From: Idiomarina sp.
GTDB lineage: Bacteria > Pseudomonadota > Gammaproteobacteria > Enterobacterales > Alteromonadaceae
Length of the DNA: 64,000 bases
Assembly: GCA_022565355.1 (NCBI GenBank)
Contig: JAIUMU010000005.1
Span: 62,001 to 126,000 of the forward strand
Direction of reading: 5' to 3'
In this document: positions 1 to 64,000 of the stretch, one piece after another
How the letters are laid out: the number at the start of each line of letters is the position of its first letter
Position numbering within the stretch: position 1 is the first letter of the stretch
Made by a program: the position numbers and the translations under genes
The notes under the pieces: model-generated
The model's input: the letters and a program-made list of their open reading frames with translations, nothing else
What the model was told of the DNA's origin: nothing
The model's database searches: none

Positions 1-221
1 TGCTCATTCGCGGTAAAACTGCCTGCTACCGCATCAAAACTAGAGTGGGTGTCATTTATATGCGCTATTTTTAGTGTGAACGCTGGTGTTTCCGGCGTGT
101 ATTCAACCTGTTGCGCATCGCTGCAACCTGCCAGAACAAGTGCCAACGCAGTGGCCGCAACCACCATAAAGGGAGTGCGCGGTGCTGTTGATAACGGCTT
201 TAAAAAGGATAGTGGTTTCAT
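1..221 (-). CDS. 5'-nucleotidase / UshA-like metallophosphoesterase lipoprotein, N-terminal part (runs off the left edge)
   Basis: Reverse strand from 221 reads MKPLSFLKPLSTAPRTPFMVVAATALALVLAGCSDAQQVEYTPETPAFTLKIAHINDTHSSFDAVAGSFTANE, open to the window edge. It has a lipobox (LVLAGC) and the IAHINDTHS motif of the 5'-nucleotidase family. The frame is absent from the supplied ORF track. Confidence 0.85.
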   Translation of the reverse strand, partial: MKPLSFLKPLSTAPRTPFMVVAATALALVLAGCSDAQQVEYTPETPAFTLKIAHINDTHSSFDAVAGSFTANE

Positions 222-376
222 AAACATCTCGTATTACAAGGATAGCGAAAGTGTAGCGAATAATAGCTCAGAAATCATTTATACCGGGCGTATACCGCTG
301 CCAAGTTGCGAAGCATAGATTGTTGATACACAATCGGGCAAAATAACTACTTAGAAAATAACAACCAGAGATCATC

Positions 377-1744
377 ATGCCGCAACCTACTTCTGCGCCT
401 CTTGCTGGAAGCGTACCTGCCGAATTACCGCCGCCATCGCCTATTCATCGCTGGCTAATTCTGCTCTTCGTAAGCCTAGCCATGTTTGGCAATTATTATG
501 TTTACGATTCCATGTGGCCGGTAATTGATTTAATGCGTTCGCAGCTCGATTTTAGTTACGAGCAAATTGGTTACCTTTCCTCTGTGTACAACGCTGCCGC
601 AATTATGGTGTTGCTCGTAGGCGGCTACGTTATCGATCGCTGGGGCACTAAAAAAGCCATTACCGTTTTTGCACTTATTTGCCTATTTGCCGCTTTTCTT
701 ACCGCGGTATCTAGCCGCTATGAGGTAATTCTTGCCGGCCGTTTCTTGTTAGGTATTGGTGCTGAACCACTCATTGTTGCCGCCATAACAGTGTTATCAA
801 AATGGTTCAAAGGCAAAGAGCTCAGTTTTGCATTTGGCGTAAACTTATCCATTTCACGGCTTGGTTCTGCATCCGCAGATTGGTCTACATCATTTGCTAG
901 CCCGTTGTATGCAAACTGGCAAGATCCGCTCTGGTTGGCCACTGCAGTAGCCGGCATTTCTGTAACCGCAGCCATTTTATATTGGATTATGGAACGCCGA
1001 GCTGAGGGCCGTTTTCAAATCGGCAATGCGCAAGCGGCAGAGAAAATCGATTTCCGCAGCCTGTACAAATTTAGTGCTTCATATTGGTACATCGTGGCAC
1101 TTTGCGTGGTGTTCTACGCGGCAATTTTCCCATTCCGCACCTTTGCCATTGATTACTTTCAACAAGCCCATGGCATTACTCGCGAGGCCGCAGGCCTATT
1201 AAGTAGTTTATTGCCTGTGGCGGCAATTATTCTTACGCCGTTATTCGGGTTGTGGGTAGATAAAGTGGGCCGCCGCTCGCTATTTATGGCCGCAGGAACC
1301 TTGGTAATGGTGCCACTTTTCTTAGCTGTAACCTATTTGCCCGCGGGGCCCGATATCAATCTAGTAATTCCATTCATTGGCAGCGCGCCGGTACCACTTA
1401 CCCTATTCGTGGTGATATTTCTGCTCGGTGCTGTGTTCTCACTCATTCCAGCAGTAATGTGGCCATCGGTAGCCTATATCGTGGAAGAACGCCGGTTGGG
1501 TTCTGCATTCGCACTCATGACCCTATGCCAACAAATTGGCTGGATGGTGGTACCACCTATTGTTGGATTATTGAACGATATTAACAATGCGGGGCCAGAA
1601 AATACCGCCGGTTATGCGCCAAGCATGTGGTTTTATACGGGATTAGCAACTACAGGCTTATTCTTTGCCTTCAAGCTATGGCGCAATGAAACTGGGCCAA
1701 ACGCCCACGGGCTAGAGAGAATTACTACAAAAACGGGTGTATAA
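377..1744 (+). CDS. MFS transporter
   Basis: 455 aa, about 12 hydrophobic segments, MFS loop GGYVIDRWGTKKA and repeat LWVDKVGRRS. Confidence 0.85.
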   Translation: MPQPTSAPLAGSVPAELPPPSPIHRWLILLFVSLAMFGNYYVYDSMWPVIDLMRSQLDFSYEQIGYLSSVYNAAAIMVLLVGGYVIDRWGTKKAITVFALICLFAAFLTAVSSRYEVILAGRFLLGIGAEPLIVAAITVLSKWFKGKELSFAFGVNLSISRLGSASADWSTSFASPLYANWQDPLWLATAVAGISVTAAILYWIMERRAEGRFQIGNAQAAEKIDFRSLYKFSASYWYIVALCVVFYAAIFPFRTFAIDYFQQAHGITREAAGLLSSLLPVAAIILTPLFGLWVDKVGRRSLFMAAGTLVMVPLFLAVTYLPAGPDINLVIPFIGSAPVPLTLFVVIFLLGAVFSLIPAVMWPSVAYIVEERRLGSAFALMTLCQQIGWMVVPPIVGLLNDINNAGPENTAGYAPSMWFYTGLATTGLFFAFKLWRNETGPNAHGLERITTKTGV

Positions 1745-1766
1745 CCGAGTTCTCACACCTGCATCT

Positions 1767-1825
1767 AAATGCTATTGATAACGGTTCTCATTTGTGTTTT
1801 AATAAAACCCTATTCAATAGCATTT
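1767..1825. repeat. Perfect 12-bp inverted repeat (AAATGCTATTGA / TCAATAGCATTT) enclosing a nested GTTTT-AAT-AAAAC hairpin, in the bfd leader
   Basis: Arms 1767-1778 and 1814-1825; nested arms 1796-1800 and 1804-1808. Confidence 0.6.
1774..1792. promoter_or_regulatory. Possible Fur box upstream of bfd-bfr
   Basis: ATTGATAACGGTTCTCATT: one strong half-site (TTCTCATT) and one imperfect half, in front of an iron-storage operon. Confidence 0.4.
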
Positions 1826-1835
1826 CTGGTGATTT

Positions 1836-2042
1836 ATGTACGTGTGTTTATGCAAAAGCGTTACAGACAAGCAAATTTCGCAAGCTGTTGCGAATGGCGC
1901 AAGTTCTGTGCGTGATTTGCGCCAGCAATTTGGCCTCGGTAGCCAATGTGGCAAATGCACCTGCTGCGCTCGTGATGTGCTAGACGATGCACTGCACCAG
2001 CAAGCCCAGCCCGCTGCGTTGGGTTATTTTACACCTGCCTAA
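1836..2042 (+). CDS. bfd: Bacterioferritin-associated ferredoxin
   Basis: MYVCLCKSVTDKQI...CGKCTCCARDVL; Cys pattern of the BFD [2Fe-2S] domain; followed by bfr genes. Confidence 0.9.
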   Translation: MYVCLCKSVTDKQISQAVANGASSVRDLRQQFGLGSQCGKCTCCARDVLDDALHQQAQPAALGYFTPA

Positions 2043-2090
2043 ATATCATCTAATCTAAAGGCTCCGAAGTAATCCCAAAGGAGCTCAACC

Positions 2091-2555
2091 ATGCGTGGCA
2101 ACGTAACGGTACTTACCGCATTAAATAAAGTGTTAACGCGCAAGCTCACTGCCGTAAACCAATTCTTTTTGCATGCTCGAATGTATAAAAACTGGGGCTT
2201 TGCACAGCTCAACCAGCATATTTACAAAGCATCTATTGCGGAAATGAAGTACGCCGATGAAGTAATCGAACGCATACTATTACTCGATGGCTTACCGAAT
2301 CTGCAAGAGCTTGGGAAACTGTATATTGGCGAAACGCCACATGAAATGCTGAAGCTTGATGATAAGTTGGTTAGTGAGGATATCCGCCATATCCGCGATG
2401 CCATTAGTGTGTGTGAAGAAGAACAGGATTTTGTGAGCCGAAAAATGCTGAGCGAAATACTTGCCAAACAGGAAGACCACCAAGATTGGCTGGATACCCA
2501 ATGCAGCATTATCGATACCATTGGTGAAGAAAACTACTTGCAACAACAACTTTAG
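2091..2555 (+). CDS. bfr: Bacterioferritin, heme-ligand type subunit (ferroxidase residues degenerate)
   Basis: Aligns by eye to E. coli Bfr over its length (FLHARMYKNWGF, IERILLLDGLPNLQELGKL). M52 is present; E18, H54, E94 and E127 are replaced. Confidence 0.88.
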   Translation: MRGNVTVLTALNKVLTRKLTAVNQFFLHARMYKNWGFAQLNQHIYKASIAEMKYADEVIERILLLDGLPNLQELGKLYIGETPHEMLKLDDKLVSEDIRHIRDAISVCEEEQDFVSRKMLSEILAKQEDHQDWLDTQCSIIDTIGEENYLQQQL

Positions 2556-2564
2556 GAGGCTGAT

Positions 2565-3023
2565 ATGAGCGAAGTAATCAAAGCGCTGAATGGGTTGTTG
2601 TCGTGGGAGTTAACCTCGATTGATCAATATACATCCCATTCTGAGCAATATGCAGATTGGGGCTTTCAAAAGCTGTATGAGCGCATAAACCACGAAGCAG
2701 AAGATGAGCGTGGCCATGCGAAATTGCTAATTGAGCGCATTCTGTTTCTCGGTGGCCGGCCAGATTTGGAAAGCCGGCACGCATTGCCTGATGCCGATAC
2801 CGTGCCAGAAATGCTTGCCGCAGATCTTCAGCTAGAGCGCGAAAATGCAGCCGCATTGCGAAAGGCCATTCAGTTATGTGAACAGCAACGTGATTTCGTG
2901 AGCCGCAATGTTCTGGTGGGTATTTTACAAGATACTGAAGAAGACCATGCCTACTGGCTTGAGCAACAGCTTGGCCTCATTCATCGGCTTAGCTTAGAGC
3001 GTTACCTGCAGGCAATGATGTAA
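2565..3023 (+). CDS. bfr: Bacterioferritin, ferroxidase-type subunit
   Basis: Bfr-like; E18, E51, H54, E94, E127 and H130 equivalents present; M52 position is Arg. Confidence 0.88.
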   Translation: MSEVIKALNGLLSWELTSIDQYTSHSEQYADWGFQKLYERINHEAEDERGHAKLLIERILFLGGRPDLESRHALPDADTVPEMLAADLQLERENAAALRKAIQLCEQQRDFVSRNVLVGILQDTEEDHAYWLEQQLGLIHRLSLERYLQAMM

Positions 3024-3030
3024 TACTTAC

Positions 3031-3048
3031 TTGCCTATTAACAGGCAA
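3031..3048 (+). terminator. Likely rho-independent terminator after the bfr genes
   Basis: TTGCCT-attaac-AGGCAA followed by TTTTAT; overlaps the 3' end of the convergent oxygenase gene. Confidence 0.45.
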
Positions 3049-4030
3049 TTTTATGTGCGCACGCAACATCTGGATGCGAGCGCACGCGCCCTTTCAATAC
3101 ATTTTCCCCAACCTGATAGAACAGCGGATTATTCGCATCGCTAGTAGGCCCGAGTGCCTGCGCTTTCAGCTGCGGTGGTAAGTTTAACAGCGGTACTTCG
3201 CTCGCCAATGCCGCTGCCATAAAGAATGCCACGGAATAACGATCGGTACCTGCTTGCGGGCTTACTACTCGATGTTCGGTAGCGCGCAAATAGCCATCCG
3301 ATGCTAACTCAAGCAACTCGCCAATATTCACTACAAAGGCACCTTCAATAGGCGGTACATCTACCCACTGCTGGTTTTTGTATACTTGCAAGCCAGAATG
3401 TTGATCTGGGCTTACAATCGTAAGGTAACCAGGGTCTTTGTGCGCACCTACCCCTTGGCGGCTATTTCCCATTACACCCGGATAGCGAATTAGCTTCATG
3501 TGGGTATAGGGCTGCTGCATGGTTTCACCAAACACATCCTCGGGCTGCTGCATTACTTCAGCAAAGGCACCCAGTAGTGCTGTGCTTATTTGAGTGAGTT
3601 GCTGTTGATAGCTTAGTAATCCCATGCGCAGCTCTGGAAGCGCTGCAGGCCATTGGTTCGGCCCCCATAAATGCCACCATTTCGGTTCATTATCAGCCAC
3701 CACAACGGCCGGCTCTTCGCGCATAATATCGAACTGCTCACGCATATCATGCTTGCCTGCAGTAAGCTCACTACCGAGCTTGGTATAACCGCGAAAGTGC
3801 GGCGAGTTAAGCATTGCTACCGTTTCTTTTTGCGCTTGCGGCAGAGCAAAGAATTGCTTACTTAAATGCAATACACGCTGGTGCTCCGTATCTAAACCGT
3901 GCCCTTTAATATAGAAAAAGCCAACCGTACGTGCCGCATCCGCAAGGGAGCGCAAAAACTCCTGCCGCGCATCACCGCCGGCGAACAATAGCTGCATATC
4001 AAGAACTGGAAGTACTGGGCTGCTTTGCAT
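3038..4030 (-). CDS. 2OG-Fe(II) oxygenase, isopenicillin N synthase-like family
   Basis: HxD...H motif (GAHKDPGYLTIV ... TEHRVVSP), N-terminal DIOX_N-like region. Confidence 0.85.
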   Translation of the reverse strand: MQSSPVLPVLDMQLLFAGGDARQEFLRSLADAARTVGFFYIKGHGLDTEHQRVLHLSKQFFALPQAQKETVAMLNSPHFRGYTKLGSELTAGKHDMREQFDIMREEPAVVVADNEPKWWHLWGPNQWPAALPELRMGLLSYQQQLTQISTALLGAFAEVMQQPEDVFGETMQQPYTHMKLIRYPGVMGNSRQGVGAHKDPGYLTIVSPDQHSGLQVYKNQQWVDVPPIEGAFVVNIGELLELASDGYLRATEHRVVSPQAGTDRYSVAFFMAAALASEVPLLNLPPQLKAQALGPTSDANNPLFYQVGENVLKGRVRSHPDVACAHKIAC

Positions 4031-4215
4031 GGAAACTCGACACTCTTTATAAATAGAGCGTTGAGTATAGAGTGTTGCAGCGCTCCCTCTAAAAACCGAA
4101 TTGATATTTGATATGTAGAATTTGCATATACCCCTCGTTAAGCCTACATAAGTGATGATTTTTGAAGCTGGGATGATATAGTGAAAAGCATAAGTAATAA
4201 TAAAAAGGAATATCT

Positions 4216-6174
4216 ATGAGCAAGGTTGTAATTTCCTTATTCGTAACCTCGTTTATGGCCCCCCTATTCTTTTTAGGTGCTGCAAACGCAGAGCCGGAAA
4301 ACGAACTACGTGAGCAAACCAGTGTTGTTGAAGAAAACAACGCGGCAACTGCAGTGGCAGAAATAGATATTGCCCTTGAAGAACAGCTTGAAGCTACTTT
4401 GGGAATGGGCTTTGTGCCTCATGATCTAGAAACATTTCAACGTATTTTAAGCCAAGCGGATAGCACTACCCCAATTGAAACTTGGGTACGCATACACGGT
4501 TATGAAGTGCTTCGTTTGGTGATCAATGAAAATGATCTCGAGGGCGCTTTAAAGCTTGCCGAATCAGTGCGTGAGCGCGCAGAAGCAAGCAATAACGCGA
4601 ATGCGATTACCGAAATTAATACCATTATTGGTGAAGCTTATATTCAACGCGATCGTAACGATGAGGCTCGCCTGCTTGTGCCCGCGGTTAAACAAAAATT
4701 AGCCCAAGTAACAAACCCGCGTATTCAATATCATGCGCACCACCTAATTGCGCGTACCTTAATGCGCTTTGGCGAGTTTGCCGAAGCGTTAGAATATATG
4801 CTGCAAGCTCACGCCGTTATCTCCAGTACCAACGATGCAAATACCCAGCGCAGGCGGCAATTTTTGAATTTGCATATTGCCCGTTTGCAATCTAACTTGG
4901 GCAATTATCGGGCTTCGATTGATACCGCGAATGCCACAATCGATGATTCCATCCGGCATGGCCTCACCGATCGGTTGCCGGAGATTTACCTGATTCGGGC
5001 ATACGCAAAACAATACCTGCACGGCCCCTCAGAAGCACAAGTGGCCGCATTTTTAGAAGCAGCAGAAAGCGCCAAGCAAGTGGGTGATGACAGAGTAGAA
5101 ATGCTGGCCTATAACAATGCCGGAGCAACTGAGTTGCTCATGGATAACTACGCCAATGCACAGGGTTACCTTGAGCAAGGAATAGCCGTAGCCAAGCGCA
5201 TTGGTAATGTGAATGAACGCTCCGTAACCGAGTTTAATCTTGGCTATATTAAAGTGTTGCAAGGCAATTATCAGGAAGGCTTAGCGGAAATGGAAACCGC
5301 AGCAGAAGTATTTAAAAGCTTCGCATTACCACGAGAGGTATCCATTATTCTTTCACATTTGGCGAATGCTTATGAACTGGCTGGCGAATATCAATTGCAG
5401 GCCGCTACCTTGAAAGAAAAAACCGATATCCAAGAGGAATTATTTCAAACCGAGCGCGATAATGTAATTAGCGAGCTGCAAGTACGCTATGAAGCAGAAG
5501 AAAAATCATTACAAATCCAAATTCTTGAACAACAAACTGAATTGCAGCAACAGCAGTTGGCAAGCCAACAACGCCAGCAGTTCTTTACAGTTTTAACTGC
5601 CTTTTTATTACTCGTTATTATTATTCTTACCGGCTTAGCCTATCGCCACTCCAACAGAATTAACACGTTACTAAATAAGGCCAATCGTAAACTACACATT
5701 CAATCATTCCATGATCCTTTAACGGGTTTGTATAATCGGCGTGCCATTCATGATTTTTTCCTTGCGGATCGTCGTGAAGCGAATCATAGCCATGGAATTT
5801 ATTTAATCGATATTGATTACTTTAAACGTATTAATGATGAACATGGCCATGATGTTGGTGACGCCGTATTGGTAGAACTGGGGAACCGCCTCAACAGCTG
5901 CTTGCGCGAAAATGATTTGGTAATTCGCTGGGGTGGTGAAGAGTTTTTGCTCGTGATTAAGGGCATTCAAGCAGAGCAACTCGCGGAGTTTGCAACTAAA
6001 ATCACTCACGAAATTACCAAACAACCGATTGCTGGAGTGGCAATATCTGTGAGTGGTGGTGGCACATTATATACCCACAGCGATGCCAGCAATTGGGAAG
6101 CAACCTTAAAACAGGTAGATCAATTACTGTACCAAAGCAAAGACACTGGCCGTGGCGAAATTGCTGTAGCGTAA
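4216..6174 (+). CDS. TPR-repeat, membrane-anchored diguanylate cyclase (GGDEF)
   Basis: Signal/TM N-terminus, helical TPR-like repeats, TM near aa 460, DPLTGLYNRRA and RENDLVIRWGGEEF (I-site RxxD plus GGEEF). Confidence 0.88.
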   Translation: MSKVVISLFVTSFMAPLFFLGAANAEPENELREQTSVVEENNAATAVAEIDIALEEQLEATLGMGFVPHDLETFQRILSQADSTTPIETWVRIHGYEVLRLVINENDLEGALKLAESVRERAEASNNANAITEINTIIGEAYIQRDRNDEARLLVPAVKQKLAQVTNPRIQYHAHHLIARTLMRFGEFAEALEYMLQAHAVISSTNDANTQRRRQFLNLHIARLQSNLGNYRASIDTANATIDDSIRHGLTDRLPEIYLIRAYAKQYLHGPSEAQVAAFLEAAESAKQVGDDRVEMLAYNNAGATELLMDNYANAQGYLEQGIAVAKRIGNVNERSVTEFNLGYIKVLQGNYQEGLAEMETAAEVFKSFALPREVSIILSHLANAYELAGEYQLQAATLKEKTDIQEELFQTERDNVISELQVRYEAEEKSLQIQILEQQTELQQQQLASQQRQQFFTVLTAFLLLVIIILTGLAYRHSNRINTLLNKANRKLHIQSFHDPLTGLYNRRAIHDFFLADRREANHSHGIYLIDIDYFKRINDEHGHDVGDAVLVELGNRLNSCLRENDLVIRWGGEEFLLVIKGIQAEQLAEFATKITHEITKQPIAGVAISVSGGGTLYTHSDASNWEATLKQVDQLLYQSKDTGRGEIAVA

Positions 6175-6205
6175 ACTCATAAAAACGCGTTCTCCAGGAG
6201 GCGAT

Positions 6206-7099
6206 GTGCCAATTAATAGTACCTATGGCTTGATTATTATTCTGCTTGGTTTGCTGGTAATTACAGCTTGCTCACCTACTCGCGCCTTAAATGCAGTGGT
6301 TCCTAGCAACAGCTATACCGTGCAGCAAGATGTTGCCTACTTACCTGGACTGGGTCACCCAAGGCAAACGATGGATATCTATATCCCCGAGCAAACACCG
6401 CACAAGCAGAACATCGTGGTATTTCTGTACGGTGGTGGTTGGGATGATGGCGATAAGGCTGATTTTGAGTTTATTGGCCAAGCCTTTGCGCGCTTGGGCT
6501 ACGTTACGGTGATCCCCAACTATCGTTTGTTTCCAGAAGTTGAATTTCCAGCATTTATCGAAGATGCCGCCGCCGCAGTGCAGGCCATACCAAATCACGT
6601 ACCCAGCGCCTGTAATGCATTATCGGAAAATGAACGCGGGTTAATTTTAGTAGGGCACTCAGCAGGTGCTCATTCCGCCGCTATGTTGGTTGCGGAGCCG
6701 AGTTTTCTTAATGATTCATTGCCTATTGCGGCATTTATCGGTTTATCCGGCCCGTATGATTTGCCACTCGATCACGAACGCGTGGGCGAGAAATTTAGCC
6801 AAGTGCAAGGTAATGAAGCGAACCCTGTGGCGCTAATCGCAGAGCGTAAGCCACGCCACCTTCCTCCCGCTCTGCTTCTGCATGGTGAGGCCGATACCAT
6901 CGCCAAACCCGCACACAGTGAGAGCTTCGCTACAGAGCTAAAAGCCCTAGGCGTACCAACAACCTTCAAACTGTATCCAAGCCGCCGCCATGTGGCTTTG
7001 GTTGCCAGCTTGGCCAGCCCACTGCGCTTCTGGACCCCAGCCTATGAAGATATCCAAATGTTCTTAACCGAGCAGCACTTGGATAGCGATTGCGATTAG
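6206..7099 (+). CDS. Alpha/beta hydrolase (carboxylesterase-like), lipoprotein; GTG start
   Basis: Lipobox LLVITAC, HSAGAHSA nucleophile elbow, GGGWDDG oxyanion region; AGGAG upstream of GTG. Confidence 0.82.
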   Translation: MPINSTYGLIIILLGLLVITACSPTRALNAVVPSNSYTVQQDVAYLPGLGHPRQTMDIYIPEQTPHKQNIVVFLYGGGWDDGDKADFEFIGQAFARLGYVTVIPNYRLFPEVEFPAFIEDAAAAVQAIPNHVPSACNALSENERGLILVGHSAGAHSAAMLVAEPSFLNDSLPIAAFIGLSGPYDLPLDHERVGEKFSQVQGNEANPVALIAERKPRHLPPALLLHGEADTIAKPAHSESFATELKALGVPTTFKLYPSRRHVALVASLASPLRFWTPAYEDIQMFLTEQHLDSDCD

Positions 7100-7143
7100 G
7101 TGTATTCTGAACTTCACTTTAATTCCTTGGTGAGGAACACCTT

Positions 7144-7587
7144 ATGTTGAATTACTTTGTAAAAGTTTGGCTGAGCGCAGTACTACTAGCTGCGGCAGCC
7201 AATGTATATGCTGGCGAAGATGAAATTATCGTTGCCATAGATCATTTCTTGTATGGTGCCAGTGTGAACGATGCCACTATTCATGATCAGTTTTGGGCAG
7301 AAGAATTAATTTATACCAGCTCTAGCGGCAGCCGCTTTGGTAAAGCCGAGCTAATGGCGGGAATGGAAGGCACAACGCCTACCCCGGAAGAGCATGTAAC
7401 CACCTGGTTTACCGCATCAGATCCGCATATCAACTACGTTGATGGTGTGGCCATTGCCAATTTTATACTGGTAGCAGCGAACTCTGCAGGTGAAGTACAA
7501 AACCGCTATTACAACACAGGAATCTTTGTATTTCGGGATATGCGCTGGCAAGCAATTAACTGGAATGCCACGGTAATTCCAGAGTAA
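7144..7587 (+). CDS. Secreted NTF2-like / DUF4440-type protein
   Basis: Signal peptide plus SnoaL/NTF2-like pattern (FWAEELIYTSSSGSRFGKAELM ... RWQAINWNAT). Confidence 0.6.
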   Translation: MLNYFVKVWLSAVLLAAAANVYAGEDEIIVAIDHFLYGASVNDATIHDQFWAEELIYTSSSGSRFGKAELMAGMEGTTPTPEEHVTTWFTASDPHINYVDGVAIANFILVAANSAGEVQNRYYNTGIFVFRDMRWQAINWNATVIPE

Positions 7588-7722
7588 AGTGAACTCCGCA
7601 AGGTAAAGAAACAGTTAATTGTAATCCAAGTGCCTGTACAAGGCGTAACCTCCTAAGTAACAAACAACGGCATGGTGCAGTTTGAATTCCATTGCCAACT
7701 AATTTCACTTAGGAGAATTGCA

Positions 7723-8259
7723 ATGAAAAAATTAACAACCTTAGCCATCGCTATCGCAAGTACGTTCGCTTTATCTGGTGCGGCTCTGGCCGACCATCAT
7801 GGCGGCAATAAAGAACGTAGCGGCTACGGCCAAGAAGAAAAAGCTGGCACGATTACTGAAATCGCTGCAAGCAACGGTAATTTCAATACACTGGTTGCCG
7901 CATTAGGTGCAGCTGATTTAGTAGATACGCTTGGCGGAGAAGGCCCGTTCACTGTATTTGCCCCAACAGATGAGGCATTTGCAGCGTTACCTGAAGGCAC
8001 GGTAGAAAGCTTACTACAGCCAGAAAACCGCGATCAGTTGATTGCGATTCTTACTTATCACGTGGTTTCAGGCACAGTAATGAGCGGTGATATTGCAGAC
8101 CAACAGCTATACGCTGAAACATTACAAGGTAGTTCACTGAACGTAGATGCCACTGGCTATTCAGTGAAAATCAATAACGCCACCGTAACTACAGCAGATA
8201 TCAAAGCTGATAACGGCGTAATTCATGTAATTGATACGGTTTTAATTCCTAGCGAATAA
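7723..8259 (+). CDS. Secreted fasciclin-domain protein
   Basis: TLVAALGAADLVDTLGGEGPFTVFAPTDEAFAALP ... TYHVVSG ... ADNGVIHVIDTVLIP is a FAS1 domain. ATG at 7723 with AGGAG upstream is preferred over the track start at 7672. Confidence 0.92.
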   Translation: MKKLTTLAIAIASTFALSGAALADHHGGNKERSGYGQEEKAGTITEIAASNGNFNTLVAALGAADLVDTLGGEGPFTVFAPTDEAFAALPEGTVESLLQPENRDQLIAILTYHVVSGTVMSGDIADQQLYAETLQGSSLNVDATGYSVKINNATVTTADIKADNGVIHVIDTVLIPSE

Positions 8260-8291
8260 TTTTTAAAAACCGCACCAATATCTGTATATGT

Positions 8292-8319
8292 AAGCCCCGC
8301 AATTTATTTTGCGGGGCTT
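8292..8319 (+). terminator. Rho-independent terminator after the fasciclin gene
   Basis: AAGCCCCGCAA-tttatt-TTGCGGGGCTT followed by a T-rich tract. Confidence 0.8.
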
Positions 8320-8358
8320 GTTTGTTTTCGTGTTATCGAAACTTAACGCTGCGGGTGG

Positions 8359-10428
8359 CTAGTGAGGTGCTGCCAGCGAAGCGCGGTTGCGGCCATGTTG
8401 TTTTGCATGGTACATCGCTTTGTCACTACGATTAATTAAATCATCTAAGGGCTCATTTTCATCTTGCTGGGCAACACCGAAGCTGGCAGTAACATGAAAG
8501 GTATTATTCTCGGCATCCTTAAACTCCAGTGCCGCAATCGCACTACGCAATTTTTCTGCAACCAATAAGGCCGGTTCAGCGCTGGTATTGCCAAGCAGCA
8601 CAGCAAATTCTTCACCACCCGTACGCGCAAAAACATCCATCGCTCTTAAGCTCTCTTTCACCGCCTGGGCAACTTTATAGAGAACTTCATCACCTTTGGC
8701 ATGCCCATGCGTATCATTTACAGATTTGAAGTGATCAACATCAAAAGCAACTAACGAAACCGGTTCATTCCGCCTTCTACAGCCATTAATGGTTGCATCG
8801 CTTTTCATAAAAAATGAGCGGCGGTTATCAATCTTGGTAAGGCTATCAGTAGTGGATAATTGCCGAAGCTCTAACTCTAACTCTTTCCGATCGGTAATAT
8901 CACGCACTGTGCCGGTTAAATACTCACCTTTGTCTTCCGTTCTGCTGAAATCGGCTAGCTCATGCACCCAACGAATACTGCCATCTGGGCGAATTATGCG
9001 ATGCTCAACATCGTGAACACCGGTTTCAACCGCAATACGCTCACTCTCTCGAACAGATTCAACATCCTCTGGATGAATACAGCTGCTAAATAATGTAACC
9101 GAAGGTATTGTTGTTTCTTTATCAAAGCCGAATATTTCGTAAATGATATCAGACCAATAAAGATCGCCTGTTTGTAGGTTTGCACGCCAATGCCCTAGGC
9201 GGGCAATTTCCTGAACGCGTTCTAACTGTTGCTGATACTCTCGCAATTGCTTTTCTATATTTTTGGCGGCGGTAACATCCATGATCAGGCCATACCAAGC
9301 CAACGTTCCATCCGGCTCACGTTCCGGCGTAGAATGGCCGCGTACCCATATCGTTTCACCATTATTCACTACTCTATATTCGCAATCCCAATCGGTTAAA
9401 TGCTCTGCAGAGTAATTAATTGATTCGCTTACGAAGGCAAGATCTTCGGGATGAATTCGTGCAAATACGAAGCTCGCATCTTCGGTTACTTCGTTAGGCT
9501 GCGCGCCATAGATATCAACAATCCGCTTGTTTGCGAATGGAAAACGAAAAACCCCGTCAACGGTTCGTTCAAACTTATACAACATACCTGGAGCTACATC
9601 CGCAATTCGATCCAAAAGCTTATCTTTCTCCACAAACTCCTGAACGTTCTGGGCGGTGCCCACTATTTGTGCCAACACACCATTTTCAAATGATTTATGG
9701 CATCTATCTTCTACCCACTGATACACACCATTAACATCGCGTATGCGAAAGGTTCGCGATAAATCGTTAGATTGTGAGCTTTTTGCCCAACTTGCGAATT
9801 CAGCCAAAACATAATCTCGATCATTAGGATGCAATAATTCCTGCCAAGATTCTTCATTGCTGTCTAGCGATAATCCGTATTCTGAGATTAAATTAGGAGA
9901 TATATAGTTCAAGCGAAAAGGAGGTGTGGGTGCGATAGAATAGAAAGCAACTTGAGTGCCTTGCATTAAGCCATCTAACTTTTCATATAGAACACGTTCT
10001 AGCTCTACGCGCCCCATTAATTCAGAAACCTCTAGATGAATGCCGGCCATGCGAGTGGGTTTATTGTCCTCAAACTCAATGAAATCGCCACGAGCCTTAA
10101 TCCATACCCAATCGCCACTCTTGTGTTGCATGCGAAATACCGCAACAAATTCGTGCGCAATATCCGCATGTTTTGCTGCTAAAGCATCAGCTAAAAGCCC
10201 TCTATCATCTTCATGAATCAAGGCGTTAAACGTAGCAAAGGTAACCGGGTTCAACTCATCCGCTGTATAACCAATCATATTGGCCCACATATCATTGATA
10301 TAGTTCAAATCACGTTCCATATCCCATTCCCACATAGCTACTTGCGCATGTTCAAGGATATTGAGGATGTGGGCAGTGTTTGCTTTCTGGAAATGGCCGA
10401 GATGCGCTTGTTGCTTGCTACTATTCAT
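8359..10428 (-). CDS. Multi-PAS diguanylate cyclase
   Basis: Several PAS/PAC blocks (WVHELADFSRTEDKGEYLTGTVRDITDRK) then TTDSLTKIDNRRSF and RAMDVFARTGGEEF. Confidence 0.9.
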   Translation of the reverse strand: MNSSKQQAHLGHFQKANTAHILNILEHAQVAMWEWDMERDLNYINDMWANMIGYTADELNPVTFATFNALIHEDDRGLLADALAAKHADIAHEFVAVFRMQHKSGDWVWIKARGDFIEFEDNKPTRMAGIHLEVSELMGRVELERVLYEKLDGLMQGTQVAFYSIAPTPPFRLNYISPNLISEYGLSLDSNEESWQELLHPNDRDYVLAEFASWAKSSQSNDLSRTFRIRDVNGVYQWVEDRCHKSFENGVLAQIVGTAQNVQEFVEKDKLLDRIADVAPGMLYKFERTVDGVFRFPFANKRIVDIYGAQPNEVTEDASFVFARIHPEDLAFVSESINYSAEHLTDWDCEYRVVNNGETIWVRGHSTPEREPDGTLAWYGLIMDVTAAKNIEKQLREYQQQLERVQEIARLGHWRANLQTGDLYWSDIIYEIFGFDKETTIPSVTLFSSCIHPEDVESVRESERIAVETGVHDVEHRIIRPDGSIRWVHELADFSRTEDKGEYLTGTVRDITDRKELELELRQLSTTDSLTKIDNRRSFFMKSDATINGCRRRNEPVSLVAFDVDHFKSVNDTHGHAKGDEVLYKVAQAVKESLRAMDVFARTGGEEFAVLLGNTSAEPALLVAEKLRSAIAALEFKDAENNTFHVTASFGVAQQDENEPLDDLINRSDKAMYHAKQHGRNRASLAAPH

Positions 10429-10554
10429 AGATATTACTCATTTTAAACGGCTTTATGTACATATTGCTCAGCAACTTCGATAACTGATATACACCGTTAA
10501 TTCTCTAATATAATAAACCGCATATCTATTATGTCAGATGTAATAACAACCGTA

Positions 10555-10782
10555 TTAAGCCTTTAAGAAGGAGAATCTCGGAATAGGTTCGCCTTCCACT
10601 ACTATTGTTTCCATAAACATAGCATACGGGCGAACCCATAGATTACGATCGCCATAGCAAGGCCGATAAAGAACTAACCATTCTTCGCTTTCAGAGTGGC
10701 ATACCACATCAATTACTTGATAATCATTACCTTTGTAATGGCGGTAAATACCGGGCCGTAATTCTGGTTTTGTTTTCTTCAT
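10555..10782 (-). CDS. DUF1653 family protein
   Basis: LRPGIYRHYKGNDYQVIDVVCHSESEEWLVLYRPCYGDRNLWVRPYAMFMETI matches the DUF1653 pattern. Confidence 0.82.
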   Translation of the reverse strand: MKKTKPELRPGIYRHYKGNDYQVIDVVCHSESEEWLVLYRPCYGDRNLWVRPYAMFMETIVVEGEPIPRFSFLKA

Positions 10783-11834
10783 GCAGCTCCCTCAGTTACC
10801 ACTTCCACTCGGTTGCGGCCATTATTTTTCGCAAGGTACAACGCTTTATCGGCTGCTTGTAGGGCCTCTACACTGGATTGCCGCGCCGTTATTTCAGCGA
10901 TACCAATACTTATGGTTATAGGTACAGCAAACTGCCAATCAAAATCCTGCACTGCAATACGCAACTTCTCTGCTAAACGCGCAGCATTTTCGGCGTTGGT
11001 ATTGGGGCAAATGAGCATAAACTCTTCGCCGCCCCACCTGCCAAATTGATCGGTTTTACGAATAGTGCCCCTAATCACCTTGGTTACCTCTTGCAGCACT
11101 TTATCGCCCTGAAGATGGCCGAATTGGTCGTTAACTACTTTGAAGTGGTCTAAATCCAGCAACATAATGCTAAGCGGTTGTTCGCTGCGATCCATAAGCT
11201 CAATATGTTGTTCAAGCACATCATCAAGTTTCGCGCGATTATAAATGCCCGTTAATTTATCAATAGTGGAAATACGCTGAAGTTCGGCATACGCCTCACT
11301 GCGTGAGTTCTCATAAAACCGAAAAATTAATAACAGCACAATCATCACTTCAACAATATTGAGGTAAGCACCCATACTCAGTTTCTGCGCCGGCAGATGG
11401 GGAAGTTGTTGGTAGAAATACGTCAGCACTGCCGCAAAAAATATCGCTGTAACCCAAAATCCTGCGCGCTTGCCCAGTAAAAAGAACACTAGCGGCGGCA
11501 ACACGGTAAGCCAAATTAGCGAATAGCCACCACCCTTTGCTAACACAATAAAGCTCGCCAAATTGAATATTACGGCGCCGCTCACCAGCCATACCGCTAT
11601 CGCTAAGCGTTTACTCGCATGATAGTAAACCCATATCAGCGCACTGAGCGCCATACTCGTAAAATTCAGCATGCCGATGGTATAGGCTGAAAAGAGAAAA
11701 ATATTGATGCTGCCGATCACCAGTGATGCAAAAAATATCACTAACAGAATGGCCTTTAACAATCGATGTTTATAGCGTTCAGAATCGCTTAGTGGTGAAT
11801 GCTGTAGAAAGTTTGTCATCGATAGATACCGCAC
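10779..11834 (-). CDS. Membrane diguanylate cyclase (GGDEF)
   Basis: Six hydrophobic segments, then STIDKLTGIYNRAKL and RKTDQFGRWGGEEF. Confidence 0.9.
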   Translation of the reverse strand: MRYLSMTNFLQHSPLSDSERYKHRLLKAILLVIFFASLVIGSINIFLFSAYTIGMLNFTSMALSALIWVYYHASKRLAIAVWLVSGAVIFNLASFIVLAKGGGYSLIWLTVLPPLVFFLLGKRAGFWVTAIFFAAVLTYFYQQLPHLPAQKLSMGAYLNIVEVMIVLLLIFRFYENSRSEAYAELQRISTIDKLTGIYNRAKLDDVLEQHIELMDRSEQPLSIMLLDLDHFKVVNDQFGHLQGDKVLQEVTKVIRGTIRKTDQFGRWGGEEFMLICPNTNAENAARLAEKLRIAVQDFDWQFAVPITISIGIAEITARQSSVEALQAADKALYLAKNNGRNRVEVVTEGAA

Positions 11835-12001
11835 AGAAGGCTTTATTGTTGTTCGTAGTTCACAATACCCCGCTTTATTTAAACAATTCGAGCGGTTTCA
11901 GGGAATTAAAAGCTACCATTAATACCTCTTAACACTAGCACTTCTCTGAGGTCGAGGTTAAAATCAAACGCTCGTTTAAGTTTTAACTACAGGCCAAGTG
12001 C

Positions 12002-12805
12002 ATGAATAACGTGATGCCGTTTTCTGAAATTCTTCAATTAATCAGCCCTGCCGCAGAGCAGCACATTGAAATGCCAGCGGGTTGGGCCCAGGGACGCGCC
12101 GCATTTGGTGGCCTTACCGCTGGCATTGCTTATCAACATGCTGTGCTTGGGGTTGCTGCAAACCAGCATATTCGTGCGCTCACAGTTTCATTCGTGGGCC
12201 CTATCGAGCCCGGCCAACTTACACTGCAAAGAACTATTCTTCGAGAAGGTAAAAATGTAACGCAAGTAAGGGTTGAGCTACTGCAAAACAATGCCGTACA
12301 ACTCAGCGCATTGCTTACGTTTGGTTGTTCGCGCCCATCAAAGGTGCGTGTAACCGATACACTGCCGGCCGAAGTTCCGCCGCGCGAACAAGGCCCAGCA
12401 TTTCCGAAAACCAAACTACTACCTGAATTTGCCCATCATTTTGATTATCGTGTAAGCGTAGGCGGATTGCCGTTTAGTAATAATCAATCGCGGCAATTTG
12501 GGGGTTGGATGCGGTTTGCCGAAGAACAACAACCGATTAGTGTGGGCTTATTCCTTGGCTTGGTAGATGCCTGGCCACCGGCCGTTTTACCGCATTTAAG
12601 CGCGCCGGCGCCAGCAAGTTCTCTTACTTGGACCATTGAATTCCCAGAGCCTTTACCCAGCGATAAAATGAGCAACGATTGGTGGCAATATATAGCCTAC
12701 ATTGATTATGCCGCTGATGGTTATGGGCATACCCATTCGCACATTTGGGATGATGCTGGAAACTTAGTGGCCATTAGTAGGCAAACCATTACTGTGTTCG
12801 CGTAA
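12002..12805 (+). CDS. Acyl-CoA thioesterase family protein
   Basis: Double hot-dog pattern: GWAQGRAAFGGLTAGIAYQHA ... FVGPIEPGQL ... GGWMRFAEEQ. Confidence 0.78.
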   Translation: MNNVMPFSEILQLISPAAEQHIEMPAGWAQGRAAFGGLTAGIAYQHAVLGVAANQHIRALTVSFVGPIEPGQLTLQRTILREGKNVTQVRVELLQNNAVQLSALLTFGCSRPSKVRVTDTLPAEVPPREQGPAFPKTKLLPEFAHHFDYRVSVGGLPFSNNQSRQFGGWMRFAEEQQPISVGLFLGLVDAWPPAVLPHLSAPAPASSLTWTIEFPEPLPSDKMSNDWWQYIAYIDYAADGYGHTHSHIWDDAGNLVAISRQTITVFA

Positions 12806-13699
12806 CACGAGCGCTCTAAACCGATCGATAACCGCTAAGTTGCGGCTATCGGTTCGGCTCACCATATACCATTGGCCCGGAAGCGGGAATCCTTCAACAT
12901 CAATGCGCGCAACCGCATCGCTACCGTGCTCAATAATGTGCTCCGATAACACTGCTAACCCCATTCCTGAAGCAACACTCATACGAATCGCCTCGTTGCT
13001 CTCAATTTGCGAAGTGCTGGTTAAATATAAACCGCGCCCTGCTAACCAAGTATCAAATACCATACGGGTTGCCGAGCCTGGTTCGCGCATTAAAAAAGGT
13101 TCGTTTACCAACTCTTGGAAACTCAACACGCCACAACGCTGCTTTGTTGCCCAATGGTTCATAGGTGCAATAAGCTGTAATCGATTGGCTAAAAATGGTT
13201 CTGCGGTTGCCATTGCATCGCTAGGTGGATGGCTAAAAATGTAGATATCATCGGCATTATTATAATATCGCTGCAAGGTAGTGCTGCGATTGCCAATACT
13301 TAGCTCAACCCGAATATCCGGAAATTGCTGATTAAATTGCGCAACCAAGGGCGGAATAACGTACTGCGCGGTGTTTACCAAAGATATTTTTAAGTTGCCC
13401 CGATCGCCTTCTCGTATTGCCGAAATTGCCTGGGTACACTCATGCATACGCCGCATAATATCGCCACTAGCACGATACAAGTGCTCGCCCGCCAAGGTAG
13501 GTAGCATCTGCCTACCGTCCTGCTGCAGCAACTGGGCACCACATACGTCCTCTAACCTACGAATCTGCGCTGAAATGGTTGGCTGCGTAAGATGAAGCTT
13601 ACGAGCTGCGGCTGAAATGCTCTTTTGCTCCACAACGTGCTGAAACACCTCTAACAACCGAAAGTTTAATTGCCGTAATTGCATAAGCACCTCATGCAT
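12764..13699 (-). CDS. LysR-family transcriptional regulator
   Basis: N-terminal HTH MHEVLMQLRQLNFRLLEVFQHVVEQKSISAAARKLHLTQPTISAQIRRLE. Confidence 0.9.
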   Translation of the reverse strand: MHEVLMQLRQLNFRLLEVFQHVVEQKSISAAARKLHLTQPTISAQIRRLEDVCGAQLLQQDGRQMLPTLAGEHLYRASGDIMRRMHECTQAISAIREGDRGNLKISLVNTAQYVIPPLVAQFNQQFPDIRVELSIGNRSTTLQRYYNNADDIYIFSHPPSDAMATAEPFLANRLQLIAPMNHWATKQRCGVLSFQELVNEPFLMREPGSATRMVFDTWLAGRGLYLTSTSQIESNEAIRMSVASGMGLAVLSEHIIEHGSDAVARIDVEGFPLPGQWYMVSRTDSRNLAVIDRFRALVLREHSNGLPTNGH

Positions 13700-13817
13700 A
13701 GCTAATTATCTATACTATATACTGCAATCAATTATTTTTATATATAGGTTAAGTTCTGCATAATCGCTCCGCTTGATAACCGCAGCCGTTAGCGTTGCAA
13801 AATCATTTGAGGGAAGC

Positions 13818-14822
13818 ATGCCAGATATTGTAGTTGCATTTTTTGCGTTAGGTTTGATTTCCGGGCTAGTGAAATCCGATCTAAAAGTACCGGGGCAAAT
13901 TTACGAAATACTCACCATATTACTGATGCTCAGTATCGGCATTAAAGGCGGCTTAGCATTACACAGTAATAGTGATGCCATTATTTGGAGCAACTTACTG
14001 CTCATTATGGCGCTCGGATTCCTGTTACCACCCATTCTTTTTCCAGTACTCCGCAAATTGATACGCCTACCGCGGGTAGATGCCATTAGCATTGCTGCGC
14101 ATTATGGCTCCGTAAGCGCCGGTACCTTTGCCGTAGCCTGGGCGCTAGCAGAAAGCTACCAACTTCCCTTAGCCGCCGATACCACCTTATATCTGGTAAT
14201 CCTCGAACTACCTGCCATTGTGTTGATGCTGGCCTTCTACCATTGGCGGGCGCAAAACGATACCGCGCGTACATCTGGAAGCCTAAGTAGCGGCATACCC
14301 AGTGATCTACACACCCAGGTTACCACCCCAACTGCGCCGCTAAAAATGAGCGCTATTTGGCATGAAGCACTTACCAGCCGCGGCGTTGTGTTGCTAATGG
14401 GCGGCGTAGCCATTGGTTGGCTCTATGGGCCAGGCGGCCTTGCCGCAATTGAAGGCTTGGTAATCAACGGATTCTCCGCGTTATTGGCGTTGTTTTTATT
14501 AGAAATGGGCATCACCACCGCCCGAATTTGCCGGCCGTTTCCGTTTAAACTGTGGCGCTTAGTAGTATTTGCCGCAGTAGCGCCTCTCCTTCTGATGTGG
14601 CCAGGTTTGTTGCTCGGCATCTATCTAGGCTTACCTACCGGTTCGGTGCTAATTCTAAGCGCGCTTACCGCAAGTGCTTCCTACATTGCCGCACCGGCGG
14701 CAATTCGCGCCGCGATACCGAACGCCGATATTGGTAAAGCCATGCTGGCTGCGCTGGGTATTACCTTTCCGCTGAATGTATTGCTGTATGTGCCTGTGTT
14801 GGCGGCGGTTCTGGCTCGGTAA
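13818..14822 (+). CDS. SbtA-type sodium-dependent bicarbonate transporter family permease
   Basis: MPDIVVAFFALGLISGLVKSDLKVPGQIYEILTILLMLSIGIKGG and GSVSAGTFAVAWA match SbtA family patterns. ATG at 13818 with a GAGGGA RBS is preferred over 13773. Confidence 0.8.
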   Translation: MPDIVVAFFALGLISGLVKSDLKVPGQIYEILTILLMLSIGIKGGLALHSNSDAIIWSNLLLIMALGFLLPPILFPVLRKLIRLPRVDAISIAAHYGSVSAGTFAVAWALAESYQLPLAADTTLYLVILELPAIVLMLAFYHWRAQNDTARTSGSLSSGIPSDLHTQVTTPTAPLKMSAIWHEALTSRGVVLLMGGVAIGWLYGPGGLAAIEGLVINGFSALLALFLLEMGITTARICRPFPFKLWRLVVFAAVAPLLLMWPGLLLGIYLGLPTGSVLILSALTASASYIAAPAAIRAAIPNADIGKAMLAALGITFPLNVLLYVPVLAAVLAR

Positions 14823-14956
14823 TACCCACTAATAACCTACTCTTTGCGCCACAGCTAAGAGGATGTTCGTATAGTAACTGATCTCATAGTTAAGAAATAT
14901 TTGCAAAAACCAGTAAAAACGAAGATGATCGGGTAGTTTTGTGATTAAACAAAAAG

Positions 14957-15601
14957 GTGATCATCGTGGCAAGCGAACTTCCGGCAAAAGATCAGTATAT
15001 CAGCACATCTGCAGCAGCTAAGTTACTTGGGGTTTCCGTTGGAACCGTGCAACAAATGGTTGAGAATGGCGAGCTTACTGCCTGGAAAACCGCAGGAGGG
15101 CATCGGCGCATTGATAAGCAATCGGTGGTTGAACGCCAGCATCAGCATACAACACCCCCAACTACTCCTGAAAGCCGATCCCAGTTTGTAAAGCAATTGC
15201 AGGCGCAAAAGCCGCAACCGATGCAAATATTAGTAGCGGAAGACGATCCAGTAACGATTAAAATCTACCAACATACCTTTGGTGATTTCAGTGATCTTAT
15301 CAATGTATATTATGCGCAAGATGGTATTGAGGCATTACTGCAGCTCGGGCAAAAGCCATTTGATTTATTAATCCTCGACCTCGATATTCCATATGTTGAT
15401 GGCTACGAAATGCTACAAAAAATTGGCAAGAACCCAGATTTACAAGCCCTGCATATCTTAATTGTTACCGGCACCGATGTGAGTAAATCAGCTCACCAAC
15501 AAAAGGTATTGGAAGATATTACTGTACTTAATAAGCCTATCGACCGTTCATTCCTGCGCGGCTACATTCAAGGCGCTGCCAACATGAAAAAAACATCATA
15601 A
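14957..15601 (+). CDS. Excisionase/MerR-like HTH plus C-terminal receiver (REC) domain
   Basis: YISTSAAAKLLGVSVGTVQQMVENGELTAWKTAGGHRRID then QILVAEDDPVTIKI...LLILDLDIPYVDGYE. Confidence 0.85.
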   Translation: MIIVASELPAKDQYISTSAAAKLLGVSVGTVQQMVENGELTAWKTAGGHRRIDKQSVVERQHQHTTPPTTPESRSQFVKQLQAQKPQPMQILVAEDDPVTIKIYQHTFGDFSDLINVYYAQDGIEALLQLGQKPFDLLILDLDIPYVDGYEMLQKIGKNPDLQALHILIVTGTDVSKSAHQQKVLEDITVLNKPIDRSFLRGYIQGAANMKKTS

Positions 15602-15692
15602 AAAGCAAGCCAGCTATTGTTTATATCAATTTTGGTGTTTACCTATAGAGTTTAGCATTGTAAACTGCTACAAATTCTTAAGGTATTCACCA

Positions 15693-17447
15693 GTGCACAT
15701 CCAAAAACAAGCGCAGAACAAAAAACTGGGCACACATCAGCCTACCGCAGTACTGATTGACGACGACGCTAGTTCGTTGTTGATTACTTCGTGGTTGCTG
15801 AAACGGCAAGGCTATCAAATTGTAACGATTCAACATCTTCCTGATGATTTGGATAATTTTATCGCCAACCCACCTTTGGTTGTTGATGTATTTGTGATTG
15901 ATTATTGCTTAGAGAATACGAACGCCTTACAAATCATTTCACGCTTAAACACCATTCCCTACTTTGCAAAGATTCCGAAGGTAGTGGTAACTAGCCTACG
16001 CGATGATCAAATTGAGCGCCATGGCCTTGGCGGTGGAGCCGTTGAGTTCATTACCAAACCGTTCAATAAACAAAATTTTGCGCAACGTGTACAACTAGCC
16101 CATCGCAAAGATCTGCGAGTAAGTTATTCGCCGCAAAGTATTATTGATGAGTTAACTCAGTTGTCAACAGTTGAAGGTATAGCAGCTAACGCCCCTCACA
16201 ATGCATTGCTGCAAAGTGAGTATTCGGTAGTAGTGATTGAAATTGCCAACTTAGACAAAATCAATAACGTAAGGGGCCGTTCAATTGGCAACCTTACTTT
16301 AAAGAACATGGCCCTTCGATTACAAGAGTTTGCGAGTAACGAGGTAATCCTGCTGCGCACTAGTAACACCCGCTTTGCTGTGATATCTCCAACACTAACT
16401 CAAAGTACACTAGAAGAGTTTCAAACGCGCCTTACTAAACTGGCAAATCGACCAATTAGTAAAGGCCATCAAGATGTATTTGTAGTACTAAGAACCGGCG
16501 TTGCCCATAGTTCTCAAGGTGCCACCCACCTCGAGGGTGTTGAGAACCGCTTTCGGGAGCTATTAGAGGCAACGATCGCTAATGCCTGCTTAGCTGTATC
16601 GCTCGCAAAATCGAAAAATAAATCCGAAATTGAATTGTTTAGTAAGAGTGCAAAGAAAGAACTAGGGCGCTTACACGTTCTTGAAAGTGCAATTTACTCC
16701 GGTTTAGTAAAGCAACAGCTTGAAGTGCATTATCAACCGCAAGTGAATATCGATACCGGAGAGCTCGTTGGAGTTGAGGCACTCGCTCGCTTACAAACTC
16801 CGGAGCTTGGTGTGGTTAGCCCAGCAGAATTGATTCCCATTCTAGAAGCCACGAATGCCATTCATGAAATTGGTTTGCACATCTTTGATATTGTTTTTAA
16901 AGATCTTGCAACGCTAAAAGAGAGCGTAACCGTGGCAGTGAATGTATCTGCTTACCAATTAAAGCGGGGTAATTTTTCTAAATCTATTCTTTGGATGGCG
17001 AAAAAGCACAAAGTAAATCCGCGTAGAGTAGAAATTGAAATTACCGAAACCTCCGCGCTTGATATGTTGGGGGTATCTAAACAGAACCTGATTGATTTAG
17101 CCAGTTTCGGTTTCAAGCTCACACTTGATGATTTTGGCATCGGTTATTCAAATCTCGATTACTTGCTTGCGCTGCCAATAGCGAAACTTAAAATCGACCG
17201 AGAGTTTATCAGTAGATTTCCAGTCGATGATAGCAGCAGAAATATTGTAAAAAGCCTAATGTACTTGGCGCATTTGGAAGGAATCCAAATTTTGGCTGAG
17301 GGCGTTGAAACAGAACTGCAACACAACGAATTACGCAATATCAAAGTTTCCCTTGCTCAAGGCTTCTACTATGGTAAACCAATGCCATTAGCGGTTCTTC
17401 ATGATCGCTTACAAGCTAACACCAGTAATCACTCACGATTAGGCTAA
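15693..17447 (+). CDS. REC - degenerate GGDEF - EAL response regulator (putative c-di-GMP phosphodiesterase)
   Basis: REC with VIDYCLEN Asp; GGDEF site reads RTSNTRFAVI (degenerate); EAL residues kept: VEALARL, NVSAYQL, EIEITET, LDDFGIGYSNLDYL, KLKIDREF, AEGVETE, AQGFYYG. Confidence 0.88.
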   Translation: MHIQKQAQNKKLGTHQPTAVLIDDDASSLLITSWLLKRQGYQIVTIQHLPDDLDNFIANPPLVVDVFVIDYCLENTNALQIISRLNTIPYFAKIPKVVVTSLRDDQIERHGLGGGAVEFITKPFNKQNFAQRVQLAHRKDLRVSYSPQSIIDELTQLSTVEGIAANAPHNALLQSEYSVVVIEIANLDKINNVRGRSIGNLTLKNMALRLQEFASNEVILLRTSNTRFAVISPTLTQSTLEEFQTRLTKLANRPISKGHQDVFVVLRTGVAHSSQGATHLEGVENRFRELLEATIANACLAVSLAKSKNKSEIELFSKSAKKELGRLHVLESAIYSGLVKQQLEVHYQPQVNIDTGELVGVEALARLQTPELGVVSPAELIPILEATNAIHEIGLHIFDIVFKDLATLKESVTVAVNVSAYQLKRGNFSKSILWMAKKHKVNPRRVEIEITETSALDMLGVSKQNLIDLASFGFKLTLDDFGIGYSNLDYLLALPIAKLKIDREFISRFPVDDSSRNIVKSLMYLAHLEGIQILAEGVETELQHNELRNIKVSLAQGFYYGKPMPLAVLHDRLQANTSNHSRLG

Positions 17448-17481
17448 TAAGTGCGAACCATATAAATAAGGAGTGTTATGA

Positions 17482-17835
17482 ATGCCTTTGCAAAGATTAT
17501 TAAGTGAATTTGATTACGATACCGATTTTGTTGCTGATCTACTTTTCACTATTGGCAATGAAAGCAAACAACATTTGGAGCGAATGCAGAGCTCACTCCA
17601 GCAAGAGAAGCCGATTGCGCCAAACGAATTGCAGCGTATTGCTCACTTAATGAAATCAACGGCAAATACGGTTGGCTTATATGAGTTAAGCAGCAATGCA
17701 GATGCAATTGAACAGCATATTGCCAAGTTGGCACCTAGCTCAGATGAACAGCGTGATGAAGTGAATAAACTCATCAGTATCGCAACGGAAATTCACGATG
17801 TTGCGCAAAAATTGTTGCGGGAAATTGATACATGA
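17482..17835 (+). CDS. Hpt-domain phosphotransfer protein
   Basis: RIAHLMKSTANTVGLYELSSNADAIEQHI carries the Hpt AHxxKxxxxxxG pattern. Confidence 0.82.
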   Translation: MPLQRLLSEFDYDTDFVADLLFTIGNESKQHLERMQSSLQQEKPIAPNELQRIAHLMKSTANTVGLYELSSNADAIEQHIAKLAPSSDEQRDEVNKLISIATEIHDVAQKLLREIDT

Positions 17836-18728
17836 ATACCAGTGTAAGCACCCTTTCTAAATTCTTTGATGCTATCGAACATGGTTCGGTTGGCCTTAAA
17901 TATCTGCCCGTTATTGAATTAGTAGAAGGGGTTGCACATATTCATGGCATTTATTGCCAAATTCACTGGCCACATTATGAAACAATCAACATAGATTCAA
18001 TGTTTAGGCTCATTGAAAAAAATGGCCTTGGCACTATTGTAGATCAGTACTTTGCCGATATAGCGTTGGAAGAGATTGCAACCTCGAAAACCCTTAGTAC
18101 AAGAGATGATCGCGTTTTTATTTCTGCCTACATGGATTCGTTTAACAACAGCAAGTTTCTTGAGCATATAGTGCAGCGTGCGAATGAGCTTAAATTTGAT
18201 TTAAGCCGTTTGGTAATTAGCGTTCAAGAGCATTACCCTAACGAACAAAGCACGCAACACATTGAATTAATTCAACATGCTATGAAATACGGTATTCAGT
18301 TTTGCGGTGTGCTTGGAAAACAAAGCTCAACCCGTACAGAACTCATTCTTGGTAACGAGTTTTCTTTCTTAAGAATTGATAGTGCCCTAGTTCAAGAGGT
18401 AGGCACCAATTCACGTATCGAGAAGTATTTGCACAACTATTACGATACAGCCCACAACCTACAAAAAACAGTGGTCGCATGTGGTATTGATAACGAGCAT
18501 ACCTTTATCGCCATGCGCGCCAACGGATAAACAAAATTTACCGGCGGCTTCTTCTCAGATGCGCTATCGAAAAGCGAGCTTGAGCGCCTTATTCAGTATT
18601 GGTGCAATCGCCCTATACATCTTTCAGCAAGAGCACAACAAAGTGCTAAACTTGGAGTTCTCCACTTTCCTAGTAGTGATGAGTTACACAAAAACTCTCA
18701 CGTGATCGCATGGCCTAAGGCAAGATGA
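17832..18728 (+). pseudogene. Degenerate EAL-domain protein interrupted by in-frame TAA at 18528-18530 (annotated ORF ends at 18530)
   Basis: EAL-like scaffold with catalytic motifs lost. After the TAA the same frame continues TKFTGGFFSDALSKSELERLIQYWCNRPIHLSARAQQSAKLGVLHFPSSDELHKNSHVIAWPKAR and stops at 18726-18728, overlapping ATG 18725 of the next gene. Confidence 0.75.
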
Positions 18729-20413
18729 CAAATACTGAAACAACAACTGAAACTCTATTAATTAAAATCGCTCGGGAATATTTAAATCTTCCTCTTGAGC
18801 AGGCTGAACGGGCGATTCAATCCTCTCTGAAAGAAATGGCAACCTTTGTTGGTGCAGATCGTGCGTATATCTTCCGCTACGATCTTGTGGCTATGGAAGC
18901 ATCAAATACGTATGAATGGTGTGCAGAGGGAATTAGTGCGGAAATCGATAACCTGCAAAATACAGACGTAAGCTTTATTCCCGATTGGCTTGAGGCACAC
19001 AGCCAAGGTAAAGAGTTGTATATTCCTGATGTATTAGCACTACCTGCAGATAGCGGTATTCGAGAGATTCTAGAGCCCCAAGATGTAAAAAGCATTATCA
19101 CTGTGCCTATGCTTGATGATGGCAACTTAATTGGTTTTGTGGGCTTTGATAGCGTACGCAATCATCATGTTTACACCGATAAAGAACACAAGCTGTTATC
19201 CCTGTATGCAGAAATGCTGGTGAATATTGGTTCTCGAGAGGCAGCTTTTAATAAGCTTCTCGCTGAACGCGAGCGCGCAGAAAAGGCGAATAAAGAGAAA
19301 TCATTATTCTTAGCGAATATGAGCCATGAAATTCGCACACCACTAAACGCCATTATTGGTTATTGTGATCTATTAAATGAAACATCTCTCGATCAACAGC
19401 AGCATGAGTTCGTAACCACAGTACAGTATTCTTCCAATTTACTGCTCGGTATTGTGAACGATATCCTGGATTTCTCAAAAATAGAAGCCGGAAAGCTCGC
19501 CTTAGAACAGGAAGCAGTATCCCTATCTGCGATCGCTGAACAATTGTTCAAGCTATTCGAACAAAAAGCCGAAAAGAAGGGCATTGCACTCAATATATTG
19601 CTCGATGTAGGAGAGCATGATTGGGTAGTTACCGATACACTTCGCTTTACGCAAGTATTAATGAACCTCACGAATAATGCTCTGAAATTCACTTACACTG
19701 GCTCGATTCAGATCGTAATTAAATGTACCCAAGTGCATCGTCGCTTTGCGGATTATTATATCGCTGTAGAAGATTCCGGAATCGGCATGGACAAAGAGCT
19801 CGTGAGCCGATTATTTCAGCCTTTCGAGCAAGCCGACCACAGTACTAGCCGTAAATACGGTGGTACTGGGCTGGGTTTGGCGATCAGCCAGCGGATTATT
19901 AATGCGTTAGGGAGTAAGTTACAGGTAGAATCTGAGCCAGGAATCGGCTCTAAGTTTTACAGTAACCTAAGTTTTAAACGCGCAAATGCAATAGATACAA
20001 TAGACATCACGAAGCAAACAAATGCCATAGCAATCCCAGACCTTGCCCGATACAGCATTTTAATTGCTGAAGATGTGAAACTGAATCGTGATTTGTTGCG
20101 CCATTTATTCCAGCCTACAGGCTGTACCCTAACATTTGCGGAGAATGGCCAAGAGGCCGTTGATCTGGCCTTAAAGAGTAGCTTTGATCTTATTATTATG
20201 GATCTACAGATGCCCATTCTCGATGGCTTCGAAGCTAGTAAACGGATTACTGCAAATCAACCCAATACCAAAATTATCGCGCTTTCCGCGGCCTCTTCGG
20301 AATTAGATATTCAACGTTCAGCTGCATCTGGGATTCTTTTGCACCTTGCTAAGCCTGTGCGTAGATCTGAATTGTACAGTAGCGTACAAAGCACATTAAC
20401 ATCGAATACATGA
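18725..20413 (+). CDS. GAF - HisKA - HATPase - REC hybrid histidine kinase
   Basis: GAF region, FLANMSHEIRTPLNAIIGY H-box, YGGTGLGLAISQ, C-terminal REC IIMDLQMPILDG. Confidence 0.92.
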   Translation: MTNTETTTETLLIKIAREYLNLPLEQAERAIQSSLKEMATFVGADRAYIFRYDLVAMEASNTYEWCAEGISAEIDNLQNTDVSFIPDWLEAHSQGKELYIPDVLALPADSGIREILEPQDVKSIITVPMLDDGNLIGFVGFDSVRNHHVYTDKEHKLLSLYAEMLVNIGSREAAFNKLLAERERAEKANKEKSLFLANMSHEIRTPLNAIIGYCDLLNETSLDQQQHEFVTTVQYSSNLLLGIVNDILDFSKIEAGKLALEQEAVSLSAIAEQLFKLFEQKAEKKGIALNILLDVGEHDWVVTDTLRFTQVLMNLTNNALKFTYTGSIQIVIKCTQVHRRFADYYIAVEDSGIGMDKELVSRLFQPFEQADHSTSRKYGGTGLGLAISQRIINALGSKLQVESEPGIGSKFYSNLSFKRANAIDTIDITKQTNAIAIPDLARYSILIAEDVKLNRDLLRHLFQPTGCTLTFAENGQEAVDLALKSSFDLIIMDLQMPILDGFEASKRITANQPNTKIIALSAASSELDIQRSAASGILLHLAKPVRRSELYSSVQSTLTSNT

Positions 20414-20430
20414 TGAACATGGCATAGCAA

Positions 20431-22812
20431 ATGATACGCGAACACGTAGCCACCCAGCCCAAATCTCTAGTGTTAATGCTAAGTGGCTTACTGCTCGCTG
20501 TATTCGTTAATTTCTTCCCTGCCCCTTTTATTTACAGTAACCAATTATTTTTCGGTAATGCGATAGCAATCGCCTTCGCAGTTTTATATGGCCCTCGATT
20601 TGCACTGATCACATCGCTAGCCGCAAGCACCGTTACCTATATATATTGGCAACATGCGCTTGGTTTTATTCCATTTGCACTTGAAGTTCTGGTGGTAGTG
20701 TTTGCCCTACACATCAAGCGTAGTATCTTAATTTCCGGGCTACTATTTTGGCTCAGCTTGGGGCCTATCGTTGTGTTTGCCCTGTATTATCTATTCAGTG
20801 ATTTTTCCGCTACTGGCATTGAAACCATAACCCTCAAATACATCCTAAATGGTATTATGAATATACTGCTGGGTTACATCCTGTTTCATCTTGTTCGAGT
20901 TCTTAAACTCGAACAAAGCGTTCGCTACCGTATTACCACATCCGAACTCTTATTGAATAGTGGCTTTTTTATTGCACTCAGTATTTCTACACTCATTATT
21001 TACTTCTGGTTATTAGCCGTAAACAAAGAGCTGTACTCGCAACTAGAAACACGAGCTCTCAATTTCAGCAATGCTATTCAACAAACTACCGATAATCACA
21101 TCGAAAAACATATATTAGCGATTCGCACCCTCGCCAACACCATTACTGAAACTGCTGCAATTGAGTACCACCATAACTTGCTGCAGAATACCGGCAGGCT
21201 TTATCCAGCGTATATAACAATGCTAGCCACAGATGCTAACGGCGAGCTCATTGCTACCTGGCCAAGCGATATGCTGGCAAGAGCACAAGAAAGTGGCATT
21301 ACCAATGTGCGGGGGCGAGATTATTTCCAAGTTGCGAAAGAAAGTGGCTCTGCATTTGTATCGAATGCATTTCGCGGCCAAGGCTTTGGTAATGATCCCA
21401 TAGTGGCAATCTCTGCCCCCTACTATTTGCACGATCAGTTTGCGGGTGTGATCGAAGGCTCACTGAATCTAGCGGAACTGCATGAGTTTTTGTTACCAGA
21501 TACCCAACATGACGCCAATTATATTATTGCCGATGGTTCCGGTTCGGTGATCTACGCTTCACCTGAGTTACAGTTGTCACCCTTACAAGAGCTTGGGCAA
21601 ACGCTTTCCAATTACACATACAGTAATCAACCTACTCCCGTTGTATATGCCCCAACAGGCAATGAGTACGTAACTTACCAAGTACGATTACCACGAAGTG
21701 GCTGGAGCATTACAGCACTTATTCCAATGGGTGAGTATGAACAGAAATTAAGTAACTACCTATTTGGTTCCTTTGCTCTGCTACTGATACTATCTATCCT
21801 GTTTGGCACTATCACATATTTGATAGCCCGCATACTTACAAAGCCGATTGGCGTTTTAATTAACCATATTAATACGGCTAAAAGTAATAACGATATTATT
21901 CCCTTAGAGAAGCAGGAAATAGGGTATTTAAAAGAGTTAAATGATCTTACATCCGGCTATCACGATTTTACCGTGAACCTTAATAAAACAATGCGCAGCT
22001 TAAAGCGCAGTAACGTGCTGAATGAAGAACTTAATAACCGCTTGCAAATATTGAATACAAGCCTCGAAAAGCGTGTTTTACAGCGTACAGAACAGCTTGA
22101 ACTAGCACTTGAATCTGTGAAGGCCGCGAATGAAATGAAATCGAGCTTTATGGCGAATATGAGCCATGAAATCCGCACGCCGTTACATGGTATTTTGGGG
22201 ATGACAGAAGTTCTATTGCATCAACAACACCCAGAAGATGTACAGCAGCAGCTACAAATAATTCAGCAATCTGGGCAGCATTTACAAGTAATCTTAAATG
22301 ACATACTCGATTTCTCAAAACTAGAAGCCGGAAAGCTTAGTATTCACAGAAAGCCCATCAACATTGCTAGTTTCATTCATCGCCTTGCAGATTCATATCA
22401 AGCCAATGCCAGTAAAAAAGGATTAGCACTCAATACATACTTGGATAACAACCTGCCAAGTATGCTGCTCATTGATGAAGTGAGAGTACGGCAAATTTTA
22501 GGCAACCTAATAAGTAACGCGATCAAATTTACAGATAAGGGTAGTGCAAATATTCAGGTTAGCTATGCAAATAATACGCTCACAATCGCGATTATAGATA
22601 GCGGCATTGGTATTAGTGAAAGTGATATGAAACGTTTGTATCAACCCTTTCAACAGCTTGATGATAGTGGCGCGAGACGATACGAGGGTACTGGCTTAGG
22701 TTTAGCCATATCAATGCAATTGGCCCAACTTATGGGGGCAACCTTGGAGTGTAAAAGTACTGTTGGGAGTGGGACAACCTTCACATTAGCGCTGAAGGTT
22801 AAAGCGGTTTAA
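20431..22812 (+). CDS. Membrane histidine kinase with integral N-terminus, Cache-like periplasmic sensor, HAMP-like, HisKA and HATPase
   Basis: About eight TM segments, extracytoplasmic NVRGRDYFQVAKESG...GVIEGSLNL, FMANMSHEIRTPLHGILGM, YEGTGLGLAISM. Confidence 0.9.
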   Translation: MIREHVATQPKSLVLMLSGLLLAVFVNFFPAPFIYSNQLFFGNAIAIAFAVLYGPRFALITSLAASTVTYIYWQHALGFIPFALEVLVVVFALHIKRSILISGLLFWLSLGPIVVFALYYLFSDFSATGIETITLKYILNGIMNILLGYILFHLVRVLKLEQSVRYRITTSELLLNSGFFIALSISTLIIYFWLLAVNKELYSQLETRALNFSNAIQQTTDNHIEKHILAIRTLANTITETAAIEYHHNLLQNTGRLYPAYITMLATDANGELIATWPSDMLARAQESGITNVRGRDYFQVAKESGSAFVSNAFRGQGFGNDPIVAISAPYYLHDQFAGVIEGSLNLAELHEFLLPDTQHDANYIIADGSGSVIYASPELQLSPLQELGQTLSNYTYSNQPTPVVYAPTGNEYVTYQVRLPRSGWSITALIPMGEYEQKLSNYLFGSFALLLILSILFGTITYLIARILTKPIGVLINHINTAKSNNDIIPLEKQEIGYLKELNDLTSGYHDFTVNLNKTMRSLKRSNVLNEELNNRLQILNTSLEKRVLQRTEQLELALESVKAANEMKSSFMANMSHEIRTPLHGILGMTEVLLHQQHPEDVQQQLQIIQQSGQHLQVILNDILDFSKLEAGKLSIHRKPINIASFIHRLADSYQANASKKGLALNTYLDNNLPSMLLIDEVRVRQILGNLISNAIKFTDKGSANIQVSYANNTLTIAIIDSGIGISESDMKRLYQPFQQLDDSGARRYEGTGLGLAISMQLAQLMGATLECKSTVGSGTTFTLALKVKAV

Positions 22813-22819
22813 AAGAAGG

Positions 22820-23239
22820 TTATAGAAACAAACGAGTAATTGTGTTTGCGAGCTGTTCACGCGTATATGGCTTGGTGAGGGTGCCTTGAATATCGAGCTT
22901 TTCGTATTTACCTTCACTAAGGCCAATGGCATCGGCTGTTAACAATAAAATAGGGGCGGAAGAAGCTGCTTTATCTTCTCCCGCCCGAATCATCTCAACT
23001 GCTTTTATACCATCCACAATCGGCATCATCGCGTCTAATATAATGAGATCAAAGGTTTCCTCGCGAGCCTTACTTATCGCCTGTTCACCATTCTCAACTA
23101 TCGTGCATCTCGCCCCCAACGATTGCAGAAAGAAACGAATAATTAACTGACTCGCTTGGTTATCTTCCGCTACAAGAACAGTAAGATTCTCCGGGAGAGC
23201 TGACAACTCTTGCTCACTGTTCACTATAAAGGTACCCAA
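22820..23239 (-). CDS. Stand-alone receiver-domain response regulator
   Basis: LTVLVAEDNQASQLIIRFFLQSLGARCTIVENGEQA...LIILDAMMPIVDG. Confidence 0.9.
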   Translation of the reverse strand: MGTFIVNSEQELSALPENLTVLVAEDNQASQLIIRFFLQSLGARCTIVENGEQAISKAREETFDLIILDAMMPIVDGIKAVEMIRAGEDKAASSAPILLLTADAIGLSEGKYEKLDIQGTLTKPYTREQLANTITRLFL

Positions 23240-23336
23240 ACATTTTGCAGCGAAGATATATCAATATTACACCCTAGAAACAACTTAATCAACATATTCA
23301 TCAAAATTGATATATACGCTTAAATTAAATTTATCG

Positions 23337-24005
23337 TTACGCATCCAAACTCATCGAAAGGATCTTCGATAAATGCGCATAAGGCAGCCCCGTTTCCGCA
23401 TGCCATTGATTAAACACTTGCTGCGCTTGTTTTAGCGCCTTCTGGCTGCCTGGGGTGGCATCTAACAAGTTATGGTTTTGCAGTGCGGTAACCACATCAT
23501 TCGTAAGAATGAAGCCATCGTAACCTACCATGCGCAGAAAATATTGAGCACTAGCGCCGCCAAGGCGAGAGCCGTTCTTCTTCAGCCAAATTAGTAATCC
23601 CATTTGGTCATTCGCTGGCCACTGCGCCAAAAACGCACCAAAGCTGCCATGTTCCTCTGCGGCCTCCATGATCATGAAGGCATTACGGGGCACTGTGGCT
23701 ATTTTTTGCATATTGCGCACGATGCGTTCATCTTGCGCCAAGCTATCTAAACGCTCTGGCGGCACCTGCGCCCAATACAACGGAACAAACCCGCTAAACG
23801 CCTCTTCAAAGCCTGGCCATTTGTTTTCAATTACGCGCCATACAAAACCAGCGCGAAACACGCACTTGGTAATTGCCGCTAAATAGCGGTCATCGCCGAT
23901 GGCCGCAAGCTCTTGCGCCGAAGCAACATACGGAAGGTGCTCTTGAATTGCCTTTTTGCTACCTTTACGCGCTACCGCGCGCTCATAAAAATAATCAAAT
24001 TTCAT
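23337..24005 (-). CDS. DNA-3-methyladenine glycosylase I family protein
   Basis: ITKCVFRAGFVWRVIENKWPGFEEAFSGF and helical pattern of the Tag family. Confidence 0.75.
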   Translation of the reverse strand: MKFDYFYERAVARKGSKKAIQEHLPYVASAQELAAIGDDRYLAAITKCVFRAGFVWRVIENKWPGFEEAFSGFVPLYWAQVPPERLDSLAQDERIVRNMQKIATVPRNAFMIMEAAEEHGSFGAFLAQWPANDQMGLLIWLKKNGSRLGGASAQYFLRMVGYDGFILTNDVVTALQNHNLLDATPGSQKALKQAQQVFNQWHAETGLPYAHLSKILSMSLDA

Positions 24006-24184
24006 GATTTCTCACACTTTTGCCTGTACGTTATGAGTAGATACTCCAATACCAAGCATATCGTTTTACGCCCGCTGTAACTATTACTATAAAACTGCGT
24101 GCACAATAGGTAACTAAACGCGTTCAAGCTGAACCGTTTGTACACATACAGCGTAATTATCTCTTTACCCAACACGGATATACT

Positions 24185-24355
24185 ATGTTTAACTTATTCA
24201 AGCCCAACCCAACGAAAAAGCTACGCAAGCAGCTGGCGAAATTGCAGCAAGAATCGATGGAAGCTACCCGCAAAGGCGATATTCGCAAAAGCTCTGAACT
24301 CTCTGCAGAGGCCGATGTGATTTGGAAAGAAATACAGAAGCTAGAAGAGAAGTGA
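24185..24355 (+). CDS. Small protein of DUF6435 / Lacal_2735 type (56 aa)
   Basis: MFNLFKPNPTKKLRKQLAKLQQESMEATRKGDIRKSSELSAEADVIWKEIQKLEEK; not in the ORF track because of its size. Confidence 0.75.
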   Translation: MFNLFKPNPTKKLRKQLAKLQQESMEATRKGDIRKSSELSAEADVIWKEIQKLEEK

Positions 24356-24435
24356 GCACCTACTAACCAATTTGCACTGTAAAAGTGGCGCTGCAGTAAG
24401 CAAGCTGGGCAAACACCGTAGCACTAAAAAGTGGG

Positions 24436-24828
24436 CTAGCCGCTAAGCTGCCACCACCCATACAATGCAGCAACGCTGAGTAAAGCCGCTGCGCCGTAAC
24501 AAATGACCACGCTAAGCAACCCACCCCCTATCTGCAAATCATGCAAACCATGGCGAATTCTATGGGCAGCATGAAATGCTGGTAGGCATATTACCGCACC
24601 GGTAAATAACAAGCCCCAGATGTCGGCATACCAGCTTACGATTTGGCTGTAATCAAGGGTAATGAACCCGAGCGGGGCAAGAATGGCAAACACCAGCACT
24701 ACCGCTGGCACGAATACGGCAAAGCACACACCGCCTGCACTAAATAAACTCCACCAAATCGGTTCTAAATGTAGCCCATGCCAGCGGCTACTTTTTGCAG
24801 TGGATGGAAGCTTTGCATGGGTTTTCAT
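24436..24828 (-). CDS. frdD: Fumarate reductase subunit D (membrane anchor)
   Basis: EPIWWSLFSAGGVCFAVFVPAVVLVFAILAPLG ... AAHRIRHGLHDL; position after frdC. Confidence 0.9.
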   Translation of the reverse strand: MKTHAKLPSTAKSSRWHGLHLEPIWWSLFSAGGVCFAVFVPAVVLVFAILAPLGFITLDYSQIVSWYADIWGLLFTGAVICLPAFHAAHRIRHGLHDLQIGGGLLSVVICYGAAALLSVAALYGWWQLSG

Positions 24829-25214
24829 ATTGCCCCCTGAGAATTACCAAACAGCCATAAAAACAATACGATTACCGCCAACACCGCAGCCCATTGCACT
24901 GCCACCATCAGTGCCGGTGGTAATAAACGCGCACCAATACGAATTGGCATTACCCGCGGAAACAACTGGAAAAAAGTAAAGGCGTGGTACAAAGCTGCCA
25001 CTAAGGCTAGGCCATGCAGGGCTAATACCCATGGGCGCGCCATAAAAGCCTGCCAACTAGCGAACTGCTCTGGGCTAGCAAGGCTATAAATGCCCGCAAG
25101 CAAGCTGCAAAGCAAAAACACTAAAGGCAATACGGTTGCTTCGCGCAACATATACAGCATGAAGAAACGATGTTTTAGCCACCATGAACCGGTTAACTCA
25201 GGCTTATAACTCAT
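24825..25214 (-). CDS. frdC: Fumarate reductase subunit C (membrane anchor)
   Basis: MSYKPELTGSWWLKHRFFMLYMLREATVLPLVFLL; internal ATG at 25214 fits FrdC better than the track start at 25349. Confidence 0.9.
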   Translation of the reverse strand: MSYKPELTGSWWLKHRFFMLYMLREATVLPLVFLLCSLLAGIYSLASPEQFASWQAFMARPWVLALHGLALVAALYHAFTFFQLFPRVMPIRIGARLLPPALMVAVQWAAVLAVIVLFLWLFGNSQGAI

Positions 25215-25216
25215 GG

Positions 25217-26020
25217 CTAGCCCCTTCCAGTAAACATTTGAATAAGCATGCTTTTCGCCGATTCCACTTTGCCTTGGTTCACGGCAGCCGCAGGATCTAC
25301 ATGTTTCGGACACACATCTGAGCAAAACCCCACAAAGGTACAACTCCACACGCCGTTATGGCCATTCAGCACCGGCATTCGTGCGGCTTTACCCTGATCG
25401 CGGCTATCTAAATTATACCGCTGCGCCAGCGCAATCGCGGCTGGGCCAACGAACTCAGGATTTAAACCAAACTGTGGGCATGCCGAGTAGCACAATCCAC
25501 AATTGATACAATTAGCAAATTGCTTATATTTCGCTAACTGAGCTGGGGTTTGTTTGTTGGTTTGCGCAAGGGTTTGCGCATGTTTTTCCAAGGGCGTTTC
25601 ATCTGCGCCAGCATCGGTAATGAGGTAAGGTTTTACCGCCTCTAAGTGCACTAAAAACTCATTCATATCCACAATTAAATCGCGCTCTACCGTGAAATGC
25701 GCCAGTGGCTGAATGCGAATCTCGGCAGCGCTTACCGCAGCGGTAGATTCCGAGGCAAGATAATTACGTGGAAGATAGTTACGTAAAAAATCCTTACACC
25801 CTAGCTTAGGAATACCGTTTACCATTACCCCGCAAGAGCCACAAATTGCCATACGGCAGCTCCAACGAAAGCTTAAACTCGGATCAAGCTCTTCCTTAAT
25901 GTAATTCAGTGCATCTAAAATCGATGTGCTCTCATCAAACGGCACCGTAAAGTGCTGCCAAAACGGTTCGGCATGCTCATGCGGCAGGTAGCGCTGCACT
26001 GCAATACTGCAATTACGCAT
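25217..26020 (-). CDS. frdB: Fumarate reductase iron-sulfur subunit
   Basis: [52 protein letters not shown]; start MRNCSIAV at 26020. Confidence 0.93.
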
Positions 26021-27848
26021 CTTTTGCTCCTTCCCCGGCAGTTTGGCCACCATACAAGCGCTCGGCTGGAGCAGAAATATGCGTATCTACTGCCTGCCAA
26101 CGCAGTTCAGCTGGCGCATTGGCCCGGAAAAACACCTGGCTGTGTTGTAAGTACTCGGCATCATTACGCGCTTGATATGCACTTTCTAAACGCTGGTGCG
26201 CTCCGCGCGATTCCCGACGCTCTAATGCAGCTAAACAAATAGTTTCCGCCACATCAAGGCAAAACTCTAGCTCTAAACACTGCAGTAAATCGGTATTGTA
26301 AGCGGCGCTAGTATCACCAATACGAATATGCTGCGCATCCTGCTGCAATTGGTGAATTGTAGCCAACGTTTCTTGCAAGCCCGCTTCATCGCGATAAATA
26401 CCGCAGCCGGCCTCCATTGTGGCCACTAAAGCCCGCTTAATGGGCACCCAAGAACGCATCTCGCGCTGGGTATCGCACAAGTGGCTTAGTTTTTGTTGCC
26501 AACGTTGATAACAGCGCTCGCCAATATGGGTTCGTGCCGCTGTATCAACTGCCGCGCTAGCAGCTCCTGCTAGCGCCTGTTTTGCTGCTTGCTCACCAGC
26601 CAAGCGGCCAAATACCAGAAGTTCGGTTAATGAATTCGAGCCTAACCGATTAGCACCATGCAATCCTACCGAAGCACATTCACCAACCGCATATAATCCT
26701 TGAATCGCAGTTTCACAATAACGGTCGGTTGCAATACCGCCCATGGTGTAGTGCACAGCGGGGCGAATCGGAATAAGCTGCGTGGCTGGGTCTACGTTTA
26801 CATACGATTGCGCGAGCTCACAAATAAAGGGTAACCGCTCCTGCAAATAGGCTTTGCCCAAATGCCGTAAATCCAGATACACCACATCAGAATCGCCATG
26901 CTTACCAGTGCGGCCAGCCTGCTGCTCATGCCAAAAGGCTTGGGAAAGCTTATCGCGTGGCCCCAGTTCCATGTGCTTATTCTCTGGCTTACCCAGTGGC
27001 GTTTCCGGGCCTAAACCATAATCTTGCAGGTATCTATACCCCGCTTTATTTACCAAAACACCACCTTCACCGCGGCTCGCTTCGGTAATCAGAATGCCGC
27101 TGCCCGGCAAACCAGTAGGGTGATACTGCACAAATTCCATATCGCGTAGCGGCACACCATGGCGATAGGCGATTGCCATGCCATCGCCAGTTACAATGCC
27201 GCCATTGGTGTTGAAGCGAAACACACGGCCAGCGCCGCCGGTAGCCATAATCACCGCCTTTGCGTACAGCACATGCAAGGCCCCGGTGCTAATTTCTAGC
27301 GCCAGCACGCCTTGTACTTGGCGATCATCATTTACCAATAAATCGAGTACGAAGTATTCATCGAAACGTTGAATAGCAGGATATTTCAAAGAGGTTTGAA
27401 ACAGCGTATGCAGCATGTGGAAACCGGTTTTATCGGCGGCAAACCAAGTGCGCTCAGTTTTCATGCCACCAAACCTACGTACCTGCACATCGCCATTCGC
27501 TTGCCGCGACCAGGGGCAACCCCAACGCTCCATTTGCACTAATTCCGCATGCGCATGGCGCACAAAATAATCCACCACCCCTTGTTCTGCCAGCCAATCG
27601 CCACCCGCTACGGTATCGGCAAAATGGGCTTCTACCGTATCATCGGCACGGGTAACTGCTGCGGCGCCACCTTCGGCGGCAACTGTGTGCGAGCGCATGG
27701 GGTAAACTTTCGAGAGCATGGCGATATTCAATGTTGCACCCTGCGCTGTACCCTTTGTTGCGCCCTCTTCCGCCGCAGCAATTGCGGCACGCAATCCAGC
27801 GCCGCCGCCACCTACCACAATCACATCAAACTCGTGCTGTTGCATCAC
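26013..27848 (-). CDS. frdA: Fumarate reductase flavoprotein subunit
   Basis: [31 protein letters not shown] (FAD His), [21 protein letters not shown]. Confidence 0.95.
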
Positions 27849-27857
27849 GTCTCCATG

Positions 27858-28313
27858 CTAGCTCGAAAATTTCTGCAGAATACGATCTAAATGATTGGCA
27901 AATTGTTGCCGATCGGCTTGGTTCAATGGAGGTGGCCCGCCACTTTGCACACCACTGGAGCGCATCGTATCCATAAAATCACGAATATTTAGGCGCTCAC
28001 CAATATTATTTTCAGTAAATAACTCGCCACGCGGGCTTAATGCCTGACCACCTTTCGCAATTACTTCTGCAGCCAAAGGAATATCACTGGTAATGACCAG
28101 ATCATTGGGCTGCACCAAGCGTACAATTTCATTATCAGCTACATCGAAACCCGCCGGCACCTGCACACAGCGGATCAATTTACTGGGCGGCGTTTTAATC
28201 AGCTGATTAGCCACTAATACCAATGGAATCTGCTTACGTGTAGCCGCGCGAAACAATATCTCACGAATCACCACAGGACATGCATCCGCATCTATCCAAA
28301 TTGTTATGCTCAA
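27858..28313 (-). CDS. YaiI/YqxD (DUF188) family protein
   Basis: [20 protein letters not shown]...VLVANQ... [16 protein letters not shown]. Confidence 0.92.
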
Positions 28314-28374
28314 AGTATCTCCTTTGCATGTTTACGCTTTTTTAGCTGTGGGAGGTTATATTCGGCAGGCTACC

Positions 28375-28875
28375 TCAAGCTTTTTTCTCTTGTTGAGCTA
28401 GTTGAATTACAGCATTACCCAACTGAACAAGAGTTTGAAAGCTTGGGCTAGTATCAGGCTTTAGCGAACGGTATGCGCTAGTTCTACTTTTTATTCCAGC
28501 TTTAGCGATTACATTGCTATGACCAAACTGCTCTACATAAGCTCGAATCGCAGCCTGCAAAATATCGGGCCTGCCCTCCTGCATTGAATCCCAAGCCGCC
28601 TGCTTAATGATCGTCTCCATACTCGTGTCATTTAGGCTTTCAACTTTATATAGATCACCTTTAATGACAACACATCGCAGTTCTTTAGCTGAGAGCTCAA
28701 TATTATCCCATTTTAAAGAGCCATTTTTAGTAAGCGAAAAATGCTGTATATCTCCGATGCTTTTATAAACCGCTTCAGAAAGATAAGTTTTCAGATTCAC
28801 GTGCCCACTATAGCCATCATCGAACACCAAATAAAATAAACAGGCTCCAGCATAATCAACATCAACAATTTTCAT
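28375..28875 (-). CDS. DUF2442 N-terminus fused to an addiction-module-antidote-like HTH
   Basis: FYLVFDDGYSGHVNLKTYL...LKWDNIELSAKELR (DUF2442-like) then NVIAKAGIKSRTSAYRSLKPDTSPSFQTLVQLGNAV. Confidence 0.7.
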   Translation of the reverse strand: MKIVDVDYAGACLFYLVFDDGYSGHVNLKTYLSEAVYKSIGDIQHFSLTKNGSLKWDNIELSAKELRCVVIKGDLYKVESLNDTSMETIIKQAAWDSMQEGRPDILQAAIRAYVEQFGHSNVIAKAGIKSRTSAYRSLKPDTSPSFQTLVQLGNAVIQLAQQEKKA

Positions 28876-29186
28876 AAGATATTCTCTTTCAATTTACCTA
28901 GGTTAACTCCAATAAATGAGAGCCCAAGAAACGCATCAATTTCCGGCATCCATACCTCAACCTAACTATAGCACTGTATCTCATAAGAGACACGGTTCTT
29001 AAAGAATATTTTAATATTCCAGTACTGATCCAATAAAATCGCAATGCAGCTGCGACATAACCTATTAAAAGTGAGTACCTTAGTCGCAAATGATCTTTTG
29101 GCTTGAATAGCGATTTTAAACCAAAAGCTGAATTTCCCGCCCGTTTGCGTTATAAAGCCTTAACTACCAAAAATAAGGGTAACTAA

Positions 29187-30584
29187 ATGAACAAGAGCCG
29201 CTTTTTCTTTGCCATGGTGCTCGGCACCAGTATCTTCAGCGCAACTGCGTGTGCTGCCACAAATTCCGCTGGAAACCTCAGCGATTACACACCTACCCAA
29301 GGGCGAGTTATTAGCTCGGCCGATGAGTTTGCCGTGCTGCAGCACCGCGATCGTATTGCCCCAGAAAACGCGATGCTTGATGAGCGATTAGAAACGTTAT
29401 TGCCCGGCCTTATGGCAGATGCCGATATCGATATGTGGTTGGTGATCAACCGCGAGTACGCGGAAGACCCTGTATATTTTACCTTAGTACCGCAACCCAC
29501 TTTTGCCGCCCGGCGCACCACCATGTTGGTGTTTAATAAATTGGAAGATGGCAGTGTTGAGCGCTTGTCAGTGAACACTTACCCACTCGGTGGGCCCTAC
29601 GAATCGGCATGGTCTGGTGGTGATCTTGATGAGCAGTGGGCAGCATTAGCTGATTTAATCGTACAGAAAAATCCCGAGCGCATTGGTATTAATGTTTCCA
29701 AGCATTGGCCAGAGGCCGATGGCCTTACCCAAGGGATGCATCAACGCTTAACCGAAGTATTGCCGAGCGCGATGCAGAATCGGTTGGTGCCAGCTGAAGA
29801 TCTTGTGGTGCGTTGGTTAGAAACCCGCACCCAAGCTGAACTCGATGTATTTGCGCATGCAGTGGGCTTAGCCCGCGGCGTAATTGCCGAAACATTTAGT
29901 GCGCGGGTAATAACCCCAGGCGCCACCACCACCACTGATTTAGAATGGTATATGCGCCAGCGCTTTGAAGATTTAGGCTTACCGATTTGGTTTATGCCCT
30001 ATGTAACCTTCCAACGTGAAGGTGGCGAATGCGCCCCTGAAACACCATTTTGCAGCAGCAGCTCTGGCGTTATTCAGCGTGGCGATGTGTTGCACACCGA
30101 TGTGGGCATCTGCTACTTAAAAATGTGTACCGATACCCAAGAAATGGCCTATGTGCTGAAAAACCATGAAGAAGATGTACCGCAAGGCCTGAAAGATGCC
30201 TTGTTAACTGGCAACCGTTGGCAAGATATTCTTACCGATAACTTTGTTACTGGCCGCACCGGCAATGAAATTCTGGCCGCTACCCAAGCTGAAGCTGAGC
30301 GCCAAGGCATTGTGAGTAGCACCTATACACACCCTATCGGCTTTTATGGCCATGCCCCGGGCCCTACGATTGGTATGTGGGATAACCAAGGCGAAACCGC
30401 GGTAAACGGTGATTGGCCGTTATATCCGAACACGGCATACGCCATTGAGGGCAATATTAAGCAAACGGTGCCTGAGTGGGGCGGCCAAACCATTCAAATT
30501 ATGCTCGAGCAAAGTGCGTATTTTGATGGCGAGCGGGTAATTTATTTTGCCGGCCGAAAAACTCAGTGGCATTTAGTGCGTTAA
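29187..30584 (+). CDS. Secreted M24-family metallopeptidase (Xaa-Pro aminopeptidase-like)
   Basis: Signal peptide; creatinase-like N domain; GDVLHTDVGICYLKMCTDTQEMAYVL, HPIGFYGHAPGPTIG, YAIEGNIKQTVPEW. Confidence 0.82.
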   Translation: MNKSRFFFAMVLGTSIFSATACAATNSAGNLSDYTPTQGRVISSADEFAVLQHRDRIAPENAMLDERLETLLPGLMADADIDMWLVINREYAEDPVYFTLVPQPTFAARRTTMLVFNKLEDGSVERLSVNTYPLGGPYESAWSGGDLDEQWAALADLIVQKNPERIGINVSKHWPEADGLTQGMHQRLTEVLPSAMQNRLVPAEDLVVRWLETRTQAELDVFAHAVGLARGVIAETFSARVITPGATTTTDLEWYMRQRFEDLGLPIWFMPYVTFQREGGECAPETPFCSSSSGVIQRGDVLHTDVGICYLKMCTDTQEMAYVLKNHEEDVPQGLKDALLTGNRWQDILTDNFVTGRTGNEILAATQAEAERQGIVSSTYTHPIGFYGHAPGPTIGMWDNQGETAVNGDWPLYPNTAYAIEGNIKQTVPEWGGQTIQIMLEQSAYFDGERVIYFAGRKTQWHLVR

Positions 30585-30632
30585 CTCGTGCTCATTAGCG
30601 TGTTCTCAAATTTGCGAATATAGAAGGTTGCT

Positions 30633-31988
30633 ATGCGTTACTTAATCTACAAGTTTGCTGCTACCGCGTTAACTGGCTTAGCACTAGTTGCGTGTTCACC
30701 TGCTTCCGAGCAAAGCCAACAGCAAGCACAACAAGGCCCAGCCGATGCGGCGCAAGCGCAATTGCGCACGTTGTATGTGGCAGCCGAATACGATGAAGAT
30801 ACATTTCGGCTGCATTATCGCATTGCCGTAGAAACACCGAGTTGGTATCACCAATACTGGCGCTTTCACAATGGCGAATGGGTACGCATGGGCTCTGGTG
30901 CCGATGGCCCAGATGAACACGGTTTATATGAAGATCGCATTAGCATGATGCTTGATGATGGTTCGGTAGAAGGGTTCCGGCGCTACGGTGGTTGGATGCT
31001 TATTAATCCTGGCATGCGCAGCCTTGATTCAGCCGCCAGCGCCGAAGAAGTTCGCGCTCACCCTATTTTAGGGGAGCAGATGGGCCGTTCTGATGTGCGT
31101 AAATTTATCCCGCAATCGCGCACCACTAATCGCTATACCAACCCCGCATCATGGCAAGATGTAAAACCGCTGGAAGAGATTGCGGCCATGCAAGAGCGTG
31201 GGGAATTTCTTGATTTGTGGCAGTGGCGGGCCCACCGCTCGAACCCTATCGGCTACGCCGATAATACCTATGTATTGCACTACCGGCTAAGTTCCGAAGG
31301 GCGCGGGATGTATACCGATAACCAAGCCGATGAACTACAGCAACCGGCCTTTATGTTTGATGAAGAAAAAACCGGCCTTACCGCGCTTTCTTGGGATGCC
31401 TTAGTAAACCGCGAGTACAGCCAAGATGATTGGTATTATTTAGATGAAGAGAATGCTGTGCCCTTTGCTGCCGAGCACAAATGGCAAGAAGGCGATGTGC
31501 TGCCATTTCGCTTACTACGCGAGCCGAATGGCGCGCGCGGCGCAATTCGCGCCAACGGTAGCCATGCTGATGGTTATTGGCGCGTAACTTTAGAACGCAG
31601 CCTTGCCAGCCCTAACCCGCTGGATAGCAAAGCACTAGAGCCGGGCGAAATTTACCATGTAGCCTTTGCTGTGCATCAAGGTGGCGTGGGCGCTCGCCAT
31701 CATGATGTGTCGTTACCGCATTCGTTAGGCCTTGGGGTAGATGCTGATATTGTTGCACATTACAGTGAACAACCTATGCAAGAAAATGAGCTGCAATGGC
31801 ATGCAGTGCATATCATTAACCCTGGGCAAGTAGATTGGCATTGGCTTACTAGCCAGCACCCGGGCGCTGGCCTGATTCGCGGCAATGTAGAGCTAGGAGT
31901 GCAGCAGCATCACGAATATTTGCCGCTGTTTCAGCGCTATATTGAACGGCATACCCAGCAACGGGAAGCGCGTAAACAGAAACAGTAA
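30633..31988 (+). CDS. Lipoprotein with ethylbenzene-dehydrogenase-related heme-binding domain
   Basis: Lipobox LALVACS; paired beta-sandwich pattern ending YHVAFAVHQGGVGARHHDVSLPHSLGL. Confidence 0.65.
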   Translation: MRYLIYKFAATALTGLALVACSPASEQSQQQAQQGPADAAQAQLRTLYVAAEYDEDTFRLHYRIAVETPSWYHQYWRFHNGEWVRMGSGADGPDEHGLYEDRISMMLDDGSVEGFRRYGGWMLINPGMRSLDSAASAEEVRAHPILGEQMGRSDVRKFIPQSRTTNRYTNPASWQDVKPLEEIAAMQERGEFLDLWQWRAHRSNPIGYADNTYVLHYRLSSEGRGMYTDNQADELQQPAFMFDEEKTGLTALSWDALVNREYSQDDWYYLDEENAVPFAAEHKWQEGDVLPFRLLREPNGARGAIRANGSHADGYWRVTLERSLASPNPLDSKALEPGEIYHVAFAVHQGGVGARHHDVSLPHSLGLGVDADIVAHYSEQPMQENELQWHAVHIINPGQVDWHWLTSQHPGAGLIRGNVELGVQQHHEYLPLFQRYIERHTQQREARKQKQ

Positions 31989-32052
31989 TACCTAAATATT
32001 AGCCTGTATTCGCCACTCATTGCGCATCGGCAGTAGCACTACTGCAATAACG

Positions 32053-32958
32053 TTACGCTTCATTAATTTGTTCGTAACGAGTGGCCAAGTAATCAATGAG
32101 CGCCCGCACAGAGGGCAACATGCCTCTACGTGATGGAAATACTAAATGAATCACCTCTGTGCGCGGGCGCCAGCCATCCAGCAATGATACTAATTCACCG
32201 CTAGCCAATTCATCCAGTAACATCAACGCAGGCAGTTGCACAACACCTACTCCTTTTAGAGCTGCCTGTTTCAGCGCCAGCATATCGGTAGTGGTGTAGC
32301 GCGGTGTAAACACTACTTTAAGCTCTTCCTCACGCGCGTTGTGCAAAACCCACATATGCGATTCATTCGGGTTGTTTCGAGCCAGCGCTGGATATTTGGT
32401 GAGCTCTTGTGGCGAACTTGGCATTCCATGTTGCGCCAGCAAACTTGGTGCTGCCACCAAACATTGCTCACGGCTAGAAAGCACTTTTAGCACCAAATCG
32501 CTATCATCAAGGGGAAATGGGCGCACACGCAACGCCAGATCAAATCCTTCTCCCAACACATCTACCCGCCTATTGGTGGCATCAAGATGCACCGAAACCT
32601 GCGGATACATTTGCATAAAATCGGCCAGTATCTCACCCACATGAAAGTTGAGTAAGCCAATTGGGCATGAAAGCTTGATGGTGCCGCAAGGTTCGGATTG
32701 AAACAGCGCCACAGTTTCCACGGCCGTTTCTGCTTCGATAAGCATTGCCCGGCAATGTTCGTAAAATCGCTCGCCCACATCGGTAATGGCGAACGCGCGT
32801 GAAGAGCGAATTAACAAACTCATACCAAGCTCGTCTTCGAGCTTGCGAACCCGGCGGCTCAGTTTCGATTTCGGTACATTCAGAGCGCGCCCCGCCGCAG
32901 CAAAACCGCGATGCTCAACCACTTTCGCGAAGTAAAACAAATCATTCAGATCATACAT
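32053..32958 (-). CDS. LysR-family transcriptional regulator
   Basis: MYDLNDLFYFAKVVEHRGFAAAGRALNVPKSKLSRRVRKLEDELG. Confidence 0.93.
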   Translation of the reverse strand: MYDLNDLFYFAKVVEHRGFAAAGRALNVPKSKLSRRVRKLEDELGMSLLIRSSRAFAITDVGERFYEHCRAMLIEAETAVETVALFQSEPCGTIKLSCPIGLLNFHVGEILADFMQMYPQVSVHLDATNRRVDVLGEGFDLALRVRPFPLDDSDLVLKVLSSREQCLVAAPSLLAQHGMPSSPQELTKYPALARNNPNESHMWVLHNAREEELKVVFTPRYTTTDMLALKQAALKGVGVVQLPALMLLDELASGELVSLLDGWRPRTEVIHLVFPSRRGMLPSVRALIDYLATRYEQINEA

Positions 32959-33087
32959 ACGGCATTACTCCCGCTCACTTAAAGGCCCACGTCGTTCCAT
33001 TATAAGAACGATGCGTGCTATTTAACCATCTTTTTCATCATTCGTTCTAAATATACACTCAGTTAACACTAAGTAGGAGAAATTCAT

Positions 33088-33957
33088 ATGAGAACGTTAC
33101 GCAACATCAACACTGTGCAAGAAGCCCATTGGGTTGGCAACGGCTTTCCCGTGAGCACCATGTTCTCTTATCACCGTGAGGCAGAGGCTATATCACCGTT
33201 CTTGCTGCTCGATTATGCCGGCCCGGTTGTATTTGGGCCTGCGCAAATACCCCGCGGTGTAGGAAAGCACCCGCATCGGGGATTTGAAACCGTAACTATT
33301 GTGTATCAGGGCGAGCTGGCTCATCGCGATAGTACCGGCGAAGGCGGCGTAATTGGTCCTGGCGAAGTGCAGTGGATGACAGCAGGCTCCGGTATTTTGC
33401 ATGAAGATTTTCACAGTAATGATTTTGCATCTGCTGGCGGAACGCTAGAAATGGTGCAGTTATGGGTGAACCTTCCGGCCGAGCACAAAATGATGGCTCC
33501 CGGTTATCAAAGCATCACCGCTGGGCAGATTCCAGAAGCTACATTTCCGGAGTTGAAATCATCGTATCGAGTAATAGCTGGTGAATACAACGGCCTAAAC
33601 GGCCCCGCTAAAACGATAACCCCAATGTTGGTGATGGATACCGCTTTAGAGCCTGGCGAGCGGGTTGCACTGCAAGTGAATAAGAACTGGAACCTCATGG
33701 TTACCGTGCTTACTGGCACTGTACAAATTAATGAGAAGTATTTAGGCCGTAGCGCCACCATAGCCACGTTTAATAACGATAGTGATTTTATCGTGCTAGA
33801 AGCCAATAACTCCTCCCGAGTGCTGATTACTGCGGGAGAGCCTATTGCAGAACCTGTGGTTGGCCATGGGCCTTTTGTAATGAACACGCAAGAGCAGATT
33901 GCTGATGCTTTTCGTGATCTTGAATCAGGTAGGTTTGGCGAGCTACTTGATCAATAA
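33088..33957 (+). CDS. Pirin family protein
   Basis: [61 protein letters not shown]-like. Confidence 0.94.
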   Translation: [289 protein letters not shown]

Positions 33958-33996
33958 CTAGTTACCGCGTTGCGCCAACGCAGAGAGGAATAAACA

Positions 33997-34617
33997 ATGA
34001 ATGATTATCCAAGGTTAGACAAAAACAATGCGGCAGTATTGCTGGTAGATCATCAAACAGGGTTGTTATCGCTCGTGCGGGATATTCAGCCGGATACGTT
34101 TAAAAATAACGTATTAGCTTTAGCTGATCTGGCCAAGTATTTTAACTTGCCAACCATTTTAACCACGAGCTTCGAAGATGGCCCGAATGGTCCATTGGTG
34201 CCTGAGCTAAAGGAAACTTTCCCAGATGCGCCATACATTGCGCGCCCAGGCCAAATTAACGCCTGGGATAACGAAGATTTCGTGAACGCCGTGAAAGCAA
34301 CCGGAAAGAAACAACTGATCATTGCTGGTGTTGTTACTGAAGTTTGTGTTGCGTTTCCAACGCTATCAGCACTAGCTGAAGAGTTTGAAGTATTTGTAGT
34401 AACCGACGCTTCCGGCACCTTCAATGAAATGACCCGCGATGCTGCTTTAGATCGGATGTCGAAAGCCGGTGCCCAGCTCATGACATGGTTTGGCGTTGCG
34501 TGTGAATTGCATCGTGATTGGCGGAACGATATTGAAGGATTAGGAACACTGTTCTCTAACCATATCCCAGATTATCGTAACCTCATGAACAGCTACGCAA
34601 CACTTACTAGCAAATAA
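33997..34617 (+). CDS. Isochorismatase-family hydrolase (YcaC-like)
   Basis: NAAVLLVDHQTGLLSLVRDI ... KKQLIIAGVVTEVCVAFPTLSALAEEFEVFVVTDASGTF. Confidence 0.93.
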   Translation: MNDYPRLDKNNAAVLLVDHQTGLLSLVRDIQPDTFKNNVLALADLAKYFNLPTILTTSFEDGPNGPLVPELKETFPDAPYIARPGQINAWDNEDFVNAVKATGKKQLIIAGVVTEVCVAFPTLSALAEEFEVFVVTDASGTFNEMTRDAALDRMSKAGAQLMTWFGVACELHRDWRNDIEGLGTLFSNHIPDYRNLMNSYATLTSK

Positions 34618-34635
34618 GTAACGCCGTTAATAACT

Positions 34636-34668
34636 AAAAAGGTGACCTAAATAGGTCACCTTTTTTTT
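34636..34668 (+). terminator. Rho-independent terminator after the isochorismatase gene
   Basis: AAAAAGGTGACCTA-AA-TAGGTCACCTTTTT plus T-tract. Confidence 0.85.
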
Positions 34669-34704
34669 GCGAATGCACATCCAAGCTTAGCGAGAAAAAT
34701 AAGC

Positions 34705-34893
34705 CTATGGCGCTTTACAGGTATTGATGCCAAGCACCCGATACAAACCACAGAAACGGAACACGCCGGTAGCAATCAATGCAACGCCGAGAATCCACCA
34801 GAAGTTACCGGCGGTAATGCTCCATACCGCAATCGCTAAGCCTATTAAAATTCGAATGATACGATCTACATTGCCTACGTTTGTCATGATCAA
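34705..34893 (-). CDS. DUF2892 (YgaP-like) small inner-membrane protein
   Basis: MIMTNVGNVDRIIRILIGLAIAVWSITAGNFWWILGVALIATGVFRFCGLYRVLGINTC. Confidence 0.9.
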   Translation of the reverse strand: MIMTNVGNVDRIIRILIGLAIAVWSITAGNFWWILGVALIATGVFRFCGLYRVLGINTCKAP

Positions 34894-34986
34894 CCCTCTT
34901 GGCTATTTAATGTTACCGCCTACTAATATAGCTCATTTCTGGTGTATATGTAGGGCAAGCCAAAGAAAGGCGGTACACGTCTCGAT

Positions 34987-35976
34987 TTAAGTAGAATCAC
35001 GCACAATCAGTTGCGGAATAAACAGCGCCTGCAAATCTTCTATTGGCCGTTGGTACACGCGCTTTAGCACCCAACGGGCAGCCATTTGGCCGATTTCAGC
35101 CACGGGGTAATCGATAGTGGTGAGTTTGGGGTGGGTGTAATGCGAAAAGTTGATGTTATCGAAGCCAATAACGGCAACTTGCTCAGGAATATCGAGGCCA
35201 GCTTCATGCACGGCGGTAATGGCACCCGATGCCATTTCATCATTGGCGCATACTAACGCGGTAAAAGTGTGCCCTTGCTCACGTAGGTGATTAAAGCCAT
35301 TTACACCGCCCGTTTCTTGGAAATCGCCTTCGTAAAACAAAGCTTTGTTCTCGCCAATGCCAAACTTTGCCAGCGCTTTTTGGTGGCCGTTATAGCGCTC
35401 TTGTGCATCGTGCTTCCATAATGGCCCAGAAATATAAGCAATATCACGATGCCCCTGCTGCAACATATACTCGGTGGCTAAGTAGCCACCTTGTTCGTTA
35501 TCAAGGGTAATACACCGCTCTTCTATACCGGCTACCATGCGGTTAATTAACACAAAGGGTAAGCCGCTTTCGGCAAGTTCCACTAAATATGCATCGTCTA
35601 CTGCTTCTACGTGCAAAATTAGTGCATCACAGTTTCGGCTGCGCAAAAATTCGATACTATCGCGCTCAAGATCGGCGTTACTGTGGCCAGCGGCAATAAT
35701 TACGTGTTTACCTGCGGCACGAAATTCATTTTCAATGCGGCTCAACAGCTCGCCATAAAATGGGCCGCCAAGCTCTGAAACCACAATACCAATACTGTTC
35801 GAACGATTACTCGCCAAAGATTGTGCTACCGAATTTGGCCGATAACCCAGCTCTTGCATGGCCGCTTCAACTTTTAACCGGGTGGCTTCACGAACCGGTA
35901 CGGTGTTGTTGATTACCCGCGAAACAGTAGCAAGGGATACTCCCGCTAATTCAGAAACTTGATAAATTGTTGCCAT
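34987..35976 (-). CDS. LacI-family transcriptional regulator
   Basis: ATIYQVSELAGVSLATVSRVINNTVPVREATRLKVEAAMQELGYRPN. Confidence 0.95.
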   Translation of the reverse strand: MATIYQVSELAGVSLATVSRVINNTVPVREATRLKVEAAMQELGYRPNSVAQSLASNRSNSIGIVVSELGGPFYGELLSRIENEFRAAGKHVIIAAGHSNADLERDSIEFLRSRNCDALILHVEAVDDAYLVELAESGLPFVLINRMVAGIEERCITLDNEQGGYLATEYMLQQGHRDIAYISGPLWKHDAQERYNGHQKALAKFGIGENKALFYEGDFQETGGVNGFNHLREQGHTFTALVCANDEMASGAITAVHEAGLDIPEQVAVIGFDNINFSHYTHPKLTTIDYPVAEIGQMAARWVLKRVYQRPIEDLQALFIPQLIVRDST

Positions 35977-36005
35977 AGTATTTTGGGTCTCGTGTACAGC
36001 CGCTA

Positions 36006-37334
36006 TTATCGTGATTGTTGCGAAAGCTCGTTGGCAATTTCTTCCACACGAGCGTTATTTAGAGTGTACCCGCGCATTACCCAAGCAACAAGCAGTGAGG
36101 TAATCGCTGGCAGCACGGTAAACGCAAATAAAATACCAAGCTGGCTGCTTTCGGTTTGCACTTGGTTCGCTTGGTAACCAGAAAGTGCCAACCACCAGCC
36201 AGCAATTGCACCACCAAGAGCGATACCAATTTTAATAAAGAACACTACCGATGCATACACTAAACCGGTAGCGCGCATGCCTGAATTACGTTGGCCTGAA
36301 TCTACGGTATCGGCAATTTTTGCCCACAGCATGGGTGTTGCCATTTGTAAGAAAAAGCTCCAAAAGAAATACAGTACAAAGGCGAGTACCAACTGGTTTG
36401 GGCCTACCCAAAAAGCAGCGAACGAGAATACCGCTGCAATAATTTGCAGCGCTTTATAGGCTTGTACTTTATCTACATAGCGAACCAGCGGTGCTGCTAA
36501 CGCAACGCCAAGAATATTGCCCACCATACCTAAGGAAATAAATGGTGTAATCAAATCTTCCCGCACTAGGTAATACTTCACATAAAATATCGCCAAGGTG
36601 TTTTTAATGGCGATACCACACAGTAACAACACTGCCACCACCGCTAAGGTGCGCATGGCATCATTTTTCCATACGCTGGCCAGTGCGGCTTTAAACTTTA
36701 ATTGCTGATCGGCTGGTGGGTGTACTCGCTCTTTTGTGCCCAAAAAGCACAACACGAACAACAACACACCCACGGCGCTCATTGCCGCAATGGTTAATTG
36801 ATATCCGAGCGCGCGATCGCCTTGGCCAAACCACTGCACAAGCGGCAACGTAAGCAAGGTTACGATAAGGCCGCCGAGCATACCGAACACGAACCGGTAT
36901 GATTGCACCGATACGCGCTCTTTTGGATCTTTGGTAATGGCACCGCCAAGTGCGGAATAAGGAATATTAATGGCGGTGTAGGCCAGCATGAGCATGGTGT
37001 AGGTGATGTATGCGTAGATTACCTTACCCGTATCGCCCAAATCGGGCGTGGTAAACGCCAAAATGCTACATACCGCAAAGGGAATCACGAGCCATATTAA
37101 ATATGGGCGAAACTGGCCAAAGCGGGTGCGGGTGTTATCCGCTAAAAAGCCCATCAACGGATCGGTAATTGCATCCAGTAACCGCACTACGAGGAACATC
37201 GTACCCACGGTTGCTGCGGAAATACCGAATATATCCGTATAAAAGAAGGCTAAAAACAACATCACGGTTTGGAAAATTAGATTACTTGCTGTGTCACCAA
37301 AGCCGTAAGCAATTTTTTCTCTACGCGATATCAT
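36006..37334 (-). CDS. GPH-family sugar:cation symporter
   Basis: KIAYGFGDTASNLIFQTV, LLDAITDPLMGFLADNTRTRFGQFRPYL. Confidence 0.92.
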   Translation of the reverse strand: MISRREKIAYGFGDTASNLIFQTVMLFLAFFYTDIFGISAATVGTMFLVVRLLDAITDPLMGFLADNTRTRFGQFRPYLIWLVIPFAVCSILAFTTPDLGDTGKVIYAYITYTMLMLAYTAINIPYSALGGAITKDPKERVSVQSYRFVFGMLGGLIVTLLTLPLVQWFGQGDRALGYQLTIAAMSAVGVLLFVLCFLGTKERVHPPADQQLKFKAALASVWKNDAMRTLAVVAVLLLCGIAIKNTLAIFYVKYYLVREDLITPFISLGMVGNILGVALAAPLVRYVDKVQAYKALQIIAAVFSFAAFWVGPNQLVLAFVLYFFWSFFLQMATPMLWAKIADTVDSGQRNSGMRATGLVYASVVFFIKIGIALGGAIAGWWLALSGYQANQVQTESSQLGILFAFTVLPAITSLLVAWVMRGYTLNNARVEEIANELSQQSR

Positions 37335-38692
37335 AATGCCTCTGCCACCTGAGTGTGAAGTTTGCGGGTTTGCCAGAATTGCCGCAGCGCTCGGCCACTA
37401 TCTTTTAGAATGCGTTGCTGGCTATCGAAATCTACGTGCACAATACCGAAGCGTTGCGTGTACCCTTCTGCCCACTCAAAATTATCTAATAAGCTCCAGG
37501 CGAAATAGCCACGAACCTCTACACCTTTTTCGATACAACGATGAACTGCCAACAAGTGACCATTATAGTAATCGATTCTGGCCTCATCATGCACTCGATT
37601 ATTCACCACTTCATCCGGAAATGCCGCCCCGTTTTCGGTAATGTAAATTGGTGGCAGCTTACCCAGCGTATGTTGTAAATCCGTAAGCACCTCGGTGAGC
37701 CCTTCTGGATATATTTCCCAACCCATTGTGGTGAGTGGCGGTTCGGTAGGCGGTACATCTGAAAACCAATCGTTCTTATCACGGAACACCGTGCGGGTGT
37801 AGTAATTTACCCCCAGAAAATCGATTGGCTGGGAAATGATTTGCATGTCCCCCGGGGCAACTTCTGGGCGCTCATGTGCAGCTAAACGCTCCAGTAAATC
37901 AGGGTAATTTCCCGTGAGTATAGGCTGTAAGTACCACAAATTGTGATAAGCATGAGCCATGGCAGCAGCATTACGATCTGCGGCACTATCACTTGCCGGA
38001 TGGCAAGGGCTGAAATTGAGTACGATGCCGTGTTCAGCGTTCGGCGCGTGTTTACGCAGCTTTGGCATCGCCAAGCCATGGGCTAATAGTAAGTTATGCG
38101 CTGCCTGCCGGCCTTTCTTGCGATCTTTAACGCCCGGCGCATGAATGCCGGCTTCATAACTTAAATACGCGCTACAGAACGGTTCATTTAGTGTGGCGTA
38201 ACTGGCTACTTTATCACCCAGCGCTTGCGCCACCACTTCGGCATATTCAGCAAACTTATGTGCTGTTTCGCGATTCAGCCAACCACCCTTATCTTCTAAA
38301 TACTGCGGGAGATCCCAATGGTACAAGGTAACGTGCGCGCTAATTCCAAGCGCGGCTAACGCATCTACCAAGTTTACATAAAAGGCCAACCCTTCTTCGT
38401 TAATACTGCCGTTAGCACGAATTACTCGGCCCCACGCTATCGAAAAACGATAGGCATCAACACCAAGGCTGGCAATTAAATCTACATCATCGCGCCAGCG
38501 CAGCACATGCTCACAGGCAACAAGGCCATCGCTGCCATCTTTAATACGGCCCTGCTGTTGGCAAAAAGTATCCCAAATGCTGGGCTCGCGTTGATCAGCT
38601 GCCCCTTCAATTTGAAAAGACGAGGTAGCAACACCGAATATGAATTCGCTGCTGAGTAATTCTGAATGTTCTGGAAGGCTTATTTTTTTCAT
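37331..38692 (-). CDS. GH1 beta-glucosidase
   Basis: FIFGVATSSFQIEGA, YATLNEPFC (acid/base), PPIYITENGAAF (nucleophile), WSLLDNFEWAEGY. Confidence 0.96.
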   Translation of the reverse strand: MKKISLPEHSELLSSEFIFGVATSSFQIEGAADQREPSIWDTFCQQQGRIKDGSDGLVACEHVLRWRDDVDLIASLGVDAYRFSIAWGRVIRANGSINEEGLAFYVNLVDALAALGISAHVTLYHWDLPQYLEDKGGWLNRETAHKFAEYAEVVAQALGDKVASYATLNEPFCSAYLSYEAGIHAPGVKDRKKGRQAAHNLLLAHGLAMPKLRKHAPNAEHGIVLNFSPCHPASDSAADRNAAAMAHAYHNLWYLQPILTGNYPDLLERLAAHERPEVAPGDMQIISQPIDFLGVNYYTRTVFRDKNDWFSDVPPTEPPLTTMGWEIYPEGLTEVLTDLQHTLGKLPPIYITENGAAFPDEVVNNRVHDEARIDYYNGHLLAVHRCIEKGVEVRGYFAWSLLDNFEWAEGYTQRFGIVHVDFDSQQRILKDSGRALRQFWQTRKLHTQVAEAL

Positions 38693-38724
38693 AAGGATTG
38701 CGAAACCGTTCAATTATGCTATAA

Positions 38725-38740
38725 ATGAAAGCGCTTTCAT
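38725..38740. promoter_or_regulatory. LacI-family operator candidate between divergent GH1 and MFS genes
   Basis: Perfect 16-bp palindrome ATGAAAGCGCTTTCAT with central CG. Confidence 0.85.
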
Positions 38741-38791
38741 CATAGGCTATAATCAAGCCAAAGGTCAAAAAATAATTATATCGAGGCAGCT

Positions 38792-40024
38792 ATGACCCAT
38801 AACAACAACCAATATCGGTTCGCGCTCACCGCGCTTACCTCGCTCTTCTTCATGTGGGGCTTTATCACATGTTTAAACGACATTCTCATTCCCTATTTGC
38901 GCTTACTGTTTGATTTAACTTACGCGCAATCAATGCTGATTCAATTTTGCTTCTTCGGTGCATACTTTATTGTTTCTATTCCTGCAGGATTATTAATCGG
39001 CAAAATAGGCTATAAATCGGGCATTGTTACGGGCTTAATGATCGCTGGCGCGGGCTGTATCTTGTTCTATCCAGCCGCCATGTTGGAAGTGTATGGATTA
39101 TTCTTGTTCGCACTGTTTGTACTCGCATCTGGCATTACCATTTTGCAAGTAGCCGCCAACCCTTACGTAACTGTATTGGGTGAGCCAAGCACCGCATCAA
39201 GCCGCCTCACCATGACCCAAGCGTTCAATTCACTCGGTACTACAGTGGCACCATTCTTTGGCGCTTGGCTAATATTTGGTGGCATGGCAGACCCAGAAGT
39301 AAGTGGCGTAACCAATGAAACGGTTGCTCTACCATACTTCATTCTTGCCGCTACGCTGATTCTCATGGCAATCATCTTTATTTATCTGAAGCTGCCCGAT
39401 ATGGGCCGAGCAGACCCAGCCGTAGCCTTACCAAGCGAAGGTTCTGCGTGGCGCCAACGCCACCTCGTGTTAGGTGCTATCGGTATCTTTATGTATGTAG
39501 GTGCAGAGGTAAGCATCGGCAGTTTCTTAGCGATGTACTTAGCCTTGCCAGAAATTGGTGACATGAGCATGTCGCGGGCTTCCCACTATATTTCCTGGTA
39601 CTTCGGTGGCGCCATGGTAGGCCGCTTCTTAGGTGCAGCGGTTATGCAAAAAATCTCCGGTAATCGGGTGTTGGCCTTTAATGCCATTGCCGCGGTGTTA
39701 TTACTCGCCACCACCATGACCTCGTCTGGTACTCTAGCCATGTGGTCATTGCTCTTTGTGGGCTTGTGTAACTCAATTATGTTCCCAACTATTTTCAGCC
39801 TAGCACTACAAAACCTTGGTTCAAGCCGAGGCCAAGGCTCTGGTATTCTCTGCTTAGCGATTGTGGGCGGTGCAATTGTTCCGCTTGCACAAGGTTTCTT
39901 GGCCGATCAGGTAGGTATCCAGATGTCCTTCATTCTGCCCGTGCTTTGCTACATCTACATTTTCTATTATGGCGTGCGAGGGTACTTACCTCGTGCAACT
40001 CAAACGGCACAGGGGGTAGCCTAA
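38792..40024 (+). CDS. FucP-like sugar MFS transporter
   Basis: [50 protein letters not shown]. Confidence 0.92.
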
Positions 40025-42552
40025 TGCAATATTCTGTTTTTCGAAAAACATCGCTAGCGGTTGGTATCGCGTTTGCGTGTACATACGCTTTAACCGCATG
40101 TACCGATGCCAGCGATAGCCAATATGCTAGCCAAGAAAGCCAGCGCAGCAATGAAATATGGCCGTATATTGAATCGCCTGTGGGCCTGAATGATGAGCTT
40201 GAGGCGCGCATTACCGAACTCATGGACAGCATGACCCTTGAGCAAAAAATTGCCCAAATGATTCAACCGGAAATCCGTGATATCACGGTTGAGGATATGC
40301 GCAAATATGGCTTTGGGTCGTATTTAAATGGTGGCGGTTCGTTTCCAAATAACGATAAATATGCCACCCCAGAAGATTGGATTGCCTTGGCTGAAGCTAT
40401 GTATGAAGCCTCTATTGATGACAGCCTAGACGGCTCATCTATTCCTACTATGTGGGGAACCGATGCCGTGCATGGCCATAACAATGTAATTGGCGCCACT
40501 ATATTTCCGCATAATATTGGCCTTGGTGCTGCCAACAACCCGGCATTAATTGAGGAAATTGCCGCTGTTACCGCCCGTGAGGTAATGGTAACGGGTATCG
40601 ATTGGGTGTTTGCACCCACCGTTGCTGTAGCTAAAAATCTACGTTGGGGCCGCACCTACGAAAGCTATTCTGAAAACCCAGCGATTGTGCGAGATTATGC
40701 CGCCTCTATTGTTACTGGCCTGCAAGGCGAAGTAGGCAAAGATTTCCTCGATGACCAACGGGTAATTAGCACAGTGAAACACTTTGTAGGTGACGGCGGC
40801 ACTACCGACGGCATCGATCAAGGCGACACTGTGGTTGATGAGCAAGCCTTATTTGATGTGCATGCTCAAGGTTATGTGGGCGGCCTTGGCGCAGGTGCAC
40901 AAACCGTGATGGCCACCTTTAATAGCTGGAATGGTGAAAAAATTCACGGTAGCCATTATCTGCTTACAGAAGTACTGAAAGAAAAAATGGGCTTCGATGG
41001 TTTAGTGGTAGGCGATTGGAATGGCCACGGGCAAATTCCGGGCTGCACTAACGATAACTGCCCGCAAGCTGCGAATGCTGGGTTAGATATCTTCATGGTA
41101 CCTACCGATGCGTGGCAGCCTTTGTATTACAACCTTATCGACCAAGTTCGCGAAGGGATTATTCCGCAAGAACGCGTAGATGATGCCGTACGCAGAATTT
41201 TACGCGTAAAAATGCGTGCAGGCTTATTTGATAAGCCGAGCCCTGCAAATCGTCCATTGGCCGGAAGAACAGAGCTTATTGGTGCTGCCGAGCACCGGGC
41301 CGTAGCACGTGATGCGGTGCGCCAATCGCTGGTACTACTAAAAAATAACGATCAATTACTACCATTAAACCCTCAGCAGCGTATTTTGGTAGCGGGTGAA
41401 GCGGCGGATCATATTGGCCAACAATCCGGCGGCTGGACCATTAGTTGGCAAGGCACTGGTAACAGCAACGAAGATTTCCCTGGGGGTACTTCGATTTACC
41501 AAGGCATCGCTGATCAAGTAGAAGCGGCGGGCGGCAGTATTGAGCTTGCTGCAGATGGCCAGTTTAATGAGCGGCCGGATGTAGCCATTGTTGTGTTTGG
41601 TGAACAACCTTACGCAGAAGGCAACGGCGACATCGCCAATCTTGATTTCCAACGCGGTAACGCCATCGATTTGGCGTTACTACACAGTTTGCGTGAACAA
41701 GGAATTCCGGTAGTAAGCCTGTTTATCAGTGGCCGGCCAATGTGGGTAAACCCAGAGCTCAACGCCTCAGATGCCTTTATGGCGGTATGGTTACCAGGCA
41801 GTGAAGGGCAAGGCGTAGCCGATGTAATTCTGCGTGATGCCGAAGGCAACGTGCAGTTTGATGTTACCGGCCGCTTGCCATTTTCATGGCCTGCCACACC
41901 CAATGCTGAAGAAACCCTTCTGCAATTGGGAATGGGCATGAGCTACGGTGATGCCGATATATTAGATGGCGCACTGCCAGAAGATATGGGCTCAGAACTA
42001 GAAACCGAAGCATTAGTAGTGTTTGAGCGCGCGGTGCAACAACCTTGGTTGTTAGAGCTCAGCAGCGGCGATGCACGCAGTATTGTAGCGAGCTCGGTGC
42101 AAGCTCTTCGCACAATTCGCACGGAAACCTTTGATGATCGGGTGCAAGAAGATGCCCGTAGGGTGTATTTCTCGGGCGAAGAAGAAGCTGGTTTTAGCCT
42201 AGTTACGCCGTTCCCGCGTGATCTGCGCGCGTATGATACCGAGGTAAGCGCACTATCCGTTACCTTGAAAACAGAGCGCACCGTGCCAGATAACGTGCAA
42301 CTTAACTTATACTGCGGTGAAAACTGTAACGTAAGCACAAATATTGCCGCTGAACTGGCAGAATTGCCTGAAAACGAGTGGCAAACACTGAACTTCAGCT
42401 TAAGTTGCTTACAAGAAGCAGGCTTTAACCTAGCGCAAGTTGGCAGTGCCTTTGGCCTGAGCACCGAATCTGCGTGGCAAGTAAGCTTTAACGATATCCG
42501 TTTTGTGCCAGAGGTTGCAGAAGGCGCTGATAACATTTGTATCAGCAACTAG
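40024..42552 (+). CDS. GH3 glucosidase lipoprotein with C-terminal carbohydrate-binding-like (ExoP-type) domain
   Basis: Lipobox YALTAC; RITELMDSMTLEQKIAQM, TDAVHGHNNVIGATIFPHNIGLGA, GFDGLVVGDWNGH. ATG at 40024 overlaps the upstream TAA; track start 39946 is too far upstream. Confidence 0.93.
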   Translation: MQYSVFRKTSLAVGIAFACTYALTACTDASDSQYASQESQRSNEIWPYIESPVGLNDELEARITELMDSMTLEQKIAQMIQPEIRDITVEDMRKYGFGSYLNGGGSFPNNDKYATPEDWIALAEAMYEASIDDSLDGSSIPTMWGTDAVHGHNNVIGATIFPHNIGLGAANNPALIEEIAAVTAREVMVTGIDWVFAPTVAVAKNLRWGRTYESYSENPAIVRDYAASIVTGLQGEVGKDFLDDQRVISTVKHFVGDGGTTDGIDQGDTVVDEQALFDVHAQGYVGGLGAGAQTVMATFNSWNGEKIHGSHYLLTEVLKEKMGFDGLVVGDWNGHGQIPGCTNDNCPQAANAGLDIFMVPTDAWQPLYYNLIDQVREGIIPQERVDDAVRRILRVKMRAGLFDKPSPANRPLAGRTELIGAAEHRAVARDAVRQSLVLLKNNDQLLPLNPQQRILVAGEAADHIGQQSGGWTISWQGTGNSNEDFPGGTSIYQGIADQVEAAGGSIELAADGQFNERPDVAIVVFGEQPYAEGNGDIANLDFQRGNAIDLALLHSLREQGIPVVSLFISGRPMWVNPELNASDAFMAVWLPGSEGQGVADVILRDAEGNVQFDVTGRLPFSWPATPNAEETLLQLGMGMSYGDADILDGALPEDMGSELETEALVVFERAVQQPWLLELSSGDARSIVASSVQALRTIRTETFDDRVQEDARRVYFSGEEEAGFSLVTPFPRDLRAYDTEVSALSVTLKTERTVPDNVQLNLYCGENCNVSTNIAAELAELPENEWQTLNFSLSCLQEAGFNLAQVGSAFGLSTESAWQVSFNDIRFVPEVAEGADNICISN

Positions 42553-42585
42553 TAACCCACTCACCACGAAACAGCAACTTTACAC

Positions 42586-42614
42586 ATGGCGCACTCCAGC
42601 AATGGGTGCGCCAT
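42586..42614 (+). terminator. Rho-independent terminator after GH3
   Basis: ATGGCGCAC-tccagcaatgg-GTGCGCCAT followed by TTTTATT. Confidence 0.75.
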
Positions 42615-42742
42615 TTTTATTACCCTAGCTACCGAAACCTCCAGCACTAACTCCGAGTGTTACCAGCCTGTTTAGAAGCTCCTAATCACACTGTAGGCCT
42701 TGTGCTCGAATAGCTAATGGGTGTGCCTAGTGGGCAAAAGAA

Positions 42743-42770
42743 AACCCCGCACTGGAGCCAGTACGGGGTT
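42743..42770 (-). terminator. Terminator of the GH16-TonB receptor operon
   Basis: AACCCCGcACTGG-ag-CCAGTaCGGGGTT with the T-tract on the minus strand. Confidence 0.75.
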
Positions 42771-42810
42771 CTAAATGGAGCCTTCCTTGGCTGCTCTACA
42801 TGTTCACATA

Positions 42811-45789
42811 TTAGAAGCTATAACGTGCCGCCAATGTGTAGCGTGGGCCATACTGGCGAGCGAATAAGAACTGGTTCTTAAAGCGCCCATAACCTTGCTC
42901 CGTTTCATTCGTTAGGTTAAGCCCCTCGAAGAAAATGGTGAAGTTCTCGGTTACCGCATAGTTCACACTCATATCCCATTGGCCATACGCTTTCGCGTAT
43001 TGTGGTGGCGCATCAGAAGAGCCTTGCGCCTGGCCAACACCAATCAGATAGCTATCACGCCATGCGTAGGTAAGCTTAATAGACCAACCATGCTTCTCAT
43101 AAAACCCTTGCACGTTCGCAGAATCACTAAGGCCTGTTAACGGTGCTTGTTGAGTTAAGCTGTTGTTATCAAACTTCACATCGCCTGTTACTAGCGTGGC
43201 ATTGATGCCAAAACCAAAGCCGGTGTCACCAATTACGTGTTGTAGGGCTAGTTCCACACCCTCAACCGTTTTGCTATCGGTATTGGTAGGTTGCGATATT
43301 TGCCAAACCATTAATGGATCATCTGCATTCGGCTCAATAACACCATTTTCGTTACCAAAACCTAGCGCCAGCATTTCATCAAAAATTGCCGTGCTGGTAG
43401 GCTGTTCGCCACGCGCCTCAAGTGAAGCAACGGCTTCTTGATAACGCGGTCCAGCAGCGATATCACGCAGGTCATCAATAGTGGTTTCAGTAATCGTGCT
43501 TTGAATGAAGTTATCTACTGATTTGCGGAATACACCCACGGCGGCATAACTGCCCGGCGCGTAGTAATATTCTAATGCTAAATCAAGATTGGTAGATTCA
43601 AACGGTAATAGGTTGGTATTTCCTTGCCCACCTGAACGAGCACCCGGGCGCGGGCTACCACTCAACGAACGGCCTCCTGAGAGCGCTCCTAAAGGGGCAC
43701 GAGAAATGGTTTTACCTGCCGAAAATCTACCCACCAGCTGATCGGTAAGATCAATTCTGAAATCAAAGTTAGGTAACAACACATTGTTCGAACCGGTAAG
43801 CGTAAGGAAGCTTACTTCATCTTGTGGCTCATATTGCATAATCCACTCTGAAGCACTTACCCAGTTTACCTGCCGTTCAACGCGCTGCCGCACGCGGCTT
43901 GTTACATCCGTTGTTTCATAGCGTAAACCAACGTTAATGTTCGCTGGCATATCACGGATATAAAACTCCCAATCAGATTGCACAAAAATGGCATCCGTTA
44001 CTTCGTTTACGTAGCTTTCGCTGGTAATCCCGTTAATGTAGGGGTCTGCCAAATAAACGTCATCACCCATCAAATCTCGGGTTAAATACGCCATTTGGCG
44101 CGCAACCGCCTCATCATAATCAAAGGTGTAGTAGTAGTTAGTTAACAAATCACTACCGCCACCGCTAAACTGATCGAGGAAATTACCGGTATCCATACGC
44201 GTAAACATGCTATCTGGGAAAATTTCCGTAAACGATGGATTAAAACCTGGGCCGCCGCGCAAACCACTCCATGCGGTATAACCACCCATGTCTTGGTCGG
44301 TACGCGAAACACCTGCAGTTATCTTCGTAAGCGGTAAATCGAAGGTATTAATATTCCGCCAATCGGTTCTGAACTGATATTGCTGAACCGTAGATTCTGC
44401 GGGCCGATGGAAAAATTGGCTGAAGTTGGAATCGATTTCGCCCGGCCCCAATACATTGGTGCCATTGTTCCAATTAATCAGCATTTGCGGAATATCGCCG
44501 TTACGGTAATCGTACACTTTCGAGCGCAACTGATCTGAGCCCAAAATTACTTGCCCAAAATGGCCGCTGCCCGGATCGGCGCCATCATCGGTTTTGGTGC
44601 TGGAATCGTGCACATCAAACCACAGGCTTAACGAATCATTCACTTCATACTCAAGGTTCAAACCAATAGAGCGCGAGCGCACTTCAGTTGTGCCTTTTTC
44701 AGCAGTAAACGAGCCATCATTACCCGCTATATCGGCAAAAATTGCGGTGCCATCGGCATCTAATTCATACGCATTAATATTGCCGCCAAATTCGTTCCAA
44801 ATACCCCAACCAAATGATTCCGTTCCGGTTAAGCTGCGGCTCGCAGTGTAATCGGTGGTAATCATTAAGCCGTCTACTGGAGCAAATTGCAGGGTTAATT
44901 GGCCATTCGTACGTTGCTGGCTTACATCCGCAAACCCGTAGTTCATATCTTTTGGAAAGAAATGATTCCCTACACGGTTGCCTTCCTCATCAATGGGCCG
45001 CGGATCAATCACACTGCTGGCATCTAAGTTGCCAGGAAGTGGCACATTCGCTTGCCACCCTTGTACATTAGCCTGCTGGGTTTGGAAATCACGGCGATAC
45101 TGAGAAATTGAAAACGCCACACCGAAGCGATCATCCGCAAAACTATCACTATAAATAGCTGATAACTCTGGGGTAACCGTGTCGCCTTTCACTACCGAGG
45201 AATCGTGTACACCTTTCGCCATGAGCACAAGGTTTTGGCCACTACGCTCTAATGGGCGTGTAGTTACGATGTTTACGGTAGCACCTAAACCACCACTTGG
45301 CGTGGCAGCGCGCCCGGTTTTATATACTTCGAGTGCGCTAACCCCTTCAGAAGAGAGGTTCTCTAGGTTGTATGAACGGGTAAAACCAGTACCTGGCATT
45401 TGCCGGCCATTTAACGTAATTAAGTTAAACTCCGGGCCAAAGCCCCGCACGGTAATTTGGCTACCTTCACCATTTACTCGGCTTACCGTTACACCGGTAA
45501 TCCGCTGCAATGATTCCGCTAAGTTGGTATCTGGAAACTTACCCATTTCCTCAGCAGAGATAGCATCAACGATGCCATCACTGTTGCGTTTAAATTGCGT
45601 GGAACGCGCCAAGCTGCCCAAAATACCGCGAACTTGAATAACCTCAATCGCTTCTGCTTGCTCAGTTTGTTCCGTTTGCTCTTCCTGCTCTGTTGTTTCT
45701 TGTGCGTACAGCGGTGACATCAAACCAGCGGTGAGAATTACCGACACTGCAGCTGCTACAGGGCTTTTCATAAACGTTATTTTTTTCAT
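42811..45789 (-). CDS. TonB-dependent receptor (oligosaccharide-type)
   Basis: Signal peptide, plug IQVRGILGSLARSTQFKRNSDGIVDAISAEEMGKFPDTNLAESLQRITGV, C-terminal Phe (LAARYSF). Confidence 0.94.
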   Translation of the reverse strand: MKKITFMKSPVAAAVSVILTAGLMSPLYAQETTEQEEQTEQTEQAEAIEVIQVRGILGSLARSTQFKRNSDGIVDAISAEEMGKFPDTNLAESLQRITGVTVSRVNGEGSQITVRGFGPEFNLITLNGRQMPGTGFTRSYNLENLSSEGVSALEVYKTGRAATPSGGLGATVNIVTTRPLERSGQNLVLMAKGVHDSSVVKGDTVTPELSAIYSDSFADDRFGVAFSISQYRRDFQTQQANVQGWQANVPLPGNLDASSVIDPRPIDEEGNRVGNHFFPKDMNYGFADVSQQRTNGQLTLQFAPVDGLMITTDYTASRSLTGTESFGWGIWNEFGGNINAYELDADGTAIFADIAGNDGSFTAEKGTTEVRSRSIGLNLEYEVNDSLSLWFDVHDSSTKTDDGADPGSGHFGQVILGSDQLRSKVYDYRNGDIPQMLINWNNGTNVLGPGEIDSNFSQFFHRPAESTVQQYQFRTDWRNINTFDLPLTKITAGVSRTDQDMGGYTAWSGLRGGPGFNPSFTEIFPDSMFTRMDTGNFLDQFSGGGSDLLTNYYYTFDYDEAVARQMAYLTRDLMGDDVYLADPYINGITSESYVNEVTDAIFVQSDWEFYIRDMPANINVGLRYETTDVTSRVRQRVERQVNWVSASEWIMQYEPQDEVSFLTLTGSNNVLLPNFDFRIDLTDQLVGRFSAGKTISRAPLGALSGGRSLSGSPRPGARSGGQGNTNLLPFESTNLDLALEYYYAPGSYAAVGVFRKSVDNFIQSTITETTIDDLRDIAAGPRYQEAVASLEARGEQPTSTAIFDEMLALGFGNENGVIEPNADDPLMVWQISQPTNTDSKTVEGVELALQHVIGDTGFGFGINATLVTGDVKFDNNSLTQQAPLTGLSDSANVQGFYEKHGWSIKLTYAWRDSYLIGVGQAQGSSDAPPQYAKAYGQWDMSVNYAVTENFTIFFEGLNLTNETEQGYGRFKNQFLFARQYGPRYTLAARYSF

Positions 45790-45821
45790 GATTCTTTTAT
45801 CCGTTTTGTGCGCTGTACGCG

Positions 45822-48458
45822 TTAAAAGTTGTCAATTTTTACGTTATCAATTTGATAAATCGTACCTTGACCCGAACCCCATGCAGGGAACACCATAATC
45901 ACGTTGATATCGCTTAAATCTAATCCTGCTGCAGATAAATCTTGCAAGGAGAAGTGATATCGCGCCCACTCACCAGTAACCGGTTCAATGCCGAAGTTAC
46001 CCGCCGAAAGGGGTAGTTCTACATCTGTTGCGGCACCAGTTGATTCAACTTTAAAGAGCCAATCGGTTTCGCCATCAGTAGGTTGCTGCACAATGCGCAT
46101 ATCAAAGCTAATGGCACCATTGCCTACTAACGATGAAGCATCAAAAGATACATCTTCATCGGCAAGGAACCCGAGAACCGTTTCCGGCCAGCCTGGAATT
46201 TCGAATTGCGCTACAAAACCATACGGCTCTTCTACTTCCACAACTTGTGGCTCGCTACCAGCACAACAATCCCATAACGACCAACCCGCAACCACGTTGT
46301 CGGCAAAGATAGTTAAGCCACTTACACCGGCGCTCGGGTCATAAATGCGTGCCTCGTCTACACGATAAACCGCACCTTCGCCCGTTCCCCACGCTGGGAA
46401 AATCATCACTACATCAATGGCCGATACATCTAAGCCCTGATCAGATAACGTTTGTAAGCTGAAGGTGTAAGTTTCCCACTCACCTACGGTAGGTGGATTA
46501 CCCGCATTACCACTGGCCAGCTCTACTTCAACTTCAGTTGCAGCGCCATCGGATTCAATTTTGAATAGCCAAAATGAATCTGGGTTGCTGGGTGGATCTA
46601 CCACTTTCATATCGAATTGCACCACGCCATCAACCAAGATTGCTGATGCATCAAATTGAATGCCACTGCCATCGGCTGGCTTAAAGCCCATTACCGTAGG
46701 CGAAGATCCAACTACAAATTCAGCAACTGGCCCACGCTCTTCATCTTCCACAACGTTTGGCGTAGAACCACCACAGCAATCCCACATTGGCCAATCTGGG
46801 TTTTCACCACCAGCAAACAATACTAGCTCTGGCGATGCACCAGTTGGAGCTTCAATGCTTACATTGGTTACTAAATACTCAGCACCATTACCTGTATCCC
46901 ATGCTGGGAAAATCATAATTACATCAATGCCCGATACATCTAAGCCTGCATCAGCTAATGATTGCAGTGAATAGGTAACCGTTTGCCACTCGCCAGTGCC
47001 AGGCGCTAAGCCTTCTTCACTTGCAGAAATAGGTAGCTCTACCTCGGTTGAACCTGAGTTACTTTCAATTTTGAATAGCCAAGTTGAATCACCCATCGGC
47101 TGCGAAAGCACTTTAATATCAAATTTCACCACCCCATTTTCTAGAATTGGTGAAGCATCAAATGGCGATGCCGAACCGCTTGGATCAGTAATGAACTCTG
47201 AACGAGAAATAAAGCCATTCACCGTTGGTTGCTCACCCACGGTAAAGCGATATGCTGGGCCTGCCTCTTCATCGTCAACGATGTCTGGGGTAGAACCACC
47301 ACAGCAATCCCATGCTGGCCAGTTTGGATTCGGCGTACCATCAAAAATGGTAAGGTTACGGGCTACACCGTCTGAAGGTGGTGAAGGAATTGGAGCTTCA
47401 CCTTGCACCAAGGTTTCTTCATCTTTATAGCCGGCACGAATCGTTTCACAGCCGCGGCCAGTGTTCGGATTCGAAGCACATTCATAAACTCGCACATAAT
47501 CAATTTCAAAGGTTTGGCCATTGGCAAACGCATCCGCATCAATACCCAGTTCATTCACGTTTTCTGGCCAGTTACCGCCTACAGCAAGGTTCAACAGCAA
47601 ATGGAAACGCTGATCAAACGGCTGCGGGCCATACACTACCTCTAAGTCACCCGAGGCTTGATTAAAGAACTCAGCAAACCACCCGCGATGGCGCAAACCT
47701 ATCAACTCACCGCGGCTATTTCTGCGCGGCAATGATTGTGTTTGCGTTTGATACAGATAGCCATCTACATACCAACGAATTTCACCTTCTTGCCATTCAA
47801 TAGCATAAGTGTGGAAGCCATCGGCTGGGTTAGCTCCATTCGGTAAGGTATAGGCTTTGCCCGAAGAAGAATTGTTCGGCGCATCGCGGCCGTAATGCAA
47901 GGTGCCGTAAACGCGGGTTTCCTGCTCACCTTCTTCCGTTAAGGTGCCTAAGTTCACCGCCTCAACAATATCGATTTCACCAGATTTCGGCCAACCACCA
48001 TAAACTTCGTCGGTTGGCATCATCCATGCCGCAGGCCAAGTGCCTTGTCCGCGCGGCATTTTTGCCCGCACTTCAATGCGGCCATATTTAAAATCACCTT
48101 TATGGCGGCTATTTAAACGCGCCGAGGTATAGGGCAACTCAGCGTCTTCATCAGCAGGAAGCGCCACAATTTTCAGCGTACCATCTGATACAAAAGCATT
48201 CTCAGGGTTATCGGTATAGCATTGCTGCTCTTGATTACCGCCCCCCCTACAGTTTACTTCTATATTCCATTTGTTCGGATCAATTCGGTTTCCGGCAAAT
48301 TCATCACTCCACACTAACTGCCAATCATCTACTGGCGAAGTGGTATCTACGGCGTCGAAGTCTGAAACAGTCTTCACATCATCACTACCACAGCCAACGA
48401 GGCCTATGGTAAGTAAGAGCGCCGCTATTGAGCTCTTGGTTATTCTGCTGTTGTACAT
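45822..48458 (-). CDS. GH16 endo-beta-1,3-glucanase (laminarinase-like) lipoprotein with three C-terminal WDCC modules
   Basis: Lipobox LTIGLVGC; WQLVWSDEFAGNRIDPNKWN, WPAAWMMP, GEIDIVEAVN (ExDxxE), FHTYAIEWQEGEIRWYVDG. Confidence 0.94.
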   Translation of the reverse strand: MYNSRITKSSIAALLLTIGLVGCGSDDVKTVSDFDAVDTTSPVDDWQLVWSDEFAGNRIDPNKWNIEVNCRGGGNQEQQCYTDNPENAFVSDGTLKIVALPADEDAELPYTSARLNSRHKGDFKYGRIEVRAKMPRGQGTWPAAWMMPTDEVYGGWPKSGEIDIVEAVNLGTLTEEGEQETRVYGTLHYGRDAPNNSSSGKAYTLPNGANPADGFHTYAIEWQEGEIRWYVDGYLYQTQTQSLPRRNSRGELIGLRHRGWFAEFFNQASGDLEVVYGPQPFDQRFHLLLNLAVGGNWPENVNELGIDADAFANGQTFEIDYVRVYECASNPNTGRGCETIRAGYKDEETLVQGEAPIPSPPSDGVARNLTIFDGTPNPNWPAWDCCGGSTPDIVDDEEAGPAYRFTVGEQPTVNGFISRSEFITDPSGSASPFDASPILENGVVKFDIKVLSQPMGDSTWLFKIESNSGSTEVELPISASEEGLAPGTGEWQTVTYSLQSLADAGLDVSGIDVIMIFPAWDTGNGAEYLVTNVSIEAPTGASPELVLFAGGENPDWPMWDCCGGSTPNVVEDEERGPVAEFVVGSSPTVMGFKPADGSGIQFDASAILVDGVVQFDMKVVDPPSNPDSFWLFKIESDGAATEVEVELASGNAGNPPTVGEWETYTFSLQTLSDQGLDVSAIDVVMIFPAWGTGEGAVYRVDEARIYDPSAGVSGLTIFADNVVAGWSLWDCCAGSEPQVVEVEEPYGFVAQFEIPGWPETVLGFLADEDVSFDASSLVGNGAISFDMRIVQQPTDGETDWLFKVESTGAATDVELPLSAGNFGIEPVTGEWARYHFSLQDLSAAGLDLSDINVIMVFPAWGSGQGTIYQIDNVKIDNF
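45825..47357 (-). repeat. Three tandem ~160-170-aa protein modules within GH16 (WDCCGGS/WDCCAGS ... WLFKIES ... VIMIFPAW)
   Basis: Approximate starts (minus strand) at 47357 (NLTIFDG), 46829 (ELVLFAG) and 46320 (GLTIFAD). Confidence 0.9.
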
Positions 48459-48513
48459 AACTGAGTTCCTGGTTGTTTACTCATGTTGTTTTACGTTTTT
48501 TATTATGAGGCGA

Positions 48514-48549
48514 GTTCTATTTTATGAAAGCGCTTTCATAAAATAGAAC
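48514..48549. promoter_or_regulatory. 36-bp perfect palindrome upstream of GH16 containing the same 16-bp LacI-type core
   Basis: GTTCTATTTTATGAAAGC / GCTTTCATAAAATAGAAC. Confidence 0.88.
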
Positions 48550-48646
48550 AAGAAGGTTTTATCGTCAATCGTTGGGGTAGAAAAATTGTTATTTATTTGT
48601 GCGGTTTGTTCTGAATAGTTGACAGGGTGTTCATTTACAAGGGTAT

Positions 48647-49660
48647 TTAGCGAGGAGCAGAATGCCATGCCATGGTGGTATCTAGCATGCGTTGGCTAAA
48701 TCCCCATTCATTATCATACCAAGCCATTACTTTCACTAAGCGGCCACTCACGCGGGTTTGGCTAGAATCGAATATGCATGAACTCGGGTTATGGTTAAAA
48801 TCAGTAGAAACCAGCGGTAATCCATTTACGCTTAATACGTTACCCAAATCACCTTGTTCGGCTGCGCGTTCGATAATCGCATTCACCTCGGCAACACTAG
48901 TTTCTTTGCCAGCAATGAAAGAAAGATCTACCAAACTCACATTCGGGGTTGGCACACGAATCGCCAAACCATCAAAACGCCCCTGCAATTCTGGTATTAC
49001 TAATCCTACTGCCGCCGCGGCACCCGTTTTAGAAGGAATCATAGAAAGAGCCGCCGCTCGCGCTCGCTGCGGATCCGTATGTAACGCATCGGTAAGGTTC
49101 TGATCATTGGTATACGCATGAACTGTGGTCATTAAACCGTTCTCAATACCAATCGCTTCGTGTAACGGTTTCGCCATAGGTGCCAAACAATTGGTAGTAC
49201 ATGAAGCATTTGAAACAATTTCATGCTCAGCGCTAAGCGTATGATGATTCACACCATACACAATGGTGGCATCGGCATTTTTCGCAGGCGCAGAAATTAG
49301 TACTTTTTTGGCGCCCGCCTGCAAATGTAACGCCGCCTTCTCACGTTCAGTGAAAAAACCACTGCACTCATACACCACATCAATGTTCATCTTTTGCCAT
49401 GGCAATTCAGCAGGGTTTCGGCAATTGAGCATCTGGATTTTATGGCTACCAATCGTAAGCTCGTTATCCTTATGGGCAACTTCGCATGGCAACACGCCGT
49501 GTACCGAATCAAATTTCAGCAAGTGCGCGTGCACATCGGCATCACCCAGATCATTAATGGCAACAATCTCCACATCATCTGCCATGCCACGCTCATACCA
49601 AGCGCGAACAATATTTTTACCGATTCGGCCAAACCCGTTAATCGCAACTCTAATCGTCAT
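48647..49660 (-). CDS. gap: Glyceraldehyde-3-phosphate dehydrogenase
   Basis: [51 protein letters not shown]. Confidence 0.96.
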
Positions 49661-49698
49661 ATCAACTCCACTGCTTGTTCTATTTACGTTGTTGCAGT

Positions 49699-50547
49699 TT
49701 AAGAGCGCTTTTCATAGCGAGAATCTCTTAAGGCTGCTTTAATTTGCCGAAGCTTTTCCTGTAGCTCAGGCCCTTGTTTTAGTGTGTAGCCGGTAACCAA
49801 CACATCTATTAACACCAACTGCGCAATGCGCGAGGCCATCGGCATATACACATCGGTGTCTTCTGGAACATGGGTGGCCAATACAATAGAGCACTCTTCC
49901 GCAAGCGGGCTTTCCGCCGCAGTGATACCAATTACCGTGGCGCCGGATTGCCGCGCTAAGGCAGCGGTTTCGCAGAGCACCTTGGTTCTGCCGGTATGGC
50001 TAATAAACACGATTACCTCGCTAGGCTTCGCGTTAATAGCAGCGGTTTTTTGCATCAACACATCATCAGAAAACTGCACCGGCGTAACGAAACGCAAAAA
50101 CTTATTCTGCGCATCGTGTGCTACCGAGGCCGAGGCACCCAAGCCAAAAAATGAAATGCGCTCGGCGCTCGCGAACGCTTCGATAGCCTTATCCATAGCG
50201 GTAATATCTAAGCAGCGGCGGGTAATGTTTAATGAGGCCATAGTAGATTCAATAATCTTAGCTACTAAGCTTTCCGTGCTATCGTTCTGTTCCACATGGC
50301 GATTCACATACGGCGTTCCTCGGGCGATACTTTGCGCCAATTGCAGCTTGAAGTCTGGGTATCCTTTGGCGCCCATCGAACGGCAGAATCGATTTACCGT
50401 GGGCTCACTCACTAAGGCTACTTGCGCAAGTGTTGCTATACTCTGGTGCAAGGTTGCTTCTGGATCAGCAAGAATAACTTCAGCAACTTTACGTTCTGAT
50501 TTACTCAACCCTGCAAGTTCACGTTGTAACTTTTCTAAGAGTGTCAT
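49699..50547 (-). CDS. hexR: RpiR-family regulator HexR
   Basis: HTH_6 plus SIS domain ([31 protein letters not shown]); divergent from zwf. Confidence 0.92.
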
Positions 50548-50568
50548 TACTTAAATCCTTTGCCGTTT

Positions 50569-50583
50569 TGTAATTAAATTACA
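50569..50583. promoter_or_regulatory. HexR box 1
   Basis: TGTAATTAAATTACA, perfect palindrome fitting the TGTARTwwwAYTACA-type HexR motif. Confidence 0.82.
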
Positions 50584-50630
50584 TTTTATTGGATTTTAAT
50601 GCAATTGATTGGTATGTTATTTTCAAATTA

Positions 50631-50645
50631 AGTAATAAAACTACA
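50631..50645. promoter_or_regulatory. HexR box 2 (one mismatch)
   Basis: AGTAATAAAACTACA versus TGTARTwwwAYTACA; lies nearer zwf. Confidence 0.6.
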
Positions 50646-50727
50646 TTTTAGTTGGCAAACGTGCTGCTTACTGTTTAGTAAAGCTTACCCGCGTTTCCGC
50701 CCATATTTACTCAGCCGCGAGGTAACA

Positions 50728-52203
50728 ATGGCATCCACAACTACCTGTTGCGATTTCATTTTGTTTGGCACTTTAGGCGATTTGGCACGCCGAAAGCTTT
50801 TGCCTGCGCTCTACCAACTTGAAAAAGCGAACTTGCTACATGCCAACACCCGCATTATTGGTGTGGCCCGCGATACGCTCGATAACGAAGCCTTTACCAA
50901 TAAAGTGCATGCCAGCCTCATCGAGTTTGTCGGCAAAGATAAGCTTGATACCAGTGTATGGAACCGGCTTGCCAAACGGTTACATTACTGCGGTTTTGAT
51001 CTTGCCAAGGCCAGTGCCTACTCGGTATTAGCAGAAACGGTGAAACCAACTGATAAGCGCGCTGTAGTAAGTTACCTTGCCACGCCACCACAGCTTTTTT
51101 CTACGATTTGCAAAGGCTTAAGCGAACAACAATTGGCTACAGCACAAGCACGCATTGTGCTGGAAAAACCATTGGGCCACGATCTCGAATCATCGCGGCA
51201 GATTAACCAAGAAGTTGGGAAATACTTTCAAGAATCACAAATTTATCGCATTGATCATTACCTTGGTAAAGAAACCGTACTCAACCTGCTCGCGCTGCGG
51301 TTTGCCAACCCAATTTTTGCCGATCAGTGGAGCCATAACGCCATAGACCACATCCAAATCACTGCGGCCGAGCAAGTGGGTGTAGAAGGCCGTTGGGGTT
51401 ACTACGATGATGCCGGCCAGCTCCGTGATATGGTGCAAAACCATCTATTACAAGTGCTGGCGCTGATCGCCATGGAGCCGCCAACACGGCTTGATGCTGA
51501 AAGCGTTCGCGAAGAGAAAGTGAAAGTGCTGCGTTCATTGCGGCCCATTACCCAACAAAACGTTCGCGACGATACGGTGCGAGGCCAATATAGCGCTGGC
51601 TTTATTGGCGATAAAAAAGTACCCGGCTACCTAGAAGAAGAAGGTGCCAACGAAGTGAGTAAAACAGAAACCTTTGTGGCCGTAAAAGCGCATATCGATA
51701 ATTGGCGCTGGGCTCAGGTGCCTTTCTATTTACGCACCGGCAAACGCATGGCGCAAAAGCGCACCGAAATTGTTATTAGCTTCAAACCGCAACCGCATAA
51801 CATTTTCCACGAAACCATGAATCAGCTGCCGCCGAACCGGTTAGTAATTCGCTTACAACCCGATGAGGGCGTGGAAATTCAAATGATGAACAAGGTGCCG
51901 GGGCTCGGCAAACAGATGCAATTAAAGCCCACCACCCTTGATTTAAGCTTCGATCAAACCTTCGAGAACCAACGCATTTCCGATGCCTATGAACGGTTAT
52001 TACTAGAGGCTATTGAAGGCAACCAATACCTATTTGTGGCGCGCGAAGAAGTAGAGCATGCCTGGAAATGGATTGATGGTATTCGCGATGCTTGGCAACG
52101 CACCGGTGAAGAGCCAAAAGGTTACCAATCTGGAAGTTGGGGGCCTGCTGCATCGGTTACCCTGATCGCCCACGATGGGCGCGAGTGGGATGATGATTTC
52201 TAA
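50728..52203 (+). CDS. zwf: Glucose-6-phosphate 1-dehydrogenase
   Basis: FGTLGDLARRKLLPALYQL, RIDHYLGKETVLNLLALRFAN. Confidence 0.97.
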   Translation: MASTTTCCDFILFGTLGDLARRKLLPALYQLEKANLLHANTRIIGVARDTLDNEAFTNKVHASLIEFVGKDKLDTSVWNRLAKRLHYCGFDLAKASAYSVLAETVKPTDKRAVVSYLATPPQLFSTICKGLSEQQLATAQARIVLEKPLGHDLESSRQINQEVGKYFQESQIYRIDHYLGKETVLNLLALRFANPIFADQWSHNAIDHIQITAAEQVGVEGRWGYYDDAGQLRDMVQNHLLQVLALIAMEPPTRLDAESVREEKVKVLRSLRPITQQNVRDDTVRGQYSAGFIGDKKVPGYLEEEGANEVSKTETFVAVKAHIDNWRWAQVPFYLRTGKRMAQKRTEIVISFKPQPHNIFHETMNQLPPNRLVIRLQPDEGVEIQMMNKVPGLGKQMQLKPTTLDLSFDQTFENQRISDAYERLLLEAIEGNQYLFVAREEVEHAWKWIDGIRDAWQRTGEEPKGYQSGSWGPAASVTLIAHDGREWDDDF

Positions 52204-52235
52204 GCATATTCAACGCATCTATACGGCATAGCATA

Positions 52236-52928
52236 ATGACATTAAATATTAATAAATTTCCCCATAACGAAGCCCTTACACAGCAGCTAACCGAGCGCGT
52301 TGGTAGCATTCTTAGCGCAGCTGTAGCCGAGCGTGGGCATGGCTATTTAGTGGTGTCTGGTGGGCGCACGCCGATCTCATTTTTCGAGCAATTAGCGCAA
52401 CAAGAACTACCCTGGGCACAGATTACCGTGCTGTTGGCCGATGATCGCTGGCTGCCCATAAGCCACGAGGCCAGCAATGAAGGCTTAGTGCGCAAGCATT
52501 TACTGCAACATCATGCAGCCTCGGCTACTTTAGTAAGCCTGCTCACCGCGCATGATTCACCTGCCGAAGGGCTCGCTGAGCTGAACGAAAAACTAGCCAG
52601 CTTGCCGCGTTTCGATGTTGTAATTCTCGGCATGGGTGAAGATGGCCACACCGCCTCATTGTTTCCGGAAAGCCGGCAGTTAGCAGAAGGCATGAGCACA
52701 GATAACGCGGCCGTAGCCGTTACCCCGTTATATGCCCCTTATGAGCGAATTTCGCTCAGTAAAGCACGCTTATTAAACACCCAGCATCTATTCTTTCATT
52801 TAGTGGGTAGCGCAAAAGCAACCGTATTAGCACAAGCTCTGGGGGAGAATTCACAATTACCCGCCAGCGCTTTCTTGCAGCAAAACCAGGTGCCCGTTGA
52901 AGTAATGCTAGCGGTACCTGAGGAGTAA
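52236..52928 (+). CDS. pgl: 6-phosphogluconolactonase
   Basis: LVVSGGRTPISFFEQL, LLADDRWLP, VILGMGEDGHTASLFP. Confidence 0.96.
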   Translation: MTLNINKFPHNEALTQQLTERVGSILSAAVAERGHGYLVVSGGRTPISFFEQLAQQELPWAQITVLLADDRWLPISHEASNEGLVRKHLLQHHAASATLVSLLTAHDSPAEGLAELNEKLASLPRFDVVILGMGEDGHTASLFPESRQLAEGMSTDNAAVAVTPLYAPYERISLSKARLLNTQHLFFHLVGSAKATVLAQALGENSQLPASAFLQQNQVPVEVMLAVPEE

Positions 52929-52931
52929 TGT

Positions 52932-54746
52932 ATGCACAGTGTAATTGAACAGGTAACTCAACGCATTGAAGAGCGCAGCGCCGAAGAACGGCAACGATAT
53001 TTAGCGCGAATGCAAAAAGCCCAACATAAAGGCCCGCATCGAGGCGCCTTATCATGCGGCAACTTGGCCCATGGGTTTGCCGCGTGCGGTAAAGACGACA
53101 AAGGTAATTTGCGCAGCCTAACCCGCGCCAATATTGGCATTGTTACTTCGTACAACGATATGCTTTCGGCACATCAACCCTACGAAAACTACCCAGAGCA
53201 ATTAAAGCAGGCGATTCGCGCAGTAGGTAGCGTGGCGCAAGTAGCTGGCGGTGTGCCAGCCATGTGTGATGGTGTTACGCAAGGCCAACCGGGTATGGAA
53301 CTCAGCTTATTAAGCCGCGATGTAATAGCCATGGCGGCCGCTGTAGGCTTATCGCACAATATGTTTGATGGCGGCTTAATGCTCGGCATTTGCGATAAAA
53401 TTGTACCTGGCTTATTAATTGCGGCTCTTAGTTTTGGCCATCTGCCATTTGTTTTCGTACCTGCGGGGCCAATGCCATCGGGCATTACCAACAAAGAAAA
53501 AGCGCGAGTGCGAGAGCTGTATGCCGAGGGCAAAGTAAGCAAAGCGGAACTGCTTGATGCCGAAGCGGCTTCCTATCATAGCGCCGGTACGTGCACCTTC
53601 TATGGCACTGCCAACTCCAATCAATTGGTAGTAGAAATGATGGGCCTGCAATTACCTGGCTCTTCATTTGTACACCCCGGCACGCCACTGCGTAACGAGC
53701 TAACTCGCGTTGCCGGCCAGCAGGTAACGCGCCTTACTGATCTAGGCTCTGAATATACGCCCATTTCTGCCATAGTTACGGCGAAAAGTATCGTAAACGG
53801 TATTGTTGGCTTGCTCGCAACGGGCGGCTCCACTAACCACACCATGCATTTAATTGCCGTGGCTCGCGCCGCCGGATATCTCGTGAACTGGGATGATTTT
53901 GCCGAACTATCATCGGTAACACCGTTGGTAACTCGTATTTATCCGAATGGTGATGCCGATATTAATCATTTCCAGCGCGCTGGCGGTATGGCATTCCTTA
54001 TCAAAACGCTGCTCGAAGCAGGGTTGTTACATAACGATGTGAAAACCGTTGCAGGTGATGGGCTCGAGCGCTATACCAAACGCCCAGAGTTAGAGAACGA
54101 CAAAGTTGTGTGGCGCGATGGGCCTACCGAATCGCTCGATGAAAGCGTATTACGCAGTGCGAAGCAGCCTTTCAGCTCGCATGGCGGGTTAGCCGTACTG
54201 AGCGGTAATTTAGGCCGCGCGGTAATGAAAACCTCAGCTATTCCGGAAGGTACCGAGAGCATTACTGCGCCTGCGGTGGTGTTTTCTAGCCAACATGAAC
54301 TCGATCGTGCCTTTCAGGCCGGCGAGCTCGATAAAGATTGTATTGTAGTGGTGCGCTTTCAAGGGCCCAAAGCCATTGGTATGCCCGAGCTGCATAAACT
54401 AACCCCACCCTTGGGTGTGCTGCAAAAACGAGGCTACAAAGTGGCGTTGGTTACCGATGGCAGAATGTCGGGCGCATCTGGCAAGGTACCAGCCGCTATT
54501 CATGTTACGCCAGAAGCGGTTGATGGTGGTTTGATTAGCAAAATTCAGCCGGGTGATTTAATTACCTTAGATGCGGAAAATGGCGTGTTAGAAGTGCTAG
54601 TAGACAGCCAAGTATTAGCCCAACGTGAAGCTGCAACAATAGATTTAACGGATAGCCATGAGGGTATGGGCCGCGAACTATTTACCGCCTTGCGCGCTAG
54701 TTTGAGCGGCGCAGAATCTGGCGCCTGCGCCTTCTTTAACGAATAG
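52932..54746 (+). CDS. edd: Phosphogluconate dehydratase
   Basis: [78 protein letters not shown]. Confidence 0.97.
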
Positions 54747-54758
54747 AGAAATGATTTT

Positions 54759-55757
54759 ATGGTGAGCAACACCGAACAACTCGATATGAATACCCACGCG
54801 GTAGTAGCCGATATTGGTGGCACAAACGCGCGTTTTTGTAGAATTAACTTGGCAACGTTCGAGCTCGATCGCATTCAGGTTTTCCCTTGTGCCGATTTCC
54901 CAACGCTTACTTCGGTAATGACAGCGTATAGCAAAGAGCAAGATGTGCCTTTAGAGCATGTGGCGATTGCCATCGCCTGCCCAGTTGATGCCGATGAAAT
55001 TAACATGACCAATCACCACTGGCAGTTTTCTATTCGAAATGTGCGCAAAACCATGAAGCTAAAAACCTTTGTGGTACTGAATGATTTTGCTGCAGCCGCT
55101 ATGAGTATTGTTACTTTAAAGCCCGAAGAGCTAAAACAAATTGGCGGTGGCAAAATTAAGCCAAAAGCTCCAAAAGCAATACTCGGTGCTGGTACTGGCC
55201 TAGGCGTTGGCCACTTGATTACCATGGCAGATGGTTCAGTAATGCCATTACCTGGCGAGGGCGGGCATGTTGATTGGGCGCCCACCAATGAAAAAGAATG
55301 GGCAGTACACCGTTTTATTCACAACCGTTTTGGCCGCGTATCCGCCGAACGCATTCTTTCTGGCCCAGGTTTAGAAACTCTGTATCTGGCCTTAGCAGAT
55401 TATCATGGCCGTAACGTTACGCCGCTAAGTGCAGCGAAAATCGGCCAACGTGCGCTAAGTGGCATCGATACCCTAGCACTGGAAACCGTTAATCAATTCT
55501 TCGAAAGCCTTGGCGGCTTCGCTGGTAATTTGGCGCTAAACCTCAATACCTATGGCGGAGTGTATATCGCCGGAGGTGTGGTGCCGAAGCTATTGAACCT
55601 AATGACCACCTCAAACTTTCGTGCTCGGTTTGAGCACAAAGGCCGTTTTTGCAAAGTGGCAGAGGCCATTCCATGCTTTGTTATTACCGCCGAATACGCG
55701 GGTTTAAGAGGCGTAGGCCAATATTTGAAACAAACAATAGCACAGCAAAATTCGTAA
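54759..55757 (+). CDS. glk: Glucokinase
   Basis: AVVADIGGTNARFCRI, ILGAGTGLGVGHLI, GEGGHVDWAP, GGVYIAGGVVPK. Confidence 0.95.
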   Translation: MVSNTEQLDMNTHAVVADIGGTNARFCRINLATFELDRIQVFPCADFPTLTSVMTAYSKEQDVPLEHVAIAIACPVDADEINMTNHHWQFSIRNVRKTMKLKTFVVLNDFAAAAMSIVTLKPEELKQIGGGKIKPKAPKAILGAGTGLGVGHLITMADGSVMPLPGEGGHVDWAPTNEKEWAVHRFIHNRFGRVSAERILSGPGLETLYLALADYHGRNVTPLSAAKIGQRALSGIDTLALETVNQFFESLGGFAGNLALNLNTYGGVYIAGGVVPKLLNLMTTSNFRARFEHKGRFCKVAEAIPCFVITAEYAGLRGVGQYLKQTIAQQNS

Positions 55758-55782
55758 TTAAGTTTGTAATTAAGGAAGCAGC

Positions 55783-56427
55783 ATGAGTTTCTCGAATTGG
55801 CGCTTATCGCCAGCACATATATTCCAGCTAACACCGGTAGTACCGGTAATGGTGATTGATTCCTTAAGCGATGCTGTGCCCATGGCTGAAGCCCTACTGC
55901 GCGCGAATATCTCCTTGTTCGAGATAACCTTGCGCACACCCGTAGCGCTGGAAGCCATTACCTTGCTGCGCGAAGCTATGCCTAACGCGGTAGTAGGTGC
56001 CGGTACCGTAACTACTCCTGCTGAATTAACTGACGCCCGCAATGCCGGCGCGCAGTTTGCCATTAGCCCCGGCATTACCGCAGAACTGCTGCAAGTTGGC
56101 AGCGAAGGCGATATTCCGTTGATACCTGGCGTAGCTACCATATCTGAACTTATGCAGGCGAAAGCCGCGGGTTATGATCATCTGAAGTTTTTCCCTGCCG
56201 AAGCCGCAGGCGGCTGCGCCATGCTAAAATCGATAGCAGGCCCATTTCCGCACATCAAGTTCTGCCCAACAGGCGGAATTCATCAAGATAACTTCGAAAA
56301 TTATTTAGCGCTGCCGAACGTAAGTTGTGTTGGCGGTTCGTGGATATTGCCCAAAGCCGCCATAGCAGCGGGCGATTGGCAACTAGTACAAGAATTGGCT
56401 GAGCGCGCAGTGGCTGCAGTTAAGTAA
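55783..56427 (+). CDS. eda: KHG/KDPG aldolase
   Basis: ANISLFEITLRTPVALEAI, VGAGTVTTPAEL, FFPAEAAGG, FCPTGGI. Confidence 0.96.
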   Translation: MSFSNWRLSPAHIFQLTPVVPVMVIDSLSDAVPMAEALLRANISLFEITLRTPVALEAITLLREAMPNAVVGAGTVTTPAELTDARNAGAQFAISPGITAELLQVGSEGDIPLIPGVATISELMQAKAAGYDHLKFFPAEAAGGCAMLKSIAGPFPHIKFCPTGGIHQDNFENYLALPNVSCVGGSWILPKAAIAAGDWQLVQELAERAVAAVK

Positions 56428-56494
56428 GCTAAGCTAAAAGATCTAGGCACTACATTACCCGCCGTTACTATTGATTGAATCACAAGCACCGGAA

Positions 56495-56509
56495 TGTTAT
56501 GTTATAACA
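56495..56509. promoter_or_regulatory. Putative Zur box upstream of the DUF1826 gene
   Basis: TGTTATGTTATAACA; arms TGTTATG/TATAACA with one mismatch to TGTTATAnTATAACA. Confidence 0.7.
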
Positions 56510-56512
56510 TAC

Positions 56513-57196
56513 ATGGCATTTCGGAGAGCTCCTGTGTTACCGCAAACTAGTAAAGTGCAAACCAATCAAGTAGAAACCAATCAATTTCATAGTTTCCGTA
56601 AAATAGATCACGTAATAACAGGTGATGATGCCCTAGTATTGCCAGAGATCTTCAATGCAGGCACAAACCTAGCTGTATGGCAGCGCAACCTGCCCGAAGC
56701 AGCGCAAGAATATGCGGCATTTCTGCAAACCACTACGTGGCAACAGCAGCGGATAATGATCAACACTGCCGAAGTGCTGGAATACCTAACCAGTAAACTA
56801 CCCGATGCACCTGGCCGTGGCGCATTCATTGCGGATATCACTTTGCTCGCTGAAATGTATGGCTGCTTATTTAACCTTACTGAAGTAGGCATTCGCTTTG
56901 CCCGTTTAAATACCGCCATGTGCCCCAAGTTCCATACCGATAAACTGGGCTGCAGGCTCATTACTACCTACGCCGGCATCGGCACAGAGTGGCTGAAAAA
57001 CGAGCATGTGCGGCGCTCTGATAACGGCAAAGTAATGTACCAAGCCGATGCTCCCGTACAGCAAGTTGCAACCCATGATGTTGCCATTCTAAAAGGCGAT
57101 GGTTGGGCAGATAATGAACATGGCGGCATTGTGCACCGTTCACCACAGCTCGCAGAAAATGAGGCGCGAGTAGTACTTACAATTGATGGCTTTTAA
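56513..57196 (+). CDS. DUF1826 family protein
   Basis: LTEVGIRFARLNTAMCPKFHTDKLGCRLITTYAGIGTEWL; start probably ATG 56513 or GTG 56534 (CGGAGAG upstream), since the track start 56471 precedes the Zur-like box. Confidence 0.82.
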   Translation: MAFRRAPVLPQTSKVQTNQVETNQFHSFRKIDHVITGDDALVLPEIFNAGTNLAVWQRNLPEAAQEYAAFLQTTTWQQQRIMINTAEVLEYLTSKLPDAPGRGAFIADITLLAEMYGCLFNLTEVGIRFARLNTAMCPKFHTDKLGCRLITTYAGIGTEWLKNEHVRRSDNGKVMYQADAPVQQVATHDVAILKGDGWADNEHGGIVHRSPQLAENEARVVLTIDGF

Positions 57197-57220
57197 CATT
57201 TACAGATTCAAATTTTACTT

Positions 57221-57994
57221 ATGCAAATATCAAGCTTATTTAAATACGTAGAACAGTTACAAGGTACAACACCCTGGGGGAACCTACTCGATACGGGCAC
57301 TGGGGTAAAATCGTTACAATGGATAAGTACCTTAAAAACCGATAGCTGGAGTGCCATTACTGCCTCTGAAGCTATGGCGCGATCTTCCAAAGAAAGTTTC
57401 CCCGGCACTATGCGTGCGCAAGATCGGCTTATTGTAGGTAATTGGATAGACAACGAACTGCTAAAAGGTGAGCAATTTGATACCGTTTTAGTAGATTACC
57501 TCGTAGGTGCTATCGATGGTTTTGCGCCCTACTGGCAAGATCTAGTGTTTGAACGCTTACGCCCGCTAGTAAAAGGCCGCATGTATATTATTGGCCTTGA
57601 GCCCTACGTACCAATTGTGGCGCAAGATGAGGTAGGCCAGTATGTTGGTGATGTAGGTAGGTTTCGTGATAGTTGCTTACTCATGGCACGCGAGCGGCCT
57701 TATCGAGAGTATCCCAGCGATTGGATTATTCGCCATCTACACCGCGCCGATTTCAATGTAATTAGTGGTAAACGGTTTCCCATTCGCTTCGGTGAACGCT
57801 TTGTGCACGCGCAAATGAACATGTGTAAACAGCGTATCGCGCGCTTGCAACACTGCGGTGTTCAGGCCAATGTGGCAACCGCCATGCTCGAACAAGTAAA
57901 TGAGCTTACTGAACGCGGATTAAAGCTCATTGCCAAACACAATGGTTTACCTACCGGTAACGATTACGTTATCGCCGCCGAGCCAAAGCGCTAG
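57221..57994 (+). CDS. Class I SAM-dependent methyltransferase-like protein
   Basis: LLDTGTGVKSLQWI motif-I-like, FDTVLVDYLVGAIDGF, FERLRPLVKGRMYIIGLEPY. Confidence 0.65.
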   Translation: MQISSLFKYVEQLQGTTPWGNLLDTGTGVKSLQWISTLKTDSWSAITASEAMARSSKESFPGTMRAQDRLIVGNWIDNELLKGEQFDTVLVDYLVGAIDGFAPYWQDLVFERLRPLVKGRMYIIGLEPYVPIVAQDEVGQYVGDVGRFRDSCLLMARERPYREYPSDWIIRHLHRADFNVISGKRFPIRFGERFVHAQMNMCKQRIARLQHCGVQANVATAMLEQVNELTERGLKLIAKHNGLPTGNDYVIAAEPKR

Positions 57995-58026
57995 GCGGCA
58001 AGTTCGTTAGGCTCGCGCAAGCGCTT

Positions 58027-60120
58027 TTAGAAACGTGCTTGCAAGCCAATGGTTACATTGCGGGCGGCTAATGGCGCATCGTCTTTAATAAACGAGCTAT
58101 GCACAAAGGCAAGCTCATTGCTGGCATTTTGTAGCTTTGCAAACCACATCATATCGTTGTTATTCCACGTGAAATTGTAGTTCACTGCCGCATCAATAAA
58201 GGTATAGCCCGCGGTAGTATCTTCGTTATTCGCTGTGCGGTTTTGCGCCGCATAACGGTGCACACCTACTTTTGCTACCCATTGATTGGCGGTGTACTGA
58301 TATTCACCACCCACTCGCTGCGGTGGAATGCGCGGTAAATTGCTATTGCCATCATTACTATCAATTAACCGAGCGCGCACAATATCACCCATCAAGGTAA
58401 CTTGTTGGTTCGCCATAAATTGCCAAGTAACGCTGGCCTCTGCACCATGCAGCCGGGCTCTCTGCTGCGTATATTGATAGGCATCTAAATCGGCAATCTG
58501 GAAGCCTAAATTGCGCAGGTAAGCAAAGTTATCAATATCGTTGTAAAACACATTCACTTGGTAACTAAAGGCTTGCTGTTGGCCACGAAAACCTACATCA
58601 ATATTATTCGCACGCTCTATTTTAGAAAGGCTGGTATCGCTGAAGATTTCCGTACCCATGCCAGCGGCTTCTACCCGGTAAGCTGTACCAATTTCATACG
58701 ATCGGGTGCCTACGTGCACACCATTTGCATACAGTTCATTGGCCGCTAAAGCGCGCTCTGCACGGCTAAATGCTGCAGTAAGCTGCTGATTCGCTGGCAA
58801 CTGGTAAACGGCCCCTACAGACCAACTGAATAAGTTAAAGCTATCGCTAACTGCCCGTACACCAGCACTATCGGTAAGCTCAGGTGCTTTTTGGGTAAGC
58901 CGCTCAACACGCGCACCTACTTCACCTTTCAAATTGCCAAAGTTACGTTCTTGTAACCAGAATACTGCGTGAGTATCGGTATCTGTGCTCGGCGTAAACG
59001 CTTCTTCACCTACTGCTTCGTAATCACGGAAGTTACCATGGTAACCAAGAATTCCGCGCCAACCTTGCGGCAGCAAATACAACCCACTTACGCGAAGCTC
59101 CCAGTTCTTGCTGGTGAATTCAGTTTCGGGCTCGCCATCATCATATTCAGCGTGATCATAATCAGTGAAGGCGATATCCGCGGTAAGCACTTCCCAACGC
59201 TGATGTTGGGGTTGGTATTCAGCAGCAAGGGCAACACGATGCTGGTTCAGTTTAATAAATTCACCATCATCTGCTAACGCCGGATCTTCGGGCCCTTCGG
59301 GTAACCCGTATTCGCTCGCAATGTTACCGTAACTCACTCCAACAAAACCCCAATCAGCAACATGGCTAGTACCAAGATTCACTACGCGATGCTCATTCCA
59401 GGAATTATCTAAGCGATTTGCACTAAAGCCTTCATCACTTGTATAGGTGGGTACACGATAATCGTTACCTTTGCGGTAGTAGCCATCCGCATGAAAGGCC
59501 ATGTTCTCGCGGCTGCTATCATGGGCAAAGCTAAGTGAGCGCTCACTACCCGCGGTGTTAAAACGTGTTTGTACCGTTGTTTCTGGCCAAGAAACCACAT
59601 TTCTTGGAATACGATTATCAACCACATTAATTACGCCACCAATCGCTCCACTGCCATACAGTAATGTGGCAGGCCCACGCAGCACTTCAATTTGCTGGGC
59701 AGTAATGGCATCAGCAGTAATCGCATGATCTGGCCCTTCGCGAGAAACATCGCCCGTTCCCATGCCGTTGTGTATTACCTGCACTCGTGCGCCATCAAGG
59801 CCACGAATCACCGGGCTGGAAGCCACCTGGCCAAAATAATTACCATGCACGCCAGGCTCAAACTTCAGTGTTTCACCAATGCTTGCTTCAGCGCGCTGCA
59901 ATAATTCATCACCTGACAACACCGATACTGGGCCCGCCATTTCCACTACATCTCTACGCAAGCCTGAAGCGCGCACTTGAATACGCTCAATGGGCTTTGC
60001 TTGCTCGGTAGCAGGATTCGTTTGCGATTGCTCATCAGCACTTTCAGCAGAGCTGTTGGCTTGAACTGGGAAGTTTAACGCCGCTAATACGGCTATTGCG
60101 AGAGTACTACGCTGCAACAT
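58027..60120 (-). CDS. znuD: TonB-dependent receptor, ZnuD-like
   Basis: Plug FEPGVHGNYFGQVASSPVIRGLDGARVQVIHNGMGTGDVSREGPDHAITADAITAQQIEVLRGPATLLYGSGAIGGVINVVDNRIP; C-terminal QARF; Zur-like box upstream. Confidence 0.85.
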   Translation of the reverse strand: MLQRSTLAIAVLAALNFPVQANSSAESADEQSQTNPATEQAKPIERIQVRASGLRRDVVEMAGPVSVLSGDELLQRAEASIGETLKFEPGVHGNYFGQVASSPVIRGLDGARVQVIHNGMGTGDVSREGPDHAITADAITAQQIEVLRGPATLLYGSGAIGGVINVVDNRIPRNVVSWPETTVQTRFNTAGSERSLSFAHDSSRENMAFHADGYYRKGNDYRVPTYTSDEGFSANRLDNSWNEHRVVNLGTSHVADWGFVGVSYGNIASEYGLPEGPEDPALADDGEFIKLNQHRVALAAEYQPQHQRWEVLTADIAFTDYDHAEYDDGEPETEFTSKNWELRVSGLYLLPQGWRGILGYHGNFRDYEAVGEEAFTPSTDTDTHAVFWLQERNFGNLKGEVGARVERLTQKAPELTDSAGVRAVSDSFNLFSWSVGAVYQLPANQQLTAAFSRAERALAANELYANGVHVGTRSYEIGTAYRVEAAGMGTEIFSDTSLSKIERANNIDVGFRGQQQAFSYQVNVFYNDIDNFAYLRNLGFQIADLDAYQYTQQRARLHGAEASVTWQFMANQQVTLMGDIVRARLIDSNDGNSNLPRIPPQRVGGEYQYTANQWVAKVGVHRYAAQNRTANNEDTTAGYTFIDAAVNYNFTWNNNDMMWFAKLQNASNELAFVHSSFIKDDAPLAARNVTIGLQARF

Positions 60121-60205
60121 GTTGAGTTTGCCTAAGATAATCGTGAATTAAAATTTGCGGGTATTGTACAGAGCACCCTTGAGAGCTCAAAATCCTATCA
60201 CTAAA

Positions 60206-60220
60206 TGTTATAATATAACA
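60206..60220. promoter_or_regulatory. Zur box upstream of the ZnuD-like receptor
   Basis: TGTTATAATATAACA, perfect palindrome matching the canonical gammaproteobacterial Zur motif. Confidence 0.85.
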
Positions 60221-60259
60221 ATAGTAATGAGCGAAGATATTGATCAGCGCCCATAAAAA

Positions 60260-60279
60260 AACGCACCTTGCGGTGCGTT
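60260..60279 (-). terminator. Terminator of the cold-shock gene
   Basis: AACGCACC-ttgc-GGTGCGTT with the T-tract on the minus strand. Confidence 0.8.
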
Positions 60280-60335
60280 CTAAGCTACGTAATTCAAATG
60301 AGGCGGCTACAGTTAAGCAGCTGCACCTCGTTTAA

Positions 60336-60545
60336 TTACATTGCTACGATATTCTCAGCCTGAGGACCTTTAGGACCCTGGGTGATAGTAAATTCAACAG
60401 TTTGGCCTTCAGCTAAAGTTTTGAAGCCAGTGCTGGTGATTGCGCTGAAATGTGCGAACACATCAGGGCCACCTTGCTGCTCTAGAAAACCAAAACCTTT
60501 TGCTTCGTTAAACCATTTAACAGTACCAGTTACAGTATTAGACAT
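60336..60545 (-). CDS. CspA-family cold-shock protein
   Basis: [30 protein letters not shown]. Confidence 0.97.
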
Positions 60546-60776
60546 AATTAATTATCCTGAAATTTATAAAATTAGAGTGCTCGTTAAGAGCGGAATTCGG
60601 AGAGAAAATAACAAAAATTAAATACTACAGGACGGAGGTAATTACGAATAATTCGGCAACGCAGTGAAGATCTAAATAATATTTACTATCCAACGCCGGC
60701 TAGGTTACTCCTATCTGAGTGAGAGTCAACCTATTCTTTTGTAAATGGCAAACGCAGTGGTAAAAAGCATCCTTTA

Positions 60777-61184
60777 TTAACGCGAAGCCATTGGTATCAA
60801 AGGGGTTAAGCCTAGATGATCAACAAAGGGGATAAAATCTCGATCATTAAAAAGCAACGGTATTTTGTGCTCAATACAGAAAGTAGCAATAATTAGATCG
60901 GCTGTTTTACGTATCGTAATTCCACTTTTACGGAGATTACGATAATTTTCTGCACATTTTTCAGGCATGCTTTTACCGAACATTTCGAATAGATCGAGCG
61001 TTAATAACACTTTCTTGGTTGTCCTATATTCACGGTCGTTCCGTATACCCTGTAGAATCTCCAGAAATATCAAATCTCCCATGGCAACGGTTCCTTCAAC
61101 TATTTTGGCATCAAGAAAATCAGTGTACTCACTCTGAACACCGTTGAAGTAGTCGATCCAAACGCTAGTATCAACCAGTATCAT
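60777..61184 (-). CDS. vapC: PIN-domain ribonuclease toxin (VapC family)
   Basis: MILVDTSVWIDYFNG ... ITIRKTADLIIATFCIEHKIPLLFNDRDF. Confidence 0.93.
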   Translation of the reverse strand: MILVDTSVWIDYFNGVQSEYTDFLDAKIVEGTVAMGDLIFLEILQGIRNDREYRTTKKVLLTLDLFEMFGKSMPEKCAENYRNLRKSGITIRKTADLIIATFCIEHKIPLLFNDRDFIPFVDHLGLTPLIPMASR

Positions 61185-61375
61185 TCGCCGCCACGCATTT
61201 CGTTTAAATCACCTTCCCACTTAACTTGTCCGCGCAACTTCCGAATATCTTGCTGTTGGCTTCGCAATACAAGTAGCTTGAGCCCTTGCTCTACAGCTTC
61301 TTTTTTTGTTTTGTATCCGGATGCTTTTAAGGCATCCGCCATTAATTGATCGTCTATCACAATGTTAGTTCTCAT
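61181..61375 (-). CDS. vapB: VapB-family antitoxin
   Basis: MRTNIVIDDQLMADALKASGYKTKKEAVEQGLKLLV; 4-bp overlap with vapC. Confidence 0.93.
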   Translation of the reverse strand: MRTNIVIDDQLMADALKASGYKTKKEAVEQGLKLLVLRSQQQDIRKLRGQVKWEGDLNEMRGGE

Positions 61376-61383
61376 AAATCACC

Positions 61384-61414
61384 TATGTGTATAAATATAC
61401 ATATTATACACATA
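61384..61414. promoter_or_regulatory. Candidate VapBC operator
   Basis: 11-bp perfect inverted arms TATGTGTATAA / TTATACACATA with 9-bp spacer, 9 bp upstream of the vapB start. Confidence 0.7.
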
Positions 61415-61709
61415 ATGTCATTAGCAAGTACACATAGCAAACAGCTATACGCCACTTTGCAGCTTTAATTTTGTTTATCAAAACAAGGGTAATTTCAGCT
61501 CACTAGTTACAATACGGCAAAAATTTTAGTCCTTTGCTGACAAACCTAATCTGCAAAGATTTTATGTTTATCATAAAATAATAGTTGCATATCATAAATT
61601 TCTGCACTATTTTATATTGCAGTAGTGCCGCATACAGGCACAAAACTATTTATTAGCAACGCCGCGATGTAGCCAAAACACAAGGCTCGGCACTTACGGA
61701 GAGTTACTT

Positions 61710-62315
61710 ATGAATTCCAATTCATATAAAGCAGCAGGTTTTGCCGCAATCGCGTTAGCCATTTTGTTTCCAATCTATTGGTTATATGCTTTCGATAGCC
61801 TGAGTGCCGAATCATTTGCAACAGCATTCGAGAACGATTTACGCACGCTGAACGGCTGGGATGCCTTGTTCGTAACGATTGGCGCCTTGGAGATTGCTAT
61901 TTACATAGCGCTGGCAAAACTTTGTCGTGATCAATTTAACGGCAGCTTACCTGCGGTACTACTAATCATGATGGCAGCGGTTGTTGGCCTTATTCACGCA
62001 ACAGTGTTGGTGGATATAAGCTTAGCAATCGGCCTTTTAGCACCTTCCGACACTCTGATTAACGTTACCATTATGTTTAGCCTTATCTGCCTGTTTCTAT
62101 ACGCAGTGGTAGCCTTTATCTTCGCTATTAGTATGCTTGTTCGCTTCTCACAACTATCAGTGCCCCTGAAAGTATTCACCATAGGCCTGCTCGTTGCCTG
62201 CGTGTTCCAGTTCACCATCGTACTTGGCGTGATCAATATCTTCCTGTTCCCAGTATTAATGATCGTATTAGCGATGCACTTTTTCCGCGGTGAACACGAA
62301 GTGGAAGTTGTTTAA
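61710..62315 (+). CDS. Multi-TM membrane protein paired with a YozG-like regulator
   Basis: Five to six hydrophobic segments; immediately upstream of a small XRE gene. Confidence 0.6.
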   Translation: MNSNSYKAAGFAAIALAILFPIYWLYAFDSLSAESFATAFENDLRTLNGWDALFVTIGALEIAIYIALAKLCRDQFNGSLPAVLLIMMAAVVGLIHATVLVDISLAIGLLAPSDTLINVTIMFSLICLFLYAVVAFIFAISMLVRFSQLSVPLKVFTIGLLVACVFQFTIVLGVINIFLFPVLMIVLAMHFFRGEHEVEVV

Positions 62316-62324
62316 GGGGCACGC

Positions 62325-62537
62325 ATGAACATTCGTATAAACTTAGATGTGGAAATGGCCAAGAACAAGATATCGCTTACCGAGCTTTCCGAAAAAGTTG
62401 GTGTTTCAACCACTAACTTATCGCTGTTAAAAACCGGCAAGGTGAAGGCTATTCGCTTTAGCACTCTCGAGGCGATCTGCGCAGCGCTTAACTGCCAACC
62501 TGGGGATATTTTGGAATATGTGCCCCCACAGCAATAA
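62325..62537 (+). CDS. XRE-family (YozG/Cro-CI-like) transcriptional regulator
   Basis: NIRINLDVEMAKNKISLTELSEKVGVSTTNLSLLKTGKVKAIRFSTLEAICAALNCQPGDILEY. Confidence 0.93.
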   Translation: MNIRINLDVEMAKNKISLTELSEKVGVSTTNLSLLKTGKVKAIRFSTLEAICAALNCQPGDILEYVPPQQ

Positions 62538-62547
62538 AACCGGAGGC

Positions 62548-63348
62548 ATGCGCCTGCACAAAGAGTTTTTCCGAAATGGCTTAAACTACCGTGATGGCCA
62601 AAACGTTTCCTTTCGTGACATTGTGAATCGTTTTCAGTTTTATCATGTGAAAATCGGCCGTTGGGTAACGCCGCAAGAAGAGCAGCGTAGCGCGAATCTA
62701 TTTTATGATGCGCTGTGTGATTTGCAGCATATTCTCGATGTTCCGCCCATAGTTCTCTCTATGCAGGGGGCAGTGGCACTGAGTTTTGGTTCGGGCGGCA
62801 GGCCCGGTGCGAGTGCTCACTATCAACCAGCTGGCCGTATACTAGCGCTCGCTAAAAATGCTGGCGGCGGCAGCCTGGCCCACGAGTGGTTTCATGCATT
62901 TGATCACTATATTGGCCCGAAGCTGTTTGGTGATGCGCTTTACGGTGATGGACGAAATTCAATGTTGTTCGCCAGCCGAGCTTGGCTAAGCCATGATGAG
63001 TTCGTGCCGCATCCGTTAAACCAGCAACTGCATAACCTCTATAAAGTGCTATTTCTTACCCCCGATGGCAACGGGCCAAATGAATACGTACAGCACTGCC
63101 AAGCGTTTGATAAAGCCAGTGGGCATTTGTATTACGGCTTACCTGAAGAACTGGCCGCCCGCGCTTTTGAGAACGGTATTCAGCGCCTAAAGATAAAGAA
63201 TCACTTTCTTGTTTCCGGCACGCTGAAAAGTGATACGGCCAAAGCAGGGCTGTATCCCACAGCCGAACTCAGTACTGCTATCACTAATGCGTTCCTCAAC
63301 TACTTCAGCCGCTTAGGTACTGCTTTAGAAAACAGTTATGGGGTGTAA
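62548..63348 (+). CDS. CLCA_X / LPD1-like putative metallopeptidase-fold protein
   Basis: SLAHEWFHAFDHYIG (HExxHxxxH). ATG 62548 with CGGAGG RBS is preferred over the track start 62518. Confidence 0.65.
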   Translation: MRLHKEFFRNGLNYRDGQNVSFRDIVNRFQFYHVKIGRWVTPQEEQRSANLFYDALCDLQHILDVPPIVLSMQGAVALSFGSGGRPGASAHYQPAGRILALAKNAGGGSLAHEWFHAFDHYIGPKLFGDALYGDGRNSMLFASRAWLSHDEFVPHPLNQQLHNLYKVLFLTPDGNGPNEYVQHCQAFDKASGHLYYGLPEELAARAFENGIQRLKIKNHFLVSGTLKSDTAKAGLYPTAELSTAITNAFLNYFSRLGTALENSYGV

Positions 63349-63352
63349 GTTA

Positions 63353-64000
63353 CTATAGCTGCCAGCGGCTCTCTCCAACGTTGTTGCCTAGCAGTAAATC
63401 CCTTAAAACATCACACTCTTCGCGAATCACTTGGCCCACGAAAGGGTAAAAATCATTGTTCTGTAGCGTGCGTGCGCTTACTGCGGGTGGCACAAAACGC
63501 CCCATCTCTTGCATGAAATCCCGCTTTGTTTCTTCAGAGCTAACTATATCTTGAGCATGTGTATTTATATTTTGTAAAAAGTGCTCAAGTGATTTCGAAC
63601 GCATAGCGAGTTTCTTTGCAACATAATCAGCATTTTGCGGAACGCCTTTTTGCTTCAACCAAATAATATCCCATACATCTCGTGGCTTTATCCGCCGCTC
63701 GCGGAAAGCAAAAGCTACCATTTTATCCGCCAATATTTCTTCTAAGGTCTGCACTGGAATCGGCAAACCGGCAATCGGTGATTCGATATCATAATGGTTA
63801 ACTACCGAACGCTTCTGCACTTGCAGTGAATCGTATGCACACACATCAATATGCATTTTCTGCGAAGGGAGGTCTGCCCTGCCTGGGTGCGTTTCCAAAG
63901 TAACTTTCCAAGTTGATGTATCACTATTCGAAGACCTAGGTTCACGCGCAGTAACCTGTAACCCATATTTCCCCGCAATACCTTTTTGTAACTCAGCAGC
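63353..64000 (-). CDS. AbiEii/AbiGii-type nucleotidyltransferase toxin family protein, N-terminus beyond the right edge
   Basis: IAGLPIPVQTLEEILADKMVAFAFRERRIKPRDVWDIIWLKQKG matches the AbiEii C-terminal half. The frame stays open upstream of the TTG called at 63898 to the window end (AAELQKGIAGKYGLQVTAREPRSSNSDTSTWKVTLETHPGRADLP). Confidence 0.82.
   Translation of the reverse strand, partial: AAELQKGIAGKYGLQVTAREPRSSNSDTSTWKVTLETHPGRADLPSQKMHIDVCAYDSLQVQKRSVVNHYDIESPIAGLPIPVQTLEEILADKMVAFAFRERRIKPRDVWDIIWLKQKGVPQNADYVAKKLAMRSKSLEHFLQNINTHAQDIVSSEETKRDFMQEMGRFVPPAVSARTLQNNDFYPFVGQVIREECDVLRDLLLGNNVGESRWQL

Follow-up and report, generated by a model that had tools for sequence, protein, structure and literature searches.

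The locus at positions 17832-18728 (forward strand) of the window, the whole 64,000-nucleotide stretch of DNA that was analysed, raises the question of why a gene with an EAL-like product is interrupted by a single in-frame TAA, and whether the 232 codons preceding it encode a complete protein. The frame opens with ATG 17832 and reaches the TAA at codon 233; the following 65 sense codons are in the same frame and end with TGA 18726-18728; this TGA and the kinase ATG 18725 overlap as ATGA. An overlap of the same type joins the Hpt gene to the pseudo-EAL gene at 17832-17835. Both the sequence and its translation agreed with the preliminary description on the course of this frame and on the two overlaps, and the peptide following the TAA was identical to the one quoted there. 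No second stop or frameshift was found when the tail was scanned from 18531 to 18728. The stop is situated mid-contig, in a 198-kb contig of a marine Aliidiomarina genome, and the results refer to one genome compared with distant orthologues. The features are listed in Table 1.

Table 1. Positions in the window of the interrupted gene, its parts and the other genes of the operon.
Feature	Position	Strand	Remarks
Helix-turn-helix - receiver protein	14957..15601	+	first gene of the conserved set
Receiver - GGDEF - EAL protein	15693..17447	+	same operon; canonical EAL catalytic motifs
Hpt-domain gene	17482..17835	+	ATGA overlap with the pseudo-EAL gene; overlap in all orthologues
Pseudo-EAL gene, open part	17832..18530	+	232 codons and TAA; final strand and helix of the EAL barrel not reached
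In-frame TAA	18528..18530	+	TAT or TAC (tyrosine) at that column in same-genus orthologues
Post-stop tail	18531..18728	+	65 sense codons and TGA; shows homology to the intact orthologues at their C-terminus
GAF - HisKA - HATPase - receiver hybrid kinase	18725..20413	+	intact; a TAAGG Shine-Dalgarno of its own, 4 bases ahead of the ATG

The orthologues compared were those of Aliidiomarina halalkaliphila, A. sanyensis and Pseudidiomarina tainanensis, which together with the window's gene make four. These three relatives were recovered by an alignment-based scan, whereas single-sequence scans of genome-contig and viral-contig collections gave no relative. Besides the window's genome, a clear orthologue was present in two of the 19 genomes of the genus and in one genome from a different genus of the family; extending the search to 395 genomes of the order, at E 1e-30, yielded no further orthologue. 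The operon is accordingly patchy in its distribution, with clear pseudo-EAL orthologues in 3/19 Aliidiomarina genomes, counting the window's, and in one genome of Pseudidiomarina. The order Hpt - pseudo-EAL - GAF kinase was the same in all orthologous loci, and the two further upstream genes were present wherever the relative's contig was long enough. The order of all five genes was conserved between the window (14957-20413), locus L081 (6055-11519) and the P. tainanensis locus L083 (3628-8932).

The open run after the TAA is in itself unremarkable, as 65 codons without a stop have a chance of about 0.03 by composition, which is only modestly unlikely. The full codon usage of the tail scored below every other coding chunk in the window; the synonymous-only score was in the lowest 3% of the window chunks, yet inside the operon's own range. 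Since the length of the run and the codon usage are weak evidence, comparison with the relatives was needed. The local alignment scores of the tail with the two orthologous tails were 121 and 110, the maximum of 2000 shuffles being 45; the tails of the two intact orthologues scored 113 with each other. By homology, which is the proof here, the tail reads as real former coding sequence, and the earlier proposal that the intact gene was 17832-18728, with the tail as its coding continuation, was borne out. The tail was also considered as a separately started small protein; this was rejected, the only in-frame ATG, GTG or TTG codon being GTG 18702, at a distance of eight codons from the TGA. The ORF 18481-18705 bridges the TAA in another frame, but a frameshift product via this ORF was rejected because the tail homology sits in the original frame.

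Both same-genus orthologues are uninterrupted (A. halalkaliphila 301 aa, A. sanyensis 302 aa) and the alignment with them is gap-free around the stop site. The column of the TAA reads GGA TAT in A. halalkaliphila, GGA TAC in A. sanyensis and GGA TAA in the window, and a stop at this position was found in none of the three orthologues. In the comparison of orthologues proposed in the preliminary description, none ends at the TAA, and the tails of both same-genus genes match. A single base separates TAA from TAT and TAC. Because tyrosine is present in both same-genus orthologues, the parsimonious ancestral codon is a tyrosine codon and the change TAY to TAA; the CAA-type codon assumed previously, and with it a CAA to TAA transition, was rejected.

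The most probable explanation, which we hold with considerable confidence, is a recent lineage-specific nonsense mutation of a tyrosine codon to TAA in a conserved but catalytically dead EAL-domain gene. A recent nonsense mutation had been among the options named earlier, and it is favoured by the intact orthologues, the homologous tail and the absence of the stop from the relatives. The gene resembles bacterial single-substitution pseudogenes in having one in-frame stop, an orthologous sense codon one base away and a frame that is otherwise kept, and no difference from such single-nonsense pseudogenes was detected. The identity before and after the stop was 34/32% with A. halalkaliphila and 32/31% with A. 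sanyensis, in comparison with 32/32% before and after the same position for the intact pair. Of the sites that agree between the two intact orthologues, 43/74 before the stop and 13/21 after it are retained in the window (Fisher p = 0.81); with 65 residues at about 34% identity, modest decay or a constraint loss of moderate time would stay invisible. As no decay is visible in the tail, the stop is either recent or not real. The closest orthologues, at about 34% identity, are too distant for the mutation to be given an age.

The second of these alternatives, in which the TAA is a sequencing or assembly error and the gene of the organism is intact, with tyrosine at this codon, is the main rival, although we regard it as rather unlikely. 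Both the lack of any sign of relaxed constraint in the tail and the single base between TAA and TAT or TAC would be expected from an error. The genome, however, consists of 14 contigs with a completeness of 95% and a contamination of 0.01%, the site lies far from the contig ends, and polished assemblies seldom contain substitution errors. Moreover, the gene is weakly constrained and its real loss is therefore plausible.

The conservation of the tail to the same degree as the body would also fit leaky or programmed readthrough of the TAA, by which some full-length protein would be made and the tail kept under selection. This explanation, ranked least likely in the preliminary description, was judged very improbable. 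Precedents exist: in-frame stops with continuing selection were reported to be widespread in bacteria (PMC7918605), and in Shigella flexneri the diguanylate cyclase pseudogenes dgcE, dgcN and dgcQ are broken by stop codons, with c-di-GMP production measured and full-size protein seen for dgcQ and dgcN (PMC11327459). The pseudo-EAL gene is likewise a c-di-GMP family gene broken by a stop codon, but all its orthologues are without the catalytic residues. No relative has a stop here, and a recent mutation by itself accounts for the intact tail. The context here is UAA A, and no leakiness is known for a UAA with A as the next base. Folding of the RNA, both around the stop and after it, was no stronger than that of shuffles (z -0.01 and 1.08), and a stimulatory context or structured readthrough signal was rejected. 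Of the 45 tRNA genes found, each of which was read, none had an anticodon for TAA, TAG or TGA; a suppressor tRNA or a changed code was rejected as well. Still less probable is a role of leaky translation of the TAA in tuning the neighbouring Hpt/hybrid-kinase relay through a low proportion of full-length relative to truncated pseudo-EAL protein. The interruption is most probably an ordinary gene-breaking mutation and not a new decoding mechanism, a sequence error being less likely.

The protein matched Pfam PF00563 (EAL) over residues 12-242 with an E-value of 1.1e-19. Its AlphaFold model (pLDDT 79, pTM 0.81) gave Foldseek matches to crystal structures of EAL proteins, among them Bd1971 and BifA, with a TM-score of about 0.7-0.8, and the predicted fold is that of an EAL TIM barrel. 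Of the catalytic residues (EAL, N, ExTE, DD, K, EGxE, QG), almost every one was replaced, in the window as in all orthologues. The EAL glutamate is replaced by Tyr, His, Asp or Arg across the four orthologues; the DD pair and the EGxE glutamate are gone and the QG glutamine is replaced in all of them. The first Glu of ExTE and the column of the NxS asparagine are also changed in the orthologues, and the catalytic lysine is retained in just 2/4. The residues after the TAA occupy the place of the usual QG-x-x-FS-x-P segment, where the preliminary description had put them, and its reading of the domain as degenerate was supported. Judged from these replacements, the protein is predicted not to be an active EAL phosphodiesterase and the gene is an old, fast-evolving pseudoenzyme gene. 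Its identity was 34%, in comparison with 64% for the adjacent kinase, which marks it as already weakly constrained. The loss of the catalytic residues in all orthologues indicates that the loss of the catalytic signature preceded the mutation of the tyrosine codon to TAA.

Compared with the EAL family PF00563, the fold is shared and the pseudo-EAL protein differs by the replaced catalytic residues and by a C-terminal extension of about 45 residues beyond the EAL domain. YdiV/RflP are catalytically dead EAL regulators. The pseudo-EAL protein similarly has a stand-alone EAL fold without catalytic residues and would be expected to act via protein contact; unlike YdiV/RflP, it is encoded between the Hpt and hybrid kinase genes of a phosphorelay operon, and a likeness of partners is without sequence support. 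The intact protein is probably an interaction partner in the relay. Together with the helix-turn-helix - receiver, receiver - GGDEF - EAL, Hpt and GAF - kinase - receiver proteins it belongs to a c-di-GMP/phosphorelay operon. The comparison reveals that this operon, conserved in Aliidiomarina and Pseudidiomarina, keeps an EAL pseudoenzyme between the Hpt protein and the hybrid kinase though no catalytic site remains.

In the model, the stop immediately precedes the final strand (235-237); the final helix (247-259) and then the low-confidence extension come after this strand. The TAA would remove all three and, for this reason, the 232-residue product is probably unfolded or inactive rather than a stable barrel. 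That this product is instead a functional shortened pseudo-EAL protein with a dispensable tail seems most improbable. The P. tainanensis orthologue (L034 1501-2304; 267 aa) is indeed without the extension seen in Aliidiomarina, which is therefore not universal. However, this orthologue retains the region of the last strand and helix, before which the window product ends, and no orthologue ending at this point was found. The annotation should label the gene as interrupted pseudo-EAL and not as a complete 232-residue protein. The pseudo-EAL protein seems to be dispensable in at least one lineage.

The hybrid kinase gene downstream encodes 562 aa, the 64% identity being that with the A. halalkaliphila copy. 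The ATGA overlap between the pseudo-EAL and kinase genes was missing in 3/3 relatives: the genes are spaced by 47 bases in A. halalkaliphila and by 53 in P. tainanensis, and abut in A. sanyensis. Tight coupling is therefore not a conserved property, in contrast to the Hpt/pseudo-EAL overlap, which was conserved in all four. The kinase would still be translated from its own Shine-Dalgarno; the stop may lower its translation but is unlikely to abolish it. The earlier claim that the stop uncouples translation of the kinase was weakened by the TAAGG, the intact gene and the overlap missing from the relatives.

Another gene of the window, 52932-54746, ends with TAG and is followed in frame by a 336-codon open run, which holds a separate gene (VADIGGTNARFC, glucokinase-like). 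The TAG was rejected as an interruption, the run being an ordinary downstream neighbour. The receiver - GGDEF - EAL protein combines canonical EAL motifs with an apparent SNTRF at the place of the GGDEF signature, and is therefore predicted to be a phosphodiesterase only. Downstream of the operon in the window (20431-23239) are a further histidine kinase of 793 aa and a convergently oriented stand-alone receiver protein. In P. tainanensis the same pair is located upstream of the operon (L083 635-3427), which indicates that the same partners were rearranged around it.
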